NCBI RefSeq assembly: GCF_018866305.1
Contig: NZ_CP076456.1
Span: 1,240,001-1,304,000, forward strand
Direction: 5' to 3'
Source of the DNA: Arthrobacter sunyaminii
Lineage (GTDB): Bacteria; Actinomycetota; Actinomycetes; Actinomycetales; Micrococcaceae
DNA length: 64,000 bases
In this document: positions 1 to 64,000 of the stretch, piece by piece
Layout of the letters: each line of letters opens with the position of its first letter
Position numbering within the stretch: position 1 is the stretch's first letter
Program-made: the position numbers and the translations under genes
Notes under the pieces: generated by a model
Told to the model about the DNA's origin: nothing
What the model saw: the letters and a program-made list of their open reading frames with translations, nothing else
The model's database searches: none

Positions 1-1437
1 TTCATACTGCGTGATGTAGTCCGCGCGTGCCTGCTCAACGCTTTCACCGGCGTCGGCCGCCTGCTTGAGCTGGCCGCGGTAGAGGATGTTCACCGCGCCC
101 TGGGCGCCCATGACGCCAATCTGGGCCGTGGGCCAGGCGAGGTTCAGATCCGCACCGAGCTTTTTGGAACCCATCACGATGTACGCGCCGCCGTACGCCT
201 TGCGGGTGATGACAGTGAGTTTGGGAACCGTAGCCTCGGCGTAGGCGTAGAGCAGCTTGGCGCCGCGGCGGATGATGCCCTGGAACTCCTGGTCCTTGCC
301 CGGCAGGAAGCCCGGCACGTCCACGAAGGTGAGGATGGGGATGTTGAAGGCGTCGCAGTGGCGGACAAACCGGGCGGCCTTTTCGGAGGCGGCGATGTCC
401 AGGGTGCCGGCGAACTGCATCGGCTGATTCGCCACGATGGCCACCGTGTGTCCTTCGATCCGGCCGTAGCCGATCATCACGTTGGGCGCGTAGAGGGCCT
501 GCATCTCCAGGAAATGGCCGTCGTCGAGCACCTGCTCAATGACGGCGCGCATGTCGTAGGGCTGGTTGGCGGAATCCGGGATCAGCTCATCCAGGGCAAG
601 ATCGCCGTCGTTCAGTTCCATGTCCGAAGCGAACGCTGCCAGCGGAGCCTCGGCAAGGTTGTTGGACGGCAGGAAGTCCAGCAGCTCGCGGACAAACTCA
701 ATGGCGTCCTCTTCGTCGGAGGCCAGGTACGCGGAGGTGCCGGTGTTGGTGTTGTGCTGCCGGGCGCCGCCGAGGGTTTCCATGTCCACGTCCTCGCCGG
801 TGACGGTCTTGATGACGTCGGGCCCGGTGATGAACATGTGGCTGGTCTTGTCCACCATGACCACAAAGTCGGTCAGTGCGGGGGAGTAGGCAGCCCCGCC
901 GGCGGACGGGCCCATGATGAGGGAGATCTGCGGGACCACGCCGGAGGCATGGACGTTGTTGCGGAAGATGTCCGCAAACATGGCGAGTGAGGCAACGCCT
1001 TCCTGGATGCGGGCGCCGCCGCCGTCCAGGATGCCGACGACGGGGCAGCCGTTTCGCAGAGCGTGTTCCTGGACCTTGACGATCTTCTCGCCGTTGACCT
1101 GGCTCAGCGATCCGCCGTACACGGTGAAGTCCTGGCTGTAGACGGCGATGGGCCGGCCGTCCACGGTGGCGTAACCCGACACCAGGCCGTCGCCCAGCGG
1201 CTTCTTCTTTTCCATGCCGAACGCGGTGGACCGGTGTACGGCGAGGGCATCGAATTCGACGAAGGATCCGGCATCAACGAGCATCTCGATGCGCTCGCGG
1301 GCGGTGTGTTTGCCCCGGGCGTGCTGCTTCTCCACGGCGGCCGGACCGGACGGCATTTGCGCCTGCTCCTGGCGGCGGCGGTACTCTGCGATCTTGCCGG
1401 CTGTGGTCTGCAGATCAAGGTCCTGGTCGATGCTCAT
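1..1437 (-). CDS. Acyl-CoA carboxylase subunit beta (carboxyltransferase), C-terminus cut by window edge
   Basis: Biotin-dependent carboxyltransferase subunit of the AccD5/PccB type, which transfers CO2 from carboxybiotin to acetyl- or propionyl-CoA. About 479 codons are visible from an ATG at 1437; the family is usually about 520-530 residues, so roughly 45-50 C-terminal residues lie outside the window. Visible hallmarks are GGGARIQEG in the N-terminal half, the oxyanion-hole region [23 protein letters not shown], and [11 protein letters not shown] in the C-terminal half. The biotin ligase birA lies downstream on the opposite strand at 5475. In mycobacteria accD5, birA and a PH-domain gene are neighbours, so this is conserved synteny, here interrupted by three extra genes. 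Acetyl versus propionyl preference cannot be decided. Confidence 0.93.
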
Positions 1438-1958
1438 CTGGTCTCCGGAGTGCGCAGTGGTTGGGGCATGTGCCGTGCGGTATCGGTGCGGCATTTCTGC
1501 GTTAAGTAGGAAACGCACAACGCGCACGGCGATTTATCCAGTCTAGTGAGGTCATTCACCCACCCCCGGTGTAGGGATCCTACAATTTCGCACCGTTGCC
1601 CTTGGCCTGGTGTGCTCGGGGCGAAGCTCGCTGGGGCCTTTGCGGCGCATCCGGGGTTCAACCGGGTGACTGGTCAGATACTCGGAAAAATTGCTGGACT
1701 ACGTGGGTCGGTCCGAGGAAATACTCTGTTTTGGCGTTGTGGAGACGCGTAGTATCTATCCGGCCAATAGCGAAAAGCGCTACTCGTCAGGAGCACTCTG
1801 CCGTCGGAATCCGCGGGCAGGCCGGTCTCCCGGGAGTGGAACGAAAGCAGTCTCGGAGCAACCTGCTGCCGACGTTTTCTTCCGCCGGGGGCTGCCCGCA
1901 GCGAGCTGCTCCGCCGGCATGGGGTACACAGTGCGCCCTACAGCTAGGAGCATCACCA
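1438..1958. other. 521-bp divergent intergenic region
   Basis: Non-coding region between the carboxylase gene (minus) and the LADTG surface-protein gene (plus). It must hold both promoters. It contains the first copy of an imperfect repeat (1563-1625) that recurs behind the surface-protein gene. An open frame running from 1596 into the downstream gene has no recognisable protein features before the signal peptide and is judged leader sequence. No known riboswitch or operator was recognised. Confidence 0.6.
1563..1625 (+). repeat. Imperfect direct repeat, copy 1
   Basis: Begins with the 18-mer CCCCCGGTGTAGGGATCC, found again identically at 3131-3148. Downstream similarity continues to about 1625 (shared fragments include TCGC, GCCGTTGGC-like and GGCGAA) at roughly three quarters identity. 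The two copies bracket the LADTG surface-protein gene, 1568 bp apart. Confidence 0.65.
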
Positions 1959-3053
<1,095 letters not shown>

Positions 3054-3130
3054 CAACTGCATCAGCGGCGTGCAGCTGCTGAACAGTGGAAGAGGGTACT
3101 GCGCCCGACGATGTACTGACGAGTAACCGG

Positions 3131-3203
3131 CCCCCGGTGTAGGGATCCTGTAGGGATCCTGCGAAGTCGCGCCGGTGCCGTTGGCCCGGTGTCCGCGGGC
3201 GAA
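3131..3203 (+). repeat. Imperfect direct repeat, copy 2, with internal 11-bp tandem duplication
   Basis: Second copy of the element at 1563-1625. It starts with the same 18-mer but carries GTAGGGATCCT twice in tandem (3139-3149 and 3150-3160), making it about 10 bp longer. It lies in the leader of the membrane-protein gene at 3320, so it may mark a duplicated promoter or leader segment. Confidence 0.65.
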
Positions 3204-3319
3204 CGTCTCCCGTCCGTCCTCAGATGACGGTGCAGCCGTAACAGTAGGGGGGGCTGTGAAAGGATCTCTCCCGACCTGCAGGTGCTGCCGGTCCATTTGG
3301 GGAGGTGCTGGACGCCGTG

Positions 3320-4207
3320 ATGGAAACGGACTTATGGGTGATGCTGCAAGCAGCTGCCTTGGTGACTGCCGGTTTTGGTATCTGGATCCTGGCTCGGGCT
3401 TGCTGGGACTATGCCGGGGTTCCGGCGGTCAGGGACGCTTATCTGGAGCTGGTCGATGCCCGGATGCAGGAGCTCGGGTGGGCGTCAGCGCCGGGTGGCG
3501 GAGGGGCTGCCCGGACTGTCCGTTCTGTCCGGTCGGTGAAATCTGTGCGCTCTATTCGTTCTGGGCAGTCTGCCCGTTCGGTGCTGCCCGATCGTTCTGC
3601 GCCCCCCGTTCGCCGCCGGGATGCCGAATTCCTCCGGCGAACCCGGCGCGGTCTCCTTTCGCGGCCGCTTGAATCCGAACGCGCGGCGTCGCAGAAGGCT
3701 CTGCTGCAGCTGGTCAGCCGGCCGGCTCTTTCGCCGATGCAGCGGATACCGGCGGCCGACCTGCTGCCGGAGGTGGCCGAAGAGGTGGCAGCCGCCACCA
3801 CGCTCCAGGAGTTGGCCCGCACCGAGCGGTTGCAGGGGGCAGCCGTCCGCCGGCTGCTCCGCTGGGAGGCACCCCGCCGCTTCCGTGCTGTCTTCCTCCC
3901 GGGGATGGCCCGGTATCTGGATTTCGTGGGTCGGGGAAGCTCGCTAGGACTGGCTTTGGGTGTCCTCCTGGGTGGTGGCTTGACCGGCAACGCGGACCTG
4001 GTTGGCGCATTGACCGCCGTGTGCGGCGTGGCCGGAGCAATCTTCTTCACATTGACGGTCATCCGCTGCGAGTCCCGTTCCTGGCCCGCGGGAGAATCCG
4101 GCGTGTGGCTGCGCCTGGCCCGCAGGTATCCGCAGGCTTATTTCCTGCTGAGGCTGGTGCTGGCAACCGCGGTGGTGCTGTTTGTGCTGTACCTCGTGCA
4201 GGGGTGA
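3320..4207 (+). CDS. Membrane protein of unknown function with Arg/Ser-rich linker
   Basis: About 295 residues, function not recognised. An N-terminal transmembrane helix (about residues 8-27, Ala/Gly-rich) is followed by a hydrophilic region with an (R-S-V)-type run (RSVRSVKSVRSIRS, about 68-81). A basic cytoplasmic-looking domain comes next. Near the C-terminus are two to three further hydrophobic helices (LGLALGVLLGGG, AVCGVAGAIFFTLTVI, LVLATAVVLFVLYLV). The start is uncertain: ATG 3320 or GTG 3317 lies behind the strong GGGGAGG at 3299-3305, whereas the more upstream in-frame GTG at 3305 overlaps that site. It sits in the variable island between the carboxylase gene and birA. Real as an ORF; role unknown. 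Confidence 0.7.
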   Translation: METDLWVMLQAAALVTAGFGIWILARACWDYAGVPAVRDAYLELVDARMQELGWASAPGGGGAARTVRSVRSVKSVRSIRSGQSARSVLPDRSAPPVRRRDAEFLRRTRRGLLSRPLESERAASQKALLQLVSRPALSPMQRIPAADLLPEVAEEVAAATTLQELARTERLQGAAVRRLLRWEAPRRFRAVFLPGMARYLDFVGRGSSLGLALGVLLGGGLTGNADLVGALTAVCGVAGAIFFTLTVIRCESRSWPAGESGVWLRLARRYPQAYFLLRLVLATAVVLFVLYLVQG

Positions 4208-4252
4208 TTCCCAGTCGGTCGGGATATATCGCCGGACCAGGGGAGGTTGGGA

Positions 4253-4393
4253 TCCTTCGTGCAGATAACGGGCCTAAACGGGTGCTGCTGAATTCCTTCG
4301 TGCAGATAACGGGCCTAAAACCCCCTTTTGGGCCGATATAAGCCCCGGATCTGCACGAAGGATTCCGGCATTCCCCGGGAGCTGCACGAAGGA
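4253..4393. repeat. Intergenic palindromic repeat cluster (TCCTTCGTGCAG / CTGCACGAAGGA)
   Basis: A 26-bp unit beginning TCCTTCGTGCAGATAACGGG occurs twice in direct orientation (4253-4278 and 4294-4319). The inverse, CTGCACGAAGGA, occurs twice (4351-4362 and 4382-4393). The second direct copy and first inverse copy form a 14-bp perfect outer stem (4294-4307 with 4349-4362). An inner stem (4312-4320 with 4326-4334) closes on CCCCC. The rest of the 341-bp gap (4208-4548) holds no gene I can support. The core CAGATAACGGGC recurs inside the inverted repeat at 30810-30868. Confidence 0.85.
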
Positions 4394-4500
4394 TCCTGGT
4401 GAAGCGGCGTCAGATGGATGCAGGCCGGCGCGCTGAACATCGCCTGGCGAAACGCGACCGCGGAACTCCCGTGCCGGGAGGACAACGAACCGAAATTGGA

Positions 4501-4518
4501 TGTTACTGGTGAGTAACA
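4501..4518. promoter_or_regulatory. Palindromic operator-like site upstream of SDR gene
   Basis: TGTTACTGGTGAGTAACA: perfect 7-bp arms TGTTACT/AGTAACA around GGTG, ending 31 bp before the SDR start codon. TTACT-N4-AGTAA palindromes are typical of TetR-family operators in actinobacteria. No cognate regulator gene is adjacent, so a regulator encoded elsewhere is implied. Confidence 0.55.
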
Positions 4519-4548
4519 TATTGGGCTCCCGTGTATTACCCTGTCCGT

Positions 4549-5397
4549 ATGACCTCGAACACACCCTTCGTGAACACGCGCTCGCTGTCCGGGCGCACCA
4601 TCCTGATGTCCGGCGGCAGCCGCGGCATCGGTCTGGCCATCGCCCTGCGCGCAGCGGCCGACGGTGCCAACATCGCCATCATGGCTAAAACCGCCGAGCC
4701 GCACCCGAAGCTGCAGGGCACTGTCTACACCGCGGCCGAGCAGCTGAACGCGGCCGGCGGCAAGGCCCTGCCGATCATTGGCGATGTGCGGAACGACGAC
4801 GACGTCGCCCGTGCCGTGGCCGAAACGGTGGAGGCCTTCGGGGGCATCGACATTGTCGTCAACAATGCCTCCGCAATCGACCTGCGCGGCACCGATGACA
4901 TGACCATGAAGAGCTATGACCTGATGGCCGACATCAACACCCGCGGCACGTTCATGCTCTCCAAGTTCTCCCTGGATGCCCTGCGCCGCTCGGAGAACCC
5001 CCACATCCTCACGCTCTCGCCCCCGCTGAACCTGGATCCCAAGTGGGCCGGATCCTATCTGGCCTACACGATGGCCAAGTACGGCATGTCGCTGACCACG
5101 CTCGGACTCGCGGAGGAACTCAAGGACGACGGCGTCGCGGTGAACTCGCTCTGGCCTGTCACCGCCATTGACACCGCCGCCATCCGCAACCTCGGCGGCG
5201 AGACCATGGCAGCGGCCTCGCGCAGCTCCGACATCATGGCCGACGCAGCCCACGCCGTGCTGACCCGGCCCAGCCGCGAAGCCACCGGCAACTTCTACAC
5301 GGATGAGCAGGTGCTGCGCGAAGAGGGCATCACTGATTTCCGTCCGTATTCACTCGGCGCGCCCGAGGACAAGCTCATGCAGGACTTCTTCCTCTAG
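4549..5397 (+). CDS. Short-chain dehydrogenase/reductase (HSDL2-like SDR)
   Basis: A 282-residue NAD(P)-dependent oxidoreductase. The Rossmann nucleotide-binding motif is seen as GGSRGIGLAIA near residue 22, with NNAS at about 105 and the catalytic YTMAK (Tyr-x3-Lys) near 175. The long insertion after strand 2 (AKTAEPHPKLQGTVYTAAEQL) is typical of the hydroxysteroid-dehydrogenase-like-2 / citronellal-type SDR branch, whose substrates are often branched or long-chain acyl or alcohol compounds; the substrate here is unknown. Start ATG 4549 is preferred over the in-frame GTG at 4531, which overlaps the promoter region. A palindromic operator lies just upstream, so expression is probably repressor-controlled. 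Confidence 0.88.
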   Translation: MTSNTPFVNTRSLSGRTILMSGGSRGIGLAIALRAAADGANIAIMAKTAEPHPKLQGTVYTAAEQLNAAGGKALPIIGDVRNDDDVARAVAETVEAFGGIDIVVNNASAIDLRGTDDMTMKSYDLMADINTRGTFMLSKFSLDALRRSENPHILTLSPPLNLDPKWAGSYLAYTMAKYGMSLTTLGLAEELKDDGVAVNSLWPVTAIDTAAIRNLGGETMAAASRSSDIMADAAHAVLTRPSREATGNFYTDEQVLREEGITDFRPYSLGAPEDKLMQDFFL

Positions 5398-5416
5398 GTC
5401 AACGAAGGACACCGAA

Positions 5417-5442
5417 CCCTGCGGCCGGATCCGGCCGCAGGG
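5417..5442. terminator. Perfect 26-bp palindrome between SDR and birA
   Basis: Two perfect 13-bp arms starting CCCTGCGGCCGGA with no spacer, 20 bp after the SDR stop codon. It can form a very stable hairpin, but no U-tract follows. It is more likely a transcription end or RNA-stabilising hairpin than an operator. Confidence 0.45.
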
Positions 5443-5474
5443 CAATGTCGGCAGGCCCGCGTAAGATCGAAGGC

Positions 5475-6359
5475 ATGCAACTGCGTTACTCCAGCATGGA
5501 AAGACCCGGGCTCGACCAGGAGCGCCTCCGGGCTGCACTCGTGGCGCCGCAGGGACCCCTGGCGCAGCTGGAAGTGGTGGCGGAAACCGGTTCCACGAAC
5601 ACTGACTTGGCAGAGCGGGCGCGCCTTCGCCCCTCCGACGTCCCCGATCTTTCCGTCCTGACGGCGGAGATGCAGACGGCAGGCAGAGGCAGGCTGGGCC
5701 GCACGTGGGAGGCTCCGCCGCGCTCGTCGCTGTTTGTCAGCGTCCTCCTCCGCCCGGTCAACGCCGACGGCCGTCCTCTGCCCACCCAGTCCTACGGGTG
5801 GCTTTCGCTGCTGGCCGCCCTGGCCCTGGCCGAGTCAGTGGCCCGGCGCACCGGCGTTGAGGCCCGGCTGAAATGGCCCAATGATGTCATGGTGGACGGG
5901 CGGAAGCTTGCCGGCGTCCTGGCGCAGCTGGTGATGGACTCCTCCGGTGCCGCTCCCGCCGTCGTGGTGGGAGCCGGCATGAACGTCTCCCTCACCGACG
6001 AGGACCTGCCGGTGCCCACCGCAACGTCGCTGCTCATGGAGTACGCCTCCACCACTGACCGCAACATCCTGCTGGAGGACTACATCCGGGAGCTGGCGGA
6101 CAAATATGCCCAGTTCCGGGCGGTCGACGGCGATGCCTCCCGCCCGTGGGCGGACGGCACCTCGCTGCTGGAAAAGATCAGTGCCCGCATGGCAACCCTG
6201 GGCCAGGAGGTCCGTGCCGAACTTCCCGGCGGCAAGTCCCTGACGGGCCGGGCCGTGGCCCTGGACGCGTACGGATCACTGGTCCTGGTGGACGAAGCCG
6301 GTGAGCGGCATTCAGTCGTTGCCGGCGACGTGGTGCACCTGCGCGCCGTTCAGGCGTGA
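5475..6359 (+). CDS. birA: Biotin--[acetyl-CoA-carboxylase] ligase
   Basis: Activates biotin to biotinyl-5'-AMP and attaches it to the carrier lysine of acyl-CoA carboxylase. About 294 residues, lacking an N-terminal DNA-binding wing (group I BirA). Motifs: ETGSTNTDLAE near residue 37, the ligase signature AGRGRLGRTWE near 75, LKWPNDVMVDGRKLAGVL near 135, and VVGAGMNV near 165. The C-terminal SH3-like region ends with LVLVDEAGERHSVVAGDV. Start ATG 5475 gives the compact N-terminus; an upstream in-frame start at 5445 adds only leader codons. The stop overlaps the start of the PH-domain gene (GTGA), so these genes are co-transcribed. The presumed target enzyme is encoded nearby at 1-1437. Confidence 0.95.
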   Translation: MQLRYSSMERPGLDQERLRAALVAPQGPLAQLEVVAETGSTNTDLAERARLRPSDVPDLSVLTAEMQTAGRGRLGRTWEAPPRSSLFVSVLLRPVNADGRPLPTQSYGWLSLLAALALAESVARRTGVEARLKWPNDVMVDGRKLAGVLAQLVMDSSGAAPAVVVGAGMNVSLTDEDLPVPTATSLLMEYASTTDRNILLEDYIRELADKYAQFRAVDGDASRPWADGTSLLEKISARMATLGQEVRAELPGGKSLTGRAVALDAYGSLVLVDEAGERHSVVAGDVVHLRAVQA

Positions 6360-6931
6360 GCATCCGGCTGAATCTGGCGCCGGGGGAGCGGATCATCGTG
6401 GCCAGCAGGCCGCACGCCCGCCAGCTGGCCTGGCCCGTGGTCCTGGCCGTGGTGGTGTGTGCCGCGGCCGGTTTCGGCTACGGCTACCTTGACCGGGACG
6501 CCCTGCCCGGGCAGGTTGCCGACTGGCGCGGCTACCTGCAGCCCGCCGTCGTCGTCATTGCGGCGGTCCTGCTGGCCCGGTTTTGTGTGCCTCCCGTGCT
6601 GCGCTGGGCGTTTTCGCGGTACATCGTGACCAACCAGCGCCTGATTCACCGGCAGGGCGTGCTGCGGCGGAGGGAGCGCGAACTGTCGCTCGCCTCGGTC
6701 TTTCAGCTGGAGGCGTGGCAGACCGTTCCGGACCGCATGCAGCGCTCCGGAACGCTGGTGGTGGATGTGGGCTACGGCCAGACGGTGCATTACGAACATG
6801 TCCCGGAAGTGCACAAGTTCAAGGCCATCGTGCTTGCTGCCATAGGCCAGCTGCCGATGACCGCCATGTTTGATGGTGTAGATATTGATGGAGATGGGGA
6901 ATACGACTACGAAGGGAGGGGCGATGAGTGA
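6356..6931 (+). CDS. PH-domain (bPH2/DUF304) membrane protein
   Basis: A 191-residue protein with a GTG start overlapping the birA stop. Two hydrophobic helices (about residues 23-42 and 60-80) are followed by a bacterial PH-like domain (about 88-165) with the pattern YIVTNQRLIHRQGVLRRRERELSL...VDVGYGQTVHYEHVP. The tail is acidic and Asp/Glu/Gly-rich. It corresponds in position to the membrane protein that follows birA in mycobacteria. The molecular role is unknown; lipid or protein binding at the membrane is plausible. It overlaps the next gene by 8 bases, indicating tight operon structure. Confidence 0.88.
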   Translation: MSIRLNLAPGERIIVASRPHARQLAWPVVLAVVVCAAAGFGYGYLDRDALPGQVADWRGYLQPAVVVIAAVLLARFCVPPVLRWAFSRYIVTNQRLIHRQGVLRRRERELSLASVFQLEAWQTVPDRMQRSGTLVVDVGYGQTVHYEHVPEVHKFKAIVLAAIGQLPMTAMFDGVDIDGDGEYDYEGRGDE

Positions 6932-8105
6932 GGAAGGCCGCGACGTCGGTGCGGATCCCGAACCCATGACCCTGTCCATGCCCGCTGTCCGCCCCCGAGT
7001 CCAGCCCGAAGATGCGGCAAAGCCGGACGCGGAGCGCGGCTCCGGCGAGGCGGCAGGCACAACCAACTCTGCTGTCATTGACCGCGAGGACGTGCGGAAG
7101 CTCGAAGCCCAGCTGATCGGCGGGCCGCGAACCCTCAAACGGCGTGAGGCTGCCGCTGAAGCCGGTGTCTCCCTCCTGTCCGCCCGCAAGCTGTGGCGCG
7201 CGATGGGCTTTCCCAACCTCGACGACGACGCCGTGTTCTTCACTGAGCAGGACCGCGAGGCCTTGACCACGGTCATTGAACTCGTCCGCGACGAGCAGCT
7301 GACCGAAGAGGCAGCTATTTCGATCATGCGCTCGATCGGCCAGATGACGGACCGCATGGTGGTGTGGCAGATCGAGGCGCTCGTTGAGGAAATGGTGGTC
7401 CAGCGCGGAATTCCCGACGCCGAGGCCCGCAAGGCACTCGTGGCCGCACTGCCGGCCCTGATCGAACCGCTGGAAAAGACCCTGGTGTACGCCTGGAAGC
7501 GGCAGATGAACTCCGCCGTCCAGCGGCTGGCACTGCGCGCCGAGGCCGGTCTGGCCAGCCATGACGGCTCCGCTTCGGACGATAACCCGCTGCCGCTGGC
7601 CCGCGCCGTCGGCTTCGCGGATCTGGTGTCCTACACCTCCCTGTCACGGCAGATGAATGAAAAGACCCTTGCCCAGATGGTCCAGCGCTTTGAGCACAAA
7701 TGCGCTGAGATCATTTCGGTGGGCGGCGGCCGGCTGGTGAAAACCATCGGTGACGAAGTGCTCTTCAACGCCGAAACCCCTGAAGCCGGAGCCGAGATTT
7801 CGCTGGCGCTGGCCAAGGCCTTCACCGAGGATGAGCTGCTGCCCGCCGCGCGCGTCTCGCTGGTGTGGGGACGGGTGCTGTCCCGGCTGGGCGACATTTA
7901 CGGTCCCACCGTGAACCTGGCATCGCGTTTGACGTCCCTGGCCGAGCCCGGAACGGTGCTGACGGATGCCTCCACTGCAGCTGCTCTGCGGAACAATGAC
8001 CGGTTTATCCTCATTCCGCACCAGCCCCGCAACGTGCGCGGATTCGGGGAAATCCATCCGGTGACCCTGGCCCGCGGGACCGGACCGGGCCTGATCCTGG
8101 ACTAG
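6924..8105 (+). CDS. Class III adenylate/guanylate cyclase with N-terminal regulatory domain
   Basis: A 393-residue cytosolic cyclase, expected to make cAMP from ATP. Start ATG 6924 follows GGGAGGGG; an in-frame ATG at 6885 lies inside the preceding gene. Residues about 50-215 form a helical domain (GGPRTLKRREAAAEAGVS...) like the autoinhibitory domain of Rv1264-type pH-responsive cyclases. The catalytic domain begins near 226: the metal Asp in GFADLVSYTSLS, the substrate Lys and second metal Asp in GRLVKTIGDEV, and the Asp and Asn/Arg in GDIYGPTVNLASRLTSL are all present, so it should be active as a homodimer. Adenylate rather than guanylate specificity is inferred from the Lys/Asp pair. Confidence 0.9.
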   Translation: MSEEGRDVGADPEPMTLSMPAVRPRVQPEDAAKPDAERGSGEAAGTTNSAVIDREDVRKLEAQLIGGPRTLKRREAAAEAGVSLLSARKLWRAMGFPNLDDDAVFFTEQDREALTTVIELVRDEQLTEEAAISIMRSIGQMTDRMVVWQIEALVEEMVVQRGIPDAEARKALVAALPALIEPLEKTLVYAWKRQMNSAVQRLALRAEAGLASHDGSASDDNPLPLARAVGFADLVSYTSLSRQMNEKTLAQMVQRFEHKCAEIISVGGGRLVKTIGDEVLFNAETPEAGAEISLALAKAFTEDELLPAARVSLVWGRVLSRLGDIYGPTVNLASRLTSLAEPGTVLTDASTAAALRNNDRFILIPHQPRNVRGFGEIHPVTLARGTGPGLILD

Positions 8106-8289
8106 CCTGAACCTTGACTGGCCTGAACGGGGCTGCACCGGAAAAGTGCGGCACTTGCAGGGACGGCACGGAATGTTGGCAGCCGGCATCGGGCCGCCAC
8201 CCAGCAGATTCCGCTAGGGTGATGTGACAAGGCGTAATATGTGTCACTGCTGTGGTCCACACAGCGGGCAGCTTCCGGATAGGGCGTGA

Positions 8290-9123
8290 ATGAACTCCGA
8301 CGAAACGACATCCCCGGGTTTGGAACTCCGTGCAGTCTTTGGCTACGCCTCAGACCGCGGTTTACGCCGGGAACAGAACGAGGATTCGCTGATCGCCGCG
8401 GATCCCGTGTTTGCTGTTGCCGACGGCATGGGCGGACACGAAGCCGGGGAAGTGGCGAGCAGCATCTGCGTCCGCACCCTGGGCGAAGCGGCGTTTGTGG
8501 GTGAACACCTTCCGAAGGTGGGAGCCGACGAGCTGCGGGCACTTCTGCGCGAAGCCGACACTCGAATCCGCGAGGCCACCGGGGGCCGGGCCGGCACCAC
8601 GGTGACCGGAGCGGTCCTGGTCTCCGGGGACGGCGTTCCGTGCTGGCTGGTCTTCAACGTGGGCGACTCCCGCACCTATCGGCTGACCGGGGGAGCGCTG
8701 GAACAGATCACCGTGGATCACAGTGAGGTCCAGGAACTGGTGGACATGGGCCAGATTACGCCCGATGAAGCGCTCATTCATCCGCGCCGCCATGTCGTGA
8801 CACGCGCACTGGGAACAGGCAGCGACACGCAGGCAGACTACTGGCTGATCCCGGTGGAACCGGGCGACCGCCTGCTGGTCTGCTCCGACGGATTGACCGG
8901 GGAAGTCAGCGACGGGCAGCTGCAGCAGATTCTGTCCTCCGTGGCCAACCCGCAGGATGCCTGCGCCGCCATGGTTCAGGCGGCGCTGCGCTCCGGCGGG
9001 CGGGACAACATTACGGTGCTGGTGGTGGATGTCGAGACGGCCAACGAACGCACCGGGCAAGCCGCCGAAGGCGTGTCCAGCGCAGCGGAACCGCAGCCGG
9101 CCGCTCTAGCGACGGAATCGTAA
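8290..9123 (+). CDS. PP2C-family protein serine/threonine phosphatase
   Basis: A 277-residue PstP/PP2C-type metal-dependent phosphatase. Motifs: SDRGLRREQNEDS (residues about 22-34), VFAVADGMGGHEAGEVAS with the metal Asp (about 41-58), FNVGDSRTYRL near 122, LLVCSDGLTGEV near 196, and GGRDNITVLVVDV near 237. It has no transmembrane helix, so it is cytosolic. It ends 12 bp from the end of the convergent eccC gene. Phosphatases and forkhead-associated proteins often accompany ESX clusters, so a role in regulating secretion is possible but unproven. It could equally be a general PASTA-kinase antagonist. The 184-bp gap upstream holds its promoter; no clear operator was found. Confidence 0.92.
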   Translation: MNSDETTSPGLELRAVFGYASDRGLRREQNEDSLIAADPVFAVADGMGGHEAGEVASSICVRTLGEAAFVGEHLPKVGADELRALLREADTRIREATGGRAGTTVTGAVLVSGDGVPCWLVFNVGDSRTYRLTGGALEQITVDHSEVQELVDMGQITPDEALIHPRRHVVTRALGTGSDTQADYWLIPVEPGDRLLVCSDGLTGEVSDGQLQQILSSVANPQDACAAMVQAALRSGGRDNITVLVVDVETANERTGQAAEGVSSAAEPQPAALATES

Positions 9124-9135
9124 ACCCGGCCGTCC

Positions 9136-12100
9136 TTACCCGGGGACCCGGGTGGATTCCTCGTTGAGGAACAGCTGAAGCACCTGAACGGGTTTGCCGG
9201 GCTGGATCAGCTGTGCTCTGCCCGGCGGCAGAGTCCGGGCGCGCACCCCGTTAATCAGGGTTCCTTCCGCCCGGTCGCCGGAGAGGATCAGCGCGGCACT
9301 GCCGGAATCGCGCAGCGACGTGAAGAAGGGTTCATACATTCCCCGGCTCGCCCCGCGGACCCGGCGCGACAGGACGGCGTGCAGCCCGATTTCAGGGGCC
9401 AGCGGCAGGAACGGGGTCAACCGGCTCAGCGGCGAGGAACCGCCCGCGGTCAGCACATCGTAGTCATCGATGACCAACACGATGCGCGGCAGGCCGGCCA
9501 GCTCCGCCGGGGCCGCCGAAGCCCGCTTCTCCAGCTCTCCGGCGACGGCGGCTGCGAGCTTTTCCGCCAGGGCTGCGCTGGTGGCATAACCGCCCAGCGA
9601 TTCACCGGGGACCTCCCCGGTGAGGCTGCGGCGGGGATCGAAGACCGCAAAGACGATGTCCTCGGGCTGATGCTGGGACGTCAGACGGCGGATGACGGAC
9701 CGCAGGACGTTGGTTTTGCCGGAAGCGTCATCACCCATGATGAGCAAATGCCGTTCCCTGCCGTGCAGGTCAAGGATCTCGGTGCCGAGGTCGGCCTCGC
9801 GGAGACCCAGCGGTACGGCGGCAGCTGCTTCGGGGCTGGGGGCTGTTTCAGCGGAAACAGCGGCGGGCAGAATCCGGACCTGCATGGCCCGCTCGCGGGT
9901 GGCCGCCGCTACGGCAGCCACCAAATCCTGCAGGCTGCTCGCGGCGGAACCGTCATCCGTTCCGGCATCGATGCGCGGCAGGGCGAAATGTCCCTGCAGC
10001 TTGCCGTCCGTCAGCGACCGCCCGGGGCTTCCGGGGCTGACGGCTTCGGCCATCTTGCGTCCGTGGGCGGAATCCCCGGGATCGGCCAGCCGCAGTTCAA
10101 TCCGGTTGCCGAAGAAGCTTTGCTGGGAGATCCGGATTTCATTCATCCGTGAGCACGTGGCGATGACGTGAATGCCGTAGCCTGCGCCGCGGCTGATCAG
10201 TGCGTGAACAGGTTTTTCGATGTCCTCGAATTCGTCGCTGAGCTGCCCGTAGCCGTCCAAAACCAGGACGATGTCGGCGCTGGGAAGCTCCGGGATCCCG
10301 CCGTCGGCGCACCGCCGGCGGAGGGTGGGCAGCGAATCCACCTGGTATTTCTCAAAGAGGTGTTCGCGGTGGGCGAGCATGGCCAGGAGCTCATCCACTG
10401 TCCGGCGGATGACCTCCCGGTTGGTGCGGACGGCCACCCCGCCCACATGGGGGAGCCCTTCCAACGGCAGCAGGGCGCTGCCGAGCAGGTCGATGCCGTA
10501 AATACCCACCTCCGCCGGACTGTGGGTCAGTGACAGTGCCGCAACGATGGTGCGCAGCGCCGTGCTTTTCCCGGTTTGGGGGCCGCCCACAATGGCAGCA
10601 TTTCCGCCGTTGGCTGCCAGATCCAGCTCCCACACGCCCTGCCACTGCCTGGCCGGGTCATCCAGCAGGCCCACGGGGATCCGCAGGGATCCGCCGCAGG
10701 CAAGCCGCAGGCTTTTCTCGGAGGACAGTCCGCCGGCGGCCTGGTCCAGCGCAATGCCGCGGGGCAGCGGCGGCAGCCAGATGGGGTCCACCGCCCGCGG
10801 GAACATGGAAAGAGTGTCCATGAGCGTAGACAGGACGGTGGGTCCGGTGGTGCGTTTGGAGGCCGACGTCGATGCCGGGCGCGCGTCGTCGGCTGCGGGC
10901 TGCGCCTCGAGGGACGCGGCATAACGGGGGACCGGCAGGACCCGGGGCAGCTGGCCGGCGTCGTCCTGCGCGGTTTCCTGCGCGGCTTCCAAGGGGCCGG
11001 ACACATAACCGGCCTTGAAACGGGTGTACGTGGTGGTGTCCACCTTCAGGTATCCGAAGCCGGGCACCGGGGGCAGATGGAAGGCGTCGGGGGTGTCCAG
11101 CACCGTGCGGGATTCGCCCTCCGAAAGGGTCCTTAGCCCAATCCGGTAGGACAGATAGGTGTCCAGGCCGCGGAGTTTGCCGGCCTCGATCCGCTGGCTT
11201 GAGAGCAGCAGGTGCACGCCGATGGAGCGGCCGATGCGGCCAATGGACAGGAAGAGCTCAATGAAGTCCGGCCGGGCGGTGAGAAGCTCGCCGAATTCGT
11301 CAATGATCACCACCAGGTGCGGCAGCGGAGCCGGCTCCCGTCCCTGTAACTTCAATTCCTGCCGGTACAGCTGATAGTCCGTGATGTTGGCAAGGTTGCC
11401 GGCCGCTTTGAGGACTTCCTGCCGGCGCTGGATTTCGCCCGCAAGGCTGGCGTACACGCGCTCGATCAGGCTGACGTCATCGGAGAGGTTGGTGATGACG
11501 CCGGCCACCTGCGGGGCACCGGCGAACGGGGCAAATGTGGCACCGCCCTTGTAATCGACGAGCACCATGGCCAGGACTTCGGGCGAGTGCGTCGCCAGTA
11601 GGCCCACCACCATGCTCCGCAGCATCTCGGACTTGCCGGAACCGGTGGCACCCACACACAGGCCGTGGGGCCCGTGACCAAACTGCGCGGACTCCTTCAA
11701 ATCCAGCAGGGCCGGCCTCCCGCGGTCATCGGGTCCCAGCGGAACCCGCAGGAAGTCGACCTCGCCGCGGGGCTTCCACAGCCGCCGGATGTCCGCTTCG
11801 TCCAGCTGGGGTGAAAGCCCCAGCATTTCCAGGAACCCCTGGGCGGTTTCACTGCTGTCATGCTCCAGGGAATCCGGCGAGAGCCGAAGCGGGGCGAGCT
11901 CACGGGCCAGGGCCTCCGCCAAGGGCAGCGGAAGATCGTCCAGGCGGCCGCGTTCGACGGCGGGAAGCACCGCATTGTCACGGTAGTTTTCCACGATGAA
12001 CGCCCCGTCAGGACCGTCGCGGTCTTCGCTGATCCGCACCGAGACTTCTCCCGGTTCCTGATTGCGCTCCGCGACCAGGAACACCGTGGTGATGCCCAGG

Positions 12101-13134
12101 GAACCGGCCGAGGCTTCCTGGTCCGGCACCTGCAGTTCCGACGGGAGCAGACCGTAGGAGTCGCTGAGCACCAGGAGCCGGGGCAACGCGGTGCCCACGC
12201 CGCCGCGCAGGAAGTTCTTACGGGACTCGGCTGCCAGGGTGGATCGCCGGTGCAGGTCTTCGCTGATTACGTCGCTGAGGTCTTCCGCAGTGGGAGCCAG
12301 CCGGCGGACGGGTCCGGTGGCATGGCTGGAACTCTGGTCCGCGAGATGGGGGAGCCAGGTGGCCCACTCCCAGTCGTCCCGCCGGTCAGGCGGTGCGATG
12401 AGGGCAAGGTGCAGGTCCTCGGGTGAATGGAACGCCGCGCCTTCGGTGAGCAGGAGCCTGGCTACCCGGGCAACAAACCGGCGGGACCCCACCACTGAGA
12501 CGTTTCCGGCGCAGTCCAGCGGAACGGTCAGCGGCAGTTCGGGACTGGATTCGTAGCGCTGTTTGAGGATCTCCACTTCGGTGGTCATGAAGGTGTCTGC
12601 CTGGGCCAGGGCCGAGCCGGTGCTTTGAATGGTGATGTCCCGGTTGTGCCGGGACCCGGTGCCAATCCGGACATGGAGGAAATCCTCGTTGTGCCGGCGG
12701 CGTTCCCAGAGCCGTTTGGTATCCCTGATGATGTCAAACAGTGCATCCGGCGGCGGGCTGGAGGTCCGGGCCACGGCAAGAGCGGCCTGCTCGTCCGAGC
12801 GCAGCGTGGTGCGGCAGCGTTCCAGGTATTCCAGATAGTCCTCCCGTTGCTCCCGGCGCTGTTTTCCCTGCCTGCCGCGCTGGCTGAGCATCATCAGGAC
12901 AGAGGCAATGATCGTAACGATCATCATCAGTGCTCCCACGGCCGCTAGGGGCGAGCCGCGGAAGAGCATCATGACGGTCATCGAGACGCCGGCACCCAGC
13001 AGGGGAACCAGGGACATCATGTTCATGCCGGTTTTGCCGCCTTCCACGGGAGGCGGGGCATCCAGGGAGAACGCCTCCATGGTCCGTGCCGGGGCGGTGG
13101 TCCGTGCGGGCCGGTGCAGGATTCTGGTGCTCAT
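9136..13134 (-). CDS. eccC: Type VII secretion FtsK/SpoIIIE-family ATPase EccC
   Basis: The 1332-residue motor ATPase of an ESX system, which recognises and drives export of WXG100 substrates. Two N-terminal transmembrane helices (about residues 38-60 and 64-85, MMSLVPLLGAG and VGALMMIVTIIASVLMML) anchor it. Three FtsK-like ATPase domains follow: P-loop GATGSGKSE near 498 with Walker B VVIIDEFGELL near 610; P-loop GGPQTGKST near 853; and P-loop GDDASGKTN near 1133 with VLVIDDYDVL. All three Walker A motifs are intact, and EccCa and EccCb are fused in one chain. The ATG overlaps the stop of the upstream MinD-like gene. Confidence 0.94.
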   Translation of the reverse strand: MSTRILHRPARTTAPARTMEAFSLDAPPPVEGGKTGMNMMSLVPLLGAGVSMTVMMLFRGSPLAAVGALMMIVTIIASVLMMLSQRGRQGKQRREQREDYLEYLERCRTTLRSDEQAALAVARTSSPPPDALFDIIRDTKRLWERRRHNEDFLHVRIGTGSRHNRDITIQSTGSALAQADTFMTTEVEILKQRYESSPELPLTVPLDCAGNVSVVGSRRFVARVARLLLTEGAAFHSPEDLHLALIAPPDRRDDWEWATWLPHLADQSSSHATGPVRRLAPTAEDLSDVISEDLHRRSTLAAESRKNFLRGGVGTALPRLLVLSDSYGLLPSELQVPDQEASAGSLGITTVFLVAERNQEPGEVSVRISEDRDGPDGAFIVENYRDNAVLPAVERGRLDDLPLPLAEALARELAPLRLSPDSLEHDSSETAQGFLEMLGLSPQLDEADIRRLWKPRGEVDFLRVPLGPDDRGRPALLDLKESAQFGHGPHGLCVGATGSGKSEMLRSMVVGLLATHSPEVLAMVLVDYKGGATFAPFAGAPQVAGVITNLSDDVSLIERVYASLAGEIQRRQEVLKAAGNLANITDYQLYRQELKLQGREPAPLPHLVVIIDEFGELLTARPDFIELFLSIGRIGRSIGVHLLLSSQRIEAGKLRGLDTYLSYRIGLRTLSEGESRTVLDTPDAFHLPPVPGFGYLKVDTTTYTRFKAGYVSGPLEAAQETAQDDAGQLPRVLPVPRYAASLEAQPAADDARPASTSASKRTTGPTVLSTLMDTLSMFPRAVDPIWLPPLPRGIALDQAAGGLSSEKSLRLACGGSLRIPVGLLDDPARQWQGVWELDLAANGGNAAIVGGPQTGKSTALRTIVAALSLTHSPAEVGIYGIDLLGSALLPLEGLPHVGGVAVRTNREVIRRTVDELLAMLAHREHLFEKYQVDSLPTLRRRCADGGIPELPSADIVLVLDGYGQLSDEFEDIEKPVHALISRGAGYGIHVIATCSRMNEIRISQQSFFGNRIELRLADPGDSAHGRKMAEAVSPGSPGRSLTDGKLQGHFALPRIDAGTDDGSAASSLQDLVAAVAAATRERAMQVRILPAAVSAETAPSPEAAAAVPLGLREADLGTEILDLHGRERHLLIMGDDASGKTNVLRSVIRRLTSQHQPEDIVFAVFDPRRSLTGEVPGESLGGYATSAALAEKLAAAVAGELEKRASAAPAELAGLPRIVLVIDDYDVLTAGGSSPLSRLTPFLPLAPEIGLHAVLSRRVRGASRGMYEPFFTSLRDSGSAALILSGDRAEGTLINGVRARTLPPGRAQLIQPGKPVQVLQLFLNEESTRVPG

Positions 13135-14264
13135 GCCGGAGTTCTCCTCGCCTGCGCAGCTCCGGCAGCTCCGGCAGGTCCGGACCGTCGCGGCCCGGGT
13201 CCCGGGCCGGCCACGGCAACGGACAGGACCCGCGACGCCAGGGACACCGCTTCAAGGCGGGTCCGGCGGGCCAGCAGGGCCGGACTTACGGCGGTTCCCG
13301 CTGCCAGATGCCGGTCATAGCTCACATGGGCAGCGTCGATGCCGGCACGGCGGAGGCCGGCGGCCTGCCGGGACGCGGACAAGGCGCCGTCCCTGGTGCA
13401 CTGGACCACCAGCACCAGGAGGGGGACGGGGCCGAGGAGCGGATCGAGGTGCCAACCCGCGGAGTATTCGACGGCGTCCGCCACTCCCGCGGCGCTGGCC
13501 GGAGTGACAAAGAGAGCCAGATGGGAGCTTTCCAGGGCCCAGCGGGCCGCCGGAGCTCTGAGCCCTGCGCCGCAGTCGAAAACCGTGATGGGGCAGTAGC
13601 GGGAAACCGTCCGGGACAGCAAAGATGCTGCGGCGTCGGCAGGAACCGGGCCGGTTCCTTCGGAAACGCGGCGGGACGAAATGCCGGGTGCACCGGAGGA
13701 AACGCCGTCGAACACCCCTCCGTCATCCTGGCCGCCGGAGAGATTCCGGGCGAGGGGACCGGCGGGTGTCCATGCCGGCGCCGTCGTCCCGGCCGCGGTG
13801 TTGCCGGCAACCGAAGTCCCCACGCTCGCACCTGACCGGGCATGGGGGCTCCGGCGTCCGGTGACCAGCAGATTGGCCGGCCCCGCAACCGCCAGCAGGC
13901 CCGCCAGCTGCGCCAGTGTGGCAGGGGGATCGGCGTCCAGCCGGGCAGCAACGGCTTCCAGCGACGGAGCGTCCGGCACGCCGAGGCGAAAACCCAGCGT
14001 TCCGCTTTCCGGCGCATTGTCGACGGCGGCCACGGCGTCGGCCCGCATGGCCGCGTAAATCCTGGCCAGCAGTGCCGCCGCGGTGGTTCTTCCCGCCCCG
14101 CCGCGGGATCCTACGACGGCGATGCGGCGGCCCGTGGTGACCGGCAGCTGGGAACCGGCCGCTGCTTCTGCGAGCCGGCGCGGGTAGTCATCACCGCGGA
14201 AAAGATCGGCCGAACCGGTGAGCACGCGGCGCAGCGCGGATTCGGCAGGGCGGGGCACGTTCAT
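13131..14264 (-). CDS. ESX-associated MinD/ParA-like ATPase
   Basis: A 377-residue P-loop ATPase of the SIMIBI/MinD class between eccD and eccC. The deviant Walker A is GSRGGAGRTT near residue 51, and a second conserved stretch is ITVFDCGAGLRAPAARWAL near 215. A Gly/Ser/Ala/Pro-rich insertion of about 60 residues (about 140-205) separates the two halves, and the C-terminus is Pro/Gly/Arg-rich. MinD-like proteins such as EspI/EccI are accessory or regulatory parts of several ESX loci. The 4-base overlaps with both neighbours support a shared transcript. The lysine of the classical deviant Walker A (KGGxGKT) is replaced: the motif reads RGGAGRT, which may weaken ATP hydrolysis. Confidence 0.82.
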   Translation of the reverse strand: MNVPRPAESALRRVLTGSADLFRGDDYPRRLAEAAAGSQLPVTTGRRIAVVGSRGGAGRTTAAALLARIYAAMRADAVAAVDNAPESGTLGFRLGVPDAPSLEAVAARLDADPPATLAQLAGLLAVAGPANLLVTGRRSPHARSGASVGTSVAGNTAAGTTAPAWTPAGPLARNLSGGQDDGGVFDGVSSGAPGISSRRVSEGTGPVPADAAASLLSRTVSRYCPITVFDCGAGLRAPAARWALESSHLALFVTPASAAGVADAVEYSAGWHLDPLLGPVPLLVLVVQCTRDGALSASRQAAGLRRAGIDAAHVSYDRHLAAGTAVSPALLARRTRLEAVSLASRVLSVAVAGPGPGPRRSGPAGAAGAAQARRTPA

Positions 14265-15601
14265 GAGAAGCTCCCGGCCAGCTGGCTAAACAGACCAAAC
14301 ATGCCGGCGATCAGGGGAACGGAGGCCAGGATGGAAAAGGTTTCCATCCGCTTGGCCAGCAGACGGAACCGTGCCTGGGTATGGTCGGGGAGCGTGGACG
14401 TTAGCGAGACTGCCGCGGTGGCCGCGATCAGCAGCACGGCCACCCCCACAGCCCAGGGCTGGCCGGGCAAGATCCGCAGTGCAGCCGGTACTGCGGCGCC
14501 GAGTCCGACGGCGACGGCTAGGTAGAGCGCAATTCGCTGCGGAGCCAGGGGAAAGGACCGGGTGCGCAGGAACAGTGCCAGGGTCAGGGCCAGCAGCAGC
14601 GGCAGCGTCCAGTTCTGATCCCGGGTGTCCGTGCCCAGCAGCCACAGTCCGGGAGCCAGGCACAGCGCTGTGATGACGGTGCCCAGGGTCAGCCCGCGGT
14701 GTGCGGCGGCCACCGCGTCCCGGGCATCGGTGCGGGCGATGGAACCGCCCTTCGCCCGCTGGTCATCCAGCGTGGCAAGGCCGGACGACTCGAGTGCCAG
14801 CTTGGGCAGCAGCCCCAGGATGACCGTGCCGGCCAGTGCAGCCAAGGCGGCGGCCCGGACGGCGTCCCCGGTGAGCGCACCGGCAGCGGACCACACTCCT
14901 GCGGCCAGGACCAGCGTTGCGGCAGCGCTGAAAAAGGCGCGCGGCTGGGCGGAGAAGGTTCCCAGACCTGCCAGCCCCAGGACCGAGAGCCCGGCCACGA
15001 TCAGGGCAGCGGCGTGAAGCCGCGCCGGATCGCCGTCGTAAACATGGAGGGCGCCGCCCAGACCGGCAAGCCACCCCGCTCCGAGCAGGGTGGTGCCAAG
15101 GGCGCTGCGCGGCTGCAGCTGCCCCGCGCTTGTGCCGGCGGCCAGCCCAAGCAGTGACAGGGCCAGCAGCATCCACCAGGCGGAATCCGGAGCCAGTGCC
15201 GCCAGCAGGATTTCGGCGCCGGCCCAGATGCCTGCAGCCATGAAGGTCCCGGCGGTGAGAGCACTGAAACGGATGTTCCACCGGCCGCCCACAGCACGGG
15301 TTTCATCCACCACCAGATCGGTGATGTCATAGACGACCGCGGCCGGCGGAGCTTCCGCGGCGTTGCACAGCAACAGCGATGAACCGTCAAGGACCCGGGC
15401 CTGGTTCAAGGACTGTCCGGCGCTGAGTTCCGTGCCGTCACCGGCGACGAGTACCTTGGCCGCCACCTGCGCGGCGGGCACATCCTCCAGCAGGTTTAGG
15501 ACCTGGGGGAGCAGAAGCCCCACCGGCTCGTCGGAGGGCAGAAGCAGGTCAACGTGTTTCCGTGAGCTGATCAGGGTGACACGGGTAAAGGCATGGGCCA
15601 T
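14261..15601 (-). CDS. eccD: Type VII secretion membrane pore protein EccD
   Basis: A 446-residue integral membrane protein. An N-terminal ubiquitin-like YukD domain (about residues 1-85; TRVTLISSRKHVDLLLPSDEP) precedes about eleven hydrophobic helices (FMAAGIWAGAEILLAALA through the C-terminal SVPLIAGMFGLFSQLAG). EccD dimers form the inner-membrane channel vestibule of ESX complexes. The start is placed at ATG 15601 because the YukD fold begins there; 44 upstream in-frame codons overlap the preceding gene and are Cys/Pro-rich without similarity. It overlaps the MinD-like gene by 4 bases. Confidence 0.9.
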   Translation of the reverse strand: MAHAFTRVTLISSRKHVDLLLPSDEPVGLLLPQVLNLLEDVPAAQVAAKVLVAGDGTELSAGQSLNQARVLDGSSLLLCNAAEAPPAAVVYDITDLVVDETRAVGGRWNIRFSALTAGTFMAAGIWAGAEILLAALAPDSAWWMLLALSLLGLAAGTSAGQLQPRSALGTTLLGAGWLAGLGGALHVYDGDPARLHAAALIVAGLSVLGLAGLGTFSAQPRAFFSAAATLVLAAGVWSAAGALTGDAVRAAALAALAGTVILGLLPKLALESSGLATLDDQRAKGGSIARTDARDAVAAAHRGLTLGTVITALCLAPGLWLLGTDTRDQNWTLPLLLALTLALFLRTRSFPLAPQRIALYLAVAVGLGAAVPAALRILPGQPWAVGVAVLLIAATAAVSLTSTLPDHTQARFRLLAKRMETFSILASVPLIAGMFGLFSQLAGSFS

Positions 15602-15606
15602 CGCGT

Positions 15607-15897
15607 TCAGGCCCCGGACCGGGTGTACTCGGTAAACGGCTGGGACAGGGCATTGCCCTGGCGCTGCGTTTGATCCTCCTGCTTGGCACGGTTTTCGGCC
15701 AGCAGGTTGCTGACAAAGGAATACCCCACACAAACCGCGGCAATGACTGCGGCCGCCGCGACGCTAAGGAGGAAGAGCCGGACGCTGTCCATCCAGCGGC
15801 GCTCGTTCGGGTTCTCCCCAAAGAGCAGGGCCGTCAGCAGCCGTTGCCGGCGCACGGTGACGGACTCGATGAGCTGATTGTCGTAGTCGCTGGCCAT
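15607..15897 (-). CDS. Small single-pass membrane protein, first gene of the ESX operon (possible mini-EccB)
   Basis: 96 residues: a basic N-terminal segment (VTVRRQRLLTALLFGENPNERRWMD, shown here in pieces: VRRQRLLTALL then ERRWMDS), one transmembrane helix (about residues 41-63) and a short polar tail. The layout of Arg-rich helix, short loop and single membrane helix resembles the extreme N-terminus of EccB, the ESX subunit that normally carries a large extracytoplasmic domain; that domain is absent here. It ends 5 bp before eccD. Assignment as a reduced EccB is inference from position and topology; it could also be an unrelated locus-specific subunit. Confidence 0.7.
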   Translation of the reverse strand: MASDYDNQLIESVTVRRQRLLTALLFGENPNERRWMDSVRLFLLSVAAAAVIAAVCVGYSFVSNLLAENRAKQEDQTQRQGNALSQPFTEYTRSGA

Positions 15898-16073
15898 GAA
15901 GGTCCCCTCGCCCTTTGGACACGTTGGCTACATCCTTGCACCGCGGACATGATTTCGGTGCGGTCAGGGCGAAGCTGGGGACAACCCTGTGGACGGCTGC
16001 CGGAGACTAACGTTGTGCAATCCTGTACCCGGTGCTAAGTCTTGTTGGACCATCCCGCACCGAAGGAGATCTC

Positions 16074-16391
16074 ATGAGCACCAACCCCGGCCCTGAAGAG
16101 CGCAACCTCAGCGAATGGAGCCGCCGCCTGACGCAGGCGCTGCAAATCCTGGACCTGGAAGTGGATCACAAAATGCTGGTGGACCTGGCCGAGGAATCGT
16201 CCGAGAATGTGGGCCCGCACGCCGGTCTCATCAGCACGTTCCTCGTGGGATACGCCGCCGGCCTGTCCAAGACCAGCGGTCGAAAGGCAGCGGAGGAAGC
16301 AGTCCAAACAGCTGCCGATACTGCCTTCCAGCTCGCGGCCACAGGTTTGGAAGGACCGGAGGGTGAGGGGTGGAAGGACTCCGCCCAGTAA
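16074..16391 (+). CDS. DUF6457-type protein (molybdopterin-related small protein)
   Basis: 105 residues from ATG 16074 behind GAAGGAG. It is an all-helical-looking soluble protein with a DHKMLVDLAEESSENVGPHAGLISTFLVGYAAG core (quoted motifs: LDLEVDHKMLVDLAEE and GLISTFLVGYAAG). The pattern matches DUF6457 proteins, found fused or adjacent to MobA-type molybdenum-cofactor guanylyltransferases in actinobacteria. It lies beside a molybdopterin oxidoreductase gene, which fits a cofactor-linked role, although the two are convergent and separated by a terminator. Biochemical function is unknown. Confidence 0.8.
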   Translation: MSTNPGPEERNLSEWSRRLTQALQILDLEVDHKMLVDLAEESSENVGPHAGLISTFLVGYAAGLSKTSGRKAAEEAVQTAADTAFQLAATGLEGPEGEGWKDSAQ

Positions 16392-16412
16392 CAGGCGGGC
16401 CGACTGGCAGGT

Positions 16413-16455
16413 AAAAAGGCGGGAGCTTCTCCGGTGGAGAAGCTCCCGCCTTTTT
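16413..16455. terminator. Bidirectional rho-independent terminator
   Basis: Perfect 20-bp stem (AAAAAGGCGGGAGCTTCTCC and its complement) with a 3-base loop GGT. It has T5 on the right and A5 on the left, so it can stop transcripts from both the DUF6457 gene and the convergent oxidoreductase gene. Confidence 0.93.
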
Positions 16456-16503
16456 GCGGAGTGCGGAGGTTCTTAGCCCCTTGTGCGCCTCCGGGACCGG
16501 GAC

Positions 16504-18846
16504 CTAGGCCGGAGCCCGGGTCTTGAAGTCTTCGGCCTGTTCGTGTGCCGGGTCGAGGTTGGGCTCAACGCGCACGAGGACGGTCTTGGACACGGGGGTG
16601 TTGCTGCCTTCGGCCACATGGTCCATCGGGACCAGGACGTTGGCCTCGGGGTAGTAGGCGGCAACGCAGCCCTTCGGTGTGGGATACGAGACCACGCGGA
16701 ACTTGCGCAGGACCCGCTCTGCGCCGTCGTGGTGTATTCCGTGGATATCGACGTACTGCCCGTCGGCCAGGCCCAGCTCCGTGATGTCCTGAGCATTCAT
16801 GAACAGCACATGCCGGCCCCCGCGGATACCCCGGTAGCGGTCATTGTGCCCGTAGATGGTGGTGTTCCACTGATCGTGGGAGCGCAGTGACTGCAGGATC
16901 AGGGTGCCCTCGGGGCGTTCAACGGCTTCCAGGTCATTGACCGTCAGGACCGCCTTGCCGGTGGGCGTGGGGAAGGTCCGTGAATCACGCGGTCCGTTGG
17001 GCAGGACAAAGCCGCCCTCGTGGCGGATCCTCTCGTTGTAGTTGTCGCAGCCGTCGACGACGCGGCCGATGTGGTCGCGGATCAGGTCATAGTTCTTCTC
17101 GTAGCCCTCCCAGTCGGCGTCGATCCGATCACCGACCACCAGCGCTCCGAGGCGGGAAACAATGGCGGGTTCGGACAATAGATTCTGCGACACCGGGGTC
17201 AGGTTTCCGCGCGATGCGTGCACCACACAGACAGTGTCCTCCACGGATACGAACTGCGGACCGCTTTCCTGGATGTCCTGTTCCGTGCGTCCCTTGGTGG
17301 GCAGGATCAGCGCTTCCTCGCCGGTGATCAGGTGGGAGCGGTTCAGCTTGATGGAAATCTGCACCGTCATCTCGGTCTTCTGCATGGCAGCCTCGGCAAA
17401 CTGTGTGTCGGAGATTGCCGAGATAAGGTTTCCGCCCAGGGCCACGAAGACCTTGATGTGGCCCTCCTGCATCTTGTAGAAGGTTTCCACGGCGTCGACG
17501 CCGTGGTCGCGCGGGGGATCGAAGTTGAACTCCTTGCCCAGAGCATCCAGGAAGGCCGGCGGCATCTGCTCCCAGATGCCCATGGTGCGGTCGCCCTGGA
17601 CATTGCTGTGCCCTCGGATGGGTGCAGCTCCGGCTCCGGGCTTGCCGATATTTCCGCGCAGCAGCAGGAGGTTGATGATTTCCTTGATCGTGGGCACGGC
17701 CTTCTTTTGCTGGGTGATGCCCATGGCCCAGGTGATGATGACCTTCTCCGCCCGCAGATACCGGTCGGCGAGTTCGTTGATTTCTTCGATGGGCAGGCCG
17801 GTTGCCTCTACTACGGTCTGGTCATCCAGGTGCACCAAGTGCTCTTTCAGGTCGGCCAGGCCTTCGCAGTGCTTTTCCAGGAAGTCATGGTCCAGGACAG
17901 TGCCCGGGTTCTTCTCCTCGGCTTCGAGGACCCGCTTGGAGATGGCCTGCAGCAGCGCCATGTCCCCGCCCAGACGGATCTGGAGGAACTGATCGGCCAG
18001 TTCCGTTCCCTTGCCGGCAATGCCGCGGACTTTCTGCGGGTTCTTATACCGGCGCATACCGGCCTCGGGGAGGGGGTTCACGGCAACGATGCTGCCGCCG
18101 TTGCGCTTGCATTCCTCCAGGGCGGTCAGCATGCGCGGATGGTTGGTTCCCGGGTTCTGGCCCATCAGGATGATCAGGTCCGCCTTGCCAAAATCATCGT
18201 AGGTGACCGTGGCCTTGCCGATGCCGATGGTCTGACCCATGGCCCAGCCGGAGGACTCGTGGCACATGTTGGAGCAGTCGGGCAGGTTGTTGGTGCCAAA
18301 GCCGCGCACCAGCAGCTGATACAGGAAGGCGGCCTCGTTGGAGGTGCGGCCGCTGGTGTAGAAAGCGGCCTCGTGCGGTGAATCCAGCCCGTTGAGCTTG
18401 TCTGCCACGATGCGGAAGGCCTCATCCCAGCTGATCACGCGGTAGTGGTCTTCGCCGGCAGGTTTGTAGACCGGCTCCGTCAGCCGGCCCTGCATGCCCA
18501 GCCAGTATTCCGTACGGCCGCGAAGCTCAGTAATGCTGTGCTCAGCCCAGAATTCGGAGGGAATGATGACGGGGGAGGCCTCCCATGTGACGGCCTTGAC
18601 GCCCTCTTCGCAGTATTCGAACTTGCTGCGGTGCGACGGGTCCGGCCAGGCGCAGCTGGGGCAGTCGAAGCCGTCCTTCTGGTTCATCTTGAACGTGGCT
18701 TCCAACGCCCGCTTGGCGCCCATGTGCTGCACGGCAGGTTTCAGCGAGTGATAGACGGCAGGAATTCCTGCTGCCCATTCTTTCGGAGACGTAACTTGTA
18801 TGTCCTTCTCATCCACGTTTTCAACGCGGGGTTCCTTCCGGGCCAT
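16504..18846 (-). CDS. FdhF/YdeP-family molybdopterin oxidoreductase
   Basis: A large (780-residue) bis-molybdopterin-guanine-dinucleotide enzyme of the formate-dehydrogenase-alpha-like YdeP branch. Features: FDCPSCAWPDPS near residue 60, the cofactor-proximal NMCHESSGWAMGQTIGIGKATV near 195 (NMCHESSG shown), MGQNPGTNHPRM near 230, and the C-terminal molydopterin-binding domain with LRSHDQWNTTIYGHNDRYRG near 660. The N-terminal [4Fe-4S] Cys cluster of true formate dehydrogenases is not evident, as usual for YdeP proteins, whose substrate is unsettled (acid resistance in E. coli). ATG 18846 is preferred over 18855 because GAAGGG is then properly spaced. No FdhD or small subunit adjoins it. Confidence 0.9.
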   Translation of the reverse strand: MARKEPRVENVDEKDIQVTSPKEWAAGIPAVYHSLKPAVQHMGAKRALEATFKMNQKDGFDCPSCAWPDPSHRSKFEYCEEGVKAVTWEASPVIIPSEFWAEHSITELRGRTEYWLGMQGRLTEPVYKPAGEDHYRVISWDEAFRIVADKLNGLDSPHEAAFYTSGRTSNEAAFLYQLLVRGFGTNNLPDCSNMCHESSGWAMGQTIGIGKATVTYDDFGKADLIILMGQNPGTNHPRMLTALEECKRNGGSIVAVNPLPEAGMRRYKNPQKVRGIAGKGTELADQFLQIRLGGDMALLQAISKRVLEAEEKNPGTVLDHDFLEKHCEGLADLKEHLVHLDDQTVVEATGLPIEEINELADRYLRAEKVIITWAMGITQQKKAVPTIKEIINLLLLRGNIGKPGAGAAPIRGHSNVQGDRTMGIWEQMPPAFLDALGKEFNFDPPRDHGVDAVETFYKMQEGHIKVFVALGGNLISAISDTQFAEAAMQKTEMTVQISIKLNRSHLITGEEALILPTKGRTEQDIQESGPQFVSVEDTVCVVHASRGNLTPVSQNLLSEPAIVSRLGALVVGDRIDADWEGYEKNYDLIRDHIGRVVDGCDNYNERIRHEGGFVLPNGPRDSRTFPTPTGKAVLTVNDLEAVERPEGTLILQSLRSHDQWNTTIYGHNDRYRGIRGGRHVLFMNAQDITELGLADGQYVDIHGIHHDGAERVLRKFRVVSYPTPKGCVAAYYPEANVLVPMDHVAEGSNTPVSKTVLVRVEPNLDPAHEQAEDFKTRAPA

Positions 18847-19203
18847 TCCGTACATCCCTTCGCCGTCCTGCCCTATGCAGTTTCGAACCCGGTCCTTCCC
18901 GGCCGAAACGCCTCATCCGTACAAATAGGCCTAGCAGGTGCGGTATCGCATAGCAAGGTTTCCGCCGACGCGCCGCCGAGATCTTCTTTTCCGGACCGGC
19001 TCCAAAAGGCGGACATCCCGGGCTCCTGCCGACACTGCGCGGTTATCCACAGGTGCGGATCAGTGCATGGCTTTTTGGGATGCCTCAACGTTGGATGGTG
19101 CCACAGGCAGGCGGACGGGCAGCCCCGAAAAGGGTGCGGCGGATCCGGTGCCGGAGGAAACCGGAACGGACGAGGGCGCGGTACGCGCCGAAAGCAGGCA
19201 GTG
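18847..19203. other. 357-bp divergent intergenic region upstream of the esx pair
   Basis: Lies between the oxidoreductase gene (minus) and the first ESAT-6-like gene (plus). A large in-frame extension of the downstream ORF exists here but shows no protein-like features. A small palindrome TGCGGTATCGCA (18939-18950) is the only structured element noticed. No other gene is supported. Confidence 0.5.
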
Positions 19204-19539
19204 ATGAAATTCGATATGGGTTCACAAACGCTGGGAACGCTGACACAGCAAACGGGGTCTTCACACGAGGATCTGGGACAGCTGGTGCGCTCGCTGGTGC
19301 AGGCAGTGGCTCCGCTGGAGGGCAAATTCAACGGTTCGGGCCGGGTGAAGTTCGACGAATTCAAGGCACGCACGGATGAAGTGGCCAATGAATTGAACGG
19401 GTCCCTCGCCGCCATCCTGCTCGGACAGTCGGAAATGGACCGGTCCTTCCAGATGGGAGACCAGGAATCTGCGGACAATGCCCAGCAGCAGCAGGGAGCG
19501 GCAAGCTTTGATGCTGCCCGCTTCGGGTCCTCCCGCTGA
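19204..19539 (+). CDS. WXG100/ESAT-6-like secreted protein without the WxG motif
   Basis: 111 residues, predicted helical hairpin. Helix 1 (about residues 18-42, EDLGQLVRSLVQAVAPLEGKF) leads to a turn FNGSG where family members have W-x-G. Helix 2 follows (about 50-85, FDEFKARTDEVANELNGSLAAILLGQ), then a Gln-rich disordered tail. ATG 19204 is chosen; a long upstream extension is not credible. A second ESAT-6-like gene follows 50 bp downstream, the usual paired arrangement for heterodimeric ESX substrates. It is likely exported by the EccC/EccD machinery encoded at 9-16 kb. Confidence 0.83.
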   Translation: MKFDMGSQTLGTLTQQTGSSHEDLGQLVRSLVQAVAPLEGKFNGSGRVKFDEFKARTDEVANELNGSLAAILLGQSEMDRSFQMGDQESADNAQQQQGAASFDAARFGSSR

Positions 19540-19589
19540 CGTCACCCTAATTTCCAGCAGGTAACTGATAGTTTTCGAAAGGATTTGCC

Positions 19590-19895
19590 ATGTCCCAGGA
19601 TCGTTTGAGTTATGACACCGATACCTCCGCTGCCGTGCAGGGGGATATCCAGTCCATTGTTGCCCGGCTTGAATCGCTGATCGGCGAGCGGGAAAAAGCG
19701 GTCAACTCGGCCATGTCCGACTTCTCCGCCGACGGTGTTTCGGAGGAGTACCAGGCCGTGGAGAACCGCTTCCGCAATGCCGCCAATGAAACCCGCACCA
19801 TTATCGGGCTGGTGAAGCAGACCCTGAACCTGAATGATCAGACAGCGTCCAGCGCCGGTGCCCGGGCCAAGGGAGCCGTGCAGAACATCGGCTGA
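19590..19895 (+). CDS. ESAT-6-like (pore-forming ESAT-6 family) protein
   Basis: 101 residues with a GAAAGGA ribosome site 9 bp ahead. Two amphipathic helices (about residues 15-45, and 52-80 with EYQAVENRFRNAANETRTII) are joined by SDFSADGVS. There is no W-x-G tripeptide. Size, helical-hairpin layout and pairing with the preceding gene identify it as the partner WXG100-superfamily substrate. It has no signal peptide, consistent with type VII export. ligA follows 91 bp downstream. Confidence 0.83.
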   Translation: MSQDRLSYDTDTSAAVQGDIQSIVARLESLIGEREKAVNSAMSDFSADGVSEEYQAVENRFRNAANETRTIIGLVKQTLNLNDQTASSAGARAKGAVQNIG

Positions 19896-19986
19896 CGGGT
19901 GGCCGCGGGACGGGGGACGCGCGGCGGGGCAGCGGCCGGGAAGGCAGGACTGCCCCGGCGGCGTGGAATGGGGCAAGATTGATTAG

Positions 19987-23033
<3,047 letters not shown>

Positions 23034-23084
23034 ACCGGGGCTCAGCGGTACCCGTTGGAACCGGCCTCCGGCCGGGCAGCTGCC

Positions 23085-23855
23085 TCAGGAAGGCGTGCGC
23101 GCCGCCACGATGATTTCCCGGCCGGAGGCGGGATGCAGCGGCCCGCCGTTCCAATCGCCGTACCAGTCCACCGCGCTGAATCCGGCCTTCTCCAACAGCC
23201 CGGCCAGCACATCCGCGGGAGTGAATTTGAGGGTGCTGCGGCTGGCAAAGTGCGCGCCGTCGGCCAGGAAACGGGTGCGGTCCTCGAAGGTGACCACAAC
23301 GCCGTCGGGCTCCTCCACCGCGGCAATCAGCTCCCATTCAACTTCCAGCGTCCCGGCCGAGGATTCCTGCAGCTCCGGCCCCGCACTGCTGCTGTCCCAC
23401 TCCAGCCAGGCCCTGGCTGCCGGGTTCCGGGACTCAAAGAAGAAGGTTCCGCCGGGCGTCAACCGGGAGCGCACCGCCTCCAGCGTTGACAGGATCTCAC
23501 CTTCGGTGAGCAGGCATTGAAACGCATGGCCGGTCATGACCGCGGCGTCGAAGGGGCCAGCGGGCAGATCGGCCGCTGTCCCCTCCAGCCAGGTGACCAG
23601 CTCGGCGCCGTCGCGCGAACGGGCCGCAGCCAGCATTCCCGGAGCCGGATCAATACCTGTGACGGTATGACCGGCGCGCGCCAGCTCCACGGCAAAGCTG
23701 CCCGTGCCGCAGCCGCCGTCGGCAATCCTCAGCGGACCTAACTGTTCGCTGAGCGTGCCCAGCATCCCTGCGTAAAAATCGACGTCCCATCGGCCGGCGT
23801 TGTCCTCGTCGTAGAGGGCCACCAGACGCGGCTCGTCGTAGTGCGCGTCAACCAC
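23085..23855 (-). CDS. Class I SAM-dependent methyltransferase
   Basis: About 256 residues. SAM-binding motif I is IADGGCGTGSFAVELA near residue 45, with motif II-like GIDPAPGMLAAAR following; the later half matches small-molecule methyltransferases of the UbiE/COQ5 type (PGGTFFFESRNP). The start is set at GTG 23855, which has GGAG seven to eight bases upstream and gives MVDAHYDEPRLVALYD, the usual N-terminus of this family. An upstream ATG at 23900 would add 15 residues of no clear character. Substrate unknown. It lies next to an ArsR regulator on the same strand, separated by 77 bp. Confidence 0.85.
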   Translation of the reverse strand: MVDAHYDEPRLVALYDEDNAGRWDVDFYAGMLGTLSEQLGPLRIADGGCGTGSFAVELARAGHTVTGIDPAPGMLAAARSRDGAELVTWLEGTAADLPAGPFDAAVMTGHAFQCLLTEGEILSTLEAVRSRLTPGGTFFFESRNPAARAWLEWDSSSAGPELQESSAGTLEVEWELIAAVEEPDGVVVTFEDRTRFLADGAHFASRSTLKFTPADVLAGLLEKAGFSAVDWYGDWNGGPLHPASGREIIVAARTPS

Positions 23856-23932
23856 TGCAAATCTCCGGTTCTTCGGTGTGCAAAGAAATGCTGTCTGCAC
23901 CGCAGTTTCCTGCAGTATCAGCTGCCGTGCGA

Positions 23933-24265
23933 TCAGTGCGCATGCGGGGCGCCGATGGTGTGGAGCAGGGTATGCAGCGATTCGTCCACCAGCCGGTAGC
24001 GGTGCTCACGGCCTACTTTGTCCACTACCGCCCACCCCCGGTCCCGCAGCGGGCGCAGTGATTGGCTGACCACGGTCTGTGACACCCCGGCGGCGGCGGC
24101 CAGCCGGGTCACCGAGATATCCGGACTGAAGTGCAGGCACAGCAGCAGCTTAAGCCGGGTCGGATCGGAAATCAGGTCAAAACGGGCGGCCCATCCCGGC
24201 ACATCCACGGTGCCGGGCACGTCAGCTACAGCGTCGATGACGGCACCGGGCGGAAGGGGTCTCAT
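23933..24265 (-). CDS. ArsR/SmtB-family transcriptional regulator, probably metal-sensing
   Basis: About 110 residues. Winged helix: FDLISDPTRLKLLLCLHFS (helix 1-2), ISVTRLAAAAGVSQTVVSQSLRPLRDRG (recognition helix), then the wing DKVGREHRYRLVD. The last helix, DESLHTLLHTIGAPHAH, is rich in His with an Asp, like the alpha-5 metal site of NmtR/SmtB/CzrA sensors for Ni, Co or Zn. It diverges from a nickel/peptide-type ABC importer and probably controls it. Start uncertain: ATG 24265 (MRPLPPG) is chosen; further in-frame ATGs up to 24328 would add repetitive RGFRGMRGV-type residues. Confidence 0.85.
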   Translation of the reverse strand: MRPLPPGAVIDAVADVPGTVDVPGWAARFDLISDPTRLKLLLCLHFSPDISVTRLAAAAGVSQTVVSQSLRPLRDRGWAVVDKVGREHRYRLVDESLHTLLHTIGAPHAH

Positions 24266-24462
24266 ACCTCGAAATCCTCGCACACCTCGCATACCTCTGA
24301 ATCCTTGCAGAGCGCCGCCACGCCGCACAACGGGGTCAGCGCCCCGGGGGAAGGTAACGCAAAGACAAGTTTCAGAGTGTTTTTGGGCGGAGAGGATGGT
24401 GGCGGGGTAGGTATTGATTCATCGTTATGTGCACAGGCATGCATACGTCGTCAGGAGCCCAC

Positions 24463-26076
24463 ATGTCAGAAATCCGGTGTCGGGACCTGCCCCGGGTAGC
24501 AGCAGCAGCCCTGCTGCTGCTAGTAGTGGCCGGCTGCGTAGCGGCCCCGGAGGAGTCCCCGGACAGTGCAGCCCTGGTGCTTGCGGATGCAAATGAACTT
24601 GGCCGGTTCAATCCCGTGGGAGGCCATGGAGACAGCGGACAGTCGCAAATCTATGACGGGCTCCTGCGGCTCGCGCCCACGGACGGTTCCTCATCCCTGC
24701 CGGACCTCGTCCCCTGGCTGGCAACAGAGATGCCGCAGAGCAACGCCGAAGGCACCCAATGGACTGTCCGTCTCCGCGACGGCGTGGAGTTCACCGACGG
24801 CACCGCGCTGGACGCCGAGGATGTTGCTGCCACGTATAAGGCCGTCATCGACCCGGCCTCGGCCTCCGAACTGGCCCCTTCCTATGACATGCTTCAGGAC
24901 GTCACCACCGGACCGGACGGAACCGTCACCTTCACCCTGAAATATCCTTACTCGGGATTCGCCAGCCGATTGCTGCTGGGCATTGCGCCGTCGGAGCGGT
25001 TGATGCCGGGGCTGGCCGCCGAATCATCCCTGAACACCGACCCGGTGGGGACGGGCCCCTATACGCTCACGTCGCTGCGCCCCGATGAGCTGGTCCTGAG
25101 CGCCAATGAGGACTACTGGAACGGTGCTCCGGAAGTGAAAACGGTGACGATCATCCGCGTGCCTGATGACAACTCGCGGGCCCAGCGGCTTCAGTCGGGA
25201 GAGATTGACGGAACCGTCCTGCCGCCGCGGCTGGCCGCAGCTTACGAGGATAAGACCGGGTATTCCCATGAAGCCGTGGGCACAGCTGATTGGCGGGGAC
25301 TGTCCCTGCCCTCCGGCAACGCCTTCGCCAGCGACCCCCAAGCGGTTTTGGCCATGAACCTGGCGGTTGACCGCGCGGGCATGGTGGACCACGTACTGGA
25401 CGGCCGCGGCGTTCCCGCCCACACCCCGGTGGCAGCCGTCTACGGGAACGCCTTCGATCCGGAGGCCGTCTTTCCGTTTGACCCCGAGGGCGCAAAAGCG
25501 CTCCTCGACGATGCCGGCTGGGTCGCGGGTGAGGACGGAGTGCGGACCAGGGACGGTGCACGGGCGGCCTTTGAACTGGCGTACAACGCCAGTGACACCC
25601 TCCGGCGGGACCTGTCGCTGGCGTTTGCCTCGGACATGTCCAAGCTCGGCGTGGACGTCACGCTTCTCGGCACGGACTGGAACGTCATCGAGGAACGGCG
25701 CAACGACGTCGGAATCCTCCTGGGCGGCGGCGACAAGCCCTATGATCTGGACTCGCAACTGTTCGAGACCCTGCATACGGCAGTCCCGGGAACAGGTTCA
25801 CCCTTTGCCAATCCGGGTAACACCGGCAGCGCTGAAATGGATGCCCACCTGGAGGCAGCCCGGAAAAGTGCGGATCCCGCAGAGCGGACAGCCCACTACC
25901 GGGCCGTCCAGGACCTGTACATCCAGCAACCCGGCTACGTCATGCTGGCCTTCGTCAACCACAACTACATACAGCGGGATATGGGCTGGGAAAACGTCCA
26001 GACCGTCCTGGAACCGCATGCCCACGACGTCGGGTGGGGCTTCTGGTGGAGCCTGCGCGACTGGACGCGGGAGTAG
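24463..26076 (+). CDS. ABC transporter substrate-binding lipoprotein (peptide/nickel type)
   Basis: A 537-residue extracytoplasmic solute-binding protein of the DppA/NikA/OppA family (SBP_bac_5). Lipoprotein signal: hydrophobic core then LVVAGC with the lipidated Cys near residue 25. Family patterns include ANELGRFNPVGGHGDSGQSQIYDGL (cited as LGRFNPVGG), WTVRLRDGVEFTDGTALDAEDV and GTGPYTL. ATG 24463 has TCAGGAG five bases upstream; an earlier ATG at 24427 is less likely. First gene of a five-gene import operon and divergent from the ArsR gene. Cargo could be Ni/Co chelates, a metallophore or peptides; the His-rich ArsR neighbour favours metal. Confidence 0.92.
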   Translation: MSEIRCRDLPRVAAAALLLLVVAGCVAAPEESPDSAALVLADANELGRFNPVGGHGDSGQSQIYDGLLRLAPTDGSSSLPDLVPWLATEMPQSNAEGTQWTVRLRDGVEFTDGTALDAEDVAATYKAVIDPASASELAPSYDMLQDVTTGPDGTVTFTLKYPYSGFASRLLLGIAPSERLMPGLAAESSLNTDPVGTGPYTLTSLRPDELVLSANEDYWNGAPEVKTVTIIRVPDDNSRAQRLQSGEIDGTVLPPRLAAAYEDKTGYSHEAVGTADWRGLSLPSGNAFASDPQAVLAMNLAVDRAGMVDHVLDGRGVPAHTPVAAVYGNAFDPEAVFPFDPEGAKALLDDAGWVAGEDGVRTRDGARAAFELAYNASDTLRRDLSLAFASDMSKLGVDVTLLGTDWNVIEERRNDVGILLGGGDKPYDLDSQLFETLHTAVPGTGSPFANPGNTGSAEMDAHLEAARKSADPAERTAHYRAVQDLYIQQPGYVMLAFVNHNYIQRDMGWENVQTVLEPHAHDVGWGFWWSLRDWTRE

Positions 26077-26079
26077 CCG

Positions 26080-27105
26080 GTGCCCGCGGAAGCACCGTTG
26101 CTGCCCGGCCGGCGGGAGCGCCGCAGGCACCGGCGCGCGGATCTGCGAATCATCATCTTCCGCCGCTGCGTCCTCGCGGTGCCCGTGGTCCTGGGTGTGA
26201 GCCTGCTGGTTTTCCTGCTGGCCGGTATCTCGCCCTTCGATCCGCTGGCTGCCTACTTGGGGGACCGGTATGTGCAGGCGTCGGTTGAACAGCGGCGGCA
26301 GCTCACTGAGGCCCTCAACCTGGAGACCTCCTGGTTCTGGGCGTGGTGGCAGTGGATCGGTTCGGCGCTGACCGGCGACTTGGGCTATTCGCGGGTGTTC
26401 CGGCAGCCGGTGACGGCGGTGCTGTCCGAGCGCCTGCCCTGGACTCTGCTGGTCGCCGGAACCGGATTGCTCCTTGCCGTGGTCTCTTCACTCCTGACAG
26501 CAGTGCGGTGCGCACACCGTCCGGGCGGACTGCTGGACCGGGCCGTGGGTGCCGCGGCGACCGTCCTCCAGGGACTGCCCCCGTTTGTCATATCGCTGGG
26601 ACTGCTGGGAGTCTTCGCCGTTGCCACCGGGTGGTTCCCCGGCGGAGGACTGACGGATCCCGGCGCCGAGCTCAGCACCGGTCAGGTGGCACGGCACATG
26701 GTGCTGCCCGTCCTGGCCACAGCACTGTCGCAGCTGCCGTGGCTGGTGCTTTCCCTGCGTGCCTCCACGGCAGGGATCCTGGGGTCCGACGCCGTGCGCG
26801 GGGCCCGGCTCCGCGGGCTGCCCGAGAGGACCGTGGTCCGCAAACATGTGCTGCCCGCAGCGCTGGCGCCGTTCATCGCCGTGCTCGGATCCAGGCTTCC
26901 GGAAGTGATCGTTGGCGCCGTGCTGATCGAGACGGTGTTTTCCTGGCCGGGACTGGCTGCCGCCGTGGTGTCCTCAGCGCAGGCACTGGACTTTGCCCTG
27001 CTGGCCGCGCTCACAGTGCTGACCACCGTCGCCGTTCTGGCAGCATCCCTGCTTGCGGACCTCCTGTACGTGCTGCTCGATCCGAGGGTGACCGCCGATG
27101 TCTAG
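26080..27105 (+). CDS. ABC transporter permease (DppB/NikB-like)
   Basis: A 341-residue inner-membrane permease with about six helices, GTG start 3 bp after the lipoprotein stop. It has the family N-terminal helix (RCVLAVPVVLGVSLLVFLLAG), the coupling loop DAVRGARLRGLPERTVVRKHVLPAALAP (EAA-type, cited as ARLRGLPERTVVRKHVLPAAL), and the typical VIVGAVLIETVFSWPGL segment. It overlaps the next permease gene by 8 bases. Confidence 0.93.
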   Translation: MPAEAPLLPGRRERRRHRRADLRIIIFRRCVLAVPVVLGVSLLVFLLAGISPFDPLAAYLGDRYVQASVEQRRQLTEALNLETSWFWAWWQWIGSALTGDLGYSRVFRQPVTAVLSERLPWTLLVAGTGLLLAVVSSLLTAVRCAHRPGGLLDRAVGAAATVLQGLPPFVISLGLLGVFAVATGWFPGGGLTDPGAELSTGQVARHMVLPVLATALSQLPWLVLSLRASTAGILGSDAVRGARLRGLPERTVVRKHVLPAALAPFIAVLGSRLPEVIVGAVLIETVFSWPGLAAAVVSSAQALDFALLAALTVLTTVAVLAASLLADLLYVLLDPRVTADV

Positions 27106-27994
27106 TCCCAGAATTTCCAGTCCCGCGACTTCCAGTCCCGGAGGTGCACCCGTTCTGCGCGAGGTGGTTCCCCCGGAGCGCCGCCGCGCCGGAAAGCGGG
27201 CAGGTGCCTTCCTGGGTGCGGCCGTGCTGGCCGGAATCGTTGCCTATGCCGTGCTGGTTCCGATGCTGGCGGGCACCGACCAGAAGCTGACCGATTTCGG
27301 CTCAGCCCGCCTGCCGCCGTCGTCCGCCCATCTGTTCGGAACAGACCATGCCGGCCGCGACCTGTTTGTCCGTCTGGCTTCCGGGCTGCGGGTCTCGCTG
27401 CTGATTGCCGTGCTCTGTGCGGTGCTGGCGATGGTCCTGGGAATGCTGGTGGGTGCGGTGTCGGCGGCGCTGGGCGGCCGCGCGGACCGGATCATCATGC
27501 GGTGCATCGATGCCGTCAATGCTGTTCCGCATCTGCTGCTGGGAGTGGTGATCGTGGCCATGTTCAGGGGATCGGTGACGGCCATCATTGCCTCGATCGC
27601 TCTGACGCACTGGACACAGGTTGCAAGGATCGTCCGCGCAGAAGTTTTGTCCCTGCGCGGCCTTGAGTATGTGGAAGCGTCCTATCTCCTTGGCGGGACG
27701 CGGGCCCAGGTGCTTTGGCGGCATTTCCTCCCCGCGGCTCTGGGACAGGGAACGGTGGCTACCGTGATGCTCCTGCCGCATGCCATCTGGCACGAATCCA
27801 CCCTTTCCTTCCTGGGCCTTGGCCTGTCCCCGGACCGGGCCTCCCTGGGCACACTGCTGCAGGAGGCGCAGGCGGAAGTGATGCTCGGCGGATGGTGGGC
27901 GCTGGCGTTCCCCGCGCTGCTTCTCGTCTGCACCACCCTGGCAATCGCTGCCTGCGGGGCCGGGCTCGTATCCAAAACAGGAGGCCGGTCATGA
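27098..27994 (+). CDS. ABC transporter permease (DppC/NikC-like)
   Basis: A 298-residue second permease of the importer. A Ser/Pro-rich start precedes a first helix (AAVLAGIVAYAVLVPMLAG), the family signature HLFGTDHAGRDLFVRLASG, RVSLLIAVLCAVLAMVLGMLVG, the coupling loop VEASYLLGGTRAQVLWRHFLP and the C-terminal HESTLSFLGLGLSPDRASLG. About six helices. The ATG of the following ATPase overlaps its stop. Confidence 0.93.
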   Translation: MSSPRISSPATSSPGGAPVLREVVPPERRRAGKRAGAFLGAAVLAGIVAYAVLVPMLAGTDQKLTDFGSARLPPSSAHLFGTDHAGRDLFVRLASGLRVSLLIAVLCAVLAMVLGMLVGAVSAALGGRADRIIMRCIDAVNAVPHLLLGVVIVAMFRGSVTAIIASIALTHWTQVARIVRAEVLSLRGLEYVEASYLLGGTRAQVLWRHFLPAALGQGTVATVMLLPHAIWHESTLSFLGLGLSPDRASLGTLLQEAQAEVMLGGWWALAFPALLLVCTTLAIAACGAGLVSKTGGRS

Positions 27995-28899
27995 GTGTTG
28001 CCATTAGGGCCAAAGGACACACTGTCCGGATACCGGTGAACATCCGCGGGAAGGCGGGGTGGGTGCACGCTGCAACCGATGTTGACTTCACCGCTTGCCG
28101 CGGCAGGGTCCATGCAGTCGTGGGGGAGTCCGGCTGCGGAAAGACAACCCTGGCCACTGCAATCCTCGGCATGCTGCCGGCGGGCACGCTGGCCGGGGGA
28201 CAACTGGAATACGTTGACCGTGACGGACGGGTGACAGCTCTGACCGGTGCGGGGCGTGCCGCGGCCGCCCGGACAGCCGGGCTGCGGGGGCGGGAGATCG
28301 GCTACGTGCCGCAGTCCGCCGCCACCTATCTCACCCCGGTCCGCCGGGTGGGAGCACAGCTGCGGGAAACACTTCGCGAGCTTCGGGGAAAGGCCACCGC
28401 ACAGGAGCTGCTTGCCCGGGTCAATTTGGACCCGGGGGCGATGGACGCGTTTCCGCATGAGCTGAGCGGCGGCATGCTGCAGCGTGCCGCCCTTGCCTTC
28501 GCTCTTGCCGGGGACCCGGATGTGCTGGTGGCGGACGAACCGATCTCCGGCCTGGACCCGCATCTGGCGCAGCTCACCCTGGGACTGCTTCGCGCCACAG
28601 CGGACGCCGGCACCGCCGTCGTCCTGATCACCCATGACCTGCAGGCGCTCGCCGAGTCCCGCACCGCCGACGAACTCTCCGTCATGTACGCGGGGCGGAT
28701 CATTGAGACCGGTCCGGCGGCGCGGATCCTCACTGCGCCGGCCGAGCCCTACACCATGGATCTGCTCGCGGCCCTTCCCGCCAACGGGCTGCATCCGATG
28801 CCGGGCCTGCCCCCGGAACTGACAAATCTGCCGCCGGACTATACGTACGCGGACCGGCTGCGGGCCGCCGCAGAACTGGAGGCGGATCATGCCCGGTGA
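27991..28899 (+). CDS. ABC transporter ATP-binding protein (DppD/NikD-like)
   Basis: 302 residues from ATG 27991, behind GGAGG. Walker A GESGCGKTTL near residue 43, Q-loop YVPQSA, signature LSGGMLQRA near 155, and Walker B VLVADEPISGLD near 175, then the H-loop LITHDLQAL. The C-terminal extension with AEPYTMDLLAALP is the conserved oligopeptide/nickel-family tail. It overlaps the next ATPase gene by 11 bases. Confidence 0.94.
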   Translation: MSVAIRAKGHTVRIPVNIRGKAGWVHAATDVDFTACRGRVHAVVGESGCGKTTLATAILGMLPAGTLAGGQLEYVDRDGRVTALTGAGRAAAARTAGLRGREIGYVPQSAATYLTPVRRVGAQLRETLRELRGKATAQELLARVNLDPGAMDAFPHELSGGMLQRAALAFALAGDPDVLVADEPISGLDPHLAQLTLGLLRATADAGTAVVLITHDLQALAESRTADELSVMYAGRIIETGPAARILTAPAEPYTMDLLAALPANGLHPMPGLPPELTNLPPDYTYADRLRAAAELEADHAR

Positions 28900-29530
28900 G
28901 CTGAGTGCGGTGAACGTGGGGTTCTCCTACGGCGGCAGGACGGTGCTGCGGAACGTGAGCCTGAGCATCGGGGCGGGCAGCCAAGTTGGTCTGGCCGGGC
29001 CCTCGGGCAGCGGCAAAACGACGCTGGCCCGGGTGCTGGCCGGCCTGATGCCGCCGTCGACCGGGCACGTGACCTGCAACGGTGCGACTGTCCAGGCGGC
29101 GGGTGACGGCGCAGTCGCCATGCTGTTCCAGTCTCCACGGCGGTCCTGCAGCCCCCGCATGACGATGCGCGCAGTGATCGCCGAGGGGATGATGGGCGGT
29201 GGCCGCGGTTCCGGCCGGCGCAGGGAAGTGGACGCAGGCGTGCGGCAGTTCGCCGCCAGGGTTCAGCTGACCGGCGACCTGCTGGACCGGTATCCGTATG
29301 AGGTGTCCGACGGTCAGCTCCAGCGGGCCTGCCTTGCCCGTTCCTTGGCCGCCGAGCCCGATTACCTCATCTGCGACGAGGCAACCGCCATGCTTGATGC
29401 CGCCACCACTGCCGCAGTGGTCCGGATTATCGGCGAGGAGGTCACTGCCCGCGGCCTCGGGGTCCTGGCACTGAGTCATGACCGCGAGCTGCTGGATGCC
29501 TGGTGCGGGAGCATCACGCACCTTTCGTAA
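28889..29530 (+). CDS. ABC transporter ATP-binding protein (DppF/NikE-like)
   Basis: A 213-residue second ATPase, shorter than most DppF homologues (about 260-330) because the C-terminal extension is missing. Walker A GPSGSGKTTLA near residue 37; the signature reads VSDGQLQRACLARS (canonical LSGGQ becomes VSDGQ, which is frequent in this subfamily); Walker B LICDEATAMLD; H-loop SHDRELL. Last gene of the importer operon. Confidence 0.92.
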   Translation: MPGELSAVNVGFSYGGRTVLRNVSLSIGAGSQVGLAGPSGSGKTTLARVLAGLMPPSTGHVTCNGATVQAAGDGAVAMLFQSPRRSCSPRMTMRAVIAEGMMGGGRGSGRRREVDAGVRQFAARVQLTGDLLDRYPYEVSDGQLQRACLARSLAAEPDYLICDEATAMLDAATTAAVVRIIGEEVTARGLGVLALSHDRELLDAWCGSITHLS

Positions 29531-29673
29531 GTACCCGTTGCTGTGCGTTTGCTGTGCCGGTTCCGCGCGGCTTTAAGCCCTGAGGGGAGAGGCCGTCGCA
29601 GGGGCGGGACTTTCCGGGCAAGGCGCGGATAATTAGGAACACTTGCTTGGCATTTTCGGACCAGGAGGAATCC

Positions 29674-30120
29674 ATGACCCGTAAGACAACTGCTGCCCCC
29701 CGGAAGACATCCACTGCCGCAGCTGCGCGAGTCCCGGCGCCCAAGCGTCCCACCCCTGCCGATTTGGACACAGCCCATTTCGCCGAGCTGCTGGACGAGC
29801 GCATCGGCCAGGCCCGGGAAAAGATTGCCGCCGTCGTGGCGGACATCCGCGAAGTGACCCTGGCTGCCAAGGACACACCGGCCGACGACGAACATGACCC
29901 CGAGGGCTCCACCGTCTCCGTTGAACGCAACAATGAAATGGCACTGCTCGCCGCCGGCGAAGAGTCGCTGATTGAGCTGCTGGATGCACGGGTCCGGCTG
30001 GACGAAGGCGCCTACGGGGTGTGTGAAATGTGCGGCAATGCGATCCCTTCCGAGCGCCTGGAGATTCGGCCTGAAGCACGCTTTTGCGTTACCTGCGCCG
30101 CGGCTGCCCGGCGCCGCTGA
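29674..30120 (+). CDS. DksA/TraR-family zinc-finger protein
   Basis: A 148-residue probable RNA-polymerase-binding regulator. A basic Ala/Lys/Thr-rich N-terminus (about residues 1-28) is followed by a coiled-coil-like helical region (about 33-110). A C-terminal zinc finger has CEMCGNAI...CVTC, four Cys as in DksA/TraR proteins. ATG 29674 is preceded by CAGGAGG at 6-7 bases. It stands alone; TAATTA just upstream may be a -10 element. Confidence 0.9.
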   Translation: MTRKTTAAPRKTSTAAAARVPAPKRPTPADLDTAHFAELLDERIGQAREKIAAVVADIREVTLAAKDTPADDEHDPEGSTVSVERNNEMALLAAGEESLIELLDARVRLDEGAYGVCEMCGNAIPSERLEIRPEARFCVTCAAAARRR

Positions 30121-30232
30121 CCGGCTGCCGCCAAACAGCCGTGTCCGGCATCACCGCCGGAGAAGGGCCGGTGAGCTGTGGAGCTAGAATCTACGGTGGA
30201 AATCAAGAACCACGTAAGGATTCGTAACGCGC

Positions 30233-30727
30233 ATGAGCATCACCGTCCGGCAGGCCACCGAGGCAGACTTTGACGACATCCGCCGGATCACCCGCGATGC
30301 CTATTTGAGCGCCGGGTTTATCGAAGCAGACAACCCCTACGTCAAGGACCTGGAGAACGTTGAGGACCGTGCGGCCAACGCGCTGCTCTGGGTGGCCGAA
30401 CTGGACGGCAAGGTAGCGGCGTCCACCGCAATCACCTTCGCCGGGCAGCCGTACACCGACATTGCGATTGAGGGCGAGCTGGAATTCCGCATGCTCGCAG
30501 TGGATCCGGCCCTCCAGCGCGGCGGTGTCGGCCGCGCCCTGGTGGCCGCCGTCATCGAATATGCCCGAAGCCTCGACGGCATCCACGCCGTCAGCCTGAC
30601 CAGCATGACCCCGATGACCAACGCCCACGCCCTGTACAAGTCCATGGGGTTTGAACGCGTGCCCGAGCGTGACTGGACCGTGCCCGATGAGGACATCCTC
30701 CTCTGGGTCTTCCGCCTGGCGCTCTGA
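30233..30727 (+). CDS. GNAT-family N-acetyltransferase
   Basis: 164 residues. A GNAT fold with the acetyl-CoA-binding loop LAVDPALQRGGVGRALVAAVIEYA (cited as QRGGVGRALV) near residue 100, the N-terminal beta strand ITVRQATEADFDDIRRI, and the C-terminal ALYKSMGFERV motif. Substrate cannot be predicted. Monocistronic, followed by the inverted repeat at 30810. Confidence 0.92.
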   Translation: MSITVRQATEADFDDIRRITRDAYLSAGFIEADNPYVKDLENVEDRAANALLWVAELDGKVAASTAITFAGQPYTDIAIEGELEFRMLAVDPALQRGGVGRALVAAVIEYARSLDGIHAVSLTSMTPMTNAHALYKSMGFERVPERDWTVPDEDILLWVFRLAL

Positions 30728-30809
30728 CGCCGGCAGCGGGCGACCCCAGCGCGCCGAGGTCCTGGGAGCGCGGAGGTTCTTCACGCACGGAGGTCCTGAA
30801 CACGCGGCG

Positions 30810-30868
30810 TCCGTAGAACAGACAACGGGCTTCCGTCGTCGATTTGAGCCCGTTATCTGTTCTACGGA
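30810..30868. repeat. 59-bp inverted repeat with 22-bp stem
   Basis: Left arm 30810-30831 and right arm 30847-30868 pair over 22 bp with one mismatch. The arms start TCCGTAGAACAGA, and the right arm's complement contains CAGATAACGGGC. That 12-mer also occurs twice in the cluster at 4253-4319. It could act as a terminator-like hairpin for the acetyltransferase gene, but no U-tract follows; it looks like a dispersed palindromic element. Confidence 0.88.
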
Positions 30869-30988
30869 TTGGCCAGGAGGGGAGTTCAGCGATTCAGGCT
30901 TCACCCGCGGACCACGGAAAACCGCAGCACCAAACGCCGTAGACTGGGACGGATACCTTTTATCCGAAAAAAGACGCATGGGAGACTC

Positions 30989-31285
30989 ATGTCTGAGATC
31001 AATCGTGAGGCTGTGGCGCACTTGGCGCATCTGGCCCACATTGAGATGACCGAGGATGAACTGGCCAAGATGGCCGGCGAACTGGATGTCATTGTTGATT
31101 CGATCAAATCCGTAAGCGAAGTTGCCGGTGAGGACATCCCGGCTACCTCCCACCCCATCCCGCTGTTCAATGTGTTCCGCGAGGATGTTGTAGGGCAGAC
31201 GCTGACCAATGAAGAAGCGCTCTCCGGTGCTCCCGACAATGCGGCCGGCCGTTTCAAGGTCCCTGCCATCCTGGATGAGGAGTAA
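30989..31285 (+). CDS. gatC: Asp-tRNA(Asn)/Glu-tRNA(Gln) amidotransferase subunit C
   Basis: 98 residues, ATG 30989 with a GGGAG site. GatC stabilises the GatA-GatB complex that converts Glu-tRNA(Gln) to Gln-tRNA(Gln). Motifs: [17 protein letters not shown] at the N-terminus and LREDVV-type [33 protein letters not shown] at the C-terminus (cited as [16 protein letters not shown]). A small hairpin CGGATA-CCTTT-TATCCG (30950-30966) lies in the leader. First gene of gatCAB. Confidence 0.96.
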
Positions 31286-31293
31286 AGACTTCC

Positions 31294-32796
31294 ATGAATG
31301 AACTGATTACTTCGAGCGCTGCCGTCCTGGCAGACAAGCTCGCCGCCGGCGAGGTATCCGCCGTCGAAGTTACACAGGCCCACCTGGACCGCATCTCCGA
31401 GGTGGACGGCGCCGTCAACGCCTTCCTCCACGTGAACACCGACGAAGCGCTGCAGGTTGCGGCCGACGTCGACAAGGCCCGCGCCGCCGGCGAAACCCTG
31501 CACACCCTCGCCGGCGTGCCCATCGCCATCAAGGACCTCATCGTCACCAAGGGCCAGCCCACCACGGCCGGCTCCAAGATGCTCGAGGGCTGGATGAGCC
31601 CGTACGACGCCACGGTGATCACCCGCATCCGTGCCGCACGCATGCCGATGCTGGGCAAGACCAACCTGGACGAATTCGCCATGGGTTCCTCCACCGAGCA
31701 CTCCGCGTATGGCCCCACCCGCAACCCGTGGGACCTGGACCGCATTCCCGGCGGTTCCGGCGGCGGCTCCGCAGCAGCCGTGGCAGCCTTCGAAGCACCC
31801 CTGGCACTGGGCACCGACACCGGCGGATCCATCCGCCAGCCTGCCGCCGTCACCGGTTCCGTGGGCGTGAAGCCCACCTACGGCGGGGTTTCGCGCTACG
31901 GCGCCATTGCCATGGCCTCCTCGCTGGACCAGATCGGCCCGGTATCCCGCACCGTCCTGGACGCCGCCCTGCTGCAGGAAGTCATCGGCGGACACGATCC
32001 CCGCGACTCCACCTCGCTGCCGGACCCCGTGGGCAACCTCGTGGAAGCCGCCCGCAACGGCAACGTTGCCGGCATGCGCATCGGCGTCATCAAGGAGCTG
32101 CAGGGCGAAGGCTACGAAGCAGGCGTCCTGGCCCGTTTCTCCGAATCCCTGGAACTGCTCAAGGATGCCGGCGCGGAAATCGTCGAGGTTTCCTGCCCCA
32201 ACTTCAAGTACGCCCTGGGCGCCTACTACCTGATCATGCCGTCCGAGGCTTCCTCGAACCTGGCCAAGTACGACGGCGTCCGGTACGGCCTGCGTGCCCT
32301 GCCCGCCGACGGTCCCATGACCATTGAGCGCGTCATGGGCGCCACCCGCGCCGCCGGCTTCGGCGACGAGGTCAAGCGCCGCATCATCCTGGGCACCTAC
32401 GCCCTGTCCGCCGGGTACTACGACGCCTATTACGGCTCGGCCCAGAAGGTGCGCACGCTGATCCAGCGCGACTTCAACGCCGCGTTTACCCAGGCCGATG
32501 TGCTGATTTCCCCGACCTCGCCCAACACGGCGTTCAAGCTGGGGGAGAAGCTGGACGATCCGCTGGCCATGTACCTGAACGACGTTGCCACCATTCCGGC
32601 CAACATGGCCGGCGTTCCGGGCATCTCCATCCCCGGCGGCCTGGCCGACGGACTGCCCGTGGGCATCCAGTTCCTGGCTCCGGTCCGGGAAGATGCCCGC
32701 CTGTACCGCGCCGGCGCAGCGCTTGAGGGCATGCTGGAAAAGAAGTGGGGCGGCCCGCTGCTGGCCTCTGCACCCGTACTCGGAGGAGTGAAGTAA
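31294..32796 (+). CDS. gatA: Asp-tRNA(Asn)/Glu-tRNA(Gln) amidotransferase subunit A
   Basis: A 500-residue amidase-signature glutaminase subunit, which frees ammonia from glutamine. The catalytic Lys is in [11 protein letters not shown] near residue 74. The Ser-cisSer pair lies in [15 protein letters not shown] near 150-160 and [13 protein letters not shown] near 170-180. [21 protein letters not shown] is near the C-terminus (cited as [13 protein letters not shown]). It starts 8 bp after gatC and its stop overlaps the gatB start (TAATG). Confidence 0.97.
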
Positions 32797-34313
32797 TGTC
32801 TGTGCACATCCAGGACGACACCCTGTCCTTCGAAGAGGCCATGGAGAAGTACGATCCGGTGCTCGGTTTTGAGGTCCACGTGGAGCTCAGCACCAACACC
32901 AAGATGTTCTCCGATGCGCCCAACGTCTTCGGCGACGAGCCGAACACCAACGTCACCCCCGTGTGCCTGGGCATGCCCGGCGTGCTGCCGGTGGTCAACA
33001 AGACCGCCGTGGAGTACTCGATCCTGATCGGCCTGGCGCTGAACTGCAAGATCGCCGAATCCTGCACCTTCGCCCGGAAGCAGTACTTCTACCCGGACAC
33101 CCCGAAGAACTTCCAGACCTCCCAGTACGAAGATCCCATTGCGTACGACGGTTACCTGGACATTGAGCTCGAAGACGGCACCGTGTTCCGCGTCGAGATC
33201 GAGCGCGCACACATGGAAGAGGACGCCGGCAAGCTCACCCACATGGGCGGGGCCGCCGGCCGCATCCAGGGCGCCGACTTCTCCCTGGTGGATTACAACC
33301 GTTCAGGTGTTCCGTTGGTGGAAATTGTCACCAAGCCCATCGAGGGTGCCGGTTCCCGCGCTCCCGAGTTGGCCAAGGCCTACGTGGCCGCGGTCCGCGA
33401 GATCGTGAAGAACCTGGGTGTCTCCGACGCCAAGATGGAACGCGGCAACGTCCGCTGCGACGCCAACGTTTCGCTGCGCCCGTACGGCCAGGAAAAGTTC
33501 GGCACGCGCTCGGAAACCAAGAACGTGAACTCGCTGCGCGCCGTCGAACGCGCCGTCCGCTTTGAGATCCAGCGCCACGCCGCTGTCCTGGAATCCGGCA
33601 ACAAGATTGTCCAGGAAACCCGGCACTGGCACGAGGACACGCGCTCGACGACGTCGGGCCGGCCCAAGTCCGACGCCGATGACTACCGCTACTTCCCGGA
33701 GCCTGACCTGGTTCCCGTGGTCACGACCACGGAATGGATCGAGGAGCTGCGTTCCCGCCTGCCCGAGCCGCCCGCCGAGCGCCGCAAGCGCCTGCAGGCC
33801 GACTGGGGTTACTCGGACGCTGAGTTCCGCGACGTGGTCAACGCCGGTGTCATGGACTCCATCGAGGAAACCATTGCTGCCGGTGCCTCCGCACAGGTCG
33901 CCCGCAAATGGTGGATGGGCGAAGTGTCCCGCCGGGCCAAGGAAGCCGAAGTCGACCCCACCGAGGTTGGCGTGTCGCCTGAGCTGATCGTTGAACTGGA
34001 CCGCCTGATCCAGGCCGGCAAGATCAACGACAAGCTGGCCCGCCAGGTGCTCGACGGCGTCCTCGCCGGCGAAGGCACCCCGGAGGAAGTCATTGAGGCG
34101 CGCGGCCTGGCCGTGGTGTCCGACGACGGCCCCCTGCTTGAAGCCATCGACGCCGCCCTGGCGGCCCAGCCCGACGTTGCGGACAAGATCCGCGGCGGCA
34201 AGGTCCAGGCCGTCGGCGCGATTGTTGGCGGCGTCATGAAGGCCACCCGCGGACAGGCCGACGCCGGCCGCGTCCGCGAGCTGATCCTGGAACGCCTCGG
34301 CGTTCAGGGCTAA
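32796..34313 (+). CDS. gatB: Asp-tRNA(Asn)/Glu-tRNA(Gln) amidotransferase subunit B
   Basis: A 505-residue kinase-like subunit that phosphorylates the misacylated tRNA and accepts ammonia from GatA. The N-terminal GatB domain shows GFEVHVELSTNTKMFS, CLGMPGVLPVVNK, ARKQYFYPDTPKNFQTSQYE (cited in part) and MERGNVRCDANVSLRP. The YqeY-like tail domain ends with KVQAVGAIVGGVMKATRGQADAG. Last gene of gatCAB, followed by a strong terminator hairpin. Confidence 0.97.
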   Translation: MSVHIQDDTLSFEEAMEKYDPVLGFEVHVELSTNTKMFSDAPNVFGDEPNTNVTPVCLGMPGVLPVVNKTAVEYSILIGLALNCKIAESCTFARKQYFYPDTPKNFQTSQYEDPIAYDGYLDIELEDGTVFRVEIERAHMEEDAGKLTHMGGAAGRIQGADFSLVDYNRSGVPLVEIVTKPIEGAGSRAPELAKAYVAAVREIVKNLGVSDAKMERGNVRCDANVSLRPYGQEKFGTRSETKNVNSLRAVERAVRFEIQRHAAVLESGNKIVQETRHWHEDTRSTTSGRPKSDADDYRYFPEPDLVPVVTTTEWIEELRSRLPEPPAERRKRLQADWGYSDAEFRDVVNAGVMDSIEETIAAGASAQVARKWWMGEVSRRAKEAEVDPTEVGVSPELIVELDRLIQAGKINDKLARQVLDGVLAGEGTPEEVIEARGLAVVSDDGPLLEAIDAALAAQPDVADKIRGGKVQAVGAIVGGVMKATRGQADAGRVRELILERLGVQG

Positions 34314-34328
34314 CTCGGACCACCGAGC

Positions 34329-34361
34329 AAACACCGCATAAACGATAAACACCGCATAAAC
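34329..34361 (+). repeat. 15-bp direct repeat AAACACCGCATAAAC x2
   Basis: Exact copies at 34329-34343 and 34347-34361, 18 bp apart, immediately before the gatB terminator. The second copy overlaps the left arm of the terminator stem. Short; no function assigned. Confidence 0.8.
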
Positions 34362-34399
34362 ACTGCCGGCCCCGGGACACCCCGGGGCCGGCAGTGTTT
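34358..34399 (+). terminator. gatCAB terminator hairpin
   Basis: Perfect 19-bp stem (AAACACTGCCGGCCCCGGG and its complement) with loop ACAC, ending in GTGTTTAAC. Very stable GC-rich stem with a short T run, 45 bp after the gatB stop. Confidence 0.88.
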
Positions 34400-34490
34400 A
34401 ACAGGCCGTCGGCTCCGACCGGGGGCAGTGTTTGTGACCAGGCCGCGAAACAGGGAGACGCCCGCCCGGTGCTGACTGTAGGGTTCTGGC

Positions 34491-35393
34491 ATGGCCGATC
34501 ATCCCGCAGCAGAGATCCACGCAGATGCGGACCTCGTGCGTCAGCTCCTCCGGCAGCAGCACCCCGCGGCGGCGGAGCAGCCGCTGCAGCTGGTTGCCAA
34601 CGGCTGGGACAACCACATCTTCCGGCTCGGCCCAGACCACGCTGTGAGGCTTCCCCGGCGTGAGGCAGCTGTGCAGCTGACGGCCAACGAGCAGCAGTGG
34701 CTCCCCAGTCTCGCCGCTGATCTTCCCGTGGCAACATCAGCCCCTGTCTTTGCCGGCCGCCCCTCCGAGGCATTTCCCTTTCCCTGGAACATCACGCGCT
34801 GGTTTGAAGGCGCCGAGGTTTCGCTGCAGCCCCGGGACCGCAACGTTGCACTGGCTGCTCCGCTGGCCGGTTTCCTCAACGCCTTCCACCGGCCTGCCCC
34901 GCCGGATTACCCGCGGAACCCGGTTCGGGGCGTGCCGCTGGCCACCCGCAACAACGCGGTTCTGGGCCGCCTCGCCAGCGGCATGGTTCCCCATGCCGCC
35001 CGGGTCCGGGAGCTGTGGGAGGCCAGCCTCACGCTGCCGGGCTGGCCCGGTCCGAACCTCTGGCTGCACGGTGACCTGCATCCGGCCAACCTCGTGGGCG
35101 CTCCGGACGGCGGGCTGCAGGCCGTCATCGATTTCGGAGATCTGACGGCCGGAGACCCTGCCACTGACCTCGCGGCCGCCTGGCTGGTCTTTGACCAACA
35201 CGGGCGCAGCGTCTTCCGTGCCGCACTGGGTAGCCGGTACGACGCCGATCCGCACGTTTGGGGCAGGGCGCAGGGCTGGGCGGTGTGCATGGCCTCAAAC
35301 CTGCTGGCCAATTCCGACGATCATCCGGGAATGTATCTCATGGGGTCGGAAACCCTGATGGAAATTCTGACCGATGAGCGGGACTGGGTTTGA
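34491..35393 (+). CDS. Aminoglycoside-phosphotransferase-family (APH) kinase-like protein
   Basis: A 300-residue protein with a protein-kinase-like fold. The catalytic loop WLHGDLHPANLV near residue 188 and the metal-binding VIDFGDLTAGDPATDLAA near 205-220 are intact. Glycine-loop-like NGWDNHIFRLG and HAVRLPRRE near 37-60 supply the ATP site. Members phosphorylate varied small molecules, and antibiotic resistance should not be assumed. Its stop overlaps or abuts the next gene's leader. Confidence 0.88.
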   Translation: MADHPAAEIHADADLVRQLLRQQHPAAAEQPLQLVANGWDNHIFRLGPDHAVRLPRREAAVQLTANEQQWLPSLAADLPVATSAPVFAGRPSEAFPFPWNITRWFEGAEVSLQPRDRNVALAAPLAGFLNAFHRPAPPDYPRNPVRGVPLATRNNAVLGRLASGMVPHAARVRELWEASLTLPGWPGPNLWLHGDLHPANLVGAPDGGLQAVIDFGDLTAGDPATDLAAAWLVFDQHGRSVFRAALGSRYDADPHVWGRAQGWAVCMASNLLANSDDHPGMYLMGSETLMEILTDERDWV

Positions 35394-35431
35394 AGGCAGC
35401 CGGAAAAGCAATGAAGAACAGGGGAGACTCG

Positions 35432-36520
35432 GTGGACTGTGACATTCTGGTGGTCGGCGGCGGAATAGCCGGGCTGTCCCTGGCCTCGGCACTGGCAGGG
35501 CGAACCGGCGTGCTGGTGGTGGAAGCCGAACCGACACTGGGGTTCCACACCTCCTCCCGCTCCGCCCGCCAGCTCATACCCAGCTACGGGCCCGCAGTCA
35601 TCCAGGAACTGACCGTACGAACCCTGGCCCTCATCCGGGCGCTTGAGGTCCATTTGCCGGAGCCTGTCCTCACGGCACGCAGTTTCCTGCTGGTCGGCAG
35701 CGAGGAAACCGTACGGGACCGCGCCAGCGGCCACATGCATCCCGTTACGCCGGCGCAGATGATGGCGCTGGCTCCTGAACTGAAGCCCGAGCACTTTCCC
35801 GCGGCAGGGCTGGACACCACGTCCGTGGGGTGTGACACCGACGCGCTGATGGAATACCACCGCCGGCGGATCCTGGACCGGGGCGGACGCATCCTGACAG
35901 GGTCCCCGGTCCGGAGTGCGCGCTATGAGGCCGGAGGAGAGCAATTCGGCCGCTGGGTCACGGAGGCGGGGGAGCAGCACATCACTTCCCGCGTGGTGGT
36001 CAACGCCGCCGGGGCCTGGGCTGACGAGCTGGCCGCCCTTTACTCAGTCCGGAAGCGCGGCCTGCAGCCGTACCGCCGCACGGCCGCCATCGTCGACGTC
36101 GAACACCCCCTGCCTGCGGATGCACCCATGGTGGCCGACGCGGATGAGACCTTTTACTACCGCGCGGACGGAAACCGGGTCCTGGTGTCTCCGTCGGAGA
36201 GTGTTCCCAGCGAGCCCATGGACGCCCGCCCGCACGCCGAGGACGTTGCCGCGCTGGTTGACCTTGTTAATTCCGTGACGACCCTGGGAATCACGGGGGT
36301 TGTGAAGTCCTGGACCGGGCTGCGCACCCAGACGGCTGACGGGCTTCCCGTGGTGGGGTACGACGACGTTGTTCCCGGGTTCTTTTGGCTGGCCGGACAA
36401 GGTGGTTACGGCTTTCAAACCTCATCCGGAATGGCGGAAATCGCGGCCGCAATGCTGCAGGGGGAACAGCCGAAAAAGGCCGTCATCGAGGCACTGAGTC
36501 CCACCCGCGCCGGACTGTGA
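35432..36520 (+). CDS. FAD-dependent oxidoreductase (DAO/glycine oxidase family)
   Basis: About 362 residues. The N-terminal FAD-binding dinucleotide fold DCDILVVGGGIAGLSLASALAG carries GxGxxG (VVGGGIAGLS). SSRSARQLIPSYG follows, mid-chain VVVNAAGAWADELA near 185, and C-terminal WTGLRTQTADGLPVVGYD and GQGGYGFQTSSGMAE near 325 (FAD contact) complete the pattern. Start GTG 35432 is preferred because GGGGAG lies five bases upstream; in-frame TTG 35390 and ATG 35411 lack a ribosome site. Substrate is probably a D-amino acid, sarcosine or hydroxy acid, not determinable. Probably co-transcribed with the kinase-like gene. Confidence 0.87.
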   Translation: MDCDILVVGGGIAGLSLASALAGRTGVLVVEAEPTLGFHTSSRSARQLIPSYGPAVIQELTVRTLALIRALEVHLPEPVLTARSFLLVGSEETVRDRASGHMHPVTPAQMMALAPELKPEHFPAAGLDTTSVGCDTDALMEYHRRRILDRGGRILTGSPVRSARYEAGGEQFGRWVTEAGEQHITSRVVVNAAGAWADELAALYSVRKRGLQPYRRTAAIVDVEHPLPADAPMVADADETFYYRADGNRVLVSPSESVPSEPMDARPHAEDVAALVDLVNSVTTLGITGVVKSWTGLRTQTADGLPVVGYDDVVPGFFWLAGQGGYGFQTSSGMAEIAAAMLQGEQPKKAVIEALSPTRAGL

Positions 36521-36609
36521 CCAAAGTCTCATCACTGCTGCGTAACGAATCGGTGCAAGTGAGTGTGTATGGTCATATTCGCGTGCCCGGGTGCCTACAG
36601 TTGAAGGAT

Positions 36610-36637
36610 AAAGCCAAGTTGGCTTTCTCTTCTTTTT
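36610..36637 (+). terminator. Small AAAGCC/GGCTTT hairpin with U-rich tail
   Basis: A 6-bp stem with a 5-base loop followed by CTCTTCTTTTT, in the 150-bp gap between the FAD oxidoreductase and the next gene. Weak stem but a good U-tract. It could terminate the upstream operon or act as a leader hairpin 34 bp before the next start. Confidence 0.45.
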
Positions 36638-36670
36638 AGATCCACCTTTTTGCTTGAAAGGTCTGTCCCA

Positions 36671-37648
36671 GTGTCAGATATTTTGCCGCCACAGCTGGTT
36701 GGCGCGCAGCAGAGTTCGCTCTATGTCAAAATCCGAACAATAGTGACCGTTATCTCCGGAGCCTGGCTGATTTTGGCCGTAACGGGGTTTGGATTCTTTT
36801 CCGGCGGAACAACATCTCTGGCCTTTTCGCTGATCCTCATGTACGCAACGGGTGCAGCCCTGATTATAGTGATCGCTGCCATCTACCGGGCCGTTAAAAA
36901 CTCGGCCATTCGGCGCAGCGAAACCGCGCCCGAGGATACCGCCGCACTGGCCTTCATCGACACCACCCGCTCCGCAGCGGACGAGCTCCTCGCCGCACTG
37001 CGCCCGGCGCCTCCGACCGGCCGGGCCTATGATCCCGCCGCCCGCACCGTTGGGCCGGCTGTGTCGATGATCGAAGCCGTGGCCGCGGCGCGTGCGGCTG
37101 CGAACGCAGCAGCGGTTGCTTTGACTTCCACTCCGGCTGAAGCAAACCGGACGGATCGTCCGGCCAAGAAGGATCAGGCACCTGCCGCGAAGACTGCTGC
37201 CGCCGCGCCTGTGGCAAAGCCGGCCGCAGCCAAGAAGCCGGCCGCCGCGAAGTCAGCGGTCAAGACACCTGCGGCGAAGCCTGCCGCTGCCAAGAAGCCT
37301 TCCGCTAAAACCGCGGCCAAGCCAAGCGCAGTAAAGAACACTGCCGGCAAGGTGCCCGGCAAGACACCGGCAGGGGCCAGGACTTCTGCTAAGACCCCGG
37401 CCAAGACTCCGGCCAAGGGCGCCGTCAAGGGTTCGGGCAACGGGGCAGCCAAGAAGCAGCAGCCGCGCTCCGGTGCCGTGCAGCCGAAGAAGAAGACCGC
37501 TCCGGGAGTCTCCGCCAACGCAGCAATCCCTGCCTGTGCCTCACCGGCCAAGGGCCAGCGGCCTGCACTGGTGCTGGCGTCCAGCAATCCCGTTCCCCAG
37601 GCAGTACGAAAAGTGCATGAGGCACTGACACGGCAAAAAGCCTCCTGA
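36671..37648 (+). CDS. Two-helix membrane protein with long histone-H1-like Lys/Ala/Pro tail
   Basis: About 325 residues, start GTG 36671 behind GAAAGG. Residues about 15-80 hold two hydrophobic helices (TVISGAWLILAVTGFGFFS, and LAFSLILMYATGAALIIVIAAIY, cited as LILMYATGAALIIVIAA). A short soluble stretch follows. From about 155 to 295 the chain is a low-complexity repeat of AAAKKPAA, KTPAAKPAA and KTPAKTPAKG, like the DNA-binding tails of actinobacterial HupB or histone H1. A Lys-rich tail on a membrane anchor could bind nucleic acid, anionic lipid or teichoic polymer; this is inference. No close family recognised. Followed by a strong terminator. Confidence 0.78.
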   Translation: MSDILPPQLVGAQQSSLYVKIRTIVTVISGAWLILAVTGFGFFSGGTTSLAFSLILMYATGAALIIVIAAIYRAVKNSAIRRSETAPEDTAALAFIDTTRSAADELLAALRPAPPTGRAYDPAARTVGPAVSMIEAVAAARAAANAAAVALTSTPAEANRTDRPAKKDQAPAAKTAAAAPVAKPAAAKKPAAAKSAVKTPAAKPAAAKKPSAKTAAKPSAVKNTAGKVPGKTPAGARTSAKTPAKTPAKGAVKGSGNGAAKKQQPRSGAVQPKKKTAPGVSANAAIPACASPAKGQRPALVLASSNPVPQAVRKVHEALTRQKAS

Positions 37649-37783
37649 CCTGCGCAATTGCGGATCTTCCGACGTTCAGGGAGTTGCCAGCTTTCCTCCA
37701 GTTCGTGCCCAGTCAGAGGGGTTAACGTAGTTAGTACCTCATAAGGGTGCGAGTGATGAATGGATAGAGTAGTGACCTATCCG

Positions 37784-37839
37784 GCGCCGGCAGACCAGGG
37801 TTGTTCCCCCCAACCAACCCAAGGTCTGCCGGCGCTTTT
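37784..37839 (+). terminator. Rho-independent terminator with large structured loop
   Basis: 13-bp perfect stem GCGCCGGCAGACC (37784-37796) pairing with 37823-37835, followed by TTTTCTTTG. The loop itself contains GGGTTG...CAACC and can form an inner hairpin. The 226-bp region 37649-37874 holds no gene I can support. Confidence 0.85.
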
Positions 37840-37874
37840 CTTTGTCCAAGCTGCTGTCCACCCCGCCATGGCGG

Positions 37875-38171
37875 TCACTCAGTTCCGAAGGTCCTGAATT
37901 CGCCCGTCGCTTCGGACCAGGAGTCCTGCACAGCGCTCACTGTTCCGGGAGCAGCCGGAGAATTCAGCCACTGCAACAGCTCCTCCAAGGCCGGGCCGGC
38001 TCCCTCTGCGACCACCAGGACTGATCCGTCGCTGCGGTTGGCGGCAAGGCCGGTGAGTCCGAGGCGGATTGCCTGCTGCAGGGTCCGGTAGCGGAACCCC
38101 ACCGCCTGGACCTCTCCGGTGATCCGGGCCGTGAGCCGGCGGGCAGGGACGGGAGTATCCGTAGGTGTCAT
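37875..38171 (-). CDS. Acylphosphatase
   Basis: A 98-residue enzyme hydrolysing carboxyl-phosphate bonds. The fold motifs are RITGEVQAVGFRYRTLQQA near residue 18 (the usual VQGVGFR reads VQAVGFR, catalytic Arg kept) and LTGLAANRSDGSVLVVAEG near 42 (catalytic Asn kept). ATG 38171 lies 4 bp after the hutH stop, so it is probably read with hutH. A longer upstream frame only shadows hutH. No link to histidine degradation is known. Confidence 0.9.
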   Translation of the reverse strand: MTPTDTPVPARRLTARITGEVQAVGFRYRTLQQAIRLGLTGLAANRSDGSVLVVAEGAGPALEELLQWLNSPAAPGTVSAVQDSWSEATGEFRTFGTE

Positions 38172-38175
38172 GGGC

Positions 38176-39750
38176 TTAGAGTAACGGCGTGTCCAGCACG
38201 GAGTCAGCAGCAGCGAGCAGGGAACCGTCCGCCACGGCCACCCTGCAGGCCTCGATCTCCGGCGCCAGGTACCGGTCCGGACCCGGCCCCGGCACCACTT
38301 CACGCAGGGCCGCCCGAACCGCGGTAACCGCCGGCGCACTGCGGGAGGTGGAAACACCGCCGTCGCGCATGTCCAGTGCCCGGGCTGCGGTCAGCACCTC
38401 GATGGCCAGGACCCGCGTCAGTCCGTCAATTGCGCGGCGCAGTTTCAGTCCCGCCGCCCAGCCCATGGAGACATGGTCTTCCTGCATTGCCGATGAGGGA
38501 ATGGAATCCACCGACGCCGGAACGGCCAGCCGCTTCAGCTCGGAAACGATCCCGGCCTGCGTGTACTGGGCAATCATGTGCCCGGAATCGACTCCCGGGT
38601 CAAAGGCCAGGAACGCGTTGAGGCCGTGGCTGCGGGATCGGTCCAGGAAACGGTCGGTGCGCCGTTCGCTCATGGAGGCAATGTCGGCGACGGCGACCGC
38701 GAGGAAATCCAGCACGTAGCCCACCGGTGCACCGTGGAAATTGCCGTTGGATTCCAGCCGCCCGTCGGGGGTCACCACCGGATTGTCGATGGCCGAGGCC
38801 CGCTCACAGTCTGCAACATTCTCGGCATGCTGCAGGGTGGATCGGGCGGCGCCGTGGACGGAGGGAACGCAGCGCAGTGAGTAGGCGTCCTGCACGCGGG
38901 TGAAGCCGCCGGTTTTTTGTTCCTCGATCAGAGCCGATCCGGCCAGAACGGCCCGGATGTTCGCGGCGGATTCGGCCTGTCCGGGCTGCGGCCGCAGTGC
39001 CTGCAGATCCGCGGCAAACACCGCGTCGCTGCCCAGCAGTCCTTCAACGCTCATAGCTGCTGCCAGGTCCGCGGTGGACAGCAGCAGGTGCAGGTCAGCG
39101 ATGGCCAGCGTGAGCATGCCCAGCATGCCGTCGGTGCCGTTGATCAGGGCCAGGCCCTCCTTCTCCTGCAGCTCCAGCGGTTCCAGCCCGGCTGCCGCCA
39201 GGGCCGCTGCGGCCGGCACCCGCTCGCCGTCGGCGGTCCGGACCTCGCCTTCGCCCATCAGGGCCAGCGCACAGTGGGAGAGGGGAGCCAGGTCCCCTGA
39301 GCAGCCCAGTGAACCGTACTCGCCCACCACCGGAGTAATGCCGGCATTGAGCAGCCCTGCATACGCGAGGGCCACCTTGGGTCGGACGCCGGTGCGGCCG
39401 GTGGCGAGGGTGGACAGCCGGTTCAGCATCAGCGCCCGCACCACCTCCGTGTCCACTTCCGCACCCGACGACGCCGCATGGCTGCGGATCAGTGAACGCT
39501 GCAGCTGCCGGCGCTGTTCGGGGACGATTTGCTTCACCGCGAGGGCCCCGAAACCGGTCGAAACCCCGTAGTGGGGCTTATCGTCGGCAGCGAGTTCCTC
39601 GATGACCGTGCGTGAGGCTGTCATGGCGGTGAATGCCTCGGCCGCCAGCGTGACGGCTGCGCCGTGCCGGGCTACGGCAACGATGTCCTCCGCCGCCAGG
39701 GCGCCGGTTCCCAGCTCGACGGTTGTACGGGGGTTCTGCAGGGTTTCCAT
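38176..39750 (-). CDS. hutH: Histidine ammonia-lyase
   Basis: A 524-residue first enzyme of histidine catabolism (histidine to trans-urocanate plus ammonia). The MIO prosthetic group forms autocatalytically from a tripeptide, here Cys-Ser-Gly in GSLGCSGDLAPLSHCAL near residue 148, where the textbook triplet is Ala-Ser-Gly. Other motifs: YGVSTGFGALA near 61, LINGTDGMLGML, RVQDAYSLRCVPSVHGAA and SNGNFHGAPVGY. It diverges from the IclR gene. A palindromic operator is centred about 60 bp upstream of its start. Confidence 0.95.
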   Translation of the reverse strand: METLQNPRTTVELGTGALAAEDIVAVARHGAAVTLAAEAFTAMTASRTVIEELAADDKPHYGVSTGFGALAVKQIVPEQRRQLQRSLIRSHAASSGAEVDTEVVRALMLNRLSTLATGRTGVRPKVALAYAGLLNAGITPVVGEYGSLGCSGDLAPLSHCALALMGEGEVRTADGERVPAAAALAAAGLEPLELQEKEGLALINGTDGMLGMLTLAIADLHLLLSTADLAAAMSVEGLLGSDAVFAADLQALRPQPGQAESAANIRAVLAGSALIEEQKTGGFTRVQDAYSLRCVPSVHGAARSTLQHAENVADCERASAIDNPVVTPDGRLESNGNFHGAPVGYVLDFLAVAVADIASMSERRTDRFLDRSRSHGLNAFLAFDPGVDSGHMIAQYTQAGIVSELKRLAVPASVDSIPSSAMQEDHVSMGWAAGLKLRRAIDGLTRVLAIEVLTAARALDMRDGGVSTSRSAPAVTAVRAALREVVPGPGPDRYLAPEIEACRVAVADGSLLAAADSVLDTPLL

Positions 39751-39802
39751 CTCCTTATCTGAGCATGGGAACGGCAGGGGTCCTAGCGGGACGCCGATTC
39801 CC

Positions 39803-39820
39803 TGTCTGGGATTCCAGACA
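39803..39820. promoter_or_regulatory. hut operator 1 (hutH / iclR divergent promoter)
   Basis: TGTCTGGGATTCCAGACA: 7-bp perfect arms around GATT, 53 bp upstream of the hutH start and 19 bp upstream of the IclR-gene start. Nearly the same palindrome recurs at 40678-40695 before hutU. The inner TCTGGGATTCCAGA agrees closely with the TCTGwwATwCCAGA site recalled for the corynebacterial IclR-type HutR. Its closeness to the iclR start suggests autoregulation. Confidence 0.85.
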
Positions 39821-39838
39821 CTGCACTAGACTCTGCAC

Positions 39839-40669
39839 ATGCCAGAGAGCTATTTCCGGGTTCAGGTTCCCGCTGCTGCACAAGTCCTGTCGATCCTGCG
39901 GTATTTGGGAACGCAGGCCGGCCCCGTCAGCGCCACCGCCGTTTCCCGGGACCTCTCCCTGCCGCGGTCCACCACCTACCACCTGCTTGCCGCCCTGGTT
40001 GCCGACGGGTTTGCCGTCCATTTGCCGGAGGAGCGCAAATACGCCCTCGGTGCGACAGCCCATGAGCTCGGCACCGGCTACGCGCGGCAGGCACCGCTGC
40101 AGCGCATTGGCCGGTTTCCGCTGCGAAAGCTGGTAACCCAGGCATGCCTGACCGCGCACCTGGCAGTCCTGCAGGGCACCGACGTGATTTACGTGATTGA
40201 GGAACGGGCACCGAAGCAGCTGCCCCTGGTGACCGACGCCGGCATCAGGCTTCCGGCCCACCGCACCGCCAGCGGGCGGGCCATGCTGGCCCAAATGACG
40301 GACGCGCAACTGCGGGCACTCTACCCGGATTCAGAGACTCTGCGCTCCGGCCGCATCGGAGGTGCCGCCCTGACCGGCCTCCTGGCGCAGGTGCGTGAAC
40401 GCGGTTATGCCTGGGAGGAAAACGAAGTAACGGAAGGCTTTTCCTCAATCGCCGTGCCCGTCCTGGACCGCTCCGGCCGAGCGGTTGCCAGCGTCACGCT
40501 CACAGCGCCAAACCGGTTGTCAGCCGATTCAGCGGGTCCCGCCGCCCTGCAGGGGATCCCTGCCTTTGCGGCCGATCAGCTGACCGGTGTCTCCCGGTGT
40601 GCCGCCGAAATCTCCCGCCGGCTGGGCGCCCAGACGTCCCAGCCTCCGGCGCCGCTGCAGCCTTTCTGA
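39839..40669 (+). CDS. IclR-family regulator of histidine utilisation (HutR-like)
   Basis: 276 residues. N-terminal winged helix: [48 protein letters not shown] (cited as [15 protein letters not shown]). The C-terminal IclR effector domain (about residues 85-260) has [49 protein letters not shown] (cited in part) and the conserved Cys in [12 protein letters not shown]. Located between divergent hutH and the hutU operon, both with the same palindrome, so it is the likely hut switch responding to histidine or urocanate. Activator or repressor not decidable. Confidence 0.9.
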
Positions 40670-40677
40670 ACAGTTGC

Positions 40678-40695
40678 TGTCTGGGATCCCAGACG
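40678..40695. promoter_or_regulatory. hut operator 2 (hutU operon promoter)
   Basis: TGTCTGGGATCCCAGACG: 16-bp perfect inner palindrome GTCTGGGATCCCAGAC, 8 bp after the IclR-gene stop and 51 bp upstream of hutU. It matches operator 1 at 16 of 18 positions. Confidence 0.85.
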
Positions 40696-40745
40696 CCCCG
40701 AAAATCTTCTGCGGGCGGACCGGAACCCTCAGCTACCGTCTGGTC

Positions 40746-42431
40746 ATGGCTACCATTTCCGATCCTTCCCGCAGCATCCGGTCCCCCCGCGGCACTTCCC
40801 TGACAGCTAAGAGCTGGCAGACGGAAGCGCCCCTTCGGATGCTCATGAACAACCTGGACCCGGAAGTTGCCGAGCGGCCGGAGGATCTGGTCGTCTATGG
40901 CGGAACCGGCCGGGCTGCGCGCAGCTGGGAGGCGTACGACGCGATCGTCCGCACCCTGTCCACGCTGGCCGACGACGAGACCCTGCTGGTCCAGTCCGGC
41001 AAACCCGTGGGCGTCTTCCGGACCCACGAGTGGGCGCCGCGGGTGCTGCTGGCCAACTCAAATCTGGTGGGGGACTGGGCCACCTGGCCCGAGTTCCGCC
41101 GGCTGGAGGCCGAAGGACTGATGATGTACGGCCAGATGACGGCCGGATCCTGGATCTACATCGGCACGCAGGGCATCCTCCAGGGCACCTACGAGACCTT
41201 CGGCGCCGTTGCCCGGAAGCTCTTTCGCGATGAAAACGCCACCCTCGCCGGCACGCTGACCCTCACCGGCGGCTGCGGCGGCATGGGCGGTGCGCAGCCG
41301 CTGGCCGTGACGCTTAACGGGGGCGCGGTGCTGATTGTCGACGTCGACGAATCCCGCCTGCGCCGCCGTGCCGGGAAGCGTTACCTGCAGGAGGTCGAAA
41401 CGGACCTGGACACCGCCGTCGCCAAGGTCATGGCCGCCAAGGCCGAGAAACGGGCGCTGTCGGTGGGACTGGTGGGCAACGCCGCCGAGGTCTTCGAGGA
41501 ACTGCTGCGCCGCCAGCTCGCCGGGGACATCAGCGTGGACATTGTCACGGACCAGACCTCCGCCCACGACCCGCTGAGTTACCTGCCGGCCGGCATTCCC
41601 GTGGAGCGCTGGGTCGCCGAGTCCACCGCCGACCCCGAAGGTTTCACGAAGAAGGCCCGCGAATCCATGGCCCGCCAGGTGGCGGCTATGGTGGGCTTCC
41701 AGGACGCCGGGGCCGAGGTCTTTGACTACGGCAACTCCATCCGTGACGAAGCACGCCAGGGCGGCTACGAGCGGGCGTTCGAGTTCCCGGGGTTTGTTCC
41801 CGCCTACATCCGGCCGCTCTTCTGTGAAGGCATGGGCCCCTTCCGCTGGGTGGCGCTTTCCGGCGATCCGAAGGACATTGCGGTCACGGATGCCGCAATG
41901 AAGGACCTCTTTCCGGAGAACACGCGCCTGCACCGCTGGCTCGACGCCGCGGCGGAGCACGTTGAGTTTGAAGGCCTGCCGGCCCGCATCTGCTGGCTGG
42001 GCTACGGCGACCGGGCCAAGGCCGGGCTGCTGTTCAACTCGCTCGTCGCGGAGGGCAGGGTCAGCGCACCGATTGTCATTGGCCGCGACCATCTGGATTC
42101 CGGCTCGGTGGCCTCACCATACCGGGAGACCGAAGCCATGGCCGACGGGTCCGACGCCGTCGCGGACTGGCCCCTGCTCAACGCGATGCTGAACACCGCC
42201 TCAGGTGCCACCTGGGTTTCCATCCACCACGGCGGCGGCGTGGGTATCGGCCGCTCCATCCACGCCGGCCAGGTGTCGGTCGCGGACGGAACCGAGCTGG
42301 CCGCCCGAAAGCTGGAGCGGCTCCTGACAAATGATCCGGGCACCGGCGTCATGCGCCACGTCGACGCCGGATATGAGCGCGCCTCCGACGTCGCCGCCGA
42401 GCGCGGCGTCCGCATTCCGATGGCAGAGTAG
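40746..42431 (+). CDS. hutU: Urocanate hydratase
   Basis: A 561-residue second hut enzyme, urocanate to imidazolonepropionate with tightly bound NAD+. Motifs: [27 protein letters not shown] near residue 35 (cited as [15 protein letters not shown]), [47 protein letters not shown] near 178, and the catalytic Cys region [13 protein letters not shown] near 358. Start ATG 40746; a longer frame reaching back to 40587 overlaps the iclR gene and the operator. First gene of the hutU-M20-hutF-hutI operon. Confidence 0.96.
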
Positions 42432-42435
42432 ATCC

Positions 42436-43755
42436 ATGGACCTGTCACCTGCTTCGCCCGTTGCTTCGCCCCTTAAAGCTCTGATGGCCGCCATTGAGGA
42501 CACCGGACGAGATGAGCGCCGCGGCGGATACTCCCGCCCGGTGTACTCCGCCGCGGAACGAGACCTGCGTGAATGGTTCACGTCCGAAGCGCTTCGGCGC
42601 GGGCTGGTCGTGGAAACGGATGCCAACGGCATTCTGTGGGCCTGGTGGGACCTGCCGGGGGATTCTGCGGCGGGGATCGACGGGACGTCCGGCGTACCGG
42701 AACGCCGCGGCGCGCTGGTTACCGGATCCCACCTGGATTCCGTGCCAGGGGGCGGTGCCTTCGACGGACCCCTTGGCGTGGCCGGTGCCCTGGCGGCAGT
42801 GGATCTGCTGCAGGCCCGGGAAAGGGAAGGGGGCCTGATCCGCAACCGGGCCCTCGCCGTCGCGGTGTTTCCGGAGGAGGAAGGATCCCGCTTCGGCGTC
42901 GCCTGCCTCGGCTCCCGGCTGCTGGCCGGAGCGATCGACCCGGCTAAAGCCCTGTCCCTGCGGGATGCGGACGGCAACACTTTTGCCGACGTCGCCCGCG
43001 CCAACGGACTGGACCCGGAGCTGATGGGACGCGATGAGGCGGCCCTGAGCCGCATCGGCGACTTTGTGGAACTGCATGTGGAGCAGGGGCGCGGCCTGAA
43101 CACCGAGGAGTTCATGGATGCGGCCGGGCGCGGTCCGGCCGTGGCCGTGGGAGGATCCGTGCTGGGCCACGGGCGGTGGCGCTTCACCATCGCCGGGCAG
43201 GGAAACCACGCCGGAACCACCCTGATGGCGGACCGCGCCGATCCCATGGTCGCAGCAGCCCAGCTGATCGTGGCCGTGCGGCAGACCGCCGCCGCCCAGT
43301 CCGGTGCCCGCGCCACGGTCGGCCGGCTGGAACCTGTTCCCGGCGGCACCAACGTCATCGCCTCCCGGGTGGACCTCTGGCTGGATGTCCGCCACCCCGA
43401 GGACGTCGTTACCGCTGCCCTGGTGGAGAAGATCCACGGCCAGGCCCAGAGGATCGCCGCGATGGAGGGCTGCACAGTCCGCCTGACCGAGGAATCCTAT
43501 TCCGGCACCGTCCATTTTGACGCCGCCCTTCAGCGCTCACTCGAACAATCAGTGGCTCGAACCGTGCCCGGCGCCCCCGTCCTGGCGACCGGCGCCGGGC
43601 ACGACGCCGGAGTGCTGGCGGCCCTGGTGCCCACCGGCATGCTGTTTGTCCGCAATCCCTCGGGGATCAGCCACTCGCCGGAGGAGTATGTGGAGGATGC
43701 CGACGCCGAGCTCGGCGTTGCCGCGCTCGCCGATGCCCTGCAGGACCTGCTGTGA
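42436..43755 (+). CDS. M20-family amidohydrolase (allantoate/N-carbamoyl amidase type), probable hut enzyme
   Basis: A 439-residue zinc-dependent amidase of the AllC / N-carbamoyl-L-amino-acid hydrolase group. Metal ligands are visible: GSHLDSVPGGGAFDGPLGV near residue 98, FPEEEGSRFG near 147, ELHVEQG near 215, and the C-terminal GISHSPEEYV near 415, with AGHDAGVLA before it. It starts 4 bp after hutU and overlaps hutF. HutF yields N-formimidoyl to N-formyl-L-glutamate, and no hutG deformylase is present, so this enzyme is a good candidate for hydrolysing N-formylglutamate. Family members act on N-formyl and N-carbamoyl amino acids; the assignment remains inference. Confidence 0.88.
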   Translation: MDLSPASPVASPLKALMAAIEDTGRDERRGGYSRPVYSAAERDLREWFTSEALRRGLVVETDANGILWAWWDLPGDSAAGIDGTSGVPERRGALVTGSHLDSVPGGGAFDGPLGVAGALAAVDLLQAREREGGLIRNRALAVAVFPEEEGSRFGVACLGSRLLAGAIDPAKALSLRDADGNTFADVARANGLDPELMGRDEAALSRIGDFVELHVEQGRGLNTEEFMDAAGRGPAVAVGGSVLGHGRWRFTIAGQGNHAGTTLMADRADPMVAAAQLIVAVRQTAAAQSGARATVGRLEPVPGGTNVIASRVDLWLDVRHPEDVVTAALVEKIHGQAQRIAAMEGCTVRLTEESYSGTVHFDAALQRSLEQSVARTVPGAPVLATGAGHDAGVLAALVPTGMLFVRNPSGISHSPEEYVEDADAELGVAALADALQDLL

Positions 43756-45176
43756 GCATCCCGGAGCGGCAAAAGTCCTTTTGGTGCGAACAAGCCTGGG
43801 TGAACGGCGCTGTTGCCGGCGGTGTCCGGGTGGAGATTGACACCGCGGGCACGGTGACGGGAACCGAAACCGGCGTGCCGGCACGGGAAGGTGACTGCCG
43901 GCTGCCCGGCGTGACGTTCCCGGCGGCGTCCAACGCGCACTCCCATGCCTTCCACCGGATTCTGCGCGGACGCACGCACGCCGCCGGCACCGGCAGCTTC
44001 TGGACCTGGCGCGAGCAGATGTATGAGGCCGCCGCCGCCCTGACTCCGGAACTGTACGAGCAGCTTGCCACCGCGGTGTTCGCGGAAATGGTGGTCACCG
44101 GATGGACCTCCGTGGCCGAGTTCCACTACGTCCACCATCAGCCGGACGGCAGCGCCTATCCGCAGGAGCACGCCATGGAACGGGCGCTGGCGCGGGCCGC
44201 CGTCGCCGCGGGCATCCGCCTGACGCTGCTGGACACCTGCTACCTGGCCGGCGGATTTGGTGCCCCGCTCACGCAGGGACAGCTGCGCTTCGGGGACCGC
44301 GACGGCGCCGCCTGGCTGCAGCGGCTGGCCTCCCTGCGCGCTGCGTTTGCCGAGGAGTTCGATCCGGCGCAGGTCAGCGTGGCTGCGGCCCTGCACTCTG
44401 TGCGCGGGGTGCCGGAGGAGGAGCTGGAGCTGATCGCCCGGAAACTCCCCGCAGACCTGCCGCTGCACATCCATCTCTCCGAACAGCCCGCCGAGAATGC
44501 GGCCTGCCGGGAAGCAACCGGACTCACGCCGGCCCTGCTGCTGGCCAAGCACGGCCTGGTGACCCGGCGGCTCTCAGCGGTTCACGCCACCCATCTGAGT
44601 GAAGAAGACATCGGCGTTCTGGGAGCCGCCGGCGCAACTGTGGTGATGTGCCCCACCACGGAAGCGGATCTGGCCGACGGCATCGGCCCGGCGGCACAAT
44701 TGCGGGCGGCCGGCGCCCGGATAGCGCTGGGCACTGACCAGCACGCCGTCGTCGATCCCTGGCTGGAGATGCGCGCGCTGGAACACGGCGAACGCCTCCG
44801 CTCCGGGGAACGCGGCCGGTTTAGCCCGGCGGACCTGCATGCGGCGGCATCAGCTGCCGGAACGGACGCCCAGGGACGGCCGGCTCCCGGGATGGCCCCG
44901 GGGAACAGCTGCGATCTAATGTCAGTGGATCCCGAAACTCTCCGGACGGCCGGCTCGCGCCCCGAGCAGCTGGCACTTTCCGCCACAGCCTCGGATGTCC
45001 ACACCGTGGTCGTCGGCGGACGCATCCTGGCCCGCCACGGCCGGCATGCCGTACTGGGCGATCCGGCGGCCCTGCTGTCGGCCGCCGTCGCCGCCGTGGA
45101 CGGGAAAAACCCGCCGCTGCCAGCCACCACCATGTCCGCCTCCACCATCCCAGCCACCACGACGGAAGACCCATGA
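43752..45176 (+). CDS. hutF: Formimidoylglutamate deiminase
   Basis: A 474-residue amidohydrolase-superfamily enzyme converting N-formimidoyl-L-glutamate to N-formyl-L-glutamate and ammonia. Metal and substrate motifs: SNAHSHAFHRILRGRT near residue 63, WTWREQMY near 84, AEFHYVHHQPDG near 116, LHIHLSEQPAEN near 240, HATHLSEEDI near 280 and GTDQHAVVDPW near 330. GTG start overlapping the upstream stop; its own stop overlaps hutI. Implies the five-step hut pathway rather than the direct formamide route. Confidence 0.94.
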   Translation: MSIPERQKSFWCEQAWVNGAVAGGVRVEIDTAGTVTGTETGVPAREGDCRLPGVTFPAASNAHSHAFHRILRGRTHAAGTGSFWTWREQMYEAAAALTPELYEQLATAVFAEMVVTGWTSVAEFHYVHHQPDGSAYPQEHAMERALARAAVAAGIRLTLLDTCYLAGGFGAPLTQGQLRFGDRDGAAWLQRLASLRAAFAEEFDPAQVSVAAALHSVRGVPEEELELIARKLPADLPLHIHLSEQPAENAACREATGLTPALLLAKHGLVTRRLSAVHATHLSEEDIGVLGAAGATVVMCPTTEADLADGIGPAAQLRAAGARIALGTDQHAVVDPWLEMRALEHGERLRSGERGRFSPADLHAAASAAGTDAQGRPAPGMAPGNSCDLMSVDPETLRTAGSRPEQLALSATASDVHTVVVGGRILARHGRHAVLGDPAALLSAAVAAVDGKNPPLPATTMSASTIPATTTEDP

Positions 45177-46444
45177 GCACATCCACCGCACGCAGCACCC
45201 CGGCATCCACATTGATCACCAACATTGGCGAGCTATCCACCCAAGATGAAACCCGCGGCACCGGATCAGTGCTGCAGGATGCGGCTGTGGTGTTTGAGGG
45301 TGAACGGATCAGCTGGATCGGTGCGGCTTCCGATGCGCCTGCCGCTGATGAGATGGTTGACGCCGGCGGGCGGGCGGGACTTCCGGGCTGGGTGGATTCG
45401 CATACCCACCTGGTCTTTGCCGGGGACCGCGGTGCGGAGTTCGAAGCCCGGATGGCGGGGGAGTCCTACGCTGCCGGCGGCATAGCCGTCACCACCAATG
45501 CCACCCGGGCTGCCTCGGATTATGACCTGACCCGGCTTCTGCTGGCACGCGTTGCCGAGGCGGCGGCCGGCGGCACCACCTATCTTGAGACCAAAACCGG
45601 GTACGGGCTGAACCTGGAGGAAGAGCGGCGGCACGCGCGCATTGCCGCCACCGTGGCGAACCAGGTGACCTACCTCGGCGCACACCTGGTGCCGGCCGGC
45701 TCCGACGCGGACGACTACACGGATCTGGTGTGCACCGAGATGCTCGAAGCGGTGCTGCCGTATGTGCAGTGGGCCGACGTCTTTTGCGAAGAGGGTGCCT
45801 TCACGGAGGACCAGTCGCGGCGGGTGCTGAAGGCCTGCCGCGACGCCGGCCTGGGCCTGCGGGTGCACGGCAACCAGCTGGGCCACGGCGCCGGCGCGCG
45901 CCTGGCCGTGGAGTTTGGTGCAGCCAGCGTGGACCACGTGAACCACCTGACCGACGACGACATCGACGCGCTCGCCGGCACCTGGAAGGAATGGAACGCG
46001 GACGGAACGGATGCAGCCGCCCGGGTGGCAGGAACCGTGGCCACCTGTCTGCCCGCCTGCGACCTGTCCACCCGGGCGCCGCTGGCTCCGGCGCGGAAAC
46101 TGCTGGATGCCGGAGTCCAGGTGGCGCTGGCGTCCAACTGCAACCCCGGGACCTCTCACACCAGTTCCATGAACTTCTGTGTGGCGACGGCGGTGCTGCA
46201 GATGGGCCTCACGGTTCAGGAAGCACTGCGGGCTGCGACGTTCGGCGGCGCGCTGGCCCTGCGCGTGCACACCGGGGAGGACCGGGACGGGCAGCGGGCG
46301 GTGGGGTCGCTCGCCGTCGGGCACCGTGCGGACCTGCAGCTGCTCAACGCTCCCTCGGCTGCGCATCTGGCCTACCGGCCCGGCATGCCGCTGACCGGTG
46401 CCGTGTGGCGGGCCGGACAACAGCTGGGGTTGCCTGCCCGGTAG
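45173..46444 (+). CDS. hutI: Imidazolonepropionase
   Basis: A 423-residue third pathway enzyme, hydrolysing imidazolonepropionate to N-formimidoyl-L-glutamate. Motifs: GWVDSHTHLVFAGDRGAEFE near residue 72, TYLETKTGYGL near 138, GAHLVPAG near 165, LRVHGNQLGHGAGA near 230, VDHVNHL near 255 and ASNCNPGTSHTSSM near 322. ATG overlaps the hutF stop by 4 bases. Last gene of the operon. Confidence 0.95.
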   Translation: MSTSTARSTPASTLITNIGELSTQDETRGTGSVLQDAAVVFEGERISWIGAASDAPAADEMVDAGGRAGLPGWVDSHTHLVFAGDRGAEFEARMAGESYAAGGIAVTTNATRAASDYDLTRLLLARVAEAAAGGTTYLETKTGYGLNLEEERRHARIAATVANQVTYLGAHLVPAGSDADDYTDLVCTEMLEAVLPYVQWADVFCEEGAFTEDQSRRVLKACRDAGLGLRVHGNQLGHGAGARLAVEFGAASVDHVNHLTDDDIDALAGTWKEWNADGTDAAARVAGTVATCLPACDLSTRAPLAPARKLLDAGVQVALASNCNPGTSHTSSMNFCVATAVLQMGLTVQEALRAATFGGALALRVHTGEDRDGQRAVGSLAVGHRADLQLLNAPSAAHLAYRPGMPLTGAVWRAGQQLGLPAR

Positions 46445-46499
46445 CCGATCCGCGGTCCGGAACCGTGCGGTTCCTTGCACATCCTGCACAATGGAAGGC

Positions 46500-47288
46500 A
46501 TGCGTGCCGCCTTCCCCTCCGTCCCCGCCGAGTCGCTTGATCCGCGGGCACGGAAGATGCTCGTCTTCGAAATCCTGATTGTGCTGGGACTGTCCCTGGG
46601 CCGCTCGGGGGTTTACGCCGTCGTCGAACTCCTGGAAAAGGCAACCGAGGGACCGCTGGCCGGGCAGACGACCACGCTGAACCCGGTCCTGGACGAGAAC
46701 CCCTGGTTTGACCTGACCTATCAGCTGCTGGGGATTTTCTTCTCGCTGCTGCCCGTGGCCCTGGTGCTGTTTTTGCTCACTGAACCCGGTAAATCGGCGT
46801 TCCGGCGCATCGGGTTCACCTTCGAGAAGCCGCTGCGCGATTTCGGGCTGGGCGCGGGCCTAGCGGCGGTGATCTGTGTGGGAACCCTGGGCGTATACGC
46901 GGCCGGCCGGGCGCTGGGCATCACCACCGCGCTGGTGCCCGCAGCGCTGGACACGTACTGGTGGACGCTGCCGGTGCTGATCCTCTCGGCCGTGCGGCAT
47001 GCGGTCCTCGAGGAAGTCATTGTGGTGGGATACCTGTTCCTGCGGCTCCGGCAGCTGGGCTGGGGGACGCCGGCGATCATCCTGACCAGCGCCCTGATCC
47101 GTGCCAGCTATCACCTGTACCAGGGGATTGGGCCGGGCATTGGAAACTTTTTGATGGGGCTGATCTTCGGGTACGCGTATGTCAAGACCCGCCGCGTGAT
47201 GCCGCTGGTGATCGCCCATGCCCTGGTGGACATCACCGGGTTTGTGGGTTTTGCCCTGTTTGGTCCCGCCATCGGGATCGGCAACTGA
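46500..47288 (+). CDS. CPBP-family intramembrane protease homologue
   Basis: About 262 residues and seven to eight hydrophobic helices. CPBP (Abi) motifs are recognisable: motif 1 LEEVIVVGYLFLRL near residue 172 (the Glu pair is kept but the Arg of the EExxxR consensus is absent), motif 2 RASYHLYQG near 203 and motif 3 IAHALVDITGF near 240. If active it would cleave or process membrane substrates. Start uncertain between ATG 46500 (next to GGAAGG) and ATG 46491. Convergent with the TetR gene. Confidence 0.85.
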   Translation: MRAAFPSVPAESLDPRARKMLVFEILIVLGLSLGRSGVYAVVELLEKATEGPLAGQTTTLNPVLDENPWFDLTYQLLGIFFSLLPVALVLFLLTEPGKSAFRRIGFTFEKPLRDFGLGAGLAAVICVGTLGVYAAGRALGITTALVPAALDTYWWTLPVLILSAVRHAVLEEVIVVGYLFLRLRQLGWGTPAIILTSALIRASYHLYQGIGPGIGNFLMGLIFGYAYVKTRRVMPLVIAHALVDITGFVGFALFGPAIGIGN

Positions 47289-47336
47289 TGCCGGCGCGCC
47301 TGCCCTTCTGCGTTTCATGGTGCCGGTCACCGGCGC

Positions 47337-48044
47337 TCAGCTGTGCAGCACAGGTCCGCCGCCCAGTTGTTCAGCGAGTCCGGAGAGCAGGATGCTCAAC
47401 CCCTGATCCAACTCAACTTCGCCGTCATAGTCCGCAAGAATCGGTGCAAGGGACCTGAGCCGGGGGAATTCCTTCGGGGGCAGCCGGTGCAGGCCAAGAC
47501 GCAGAATGGCTTCATCTTCTTCGGGATCGGCGATGAGCTCCTGCAGCTCGTTCAGGATGTGTCCGTAGAGGAACGAGTAAAAGGCACGATAGATGTGCAG
47601 GGCATCCTCGGGGGAAAATCCGGCTTTCATGAGCAGCGCCAAAATCCGCTCAAGCGGCCGCAGTGTTCCCCGGGGGCGCAGGCCCAGAGGAGTGGACAAA
47701 GGCCTGGTGACCAGCAGCGGGACCGTGTTGGGGTGCTGCAGGGCCAGCACCCGGACGTCATGGGCGATGCGTCGCAGCTGAGCCTGCCAGTCCAACTCAT
47801 CCAGACAAATCGTCAGTTTATTGAAGACCAGTTCTTCGACCCCGGCCAGCAGGGCTGCACGGTTTTCCGCGTAACGGTAAAGGCTCATCGGATCGCAGTG
47901 AAGTTCCTGCGCCAGCCGACGCATGCTGAGAGCTTCCAGTCCGTTGGCATCCACCAGGTCCAGTGCCGTCCCCAGCACGAGTTCCCTGCTCAGGCGAGCT
48001 TTTCGGGAACCTGATGTGGCTGGTGTTTCCGGGGCTTCCGTCAT
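47337..48044 (-). CDS. TetR/AcrR-family regulator (TetR_C type)
   Basis: 235 residues. N-terminal helix-turn-helix: LSRELVLGTALDLVDANGLEALSMRRLAQELHCDPMSLYRYAENRAAL (cited as SMRRLAQELHCDPMSLYRY). The C-terminal ligand domain resembles that of tetracycline repressors (HPNTVPLLVTRPLSTPLGLR, FYSFLYGHILNELQEL). Upstream lie a GAGCGA-ACA-TCGCTC palindrome (48073-48087) in its leader and TCTACAGTGTAGA at 48137, either of which could be its operator. It may also control the small genes at 48230-48828. Confidence 0.9.
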   Translation of the reverse strand: MTEAPETPATSGSRKARLSRELVLGTALDLVDANGLEALSMRRLAQELHCDPMSLYRYAENRAALLAGVEELVFNKLTICLDELDWQAQLRRIAHDVRVLALQHPNTVPLLVTRPLSTPLGLRPRGTLRPLERILALLMKAGFSPEDALHIYRAFYSFLYGHILNELQELIADPEEDEAILRLGLHRLPPKEFPRLRSLAPILADYDGEVELDQGLSILLSGLAEQLGGGPVLHS

Positions 48045-48136
48045 GGGGTGGGTCCGTCCTGATCGTCTTGGGGAGCGAACATCGCTCGCTCTGCACTAAT
48101 AATAATGGTTGCTTCTACGTAGGCCTACGGCTACAG

Positions 48137-48149
48137 TCTACAGTGTAGA
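48137..48149. promoter_or_regulatory. Putative TetR operator TCTACAGTGTAGA
   Basis: A perfect palindrome with arms TCTAC/GTAGA about AGT, in the 185-bp divergent region between the TetR gene and the gene at 48230. It resembles tet-type operators (TCTA...TAGA). A second, related segment TCTACGTAGGCCTAC lies at 48114-48128, so two dimers may bind side by side. Confidence 0.6.
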
Positions 48150-48229
48150 GCAGCCGACATGGTTTTCGGAGAGATCAGAGTTTGCATGGCCGGTAGTGGC
48201 CACTCGCACCGATCGATCAGGAGAAGCGC

Positions 48230-48589
48230 ATGACTGCAATGACAGACACAACCCCCGCTGACCGTACCGGGAACGCCAAGACAGCCGAGGACCGGGTCCG
48301 TCAGTTCCTTGCTGTATGCACCGTACGGGACCTCGATGACAGTGCAGTCCTGCCCGTTGCCGACCTCTACGGCATGTTCATCATCTGGTGTGAACAAAAC
48401 AGCACAGATCCGCTGTCCATTCAGCTCTTCTCGAAGGTACTGCGGGATGAAGGAATCGAGGTCGGGCTTCAGCGCAGGGAAAAAGTGGTCAAAGGCATCA
48501 TGGTCACAGGCCAAATCCCCATCCAGTACATTCTGGAGACTGATAAGGCTCCGGGTCCCAACAGTGTGCTGGGGGCACTTCCGGCGTGA
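48230..48589 (+). CDS. Small winged-helix protein resembling phage/plasmid primase C-terminal (D5-like) domain
   Basis: 119 residues, ATG 48230 with AGGAGAAG ahead. The central pattern, VRQFLAVCTVRD...VADLYGMFIIWCEQNSTDPLS...FSKVLRDEGIEVGLQRREKVVKGI (in pieces), follows the spacing of the winged-helix domain at the C-terminus of P4/D5-type primases: FL, then LY-x2-(Y/F)-x2-WC, then F-x3-L-x3-G, then a basic wing and GI. No helicase or primase part is present. It is translationally coupled to the next gene (GTGA/TGATG overlap). Probably a DNA-binding protein; a remnant of a mobile element is an alternative. Confidence 0.7.
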   Translation: MTAMTDTTPADRTGNAKTAEDRVRQFLAVCTVRDLDDSAVLPVADLYGMFIIWCEQNSTDPLSIQLFSKVLRDEGIEVGLQRREKVVKGIMVTGQIPIQYILETDKAPGPNSVLGALPA

Positions 48590-48828
48590 TGCCCGCTCAC
48601 CCCGTACCCCTGGAGAGACACCGCAGCACTATCGTTGAGGCACTGAAGCCGGCCGTGCAGGACGTAGCTGAAGAAGCTACGCTGATCGGTGTCGAACTTG
48701 TCGCGGGGCAACTGGATCTGGGCATCCAGCGGCATTGGGGCACGGATCACGGTATCGGCTCCGATGAACTGCGCGCGACTGCACGGGACATCATCGCGGC
48801 GAGGCAGCGTTCAGGCCGCGCGCGCTGA
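48586..48828 (+). CDS. 80-aa protein of unknown function
   Basis: Starts at GTG 48586 or ATG 48589, overlapping the stop of the preceding gene, which supports translation. One amphipathic helical stretch (TIVEALKPAVQDVAEEATLIGVELVAGQ, cited as ALKPAVQDVAEEA), then LDLGIQRHWGTDHGIGSDELRATARDIIAARQ. No transmembrane helix or signal peptide. Family not recognised; its fate is tied to the primase-like gene by coupling. Confidence 0.6.
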   Translation: MMPAHPVPLERHRSTIVEALKPAVQDVAEEATLIGVELVAGQLDLGIQRHWGTDHGIGSDELRATARDIIAARQRSGRAR

Positions 48829-48901
48829 AGGGTGCCGCAGGAGTTGGACACCGCCGCCGGTGATGCCCGCCCGGAACGCCGACCAAGGAGCACACCCGCC
48901 T

Positions 48902-50695
48902 GTGACACTGACGACCCCGTGGGGAGCTGACCTGGATCCGGAATCCGTTCTGCAGGAATATCCGCGTCCGCAGCTTGTCCGCGACAGTTGCCTGAACCTC
49001 AACGGGTATTGGGAGTACGCCATCACCTCGGTCCGCAGGAAGCGGCCGCCAGCCGAGGGCGACTGGGACGGGCAGATCCTCGTACCGTTCTCGCCCGAGG
49101 CACCGCTGTCCGGTGTCGGCCGCCAACTCCAGCCCCAGCAGTTCCTTTGGTACCGGCGCATGGTCCGGCTGCCCGACGGTTTTGCCGGCGAGCGCGTGCT
49201 GCTGCATTTCGGCGCGGTGGACCAAAGCTGCACGGTTACGGTGAACGGCACGGAAATGGGCGGGCACGACGGCGGCTACCTGCCGTTTTCCCTGGATGTC
49301 ACGGACGCGCTGGTGCCCGGTGGCGAGCAGGAAATCGTGGTCCGGGTCCGGGACATCAGTGACACCGGATACCACAGCCGTGGCAAGCAGACCCTGGACC
49401 GCGGCGGCATCTGGTACACCGCGCAGTCCGGCATCTGGCAAACGGTGTGGCTGGAGTCCGTGCCGGGGACGAGCATCTCGCAGTTGCTCCTGGTTCCGGA
49501 TCTGGACTCCGTCACGGTGACCGTGCTGCTGGACGAGACCGGCGACGTCGGGCGCGACCTGTCTGCGGCGATCACTGTGTCCGCCGGCGGACGCACTGTG
49601 GCGGACGCCGTCGTCGTTCCCGGGGAAGCCGTGAACATCCCGGTGCCGGATCCGCATCTGTGGACACCCGATGATCCGTTCCTGTATGACCTGGACGTGC
49701 GGCTGCTTTCGGGCGGCCGGGAGATCGACAGTGTGCGCAGCTATACCGGGCTGCGGACCTTTGGAACGGGACCGGATGCAGCGGGTCATACCCGGCTCCT
49801 GCTCAACGGCACACCGTACTTCCACGCCGGGTTGCTGGACCAGGGGTACTGGCCGGACGGGCTGTACACGGCGCCGTCGGATGCTGCTCTGGCTTATGAC
49901 ATCCAAACCGCCAAGGATTTGGGTTTCACCATGCTGCGCAAGCACATCAAGGTGGAACCGCTGCGGTGGTACTACCACTGCGACCGCCTCGGCATGCTGG
50001 TGTGGCAGGACCTGGTCAGCGGCGGCCGTTCCTACCGGCACTCAGTGGTGACGGCTCCGGCCGTGGGGCTGCCCCACCGTGATGACAGTGACCACGATGC
50101 GTTCGGGCGTGCTGATGAAGCGGGCCGGGACGAGTTCCTGACGGAGCTGCACGGCACCGTGAACCTGCTGCGTAACAGCACCTCGCTGGCCGTGTGGGTT
50201 CCGTTCAACGAAGGCTGGGGCCAGTTTGACGCGAACGCCGTCACCGACCTGCTGCGCTCGCTGGATCCGACCCGCAGCATCGACCATGCCAGCGGCTGGC
50301 ACGACCAGGGCGGGGGAGACCTCAAGAGCGTGCACGTGTACTTTGTGCCGTTTGTGCTCCGGAAGGGCTGGCTGCGGGACGGGCGCGCCGTCGTCCTGTC
50401 CGAGTACGGCGGCTACAGCCTGCGCGTTCCGGGCCACACCTTCAACGAGAAGGAGTTCGGCTACCGGAAATTCAAGACGCCGGAGGCCCTGCGGCGGGCG
50501 TGGATCAAGCTGCACCGTCAGCAGATCGAACCGGCGGTGGCTCAGGGGCTGGCTGCGACCGTGTACACGCAGCTGACCGATGTGGAGGACGAAGTGAACG
50601 GGCTGCTCACCTATGACCGGCGCGTGGTGAAGATCGATGCCGACACGGTGCGGGAGACCAATGCCGCTCTGGTCCGCGCGGCCGTGGGTTCCTGA
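48902..50695 (+). CDS. Glycoside hydrolase family 2 protein
   Basis: About 597 residues, likely a beta-galactosidase/glucuronidase/mannosidase-type enzyme. The N-terminal sugar-binding beta domain has LNLNGYWEYAI, QFLWYRRMVRLP and LLHFGAVDQSCTVTVNG (residues about 25-115). An immunoglobulin-like domain and a TIM barrel follow, with the acid/base Glu in VWVPFNEGWGQFD near 440 and the nucleophile Glu in VVLSEYGGYS near 500. It has no signal peptide, so it is cytoplasmic. GTG 48902 is chosen for AAGGAG upstream; ATG 48863 is the alternative. No transporter or sugar regulator adjoins it; substrate not predictable. Confidence 0.9.
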   Translation: MTLTTPWGADLDPESVLQEYPRPQLVRDSCLNLNGYWEYAITSVRRKRPPAEGDWDGQILVPFSPEAPLSGVGRQLQPQQFLWYRRMVRLPDGFAGERVLLHFGAVDQSCTVTVNGTEMGGHDGGYLPFSLDVTDALVPGGEQEIVVRVRDISDTGYHSRGKQTLDRGGIWYTAQSGIWQTVWLESVPGTSISQLLLVPDLDSVTVTVLLDETGDVGRDLSAAITVSAGGRTVADAVVVPGEAVNIPVPDPHLWTPDDPFLYDLDVRLLSGGREIDSVRSYTGLRTFGTGPDAAGHTRLLLNGTPYFHAGLLDQGYWPDGLYTAPSDAALAYDIQTAKDLGFTMLRKHIKVEPLRWYYHCDRLGMLVWQDLVSGGRSYRHSVVTAPAVGLPHRDDSDHDAFGRADEAGRDEFLTELHGTVNLLRNSTSLAVWVPFNEGWGQFDANAVTDLLRSLDPTRSIDHASGWHDQGGGDLKSVHVYFVPFVLRKGWLRDGRAVVLSEYGGYSLRVPGHTFNEKEFGYRKFKTPEALRRAWIKLHRQQIEPAVAQGLAATVYTQLTDVEDEVNGLLTYDRRVVKIDADTVRETNAALVRAAVGS

Positions 50696-50700
50696 CCGTT

Positions 50701-51675
50701 TCAGCGGCGGCGTTGCCTGGGCAGCCCAGCTCGAAGCAACATGCTCATCAGCCCGTCCGGATCGTTCCGGGGTTTGATGAGGTCGGCCCAGGACCAGCGG
50801 ACAAAGCCAACGCCGGTCGCCCGAATCGCATCTTCCCGCCTCTTCTCGAGGATGAGGGCTTCCCGGGAAGCCGTGCCGACCTGTTGGCTGGCGCCGGGGC
50901 TTCGGCTGGATCCCGCGGTTCCATACTTCACCGCGCCGTCGAATTCACCGACCAGCGCGTAGTCCTTCCAGAAAAAGTCGGTTCTTCCAATGAATTGTCC
51001 TCCGGCAGACCGGAACTCATATTGGAGGTCCGGAGGCGGAAATCCGTACAGATGCAAAACGGCACGGGAATAGGACTCGCCGGGGGATTCGGAACGGCTG
51101 TCCGCGAAGGAGATCACCCTTCTCGCCCTGGTGCGTTTGGCCTCGTCCGGAAGGTTTTCGCAAAGGATCAGCAAGGCATCCTTCTCCAAAGCGGGAAGGC
51201 TGCGTGCCGCATCCGGACGCAGGACGTGGTCCATGGCGGGAACGGCACGCTCGAAGCGAAGCCGAGCGGCCATGTCGAGGACTGTTTGAGCACGTGAGGT
51301 GAGGGTAAGGCCGTCCCTTGTCGTGGTCGGTTCGAGTAATCTCCGAGGTGTCCAGCGGAGACTGCCGCGGCGCCTTCCATGCGAAGTGCCCGGTGCCAGC
51401 AGCAGGATTTCAGAGGTTCTGCCGACGACCGGTAAACCCCAGATGACGGCGGCCGACTGCTGGATCAGGATCCGTGGTGCCTGTGCCTGATCCACGGCAG
51501 CAGTAATCGAGGCACGGTCCCGGTCCCACTGCGGCATCTTCTGCCACTGGGCGGCTTCGACGTAGACCCCGGCCCGCACCCGGACCAGCTCGCCCGCCTG
51601 ACATCTCCGGGCCAGGGAACGTCTGCCGGAGCCGTCGCGATCGGCGTCGGCTGCATAAAGAAACTCCGGATCCAT
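50701..51675 (-). CDS. AbiEi-antitoxin-like protein with C-terminal endonuclease-like (DUF559) domain
   Basis: 324 residues. The N-terminal region (LARRCQAGELVRVRAGVYV, about residues 20-40) resembles the winged-helix of AbiEi-type proteins, followed by the transcriptional-regulator-like middle part (TSRAQTVLDMAARLRFERAV, cited in part). The C-terminal portion carries SPGESYSRAVLHLYGFPPPDLQYEF, GRTDFFWKDYALVGEFDGAVKYG (in pieces), with Glu, Asp and E-x-D arranged as in Vsr/DUF559 PD-(D/E)xK folds. No AbiEii nucleotidyltransferase toxin lies nearby, so it is an orphan. Such orphans are common in actinobacteria and of unknown role. Convergent with the GH2 gene (5-bp gap). Confidence 0.82.
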   Translation of the reverse strand: MDPEFLYAADADRDGSGRRSLARRCQAGELVRVRAGVYVEAAQWQKMPQWDRDRASITAAVDQAQAPRILIQQSAAVIWGLPVVGRTSEILLLAPGTSHGRRRGSLRWTPRRLLEPTTTRDGLTLTSRAQTVLDMAARLRFERAVPAMDHVLRPDAARSLPALEKDALLILCENLPDEAKRTRARRVISFADSRSESPGESYSRAVLHLYGFPPPDLQYEFRSAGGQFIGRTDFFWKDYALVGEFDGAVKYGTAGSSRSPGASQQVGTASREALILEKRREDAIRATGVGFVRWSWADLIKPRNDPDGLMSMLLRAGLPRQRRR

Positions 51676-51745
51676 GGGACAAGCGTGAATCCGGGGCTTT
51701 CTTCACTAGATGAACTGGGAGCGATCTGTGGATAAAAACCCCGCC

Positions 51746-52475
51746 CGGGGGAAAGGCGGCCACTTTGGGCAGGCGCATCCGGATTGGGAATCTGCTGCCG
51801 GTGCGGACCGGCCCGCCCGAAAGGTGCGCGGATGCCCGGAGCGGCAGCGGATCAGGGGTCCGGTCCGCCCAATAGGTGCGCGGATGCCCAAAGCGGCAGC
51901 AGATCAGGGTCCGGTCCGCCCAAAAGGTGCGCGGATGCCCAGAGCGGCAGCATTTACCCAACTGGTTCCGCCACCAGCGGGAAAGACCGCCACTTTGGGC
52001 AGGCGCATCCGGATTGGGAATTTGCTGCCGGTGCGGACCGGCAGTGATTTCCCAAAAGGTGCGCGGATGCCCAAAACGGCAGCGGATCAGGGGTCCGGTC
52101 CGCCCAAAAGGTGCGCGGCTGCCCGGAGCGGCAGCGGATCAGGGGTCCGGTCCGCCCAAAAGGTGCGCGGATGCCCAAAGCGGTAGCGGATCAGGGTCCG
52201 GCCCGCCCAAAAGGTGCGCGGCTGCCCAAAGCGGCAGCATTTGCCCAACTGGTTCCGCCGCCACCGGGAAAGGCGACCACTTTGGGCAGGCGCATCCGGA
52301 TTGGGATTCTGCTGCCGGTGCGGACCGGCAGTGATTTCCCGAAGGGTGCGCGGATGCCCAGAACGGCAGCGGATCAGGGGTCCGGTCCGCCCAAAAGGTG
52401 CGCAGCTGCCCAAAACGGCAGCGGATCAGGGGTCCGGTCCGCCCGAAAGGTGCGCGGATGCCCAGAACGGCAGCA
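51746..52475. repeat. Higher-order tandem repeat array: ten 51/52-bp units with three longer interspersed units
   Basis: Unit A (about 52 bp, containing GGTGCGCGGATGCCCAAAG, GGCAGCGGATCAGGGG and TCCGGTCCGCCC) begins with GGTGCGC at 51823, 51875, 51926, 52058, 52110, 52162, 52213, 52345, 52397 and 52449, i.e. steps of 52, 51, 132, 52, 52, 51, 132, 52, 52. Unit B (ACTTTGGGCAGGCGCATCCG...) lies at about 51746, 51951 and 52239. It contains the hairpin TGCCGGT-GCGG-ACCGGCA. The order is B-AAA-B-AAAA-B-AAA. The step is not a multiple of 3 and several frames stay open merely because of base composition, so I judge it non-coding. It starts about 70 bp upstream of the AbiEi-like gene and ends 3 bp from the stop of the VOC gene. 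No unique spacers exist, so it is not CRISPR. This fills the 803-bp gap 51676-52478. Confidence 0.93.
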
Positions 52476-52478
52476 GAA

Positions 52479-53138
52479 CTAGATCTCGACGAGGCCCTTG
52501 GCCGTGTTGAACGTGACGGACATGATGCCGGGCGTGCCCTTGGGGGAAATCCACGTGACACCCACGTTCTCCAGCGGTTCCTCGGCCGGGGTGCCCAGCC
52601 ACTGCGCCACACGGTCAGCGGAGCCGGCGATGGTCAGCGAGTCCAGCTTCACGGCACCGGGCATGCCGGGCAGGGCGGCCGAGGGGTGCAGTTCCTCGGT
52701 TCCGTCATCCCAGCGCAGCATGTACGGCACCTGGGGGTCGGCGATCAGGCCGTTGATGCCGATCTGCCGCCAGGTCAGTTCCTGTCCGTCGGGGAACTTC
52801 CGGTTGCCCGGAACGGAGAGCCGTCCAAGCCGTTCTTCAAAGGGGGCGAGGTCATCCACGGCCACGCACCAGCCCATCCAGCCGCCGCCGCACTCGGAGC
52901 GCTGGCGCACTGCCTGGCCGAAGGGAGCCTTGTCCGAGGCCGGGTGGTTCAGGGCCTCCACCACCTCGACGTACTGATGGTTGGCCAGGGGAAGGATCAT
53001 GTTCCGCGTACCAAAACGCGGATGGACGCCGCCCTTGACGAAGTCCGCTCCCAGAGCGTCTGCGATCCTCTCTGTCGTGGCCAAAAGACCGTCGGATTCA
53101 CTGGCATAAGATACATGGTCCAAGCGCATGCGGCCCAT
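52479..53138 (-). CDS. VOC/glyoxalase-like domain protein
   Basis: A 219-residue protein of the Glyoxalase-like (PF13468-type) group. N-terminal MRLDHVSYASE...ALGADFVKGGVHPRFGTRNMILPL (cited as VHPRFGTRNMILPL) is the family signature, followed by QYVEVVEAL and GWMGWCVAVDDLAPFEERLG. The second half has LTWRQIGINGLI and LPYMLRWD-like PYMLRWDDGTEELHPSA. Start ATG 53138; ATG 53129 is possible. A longer upstream frame reaches the intergenic operator and is not credible. Function unknown. The repeat array begins directly behind its stop codon. Confidence 0.85.
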   Translation of the reverse strand: MGRMRLDHVSYASESDGLLATTERIADALGADFVKGGVHPRFGTRNMILPLANHQYVEVVEALNHPASDKAPFGQAVRQRSECGGGWMGWCVAVDDLAPFEERLGRLSVPGNRKFPDGQELTWRQIGINGLIADPQVPYMLRWDDGTEELHPSAALPGMPGAVKLDSLTIAGSADRVAQWLGTPAEEPLENVGVTWISPKGTPGIMSVTFNTAKGLVEI

Positions 53139-53165
53139 AATGGCACGTTGTGACCAGCGTCTCGA

Positions 53166-53181
53166 CTTAGGACCACCTAAG
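53166..53181. promoter_or_regulatory. CTTAGG-ACCA-CCTAAG inverted repeat
   Basis: A 16-bp palindrome with 6-bp perfect arms, 28 bp upstream of the VOC gene and about 140 bp upstream of the SAM-IV riboswitch. Placed as an operator for one or both divergent transcripts. Regulator unknown. Confidence 0.45.
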
Positions 53182-53306
53182 GCGGCCAAAGGCGCTTTCC
53201 CCGCAGCCGCCGGGAAAAGGTACGCGCCATCCGTGCCGCCGACGCCCTGGAAATGATCCGTCACACTCCTTGCAGGCGCCGGACTTATCCGTTTTCATAG
53301 GGGATA

Positions 53307-53424
53307 GGTCATGAGTGCCAGCAGATAGCCCCGGCTTGCTGGCCGGCAACCCTCCAACCGCGGTGGGGTGCCCCGGGTGAAGACCTGGCCCTGCCTCAAC
53401 GGATGCAGGGCAAGCGCGGGTCCC
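53307..53424 (+). promoter_or_regulatory. SAM-IV riboswitch
   Basis: The sequence from GGTCATGAGTGCCAGC through CCCCGGCTTGCTGGCCGGCA, ACCCTCCAACCGCGGTGGGG, TGCCCCGGGTGAAGACC, and the distal CAAGCGCGGGTCC matches the SAM-IV aptamer known from mycobacteria and streptomycetes. P1 is GGTC (53307) with GACC (53382-53385). It precedes metY-metX, genes of methionine synthesis, so S-adenosylmethionine should turn them off. The stretch 53425-53493 with GGTTATGGGAGC holds the expression platform and ribosome site; translational control is likely because no terminator is seen. Confidence 0.93.
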
Positions 53425-53493
53425 ACGTGGCTGCCGGTTACCTTGTTCCGGCCGGAAGTCTCTGTGCGGCCCTTAGGTTATGGGAGCTAAGCA

Positions 53494-54810
53494 GTGTCAG
53501 AAAACTGGTCCTTCGAAACCCGTTCCATCCATGCCGGCCAGGAGCCCGACGCCGCTACCGGCGCCCGCGCCCTGCCTATTTACCAGACATCGTCCTTTGT
53601 CTTTCCCAGTGCGGAAGCAGCGGCCAACCGGTTCGCCCTGGCTGAGCTTGCCCCCATCTACACCCGCATCGGCAACCCCACGCAGGAAGCGGTGGAAAAC
53701 CGGATCGCTTCCCTTGAAGGCGGGATCGGGGCACTTCTGCTCGCCTCCGGGCAGGCCGCGGAAACCTTCGCCATTCTCAACGTGGCCGAAGCCGGAGACC
53801 ACATTGTGGCCAGCCCCAGCCTCTACGGCGGCACGTACAACCTGTTCAAGCACACGCTGAAGAAGTTCGGCATCACCACAACGTTCGTGGCCGATCCGGA
53901 CAATCTGGAGCAGTGGCGGGCGGCGGTGCAGCCCAACACCAAGGCCTTCTTCGGTGAGGTGGTCTCCAACCCCCGCCAGGACGTACTGGACATCGAGGGC
54001 ATCAGCGCAGTGGCGCATGAGGCCGGTATTCCCCTGATCGTGGACAACACGCTCTCCACCCCGTACCTGATCCGGCCCATCGAGTGGGGTGCGGACATTG
54101 TGGTGCACTCGGCCACCAAGTACCTCGGCGGGCACGGTACCGCCATTGCGGGCGTCATCGTGGATTCGGGCAATTTTGACTTCGGTGCCGATCCGGAGAA
54201 ATTCCCCGGCTTCAACACCCCGGATGAGAGCTACAACGGTCTCGTCTATGCCCGTGACCTGGGCGCCGGCGGCATTCTGGGTGCCAACCTCGCCTACATC
54301 CTCAAGGCGCGGGTCCAGCTGCTGCGCGATCTTGGCTCCTCCGTGTCCCCGTTCAACGCGTTCCTCATTGCCCAGGGCCTGGAAACCCTGAGCCTGCGCA
54401 TGGAGCGGCACGTGAGCAACGCCGTCGCGGTGGCCAACTGGCTGGAAGGGCACGACGACGTCGTCTCCGTCGCCTATGCGGGCCTGGAGTCCAGCCCGTG
54501 GTTCGAGCGCGGACGCCATTACGGGCCGCGCGGAACGGGCGCCATTGTCTCCTTCGAGATCAACGGCGGCATCGACGCCGGCAAGCGGTTCGTGGATGCC
54601 CTGGACCTGCACTCCCATGTGGCGAACGTGGGTGACGTGCGCTCCCTGGTCATTCATCCGGCGTCGACCACCCACAGCCAGCTGGGGGCCGAGGCGCAGC
54701 TGGCAGCGGGAGTCAGCCCCGGGCTGGTCCGGCTTTCAGTGGGCATTGAGCACATTGACGACATTATTGCGGACCTCGACGCCGGGTTCCGGGCAGCCAA
54801 GGGAGCGTAG
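53494..54810 (+). CDS. metY: O-acetylhomoserine (thiol)-lyase / O-acetylhomoserine sulfhydrylase
   Basis: A 438-residue PLP enzyme of the Cys/Met-metabolism family, forming homocysteine directly from O-acetylhomoserine and sulfide. N-terminal FETRSIHAGQEPD; ALPIYQTSSFVF; YTRIGNPTQEAVENRIASLEGG near residue 60 (cited in part); the PLP lysine in VVHSATKYLGGHGTA near 208; and the C-terminal LRLSVGIEHIDDIIADL pattern (seen as VRLSVGIEHIDDI). GTG start with GGGAGC upstream, 69 bp behind the riboswitch. It is followed 8 bp later by metX, which supplies its substrate. Confidence 0.95.
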   Translation: MSENWSFETRSIHAGQEPDAATGARALPIYQTSSFVFPSAEAAANRFALAELAPIYTRIGNPTQEAVENRIASLEGGIGALLLASGQAAETFAILNVAEAGDHIVASPSLYGGTYNLFKHTLKKFGITTTFVADPDNLEQWRAAVQPNTKAFFGEVVSNPRQDVLDIEGISAVAHEAGIPLIVDNTLSTPYLIRPIEWGADIVVHSATKYLGGHGTAIAGVIVDSGNFDFGADPEKFPGFNTPDESYNGLVYARDLGAGGILGANLAYILKARVQLLRDLGSSVSPFNAFLIAQGLETLSLRMERHVSNAVAVANWLEGHDDVVSVAYAGLESSPWFERGRHYGPRGTGAIVSFEINGGIDAGKRFVDALDLHSHVANVGDVRSLVIHPASTTHSQLGAEAQLAAGVSPGLVRLSVGIEHIDDIIADLDAGFRAAKGA

Positions 54811-54818
54811 CGGGCAGC

Positions 54819-55973
54819 GTGACACTTCCTTCTACCTCAAACGCTGCCGGAACCGCCGGCCGCACCGCGCCGCAGCACTCCGCCGGGGACGGGGTGCTGC
54901 GGCATGCGCGCATCGGCAGCCTGCACCTGGAAACCGGAGGCTACCTGCCGGACGTTTCCCTTGCCTACGAGACGTGGGGGACCCTCAACGCGGATGCGGA
55001 CAATGCCGTACTGGTGGCCCACGCCCTCACCGGCAGCACCCACGTGGCCCGGGGCAGCAGCGACGAGGACGGCTGGTGGGACGCACTGGTGGGTCCGGGC
55101 AAGACGGTGGACACTGACCGGTACTTTGTCGTCTGCATCAACATGCTCGGCGGCTGCTACGGATCCACCGGACCCTCGTCACCGGATCCGCAGGGGCTCC
55201 CGTGGGGTTCGCGGTTTCCCTTTGTCACGGTCCGGGACTCGGTCCGCGCTGAGGCACGCCTGGCCGATCAGCTGGGAATCCGCGTCTGGCACACCGTGCT
55301 CGGCGGTTCCCTGGGCGGCGCCCGTGCTTTGGAATGGGCCGCCACCGAACCCGGCCGGGTGCAGCGCTGCGCCGTCATTGCCTGCACCGCTGCCAGTTCC
55401 GCGGAGCAAATTGCCTTTGGCCAGGCGCAGCTGGAAGCCATCCGGCTGGATCCGGACTTCAACGGCGGCGACTATTACAACGGCAGGGCTCCCGTTGCCG
55501 GTCTCGGCCTCGCCCGCCGGATCGCCCACATTACCTACCGCTCCGAAGCTGAGCTGGAGTACCGCTTTGGCAATGGAGCGCAGCTGGAGGAGGACCCGCT
55601 GGGGTCCGCGCTGCCGGCGGCACGCGGGCGTTATGCGGTGGAGAGCTACCTGGACCATCAGGCGCGGAAGCTCGCAGACCGGTTCGACGCCAACAGCTAC
55701 CTGCTGCTGACCGAGGCCCTGATGAGCCACAATGTGGCCCGCGGCCGCGGATCGGTTCGCCAGGCGCTGGCCAGCGCTGGTGCCGAATTCTTCATAGCCG
55801 CCGTGGATTCGGACCGGCTCTACCTTCCGCAGCACTCATACGAACTGGCAGCGGCTCTGCCCCGGAAGACCGGCGTGCACATGATCAGTGCGCCGATCGG
55901 CCACGACGGGTTCCTCACCGACGTTGAGCAGATCGGCGTTCCGCTGCGGGACCGGTTCTTCGGAGCGCCCTAG
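54819..55973 (+). CDS. metX: Homoserine O-acetyltransferase
   Basis: A 384-residue alpha/beta-hydrolase-fold acyltransferase, acetylating L-homoserine with acetyl-CoA for the MetY reaction. The nucleophile elbow GGSLGGARALEWA near residue 165, INMLGGCYGSTGP near 112, the catalytic Asp in AVDSDRLYLP near 332 and His in GHDGFL near 363 are present. GTG start, same operon and riboswitch control as metY. Confidence 0.95.
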   Translation: MTLPSTSNAAGTAGRTAPQHSAGDGVLRHARIGSLHLETGGYLPDVSLAYETWGTLNADADNAVLVAHALTGSTHVARGSSDEDGWWDALVGPGKTVDTDRYFVVCINMLGGCYGSTGPSSPDPQGLPWGSRFPFVTVRDSVRAEARLADQLGIRVWHTVLGGSLGGARALEWAATEPGRVQRCAVIACTAASSAEQIAFGQAQLEAIRLDPDFNGGDYYNGRAPVAGLGLARRIAHITYRSEAELEYRFGNGAQLEEDPLGSALPAARGRYAVESYLDHQARKLADRFDANSYLLLTEALMSHNVARGRGSVRQALASAGAEFFIAAVDSDRLYLPQHSYELAAALPRKTGVHMISAPIGHDGFLTDVEQIGVPLRDRFFGAP

Positions 55974-56031
55974 CGGCGGCGGGGGGCGCCTACCCTTGCG
56001 AAGGCCGCCTGAACGTGGAAGAAACAACCCC

Positions 56032-56466
56032 ATGGGTGATTCGATTCGCGTGGCGGCGCAGGCACAGTGTTCCCCGGCGCAGCTCTGGCACACGCTGGTG
56101 GACAACCGTGCGGCGTGGTGGCCGGAAATGGAGTTCACGGCCAGCCCCGGGTCGCCGCTGGCGGAACGGGCGGCCGACGACGACGGCGAGCAGCGAGCTT
56201 CGGGCACAGTGCTGGCGGTGGCGCGGGACCGGCTGCTGTCCTTCCGCTGGAGAATGCCCGACTGGAATGCGCACACGGTGGTGAGCATTCAGCTGGCTGC
56301 ATCACCGGGACCGGACCCTGAAACGGATTACACCGACGTCGTTGTCACCGAAAGCGGACTGGGCGGTCTGGCAGGGGGCGCCGACGTGGCCCGCACCCAC
56401 ACCGAAGAATGGGCCGACCATTTGGCGAACCTGATTTCGCTGGCCGAAAGGGGCTTGGCAGGCTGA
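56032..56466 (+). CDS. SRPBCC-superfamily (START/AHSA1-like) protein
   Basis: 144 residues. The N-terminal strand DSIRVAAQAQCSPAQLWHTLVDNRAAWWPEM, a mid-chain LLSFRWRMPDWNAHTVVSIQL (both cited in part), and a C-terminal long helix EEWADHLANLISLAERGL fit the AHSA1/polyketide-cyclase helix-grip fold. Ligand unknown. Follows metX by 58 bp; may be read through but has its own GTGGAAG-type site. Confidence 0.75.
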   Translation: MGDSIRVAAQAQCSPAQLWHTLVDNRAAWWPEMEFTASPGSPLAERAADDDGEQRASGTVLAVARDRLLSFRWRMPDWNAHTVVSIQLAASPGPDPETDYTDVVVTESGLGGLAGGADVARTHTEEWADHLANLISLAERGLAG

Positions 56467-56509
56467 ATGAGCCGGCCCGCCCAAAGTGCCTGGCCGGTCG
56501 GGCGTCCGC

Positions 56510-57400
56510 TTAGTCGGCCGAACCCGGAGGCATGCCGGGACCGCCAAACATGGGTCCGGCGTCGGGACGCTTGGCGGAAATGCCGTCGCCGGAGGACTGG
56601 TGGCGCACCCGCCGGACCACCCACGGCATGAAGTACTCACGGGCCCAGGTCAGGTCCTCGGTGCGGGCCGTCCTCCAGTTCTTCACCGGCATGGGCTTGG
56701 GCTCCAGGGGCTCCAGCGTGTGCGGAACGGCGAGAGTTTCCAGCACCATTGCCGCGATCGTGTGGTGGCCCAGCGGTGAGAAATGCAGCCGGTCCGGCGC
56801 CCACATCTCCCGGTTGCTCAGCTGGCGCAGTGCCCACATGTCCGCGATCACGGCGTCGTGCCTGGCGGCAACGGTCCGGAGGTTCTCGTTGTAGACGGCC
56901 ACGCGGCCGCGAACACTGCCGATCACCGGCGTGGCACCAAGATCCGGCCCGGTGAAGAGCACCACCGTGGCGCCGCTGGAGACGAGCCGGTCCACTGCAG
57001 CATCCATCTTCTCGGCCAGCTTGTCGGGGTCGCCGCCGGGGCGGATGACGTCATTTCCGCCGGCGCAGATGGTGATCAAATCCGGATGCAGTTCGATCGC
57101 CGGCTCCAGCTGTTCCTCAATAATCTTGTTCAGCAGCCGCCCCCGAATGGCCAGGTTGGCGTAGGCGAAGCCGTCGCGGGTGCGTGCCAGTTCCTCGGCC
57201 ACACGGTCCGCCCAGCCGCGGTGCCCGCCGGGGCTCCGGGGATTGGGATCGCCGATTCCCTCGGTAAAGGAGTCCCCGATGGCCACATAACGGGTCCAGG
57301 GATGAACCGCGGATTCCCCGCCTGCAGCGGGTTCCGGGGCAGGGCCGGACGTTCCGGCTGCCGGCGTGGACGAGGTTTCGGGGATCGAAGGAGAAGTCAC
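56510..57400 (-). CDS. SGNH/GDSL-family hydrolase
   Basis: A 296-residue esterase/lipase-like enzyme. Block I AIGDSFTEGIGDP near residue 40 (nucleophile Ser), block II Gly in ANLAIRGRLL, block III TICAGGNDVIRPG near 110 (Asn) and block V DRLHFSPLGHHTI near 207 (Asp-x-x-His) are all present. The Pro/Thr/Ala-rich N-terminus has no signal peptide, and the C-terminal tail is Gly/Pro-rich. GTG start at 57400. Divergent from the carboxylesterase gene. Confidence 0.9.
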   Translation of the reverse strand: MTSPSIPETSSTPAAGTSGPAPEPAAGGESAVHPWTRYVAIGDSFTEGIGDPNPRSPGGHRGWADRVAEELARTRDGFAYANLAIRGRLLNKIIEEQLEPAIELHPDLITICAGGNDVIRPGGDPDKLAEKMDAAVDRLVSSGATVVLFTGPDLGATPVIGSVRGRVAVYNENLRTVAARHDAVIADMWALRQLSNREMWAPDRLHFSPLGHHTIAAMVLETLAVPHTLEPLEPKPMPVKNWRTARTEDLTWAREYFMPWVVRRVRHQSSGDGISAKRPDAGPMFGGPGMPPGSAD

Positions 57401-57465
57401 CAGTTCATCCTGTCAAGGAGAGGGCTGGCTACGCGACCGTAGGTTCGCGAACAGGCCGTGCCAGA

Positions 57466-58125
57466 ATGAATATCATGCCTAAAACTGCTCCCTGGAATCC
57501 CACTGTCCTTTGGTCCAAGCCGGAAGCCGAGCGGCCCGGTACGCCGCTGCTGGTCCTTTTCCACGGTTACCTCGCCAATGAGGAAGACCTGATGGGGCTG
57601 GCGGATTACCTGCCCTCAGAGTTCACCATCGCCTCGGTCCGCGCACCGCAGGCCCTTGGCCCCGGCTACACCTGGTTTCCGCTGATGAACGACGCGGACT
57701 TTTCCGTGGAGCGCGTGGTGGACGCGGTCGACGACGTTGCCGGCTGGCTGGACAGCGTCAAGGACGTGCACAGCAGTGTTTCCCTGCTGGGCTTTTCCAT
57801 GGGCATGGCCGTGGCCAGCACGCTGCTGCGCCACCGCCCCGCGGACTTTGCCGCCGTCGTCGGGCTCTCCGGCTTTGTGGTTCCCGCTGAAGGAAATCCG
57901 TTCTTCCACGACGACGAGCTCACCGCCGGCGGCGTGCCGTTCTTCTGGGGCCGGGACCAGGCGGATCCGGTGATCGACGCGCCGCGCATCGAATTCACCC
58001 ACGCCTGGCTGAACGAGCACACGGCGCTGACCAAGATCCTTTATTCGAACATGGGACACGGCATCAACATGCAGGAACTGGGGCATGTGAAGGAGTTCCT
58101 CACCCACCTGGTGCTCAAGGGCTGA
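57466..58125 (+). CDS. Phospholipase/carboxylesterase-family alpha/beta hydrolase
   Basis: A 219-residue single-domain alpha/beta hydrolase. LLVLFHGYLANEEDLMGLADYL near residue 28 forms the oxyanion region (cited as LFHGYLANEEDL). The nucleophile elbow is LLGFSMGMAVAS near 106, the Asp lies in the GRDQADPVI stretch near 166, and the His in NMGHGINMQEL near 200. Matches the YpfH/ esterase group that acts on short acyl esters. ATG 57466 or 57475. Divergent from the SGNH hydrolase. Confidence 0.88.
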   Translation: MNIMPKTAPWNPTVLWSKPEAERPGTPLLVLFHGYLANEEDLMGLADYLPSEFTIASVRAPQALGPGYTWFPLMNDADFSVERVVDAVDDVAGWLDSVKDVHSSVSLLGFSMGMAVASTLLRHRPADFAAVVGLSGFVVPAEGNPFFHDDELTAGGVPFFWGRDQADPVIDAPRIEFTHAWLNEHTALTKILYSNMGHGINMQELGHVKEFLTHLVLKG

Positions 58126-58165
58126 TCCGCACCGGAAGAAGGCCGGCCGGCCCGCCGGAGAAGGG

Positions 58166-58396
58166 TTAGTCTTCGGTGACGATCCGGATGGCTTCGCCGT
58201 TGACGGAGATGACATCGCCGGGGTGCAGCTGGCGGCCCCGGCGCTCCTCGATCTCGCCGTTGACCTGCACCAGGCCGTCTTCAATCAGCTGCTTGGCCTC
58301 GATGCCGTCTTCGGCCAGGCTGGCAAGCTTGAGCAGCTGGCCCAGGCGGATCATTTCGTCGCGGATGGGAAGGTCTTGGGGATCGGTATTACTCAT
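58166..58396 (-). CDS. S4-domain RNA-binding protein (YbcJ/YaaA-like)
   Basis: A 76-residue small protein consisting of one S4 RNA-binding domain: MIRLGQLLKLASLAEDGIEAKQLIEDGLVQVNGEIEERRGRQLHPGDVI (cited as LIEDGLVQVNGEIEERRGRQL). ATG 58396 chosen; a frame reaching to 58630 overlaps the divergent transporter gene and has no S4-like extension. Likely binds rRNA or tRNA. Divergent from the DMT transporter. Confidence 0.9.
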   Translation of the reverse strand: MSNTDPQDLPIRDEMIRLGQLLKLASLAEDGIEAKQLIEDGLVQVNGEIEERRGRQLHPGDVISVNGEAIRIVTED

Positions 58397-58466
58397 GTGT
58401 CCATTCTGCCGGAAATTGTCCGGGGCCGATTCCGGCCTTACGCCCGCCCTGCCGTAGGGTAAGTCC

Positions 58467-59438
58467 GTGCCAAACGCTGTGCGAATCAATCCGCTGATCG
58501 GTCTTCCCCTTGCTGTCCTGGCCGGGACGGCCATTCCCGCGCAGGCGCGCGTCAACGGTGCGCTGCGCGAAAGGATCGACGACGGGCTGGCTGCAGCCCT
58601 CATCAGCTTCTCCGTGGGGCTGGTGGTCATGATCCTGATTTCGGCGCTGCTGCCGCGGGGGCGCGCCGGTGCCGCCCAGCTCCTTCCGGCCCTGCGCGAG
58701 CGCCGTTTTCCGCGCTATTACGTGCTGGCCGGAGCCATTGGCGGCTATTTCGTGCTGTCCCAAACCCTCACCGTGGCAGTCCTGGGCGTTGCCGTGTTTA
58801 CCGTTGCCGCCGTCGCCGGCCAAACCATGACCGGGCTGGTGGTGGACCGCCTGGGCATTGGACCGGCGGGAAAGAAAGCCCTGACGGTGATGCGGGTGGT
58901 TGGCGCTGTGCTGACCATCGCCGCCGTCGCGTGGGCCGTGAGCCCCAAGCTCAGCGGAACATCCTCGGCCGGTGACCTGCTGCTGCCGGTGCTGCTGCCT
59001 CTGACCGCGGGCATGCTGATGAGTTTCCAGCAGGCCATGAACGGCACCACGGGCATGCATTACGGAACACCGATCACCGCAACCCTGGTGAACTTCATCT
59101 CCGGTGCTGCCGTCCTGCTGGTCTGCTGGCTGATAAAGGTGGCCGTGTCCGGTTTCGGAAATCCGCTGCCGGGGGAGTGGTACCTGTATCTGGGCGGTCC
59201 GCTGGGCTGCGTTTTCATTGGGCTGAGCGCCCTGCTGGTGCGCAGTCTGGGCGTGCTGCTGACCAGCCTGGGCATGATCGGCGGGCAGTTGGTGGGTTCG
59301 CTGCTGCTGGACATCTTCCTGCCGGCGCCGGGCTCCGTCGTCGTCGCGGCCACGGTGCTGGGTACCGCGCTGACGCTGGCCGCCATTGTGGTCGCCACGC
59401 TGCCCTGGAACATGCCCGGAGTGCTGCGCCGGCGGTGA
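58467..59438 (+). CDS. DMT-superfamily transporter (DUF606/YdcZ-like)
   Basis: 323 residues, ten predicted helices built as two five-helix repeats. Each repeat starts with a QARVNGALRERI- or QQAMNGTTGMHYG-type motif after the first helix (near residues 26 and 191) and continues with a YLGGPLGCVFIGLSALLV- or YYVLAGAIGGYFVLSQTL-like segment. This is the paired DUF606 domain of YdcZ transporters. Substrate unknown. GTG start. Confidence 0.9.
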   Translation: MPNAVRINPLIGLPLAVLAGTAIPAQARVNGALRERIDDGLAAALISFSVGLVVMILISALLPRGRAGAAQLLPALRERRFPRYYVLAGAIGGYFVLSQTLTVAVLGVAVFTVAAVAGQTMTGLVVDRLGIGPAGKKALTVMRVVGAVLTIAAVAWAVSPKLSGTSSAGDLLLPVLLPLTAGMLMSFQQAMNGTTGMHYGTPITATLVNFISGAAVLLVCWLIKVAVSGFGNPLPGEWYLYLGGPLGCVFIGLSALLVRSLGVLLTSLGMIGGQLVGSLLLDIFLPAPGSVVVAATVLGTALTLAAIVVATLPWNMPGVLRRR

Positions 59439-59493
59439 CGCTGCGGCGTGCCAGGTGCACCCTGCGGGGCCCCTTCGAAATAAAAGCGTAACT

Positions 59494-59512
59494 TAGCCAA
59501 GCCTAAGCTAAG
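59494..59512. promoter_or_regulatory. DtxR/IdeR-like iron box upstream of efeU
   Basis: TTAGCCAAGCCTAAGCTAA, a 19-bp near-palindrome agreeing with the DtxR/IdeR consensus TTAGGTTAGSCTAACCTAA in both TTAG...CTAA halves. It overlaps the place expected for a -35 element of a promoter with TCTAAT (59515-59520) as -10, so Fe(II)-DtxR would block transcription of efeUOB. Confidence 0.8.
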
Positions 59513-59600
59513 GTCTAATAGCGCACACTTCCGTTGCGTAATTATTTTGCCTCCGCAGCGGTTGGACAGACGGCTGCGCTGGCCCTGACCAAGGTGCGCA

Positions 59601-60449
59601 ATGACCGGTAATTTCCTCATCGGACTCCGTGAAGGACTTGAGGCTGTCCTCATTGTTGTCCTGCTCCTCGCCTATCTAAAGAAGAGCGGCCGTACGGCGC
59701 TGATTCCCCGCATCTACGCCGGGATCGCCGTCGCCGTGGCGGTGTCCCTGGGCTTCGGTGCGCTTCTGACCTTCGGACCCCGGGGGCTGACGTTTGAGGC
59801 ACAGGAAATCATCGGCGGCAGCCTGTCCATCGTGGCCGTGGGATTTGTGACCTGGATGGTCTTCTGGATGGCCAAAGCCTCACGGTCGCTCGGCACCGAA
59901 CTGCGGACCCAGGTGGACCGCGCATCAGACGGCAAAGCCTGGGGGCTGGTCCTGGTGGCGGCGCTGGCCGTTGGCCGTGAAGGACTGGAAACCGCACTGT
60001 TCATTTGGGCGGCAGCCCGCGCCACCGGGCAAACCTGGGAGCCGATCCTCGGCGCCTTCCTTGGCCTTGCCGTGGCGGTTGCCCTGGGCATGCTCCTGCA
60101 CAAGGGTGCCCTGCGCATCAACCTCAGCCGCTTCTTCACCTGGACCGGAGCAGCCCTCATCATCGTTGCCGGCGGCGTCCTGGCCTATGGCGTCCATGAC
60201 CTGCAGGAAGCACGCGTGCTGCCCGGGCTGAACTCCCTGGCCTTCGATGTTTCGCACATCATCGCTCCCAGCGGCTGGCTGGCCACGCTGCTCAAGGGCG
60301 TCTTCAACTTCTCTCCCGCCACCACCTGGCTTGAAGCAACGGCATGGACGCTGTACGTCATCCCGGTGATGTGGCTTTACTTCCGCAGCGTTCACCGCAG
60401 CGGTTCCCGCCGGGACACGACCGCGTCCCGGCCCGTGACGGCAGCCTGA
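59601..60449 (+). CDS. efeU: FTR1-family iron permease EfeU
   Basis: 282 residues, seven helices. Both FTR1 iron-binding motifs are present: REGLEAVLIV near residue 10 and REGLETALFI near 127. A third conserved region, LTFEAQEIIGGSLSIVAVGFVTWMVFWM (cited as QEIIGGSLSIVAVGFVTWM), lies near 68. EfeU carries ferrous or ferric iron across the inner membrane with EfeO and EfeB. First gene of efeUOB, under the DtxR-like box. Confidence 0.95.
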   Translation: MTGNFLIGLREGLEAVLIVVLLLAYLKKSGRTALIPRIYAGIAVAVAVSLGFGALLTFGPRGLTFEAQEIIGGSLSIVAVGFVTWMVFWMAKASRSLGTELRTQVDRASDGKAWGLVLVAALAVGREGLETALFIWAAARATGQTWEPILGAFLGLAVAVALGMLLHKGALRINLSRFFTWTGAALIIVAGGVLAYGVHDLQEARVLPGLNSLAFDVSHIIAPSGWLATLLKGVFNFSPATTWLEATAWTLYVIPVMWLYFRSVHRSGSRRDTTASRPVTAA

Positions 60450-60481
60450 TTCCGCTGCCGACAGCACCCTAAGGAATAACC

Positions 60482-61636
60482 ATGAAGGCACACCCCTCAC
60501 TTGCGCCGGCCGTGCTGCTGGCCGTTGCCGCCCTGGCACTCAGCGGCTGCACCGATAACACTGCTGCCGGTGACGGCGGCGGCATCGCCGTGAGCAGCAC
60601 CGCCGATGACTGCTCGGTCGCAACGGATACCGCCCCCGGCGGAACCATCCGCTTCGATGTCACCAACGACGGCGATGAAGTCACCGAGTTCTATCTCCTG
60701 GCAGAGGACGGGCTGCGGATCGTCGGTGAAGTGGAAAACATCGGCCCCGGCCTCACCCGCGATCTGGTGGTCATGGCACCCGAAGGCAAGTACTTCACTG
60801 CGTGCAAGCCCGGGATGGTGGGGGATGGCATCCGTTCCGCCTTCACCGTCACGGAAGCACCGGCGGGACAGGAAATCAGCGCCGACCGCGCCGAACTGCA
60901 GGACACCGCCGTCAACCTGTACGCGGCATACGTCAAGGACCAGGCGGCCCAGCTCGTGGAAGGTACCCGGGAGTTCGCAGCCGCATTTGCAGCCGGCGAG
61001 GAAGAGACGGCGCGCGCCCTCTACCCGCAGGTCCGCATGCACTGGGAGCGCATCGAACCCGTGGCGGAATCCTTCGGAGACCTGGACCCGATCCTGGACG
61101 CACGGGAAGCCGATCTTGAAGAGGGCGATGAATTCACCGGCTGGCACCGGGCCGAAAAGGACCTCTGGGCCCCCGTTGATTACACCAAGATGACCGCGGA
61201 AGAGCGCAGCTACATTGCGGACAAGATGGTGGCGGACACGGAGGAGCTGTTCAGCCGCACCCAGGAACTGACCTTTACGGCGGACAAGCTGGCCAACGGC
61301 GCCAAAGAGCTGTTGGATGAAGTGGCCACCGGCAAGGTGACCGGTGAAGAGGAGTTCTTCTCCCATACCGACCTTTGGGATTTCCAGGCCAACGTGGACG
61401 GCGCCCGGATTGCCTACGAGGATCTGAAGCCGCTGCTGGCCGAGAACGACGGCGACCTCGACGCAGCGCTCGAGGAGAACTTTGCAGCGCTCCAGGAACT
61501 GCTGGACCAGTACCGGGTGGACGACGGTTTCAAGCTCTACACCGAGCTGACGGACGAGCAGATCCAGGAACTCAGTGCGGCCGTGGACTCGCTCAGCGAG
61601 CCCCTGTCCAAACTGACGGCAGCGGTCGTTAAGTAG
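60482..61636 (+). CDS. efeO: Iron-uptake lipoprotein EfeO
   Basis: 384 residues. Lipoprotein signal with LSGC (Cys near residue 22). An N-terminal cupredoxin-like domain (about 35-125; GGTIRFDVTNDGDEVTEFYL and MAPEGKYFTACKPGM) is followed by an imelysin/M75 domain with the iron-site HWERIEP near 180 and GWHRAEKDLW near 218, and EFFSHTDLWDFQANVDGA (seen near 298). It supplies iron to EfeU. Overlaps no gene; efeB follows 12 bp later. Confidence 0.94.
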   Translation: MKAHPSLAPAVLLAVAALALSGCTDNTAAGDGGGIAVSSTADDCSVATDTAPGGTIRFDVTNDGDEVTEFYLLAEDGLRIVGEVENIGPGLTRDLVVMAPEGKYFTACKPGMVGDGIRSAFTVTEAPAGQEISADRAELQDTAVNLYAAYVKDQAAQLVEGTREFAAAFAAGEEETARALYPQVRMHWERIEPVAESFGDLDPILDAREADLEEGDEFTGWHRAEKDLWAPVDYTKMTAEERSYIADKMVADTEELFSRTQELTFTADKLANGAKELLDEVATGKVTGEEEFFSHTDLWDFQANVDGARIAYEDLKPLLAENDGDLDAALEENFAALQELLDQYRVDDGFKLYTELTDEQIQELSAAVDSLSEPLSKLTAAVVK

Positions 61637-61648
61637 GGCGGCGAACAC

Positions 61649-62920
61649 ATGTGTCCGCAAGAATCGCGCGGCGGGGGAGGCCTGAGCCGCAGGGGATTGT
61701 TCACTGCGGCCGGAGCCGGAGGCATCGGACTTGCCGCCGGTGCTGCCGGGGCGTTCGCAGCGGGAAGGGAGCGCAGTTCGCCGGTCAACGACGTCGTGCC
61801 CCTTTACGGCGCGCATCAGGCGGGCATCACCACGGAGGCCCAGGACCACATGCACACCGCGGCCTTTGATCTGACGGCGTCCACGCGGCAATCGGTCATT
61901 TCGCTGCTGCGGGACTGGACCGAAGCCGCGGAAGCCATGACGGCGGGCCGCGACGTCGGTGCCACCGGAGCTTCGGGCGGTGCCTACGACGCACCGCCCG
62001 AAGACACCGGCGAAGCACAGGATCTGCACGCGGCGCACCTGACAATTACCTTCGGGTTCGGCCGGACGCTGTTCGAGAAGGACGGCGAGGACCGTTACGG
62101 AGTCCGCTCCCGCCTGCCCGCTGCGCTGATCGACCTTCCGCTCTTTTCCGGGGATGCCCTTGAGCCGAACCGGACCGGCGGGGACCTGATGGTCCAGGCC
62201 TGCGCCGACGATCCCCAGGTGGCGGTGCATGCGGTGCGGAACCTCTCCCGGATTGCCTTCGGGCGGGCGCGGGTGCGGTGGTCGCAGCTCGGCTTTGGGC
62301 GGACTGCCTCCACCTCGACGGGCCAGGTGACGCCGCGCAACCTGTTTGGTTTCAAGGACGGCACCGCCAACATCATGGCGCAGGATCGGGATCTGCTGGA
62401 CAAACACGTGTGGGTGGGAGGCAGCCCGGCTGCTGAAGCATGGCTCGACGGCGGCACCTACGCGGTGATGCGCCGGATCCGAATGCACGTGGAGACCTGG
62501 GACCGGACCACCCTGCGCGAGCAGGAACTGGTGGTGGGGCGCACCAAGCGAAAGGGTGCCCCGCTGTCCGGAGGGGACGAATTTACAGCACCGGATTTTT
62601 CGCTTCCGGGCAGAAACGGGCCGCTGATCGACGCAGGGTCACACCTGGCGCTGGCCCATCCGGACCACAACGGCGGAGTGCACATGCTGCGCCGCGGTTA
62701 CAACTATGCCGACGGCACGGATGACCTGGGCCGGTTCGACGCCGGACAGTTTTTCGTGGCCTATCTGGTGGATCCGCGCTCGCATTACGTCCCGATGCAG
62801 TCGGCCATGGCCAAGAATGACCTCATGGCGGAATACCTGCGGCATACCGGCAGCGGGTTGTTTGCGGTCCCGCCGGGGATTCAGGCAGGGGAGTACATCG
62901 GGCAGCCGTTGTTCAGCTGA
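61649..62920 (+). CDS. efeB: Dyp-type peroxidase EfeB (deferrochelatase), Tat-exported
   Basis: 423 residues. Twin-arginine signal GLSRRGLFTAAGAGG at residues about 11-25. Dyp-fold: HAAHLTITFGFGRTLF near 130, the catalytic GFKDGTAN (GxxDG) near 230 and the proximal heme His in HPDHNGGVHMLRRGYNY near 340. It acts in the cell envelope, oxidising Fe(II) for EfeO/EfeU and possibly taking iron from heme. Last gene of efeUOB, followed by a strong terminator. Confidence 0.95.
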   Translation: MCPQESRGGGGLSRRGLFTAAGAGGIGLAAGAAGAFAAGRERSSPVNDVVPLYGAHQAGITTEAQDHMHTAAFDLTASTRQSVISLLRDWTEAAEAMTAGRDVGATGASGGAYDAPPEDTGEAQDLHAAHLTITFGFGRTLFEKDGEDRYGVRSRLPAALIDLPLFSGDALEPNRTGGDLMVQACADDPQVAVHAVRNLSRIAFGRARVRWSQLGFGRTASTSTGQVTPRNLFGFKDGTANIMAQDRDLLDKHVWVGGSPAAEAWLDGGTYAVMRRIRMHVETWDRTTLREQELVVGRTKRKGAPLSGGDEFTAPDFSLPGRNGPLIDAGSHLALAHPDHNGGVHMLRRGYNYADGTDDLGRFDAGQFFVAYLVDPRSHYVPMQSAMAKNDLMAEYLRHTGSGLFAVPPGIQAGEYIGQPLFS

Positions 62921-62974
62921 TGTGGTTTTGAGGTTCAGCTGATGGGGTTGAACTGAATGGCCATCGGCACGGTA

Positions 62975-63016
62975 AGTGCCCCATATGTAAGCAGTCAGTG
63001 CCCCACATGCAAGCAG
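62975..63016 (+). repeat. 22-bp tandem near-repeat before terminator
   Basis: AGTGCCCCATATGTAAGCAG at 62975-62994 is repeated with two changes as AGTGCCCCACATGCAAGCAG at 62997-63016. The second copy runs into the left arm of the terminator. No function assigned. Confidence 0.7.
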
Positions 63017-63052
63017 ACCGTCCGGCGGATTCCGCCGGACGGTCTGCTTATT
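63011..63052. terminator. efeUOB / surface-protein bidirectional terminator
   Basis: Perfect 19-bp stem (AAGCAGACCGTCCGGCGGA and its complement) around one central base, followed by ATTTGTT. It lies between convergent efeB and the FG-GAP protein gene and probably stops both. Confidence 0.9.
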
Positions 63053-63070
63053 TGTTCCTGTAGTGGGTTG

Positions 63071-64000
63071 TTACGCCCTGCGCCTCTTCATGAGGAGCCA
63101 GGTTCCGGCGGCCAGGAGCAGAACTGCCGCTCCGCCGATCCAGGGCAGGCTCTTGCCCACGCCGGTTTCCGCCAGCGGAGCCTTCGAACCGGTGTCCGGC
63201 GTTGCCTCGGCTGCGGCTCCATCCGGCTCCTCCGTGCTCCCGTCAGAGTCTGAACCCGGTGTCCCCGTGTCAGCCGGTTCTTCTGCTGAACCCCCCGGGG
63301 CTGGAGTGCTGCCGGTGCCCGGTGACGGGGCCGCAGTAGGTTCAGCAGACGGTTCCGGAGCGGGAGCCGTAGGTTCAGCTGACGGTTCCGGCGTCGGTTC
63401 GTCGGTGGGCGCCGGTGCCGGATCTGTCGTCGGTTCAGGTGCCGGTGCTGCCGGGGCCGCCGAGAGGAGGTAGAGCGAAACCGCGTTCCCTCCGCCTGCC
63501 ACCACATCCGGGCTGCCGTCACTGTTGAAATCTCCGGCCACGCCGACAGACGTTCCGACGTCTGCTCCCAGCAGCTGTCCTGACTCAGCAGGCAGCCCGG
63601 CCAGGCCAAGGCGGCCTGAGCCGTTCGGCAGGCCGTTCACCGCCCAGAGTTCACCGTTTGCGGCCGAGCCCAGAAGCACCTCAGGTGTTCCGTCGCCGTT
63701 GAGGTCCGGGATGCCCGCCACGGAAGCGCCGGTCCGGCCTCCGTCGGCGGCTCCCTCAATCCAGTAGCCGCGTTCCTGCGTCTCGCCGTCGGTGCACGTG
63801 GCATCCGCCGAGCCTGAGCTGCAGCTGAAGACGGTGGCGGCGGAGGCTTCCGGAGCCGTCATGACAGGGGCAGACGACGCCGAGCCGAAGATCACGGCAG
63901 CTCCGCCGTTACGGGGCGCATCCGGCCGGGACACGCCGTCGGCTCCCACCGCAATGTCGGCGAACCCGTCATTGTTGATGTCGCCGACACCGGCAATGGA
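63071..64000 (-). CDS. FG-GAP/integrin-alpha-repeat surface protein with LAETG sorting signal (N-terminus beyond window)
   Basis: 309 C-terminal residues are visible; the frame is open to the window edge at 64000. FG-GAP-type beta-propeller repeats are seen as VGDINNDGFADIAVGADG, GIPDLNGDGTPEVLLGSA and VAGDFNSDGSPDVVAGGG, each with a calcium-loop DxNxDGxxD motif. A Pro/Ala/Glu-rich spacer (PEPSAEPTAPAPEPSAEPT) follows. The C-terminus has PLAETG, a hydrophobic helix and KRRRA, a class E sortase (LAxTG) signal for wall anchoring. Function unknown; adhesion-like. Confidence 0.88.
   Translation of the reverse strand, partial: SIAGVGDINNDGFADIAVGADGVSRPDAPRNGGAAVIFGSASSAPVMTAPEASAATVFSCSSGSADATCTDGETQERGYWIEGAADGGRTGASVAGIPDLNGDGTPEVLLGSAANGELWAVNGLPNGSGRLGLAGLPAESGQLLGADVGTSVGVAGDFNSDGSPDVVAGGGNAVSLYLLSAAPAAPAPEPTTDPAPAPTDEPTPEPSAEPTAPAPEPSAEPTAAPSPGTGSTPAPGGSAEEPADTGTPGSDSDGSTEEPDGAAAEATPDTGSKAPLAETGVGKSLPWIGGAAVLLLAAGTWLLMKRRRA

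Follow-up and report, generated by a model that had tools for sequence, protein, structure and literature searches.

A tandemly amplified palindrome array in Arthrobacter sunyaminii suggests a partnership between hairpin repeats and a predicted AbiEi-Vsr-type nuclease gene in actinobacteria

The closest described counterparts of the locus analysed here are the REPtrons, in which REP or REPIN sequences accompany a RAYT gene. In the published accounts, and as at our locus, the repeats are short extragenic palindromes that are dispersed, specific to a genome or clade and found bordering a conserved gene, with repeat arrays beside the gene and fewer repeats where it is absent (PMC2817692, PMC8049555, PMC3733652). 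RAYTs are described there as vertically inherited, bordered by REPs and very slow in copying, with fewer REPINs where the RAYT is missing (PMC2817692, PMC8049555). A different system, the type IV toxin-antitoxin AbiE, contains the protein AbiEi, a repressor of its own promoter that binds two inverted repeats of 23 bp, each built on a core of 11 bp (PMC3985639). Finally, Vsr and I-Bth0305I, a Vsr-like homing endonuclease, resemble the other half of the protein studied here. Genes of this last kind are known from positions beside a methylase or in an intron. A search of the open-access literature listed no paper linking AbiEi, DUF559 or Vsr-like genes to palindromic repeats.

The locus lies in a 64,000-nt stretch of Arthrobacter sunyaminii DNA (hereafter the window), and its features are given in Table 1. 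The gene beside the array is predicted to encode an AbiEi-like DNA-binding half, with an AbiEi-type N-terminal fold, joined to a Vsr/homing-endonuclease-like C-terminal half; in the predicted model the latter fold carries conserved acidic residues, to which we can assign putative roles. The AbiEi profiles of a defence library match the protein weakly (best E 3.7e-08), sequence profiles gave no relative of solved structure at E<=1, and an NCBIfam search with two proteins gave no match at E<=1. Database annotations among such genes read 'hypothetical', 'AbiEi domain-containing' or 'endonuclease domain-containing'. The gene has a single match in its own genome at E<=0.01. Its two tested neighbours in the window are the Glyoxalase_3 (VOC) gene, which we do not consider part of the system, and a glycosyl hydrolase family 2 gene. 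The locus differs from AbiE in that neither tested neighbour is an AbiEii nucleotidyltransferase toxin gene, in the added nuclease-like half and in repeats dispersed genome-wide. It differs from Vsr and I-Bth0305I in lying between these two neighbours and in its association with palindromic repeats.

Table 1. Coordinates of the features at the locus (positions in the window).
Feature	Position	Strand	Basis or use
Partner gene, predicted AbiEi-like DNA-binding half and Vsr/homing-endonuclease-like half, 324 aa	50701..51675	-	
TTATCCACA motif, 60 nt ahead of the partner start codon	51727..51735	-	
Higher-order palindromic repeat array, putative locally amplified 5' element of the nuclease gene	51746..52477	.	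Motif positions, TRF, folding; relatives at same place
Palindromic element 1 (hairpin with its left arm; the right arm merges with the A units)	51764..51812	.	
Palindromic element 2 (nested hairpin, runs on into A unit at 52058)	51994..52059	.	Includes folding
Palindromic element 3 (nested hairpin, runs on into A unit at 52345)	52281..52346	.	
Run of three A units (19+19+14 nt), motif at 51823, 51875, 51926	51816..51959	+	Motif search
Run of four A units, motif at 52058, 52110, 52162, 52213	52051..52246	+	Motif search
Run of three A units, motif at 52345, 52397, 52449	52338..52477	+	Motif search
VOC/Glyoxalase_3 gene, conserved neighbour	52479..53153	-	Anchor for same site in 29 genomes

The first-pass annotation of the array had listed ten copies of a unit of about 52 bp (the A unit) with spacings of 52, 51, 132, 52, 52, 51, 132, 52 and 52, and these are right to the base. 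It had also correctly placed the block against the VOC stop codon (52479-52481) and beside the AbiEi-like gene, the array lying upstream of the gene start at 51675 on the minus strand. TRF detects a period of 52 nt as well as a higher-order unit of 287 nt (51808-52477, 92% matches, score 1151). For the interrupting second unit (B), the annotation gave the hairpin TGCCGGT-GCGG-ACCGGCA; TGCCGGT-GCGG-ACCGGC is present three times (51796-51812, 52026-52042 and 52313-52329), and the continuation ...CAG follows only in the second and third. Two properties had gone unnoticed. The 52-nt A unit is itself built of 19+19+14 nt, and the B unit is the A sequence inverted around the hairpin, so that about 80 nt are predicted to fold as one nested hairpin. 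A 131-nt part of the array folds at -71 kcal/mol (z = -5.2), a value equalled by none of 200 shuffles.

Several other identities can be set aside. A CRISPR array is ruled out, as the annotation had implied, by head-to-tail units that lack spacers. A conserved coding repeat is ruled out because the step, as had been remarked, is not divisible by three and the unit is entirely different from one species to another. A known RNA family is ruled out by an Rfam search of 50600-53600 at E up to 1, whose sole match falls outside the array. That match is a SAM-IV riboswitch (RF00634) at 53307-53422 on the plus strand, which scores 124 bits against a gathering score of 38, precedes a reading frame at 53494 and is ordinary. 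Elsewhere, at 2337-2611, the window holds tandem repeats of CCGACC-rich units. An assembly artefact appears unlikely, because one other genome of the genus (G007) has a 90% identical array stretch at the same place, though it has no scored palindrome there.

We compared the site across 29 genomes of the genus. The VOC gene is present in all of them, and the AbiEi-like gene is matched in 28, always beside the VOC gene by coordinates. It has no match in G028, and in G009, G012, G023 and G027 it matches in two pieces and looks broken. Seven genomes carry an additional distant relative of the nuclease gene (26-31% identity), so the gene is not strictly single-copy there. Among named contigs, close homologues occur in Arthrobacter (A. 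gandavensis, luteolus, citreus, koreensis and others). At the loci listed, the DNA after the VOC stop holds palindromes or arrays ahead of the AbiEi-like gene; the iterated unit is clade-specific, and the arrays change fast in length and sequence between species. In 15 of 28 genomes, a palindrome scoring at least 14 lies in the gap between the VOC and nuclease genes, and in 19 of the 28 one follows the nuclease gene at a distance of up to 250 nt; of the 28, 25 have one on at least one side and nine on both. A single-copy gene bordered by repeats is the rule for REPtrons too; the exceptions here are three genomes with a scored palindrome on neither side (G001, G007, G023), the seven with a distant second relative, and the window, whose own locus has no scored palindrome on the 3' side. 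A count by eye, which differs from the scored one (G010 and G020, for example, have 5' arrays scoring below 14), found a palindrome directly behind the nuclease stop in 17 of 22 loci, the five others being G000, G007, G024, G005 and G001.

The repeats are dispersed. In its own 3.9-Mb genome, the window array has 13 matches, which comprise the array itself and eight other sites, some matched on both strands. These sites are palindromes of the type CCGTTTTGGGAAATCGCTG-CCGG..CCGG-CAGCGATTTCCCAAAACGG, with each arm made of one or more 19-20-nt units. The building block is about 19 nt long, iterated and mirrored around a hairpin, and a core alignment of ten sequences (two from the window) has an invariant frame. 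In the genus searches, scoring covered 19-27 of each genome's first-look candidates, and the counts are of matches rather than sites, since one palindrome may count on both strands. The window array gave 11 matches in G000, eight in G007, seven in G019 and 0-3 elsewhere. The G021 array gave 42 in G009, 41 in G010, 28 in G018, 36 in G020, 41 in G021, 45 in G022 and 12 in G027, and 0-6 in each of the other 22 genomes. The G005 array gave 39 in G005, 34 in G013 and 31 in G015, and 0-5 in the other 26. The dispersed type does not always agree with the resident nuclease: in G018 and G020, and with weak tree support in G013, many copies are of a type whose nuclease is usually found elsewhere in the tree; G016 has a G021-like nuclease (support 0.70) but a different 3' hairpin; and the gene of G009 looks broken, yet this genome has the 42 matches given above. 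In the G010/G020/G021/G022 group, several palindromes have beside them another dispersed stretch, centred on GGGATATTAAAGCCGCCTTATCCGGGCGCC or its reverse (L215, L216, L218, L221, L277, L279, L280).

The genome without the gene, G028, also lacks the array. It has one match to the G021 array, versus 12 in its near relative G027; with the G027 array as query, it again has one, G027 has seven, G009, G010, G018, G020, G021 and G022 have 17-36, and other genomes 0-5. Around the locus the two genomes are 98.4% and 94.4% identical, and about 1.37 kb of G027 (array, nuclease and 3' element) is replaced by about 0.56 kb in G028. At two further sites, an element present in G027 and G010 (and, at site A, in G021) is absent from G028. 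These absences are imprecise changes, not clean excisions, and the comparison concerns one genome, whose comparator G027 has a gene that looks broken. A search for recent insertions in stretches of G010, G020, G021, G022, G027 and G028 returned shared sites or the G028 absences; no transposition event was seen at three sites in the G020/G021 pair (about 99% identical) or at three in the G010/G021 pair (about 93%), all of them common to both genomes. In G021, a 285-aa frame that looks by eye like an alpha/beta hydrolase (L214:561-1625) lies between two near-identical elements behind the nuclease, as if the elements had captured a gene; G020 has a gap there.

Between G020 and G021, the neighbouring stretches are 97-99.8% identical and the 5' array 92-94%, whereas identity falls to 58-74% in the nuclease coding sequence, and the 3' hairpins belong to different types. 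The borders of this allele swap lie near the array and the 3' element, which lends some support to the earlier suggestion of a recombination hot spot. Mantel tests took the slowly evolving VOC gene as control. The similarity of 3' hairpins follows nuclease distance once corrected for VOC (r 0.59, p 0.0002, n 19), but the reverse does not hold (r 0.07, p 0.19). In the 5' region, each of the two terms contributes (r 0.33, p 0.0004; r 0.18, p 0.008; n 24). Trees and Mantel tests covered 24 of the 29 genomes (the four with a broken-looking gene and G028 being left out), and the 3' test further omitted the five genomes without a palindrome behind the nuclease stop by eye. Transfer of linked DNA may be the source of part of this result.

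The association extends beyond the genus. Relatives in named genomes (the best 80 of 159) comprise 17 from Arthrobacter and 63 not so named (L148-L210). The starts of the genes are alignment-based estimates, and in a few cases (L161, L188) the frame ends prematurely. Palindromes scoring at least 14 lie within 350 nt upstream at 38 of these 63 distant loci, within 250 nt downstream at 40 and on both sides at 26; 52 have one on at least one side and 11 on neither, against a background in the rest of these loci of 0.032 per 300 nt. For the 17 Arthrobacter loci, the counts are 11 upstream, 11 downstream and eight on both sides (background 0.036). The two border hairpins of a locus are alike (median score 43.5 versus 8 between loci), and 32 of 34 pairs exceed the 95th percentile. 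Border copies are more often direct than inverted (20 to 10 in these 34 loci, with four ties); in REPtrons the border repeats are inverted, but in near-perfect palindromes orientation is a weak character. The motif TTATCCACA/TNTCCACA, which we take to be DnaA-box-like, also recurs ahead of the gene: TNTCCACA precedes the nuclease start by 59-61 nt at 15 of 17 Arthrobacter loci and by 54-108 nt at 17 of 63 distant loci (on the other strand at six), compared with 0/124 and 3/467 control windows. It may reflect a link to replication or simply be part of the promoter.

Outside the genus, the elements are hairpins of about 60-75 nt, whose arms often repeat a 9-11-nt motif every 19-20 nt; both properties set them apart from REPtrons. 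Of 126 flank segments, 25% have direct repeats at lag 19 and 26% at lag 20; among 630 controls the figures are 2% and 1%. In Arthrobacter flanks, lag 19 occurs in 44% of 34 segments (2% of 170 controls), and the next-highest lag is 38, twice 19 (21% versus 0%). We searched whole genomes with single hairpins from three genomes, not a random sample because they were chosen for strong border hairpins on both sides. The Paenarthrobacter sp. DKR-5 hairpin has 13 sites in its own genome and none in seven others; that of Gordonia hankookensis also has 13, and none in seven others, including four other Gordonia; that of Pseudonocardia spinosispora has 47 near-full-length sites, including the two border copies, and none in seven others, including one Pseudonocardia. 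By heuristic gene calls, 36 of 38 classified dispersed sites are outside genes and two, in Gordonia, inside; 8 of 12 sites in Paenarthrobacter, 6 of 13 in Gordonia and 4 of 13 in Pseudonocardia lie between convergent genes, and 3 of the 38 between divergent ones.

Aligned Paenarthrobacter and Gordonia copies have sharp ends and are alike over their full length, and these two families (alignments A4 and A5) lack the GTAG (or GTRG) end of REPtrons. A MITE of a classical IS would have terminal inverted repeats and a target-site duplication; here the whole element is itself a palindrome, and by eye the 25 aligned sites show no evident duplication. A T run, again by eye, follows at most one copy. 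Covariation gives fair support for the fold in Paenarthrobacter and modest support in Gordonia, as judged from the alignments. In the former (12 of 13 sites), 16 cells have two-sided changes, a count reached by none of 500 shuffles, and five pairs have a two-sided change (59/500); in the latter (13 sites), the figures are six cells (16/500) and four pairs (87/500). One fixed stem position is a T.G mismatch in 8 of 12 Paenarthrobacter and 6 of 13 Gordonia copies (L281-L305); Vsr acts on T:G mismatches. Several Gordonia elements (L293-L305) are flanked by a C-rich tract on the left and a G-rich one on the right, which lengthen the inverted repeat.

How should the array be explained? The palindromes could be operators of the AbiEi-like protein, serving autoregulation and regulation elsewhere, or bidirectional terminators, spread by ordinary recombination while the nuclease half does something else. 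The two inverted repeats bound by AbiEi come close in geometry to the 19-20-nt iterated motif (PMC3985639), and the many sites between convergent genes are what terminators would give. Yet few sites are found between divergent genes, the expected place of shared promoters; the sharp-ended likeness over 60-75 nt goes beyond the needs of a binding site; 47 sites in one genome contrast with none in a congener; and the near-absence of T runs speaks against terminators. We hold this explanation to be unlikely.

Less likely still, and in our view improbable, is that the nuclease attacks incoming DNA and the hairpins are decoys, self-marks or recombination borders that aid allele exchange. The weak match to the defence library, the swap of nuclease coding sequence and 3' hairpin between near-identical genomes and the four broken-looking genes would fit; against this, the gene occupies one chromosomal site in 28 of 29 genomes, and its tested neighbours belong to the two families named above. 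Many defence genes are not kept at one chromosomal site. The idea that hairpin-prone DNA expanded by slippage beside the gene by chance, with no functional link, is already disfavoured and very improbable: tandem growth by slippage or unequal crossing-over is ordinary and the arrays do vary fast between species, but it fails to account for the bordering of homologues in other families, the common 19-20-nt period, the similar hairpins at both borders and the genome-specific dispersal.

The array very probably belongs to a dispersed palindrome family linked to the nuclease gene, and a functional partnership of the two is likely. On balance, we favour the reading that the array is the 5' copy, locally amplified in tandem, of a REPIN-like palindrome family partnered with the adjacent AbiEi-Vsr-type gene. 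The partner would then be a predicted nuclease of this type rather than, as in REPtrons, an IS200/IS605-type HUH/Y1 tyrosine transposase (TnpA-REP). The first-pass suggestion of a protein-binding or structured array near an orphan AbiEi-like gene was right as far as it went, the AbiEi link being the key; it had missed the dispersed family, the nuclease-like half and the recurrence in other actinobacteria. For a protein that combines such a DNA-binding half with a nuclease half and is usually encoded beside iterated, inverted motifs, the simplest assumption is that it binds these and cuts there. With RAYTs as the working model, we infer binding, cleavage and copying of the elements, and thereby their mobilisation, along these lines: the AbiEi-like half would most likely bind the iterated, inverted motifs, as AbiEi does at its own promoter; the other half would most likely nick or cut at the element; and cutting would lead to very infrequent copying into new intergenic positions, or to maintenance by gene conversion. 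That the nuclease disperses or maintains the elements is, for us, close to an even bet and put forward tentatively. The 5' element in the window would have been enlarged by tandem duplication, which probably affected the 52-nt half element first and the 287-nt block afterwards, an order that the nesting of the repeats suggests.

An array that is an expanded copy of hairpin repeats accompanying a nuclease gene in many actinobacteria suggests an undescribed nuclease/repeat partnership. With the same reserve, many actinobacteria may harbour intragenomic palindrome populations of one class, each with an AbiEi-Vsr nuclease of its own that maintains and disperses it. An antitoxin-type DNA-binding fold would read the 19-20-nt iterated motif and a homing-endonuclease-type domain would process the hairpin, which would make the class a counterpart of REPIN-RAYT built on unrelated enzymology. 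What leads conserved, 'domesticated' enzymes to keep palindrome populations over the long term is an open question, on which the evidence so far rests on RAYTs. If the proposal is true, a second, unrelated enzyme with a RAYT-like genomic habit would make comparison and a direct test possible. Genes now annotated under the labels listed above would gain a role, and some of the genome-specific intergenic hairpins of actinobacteria would be explained.
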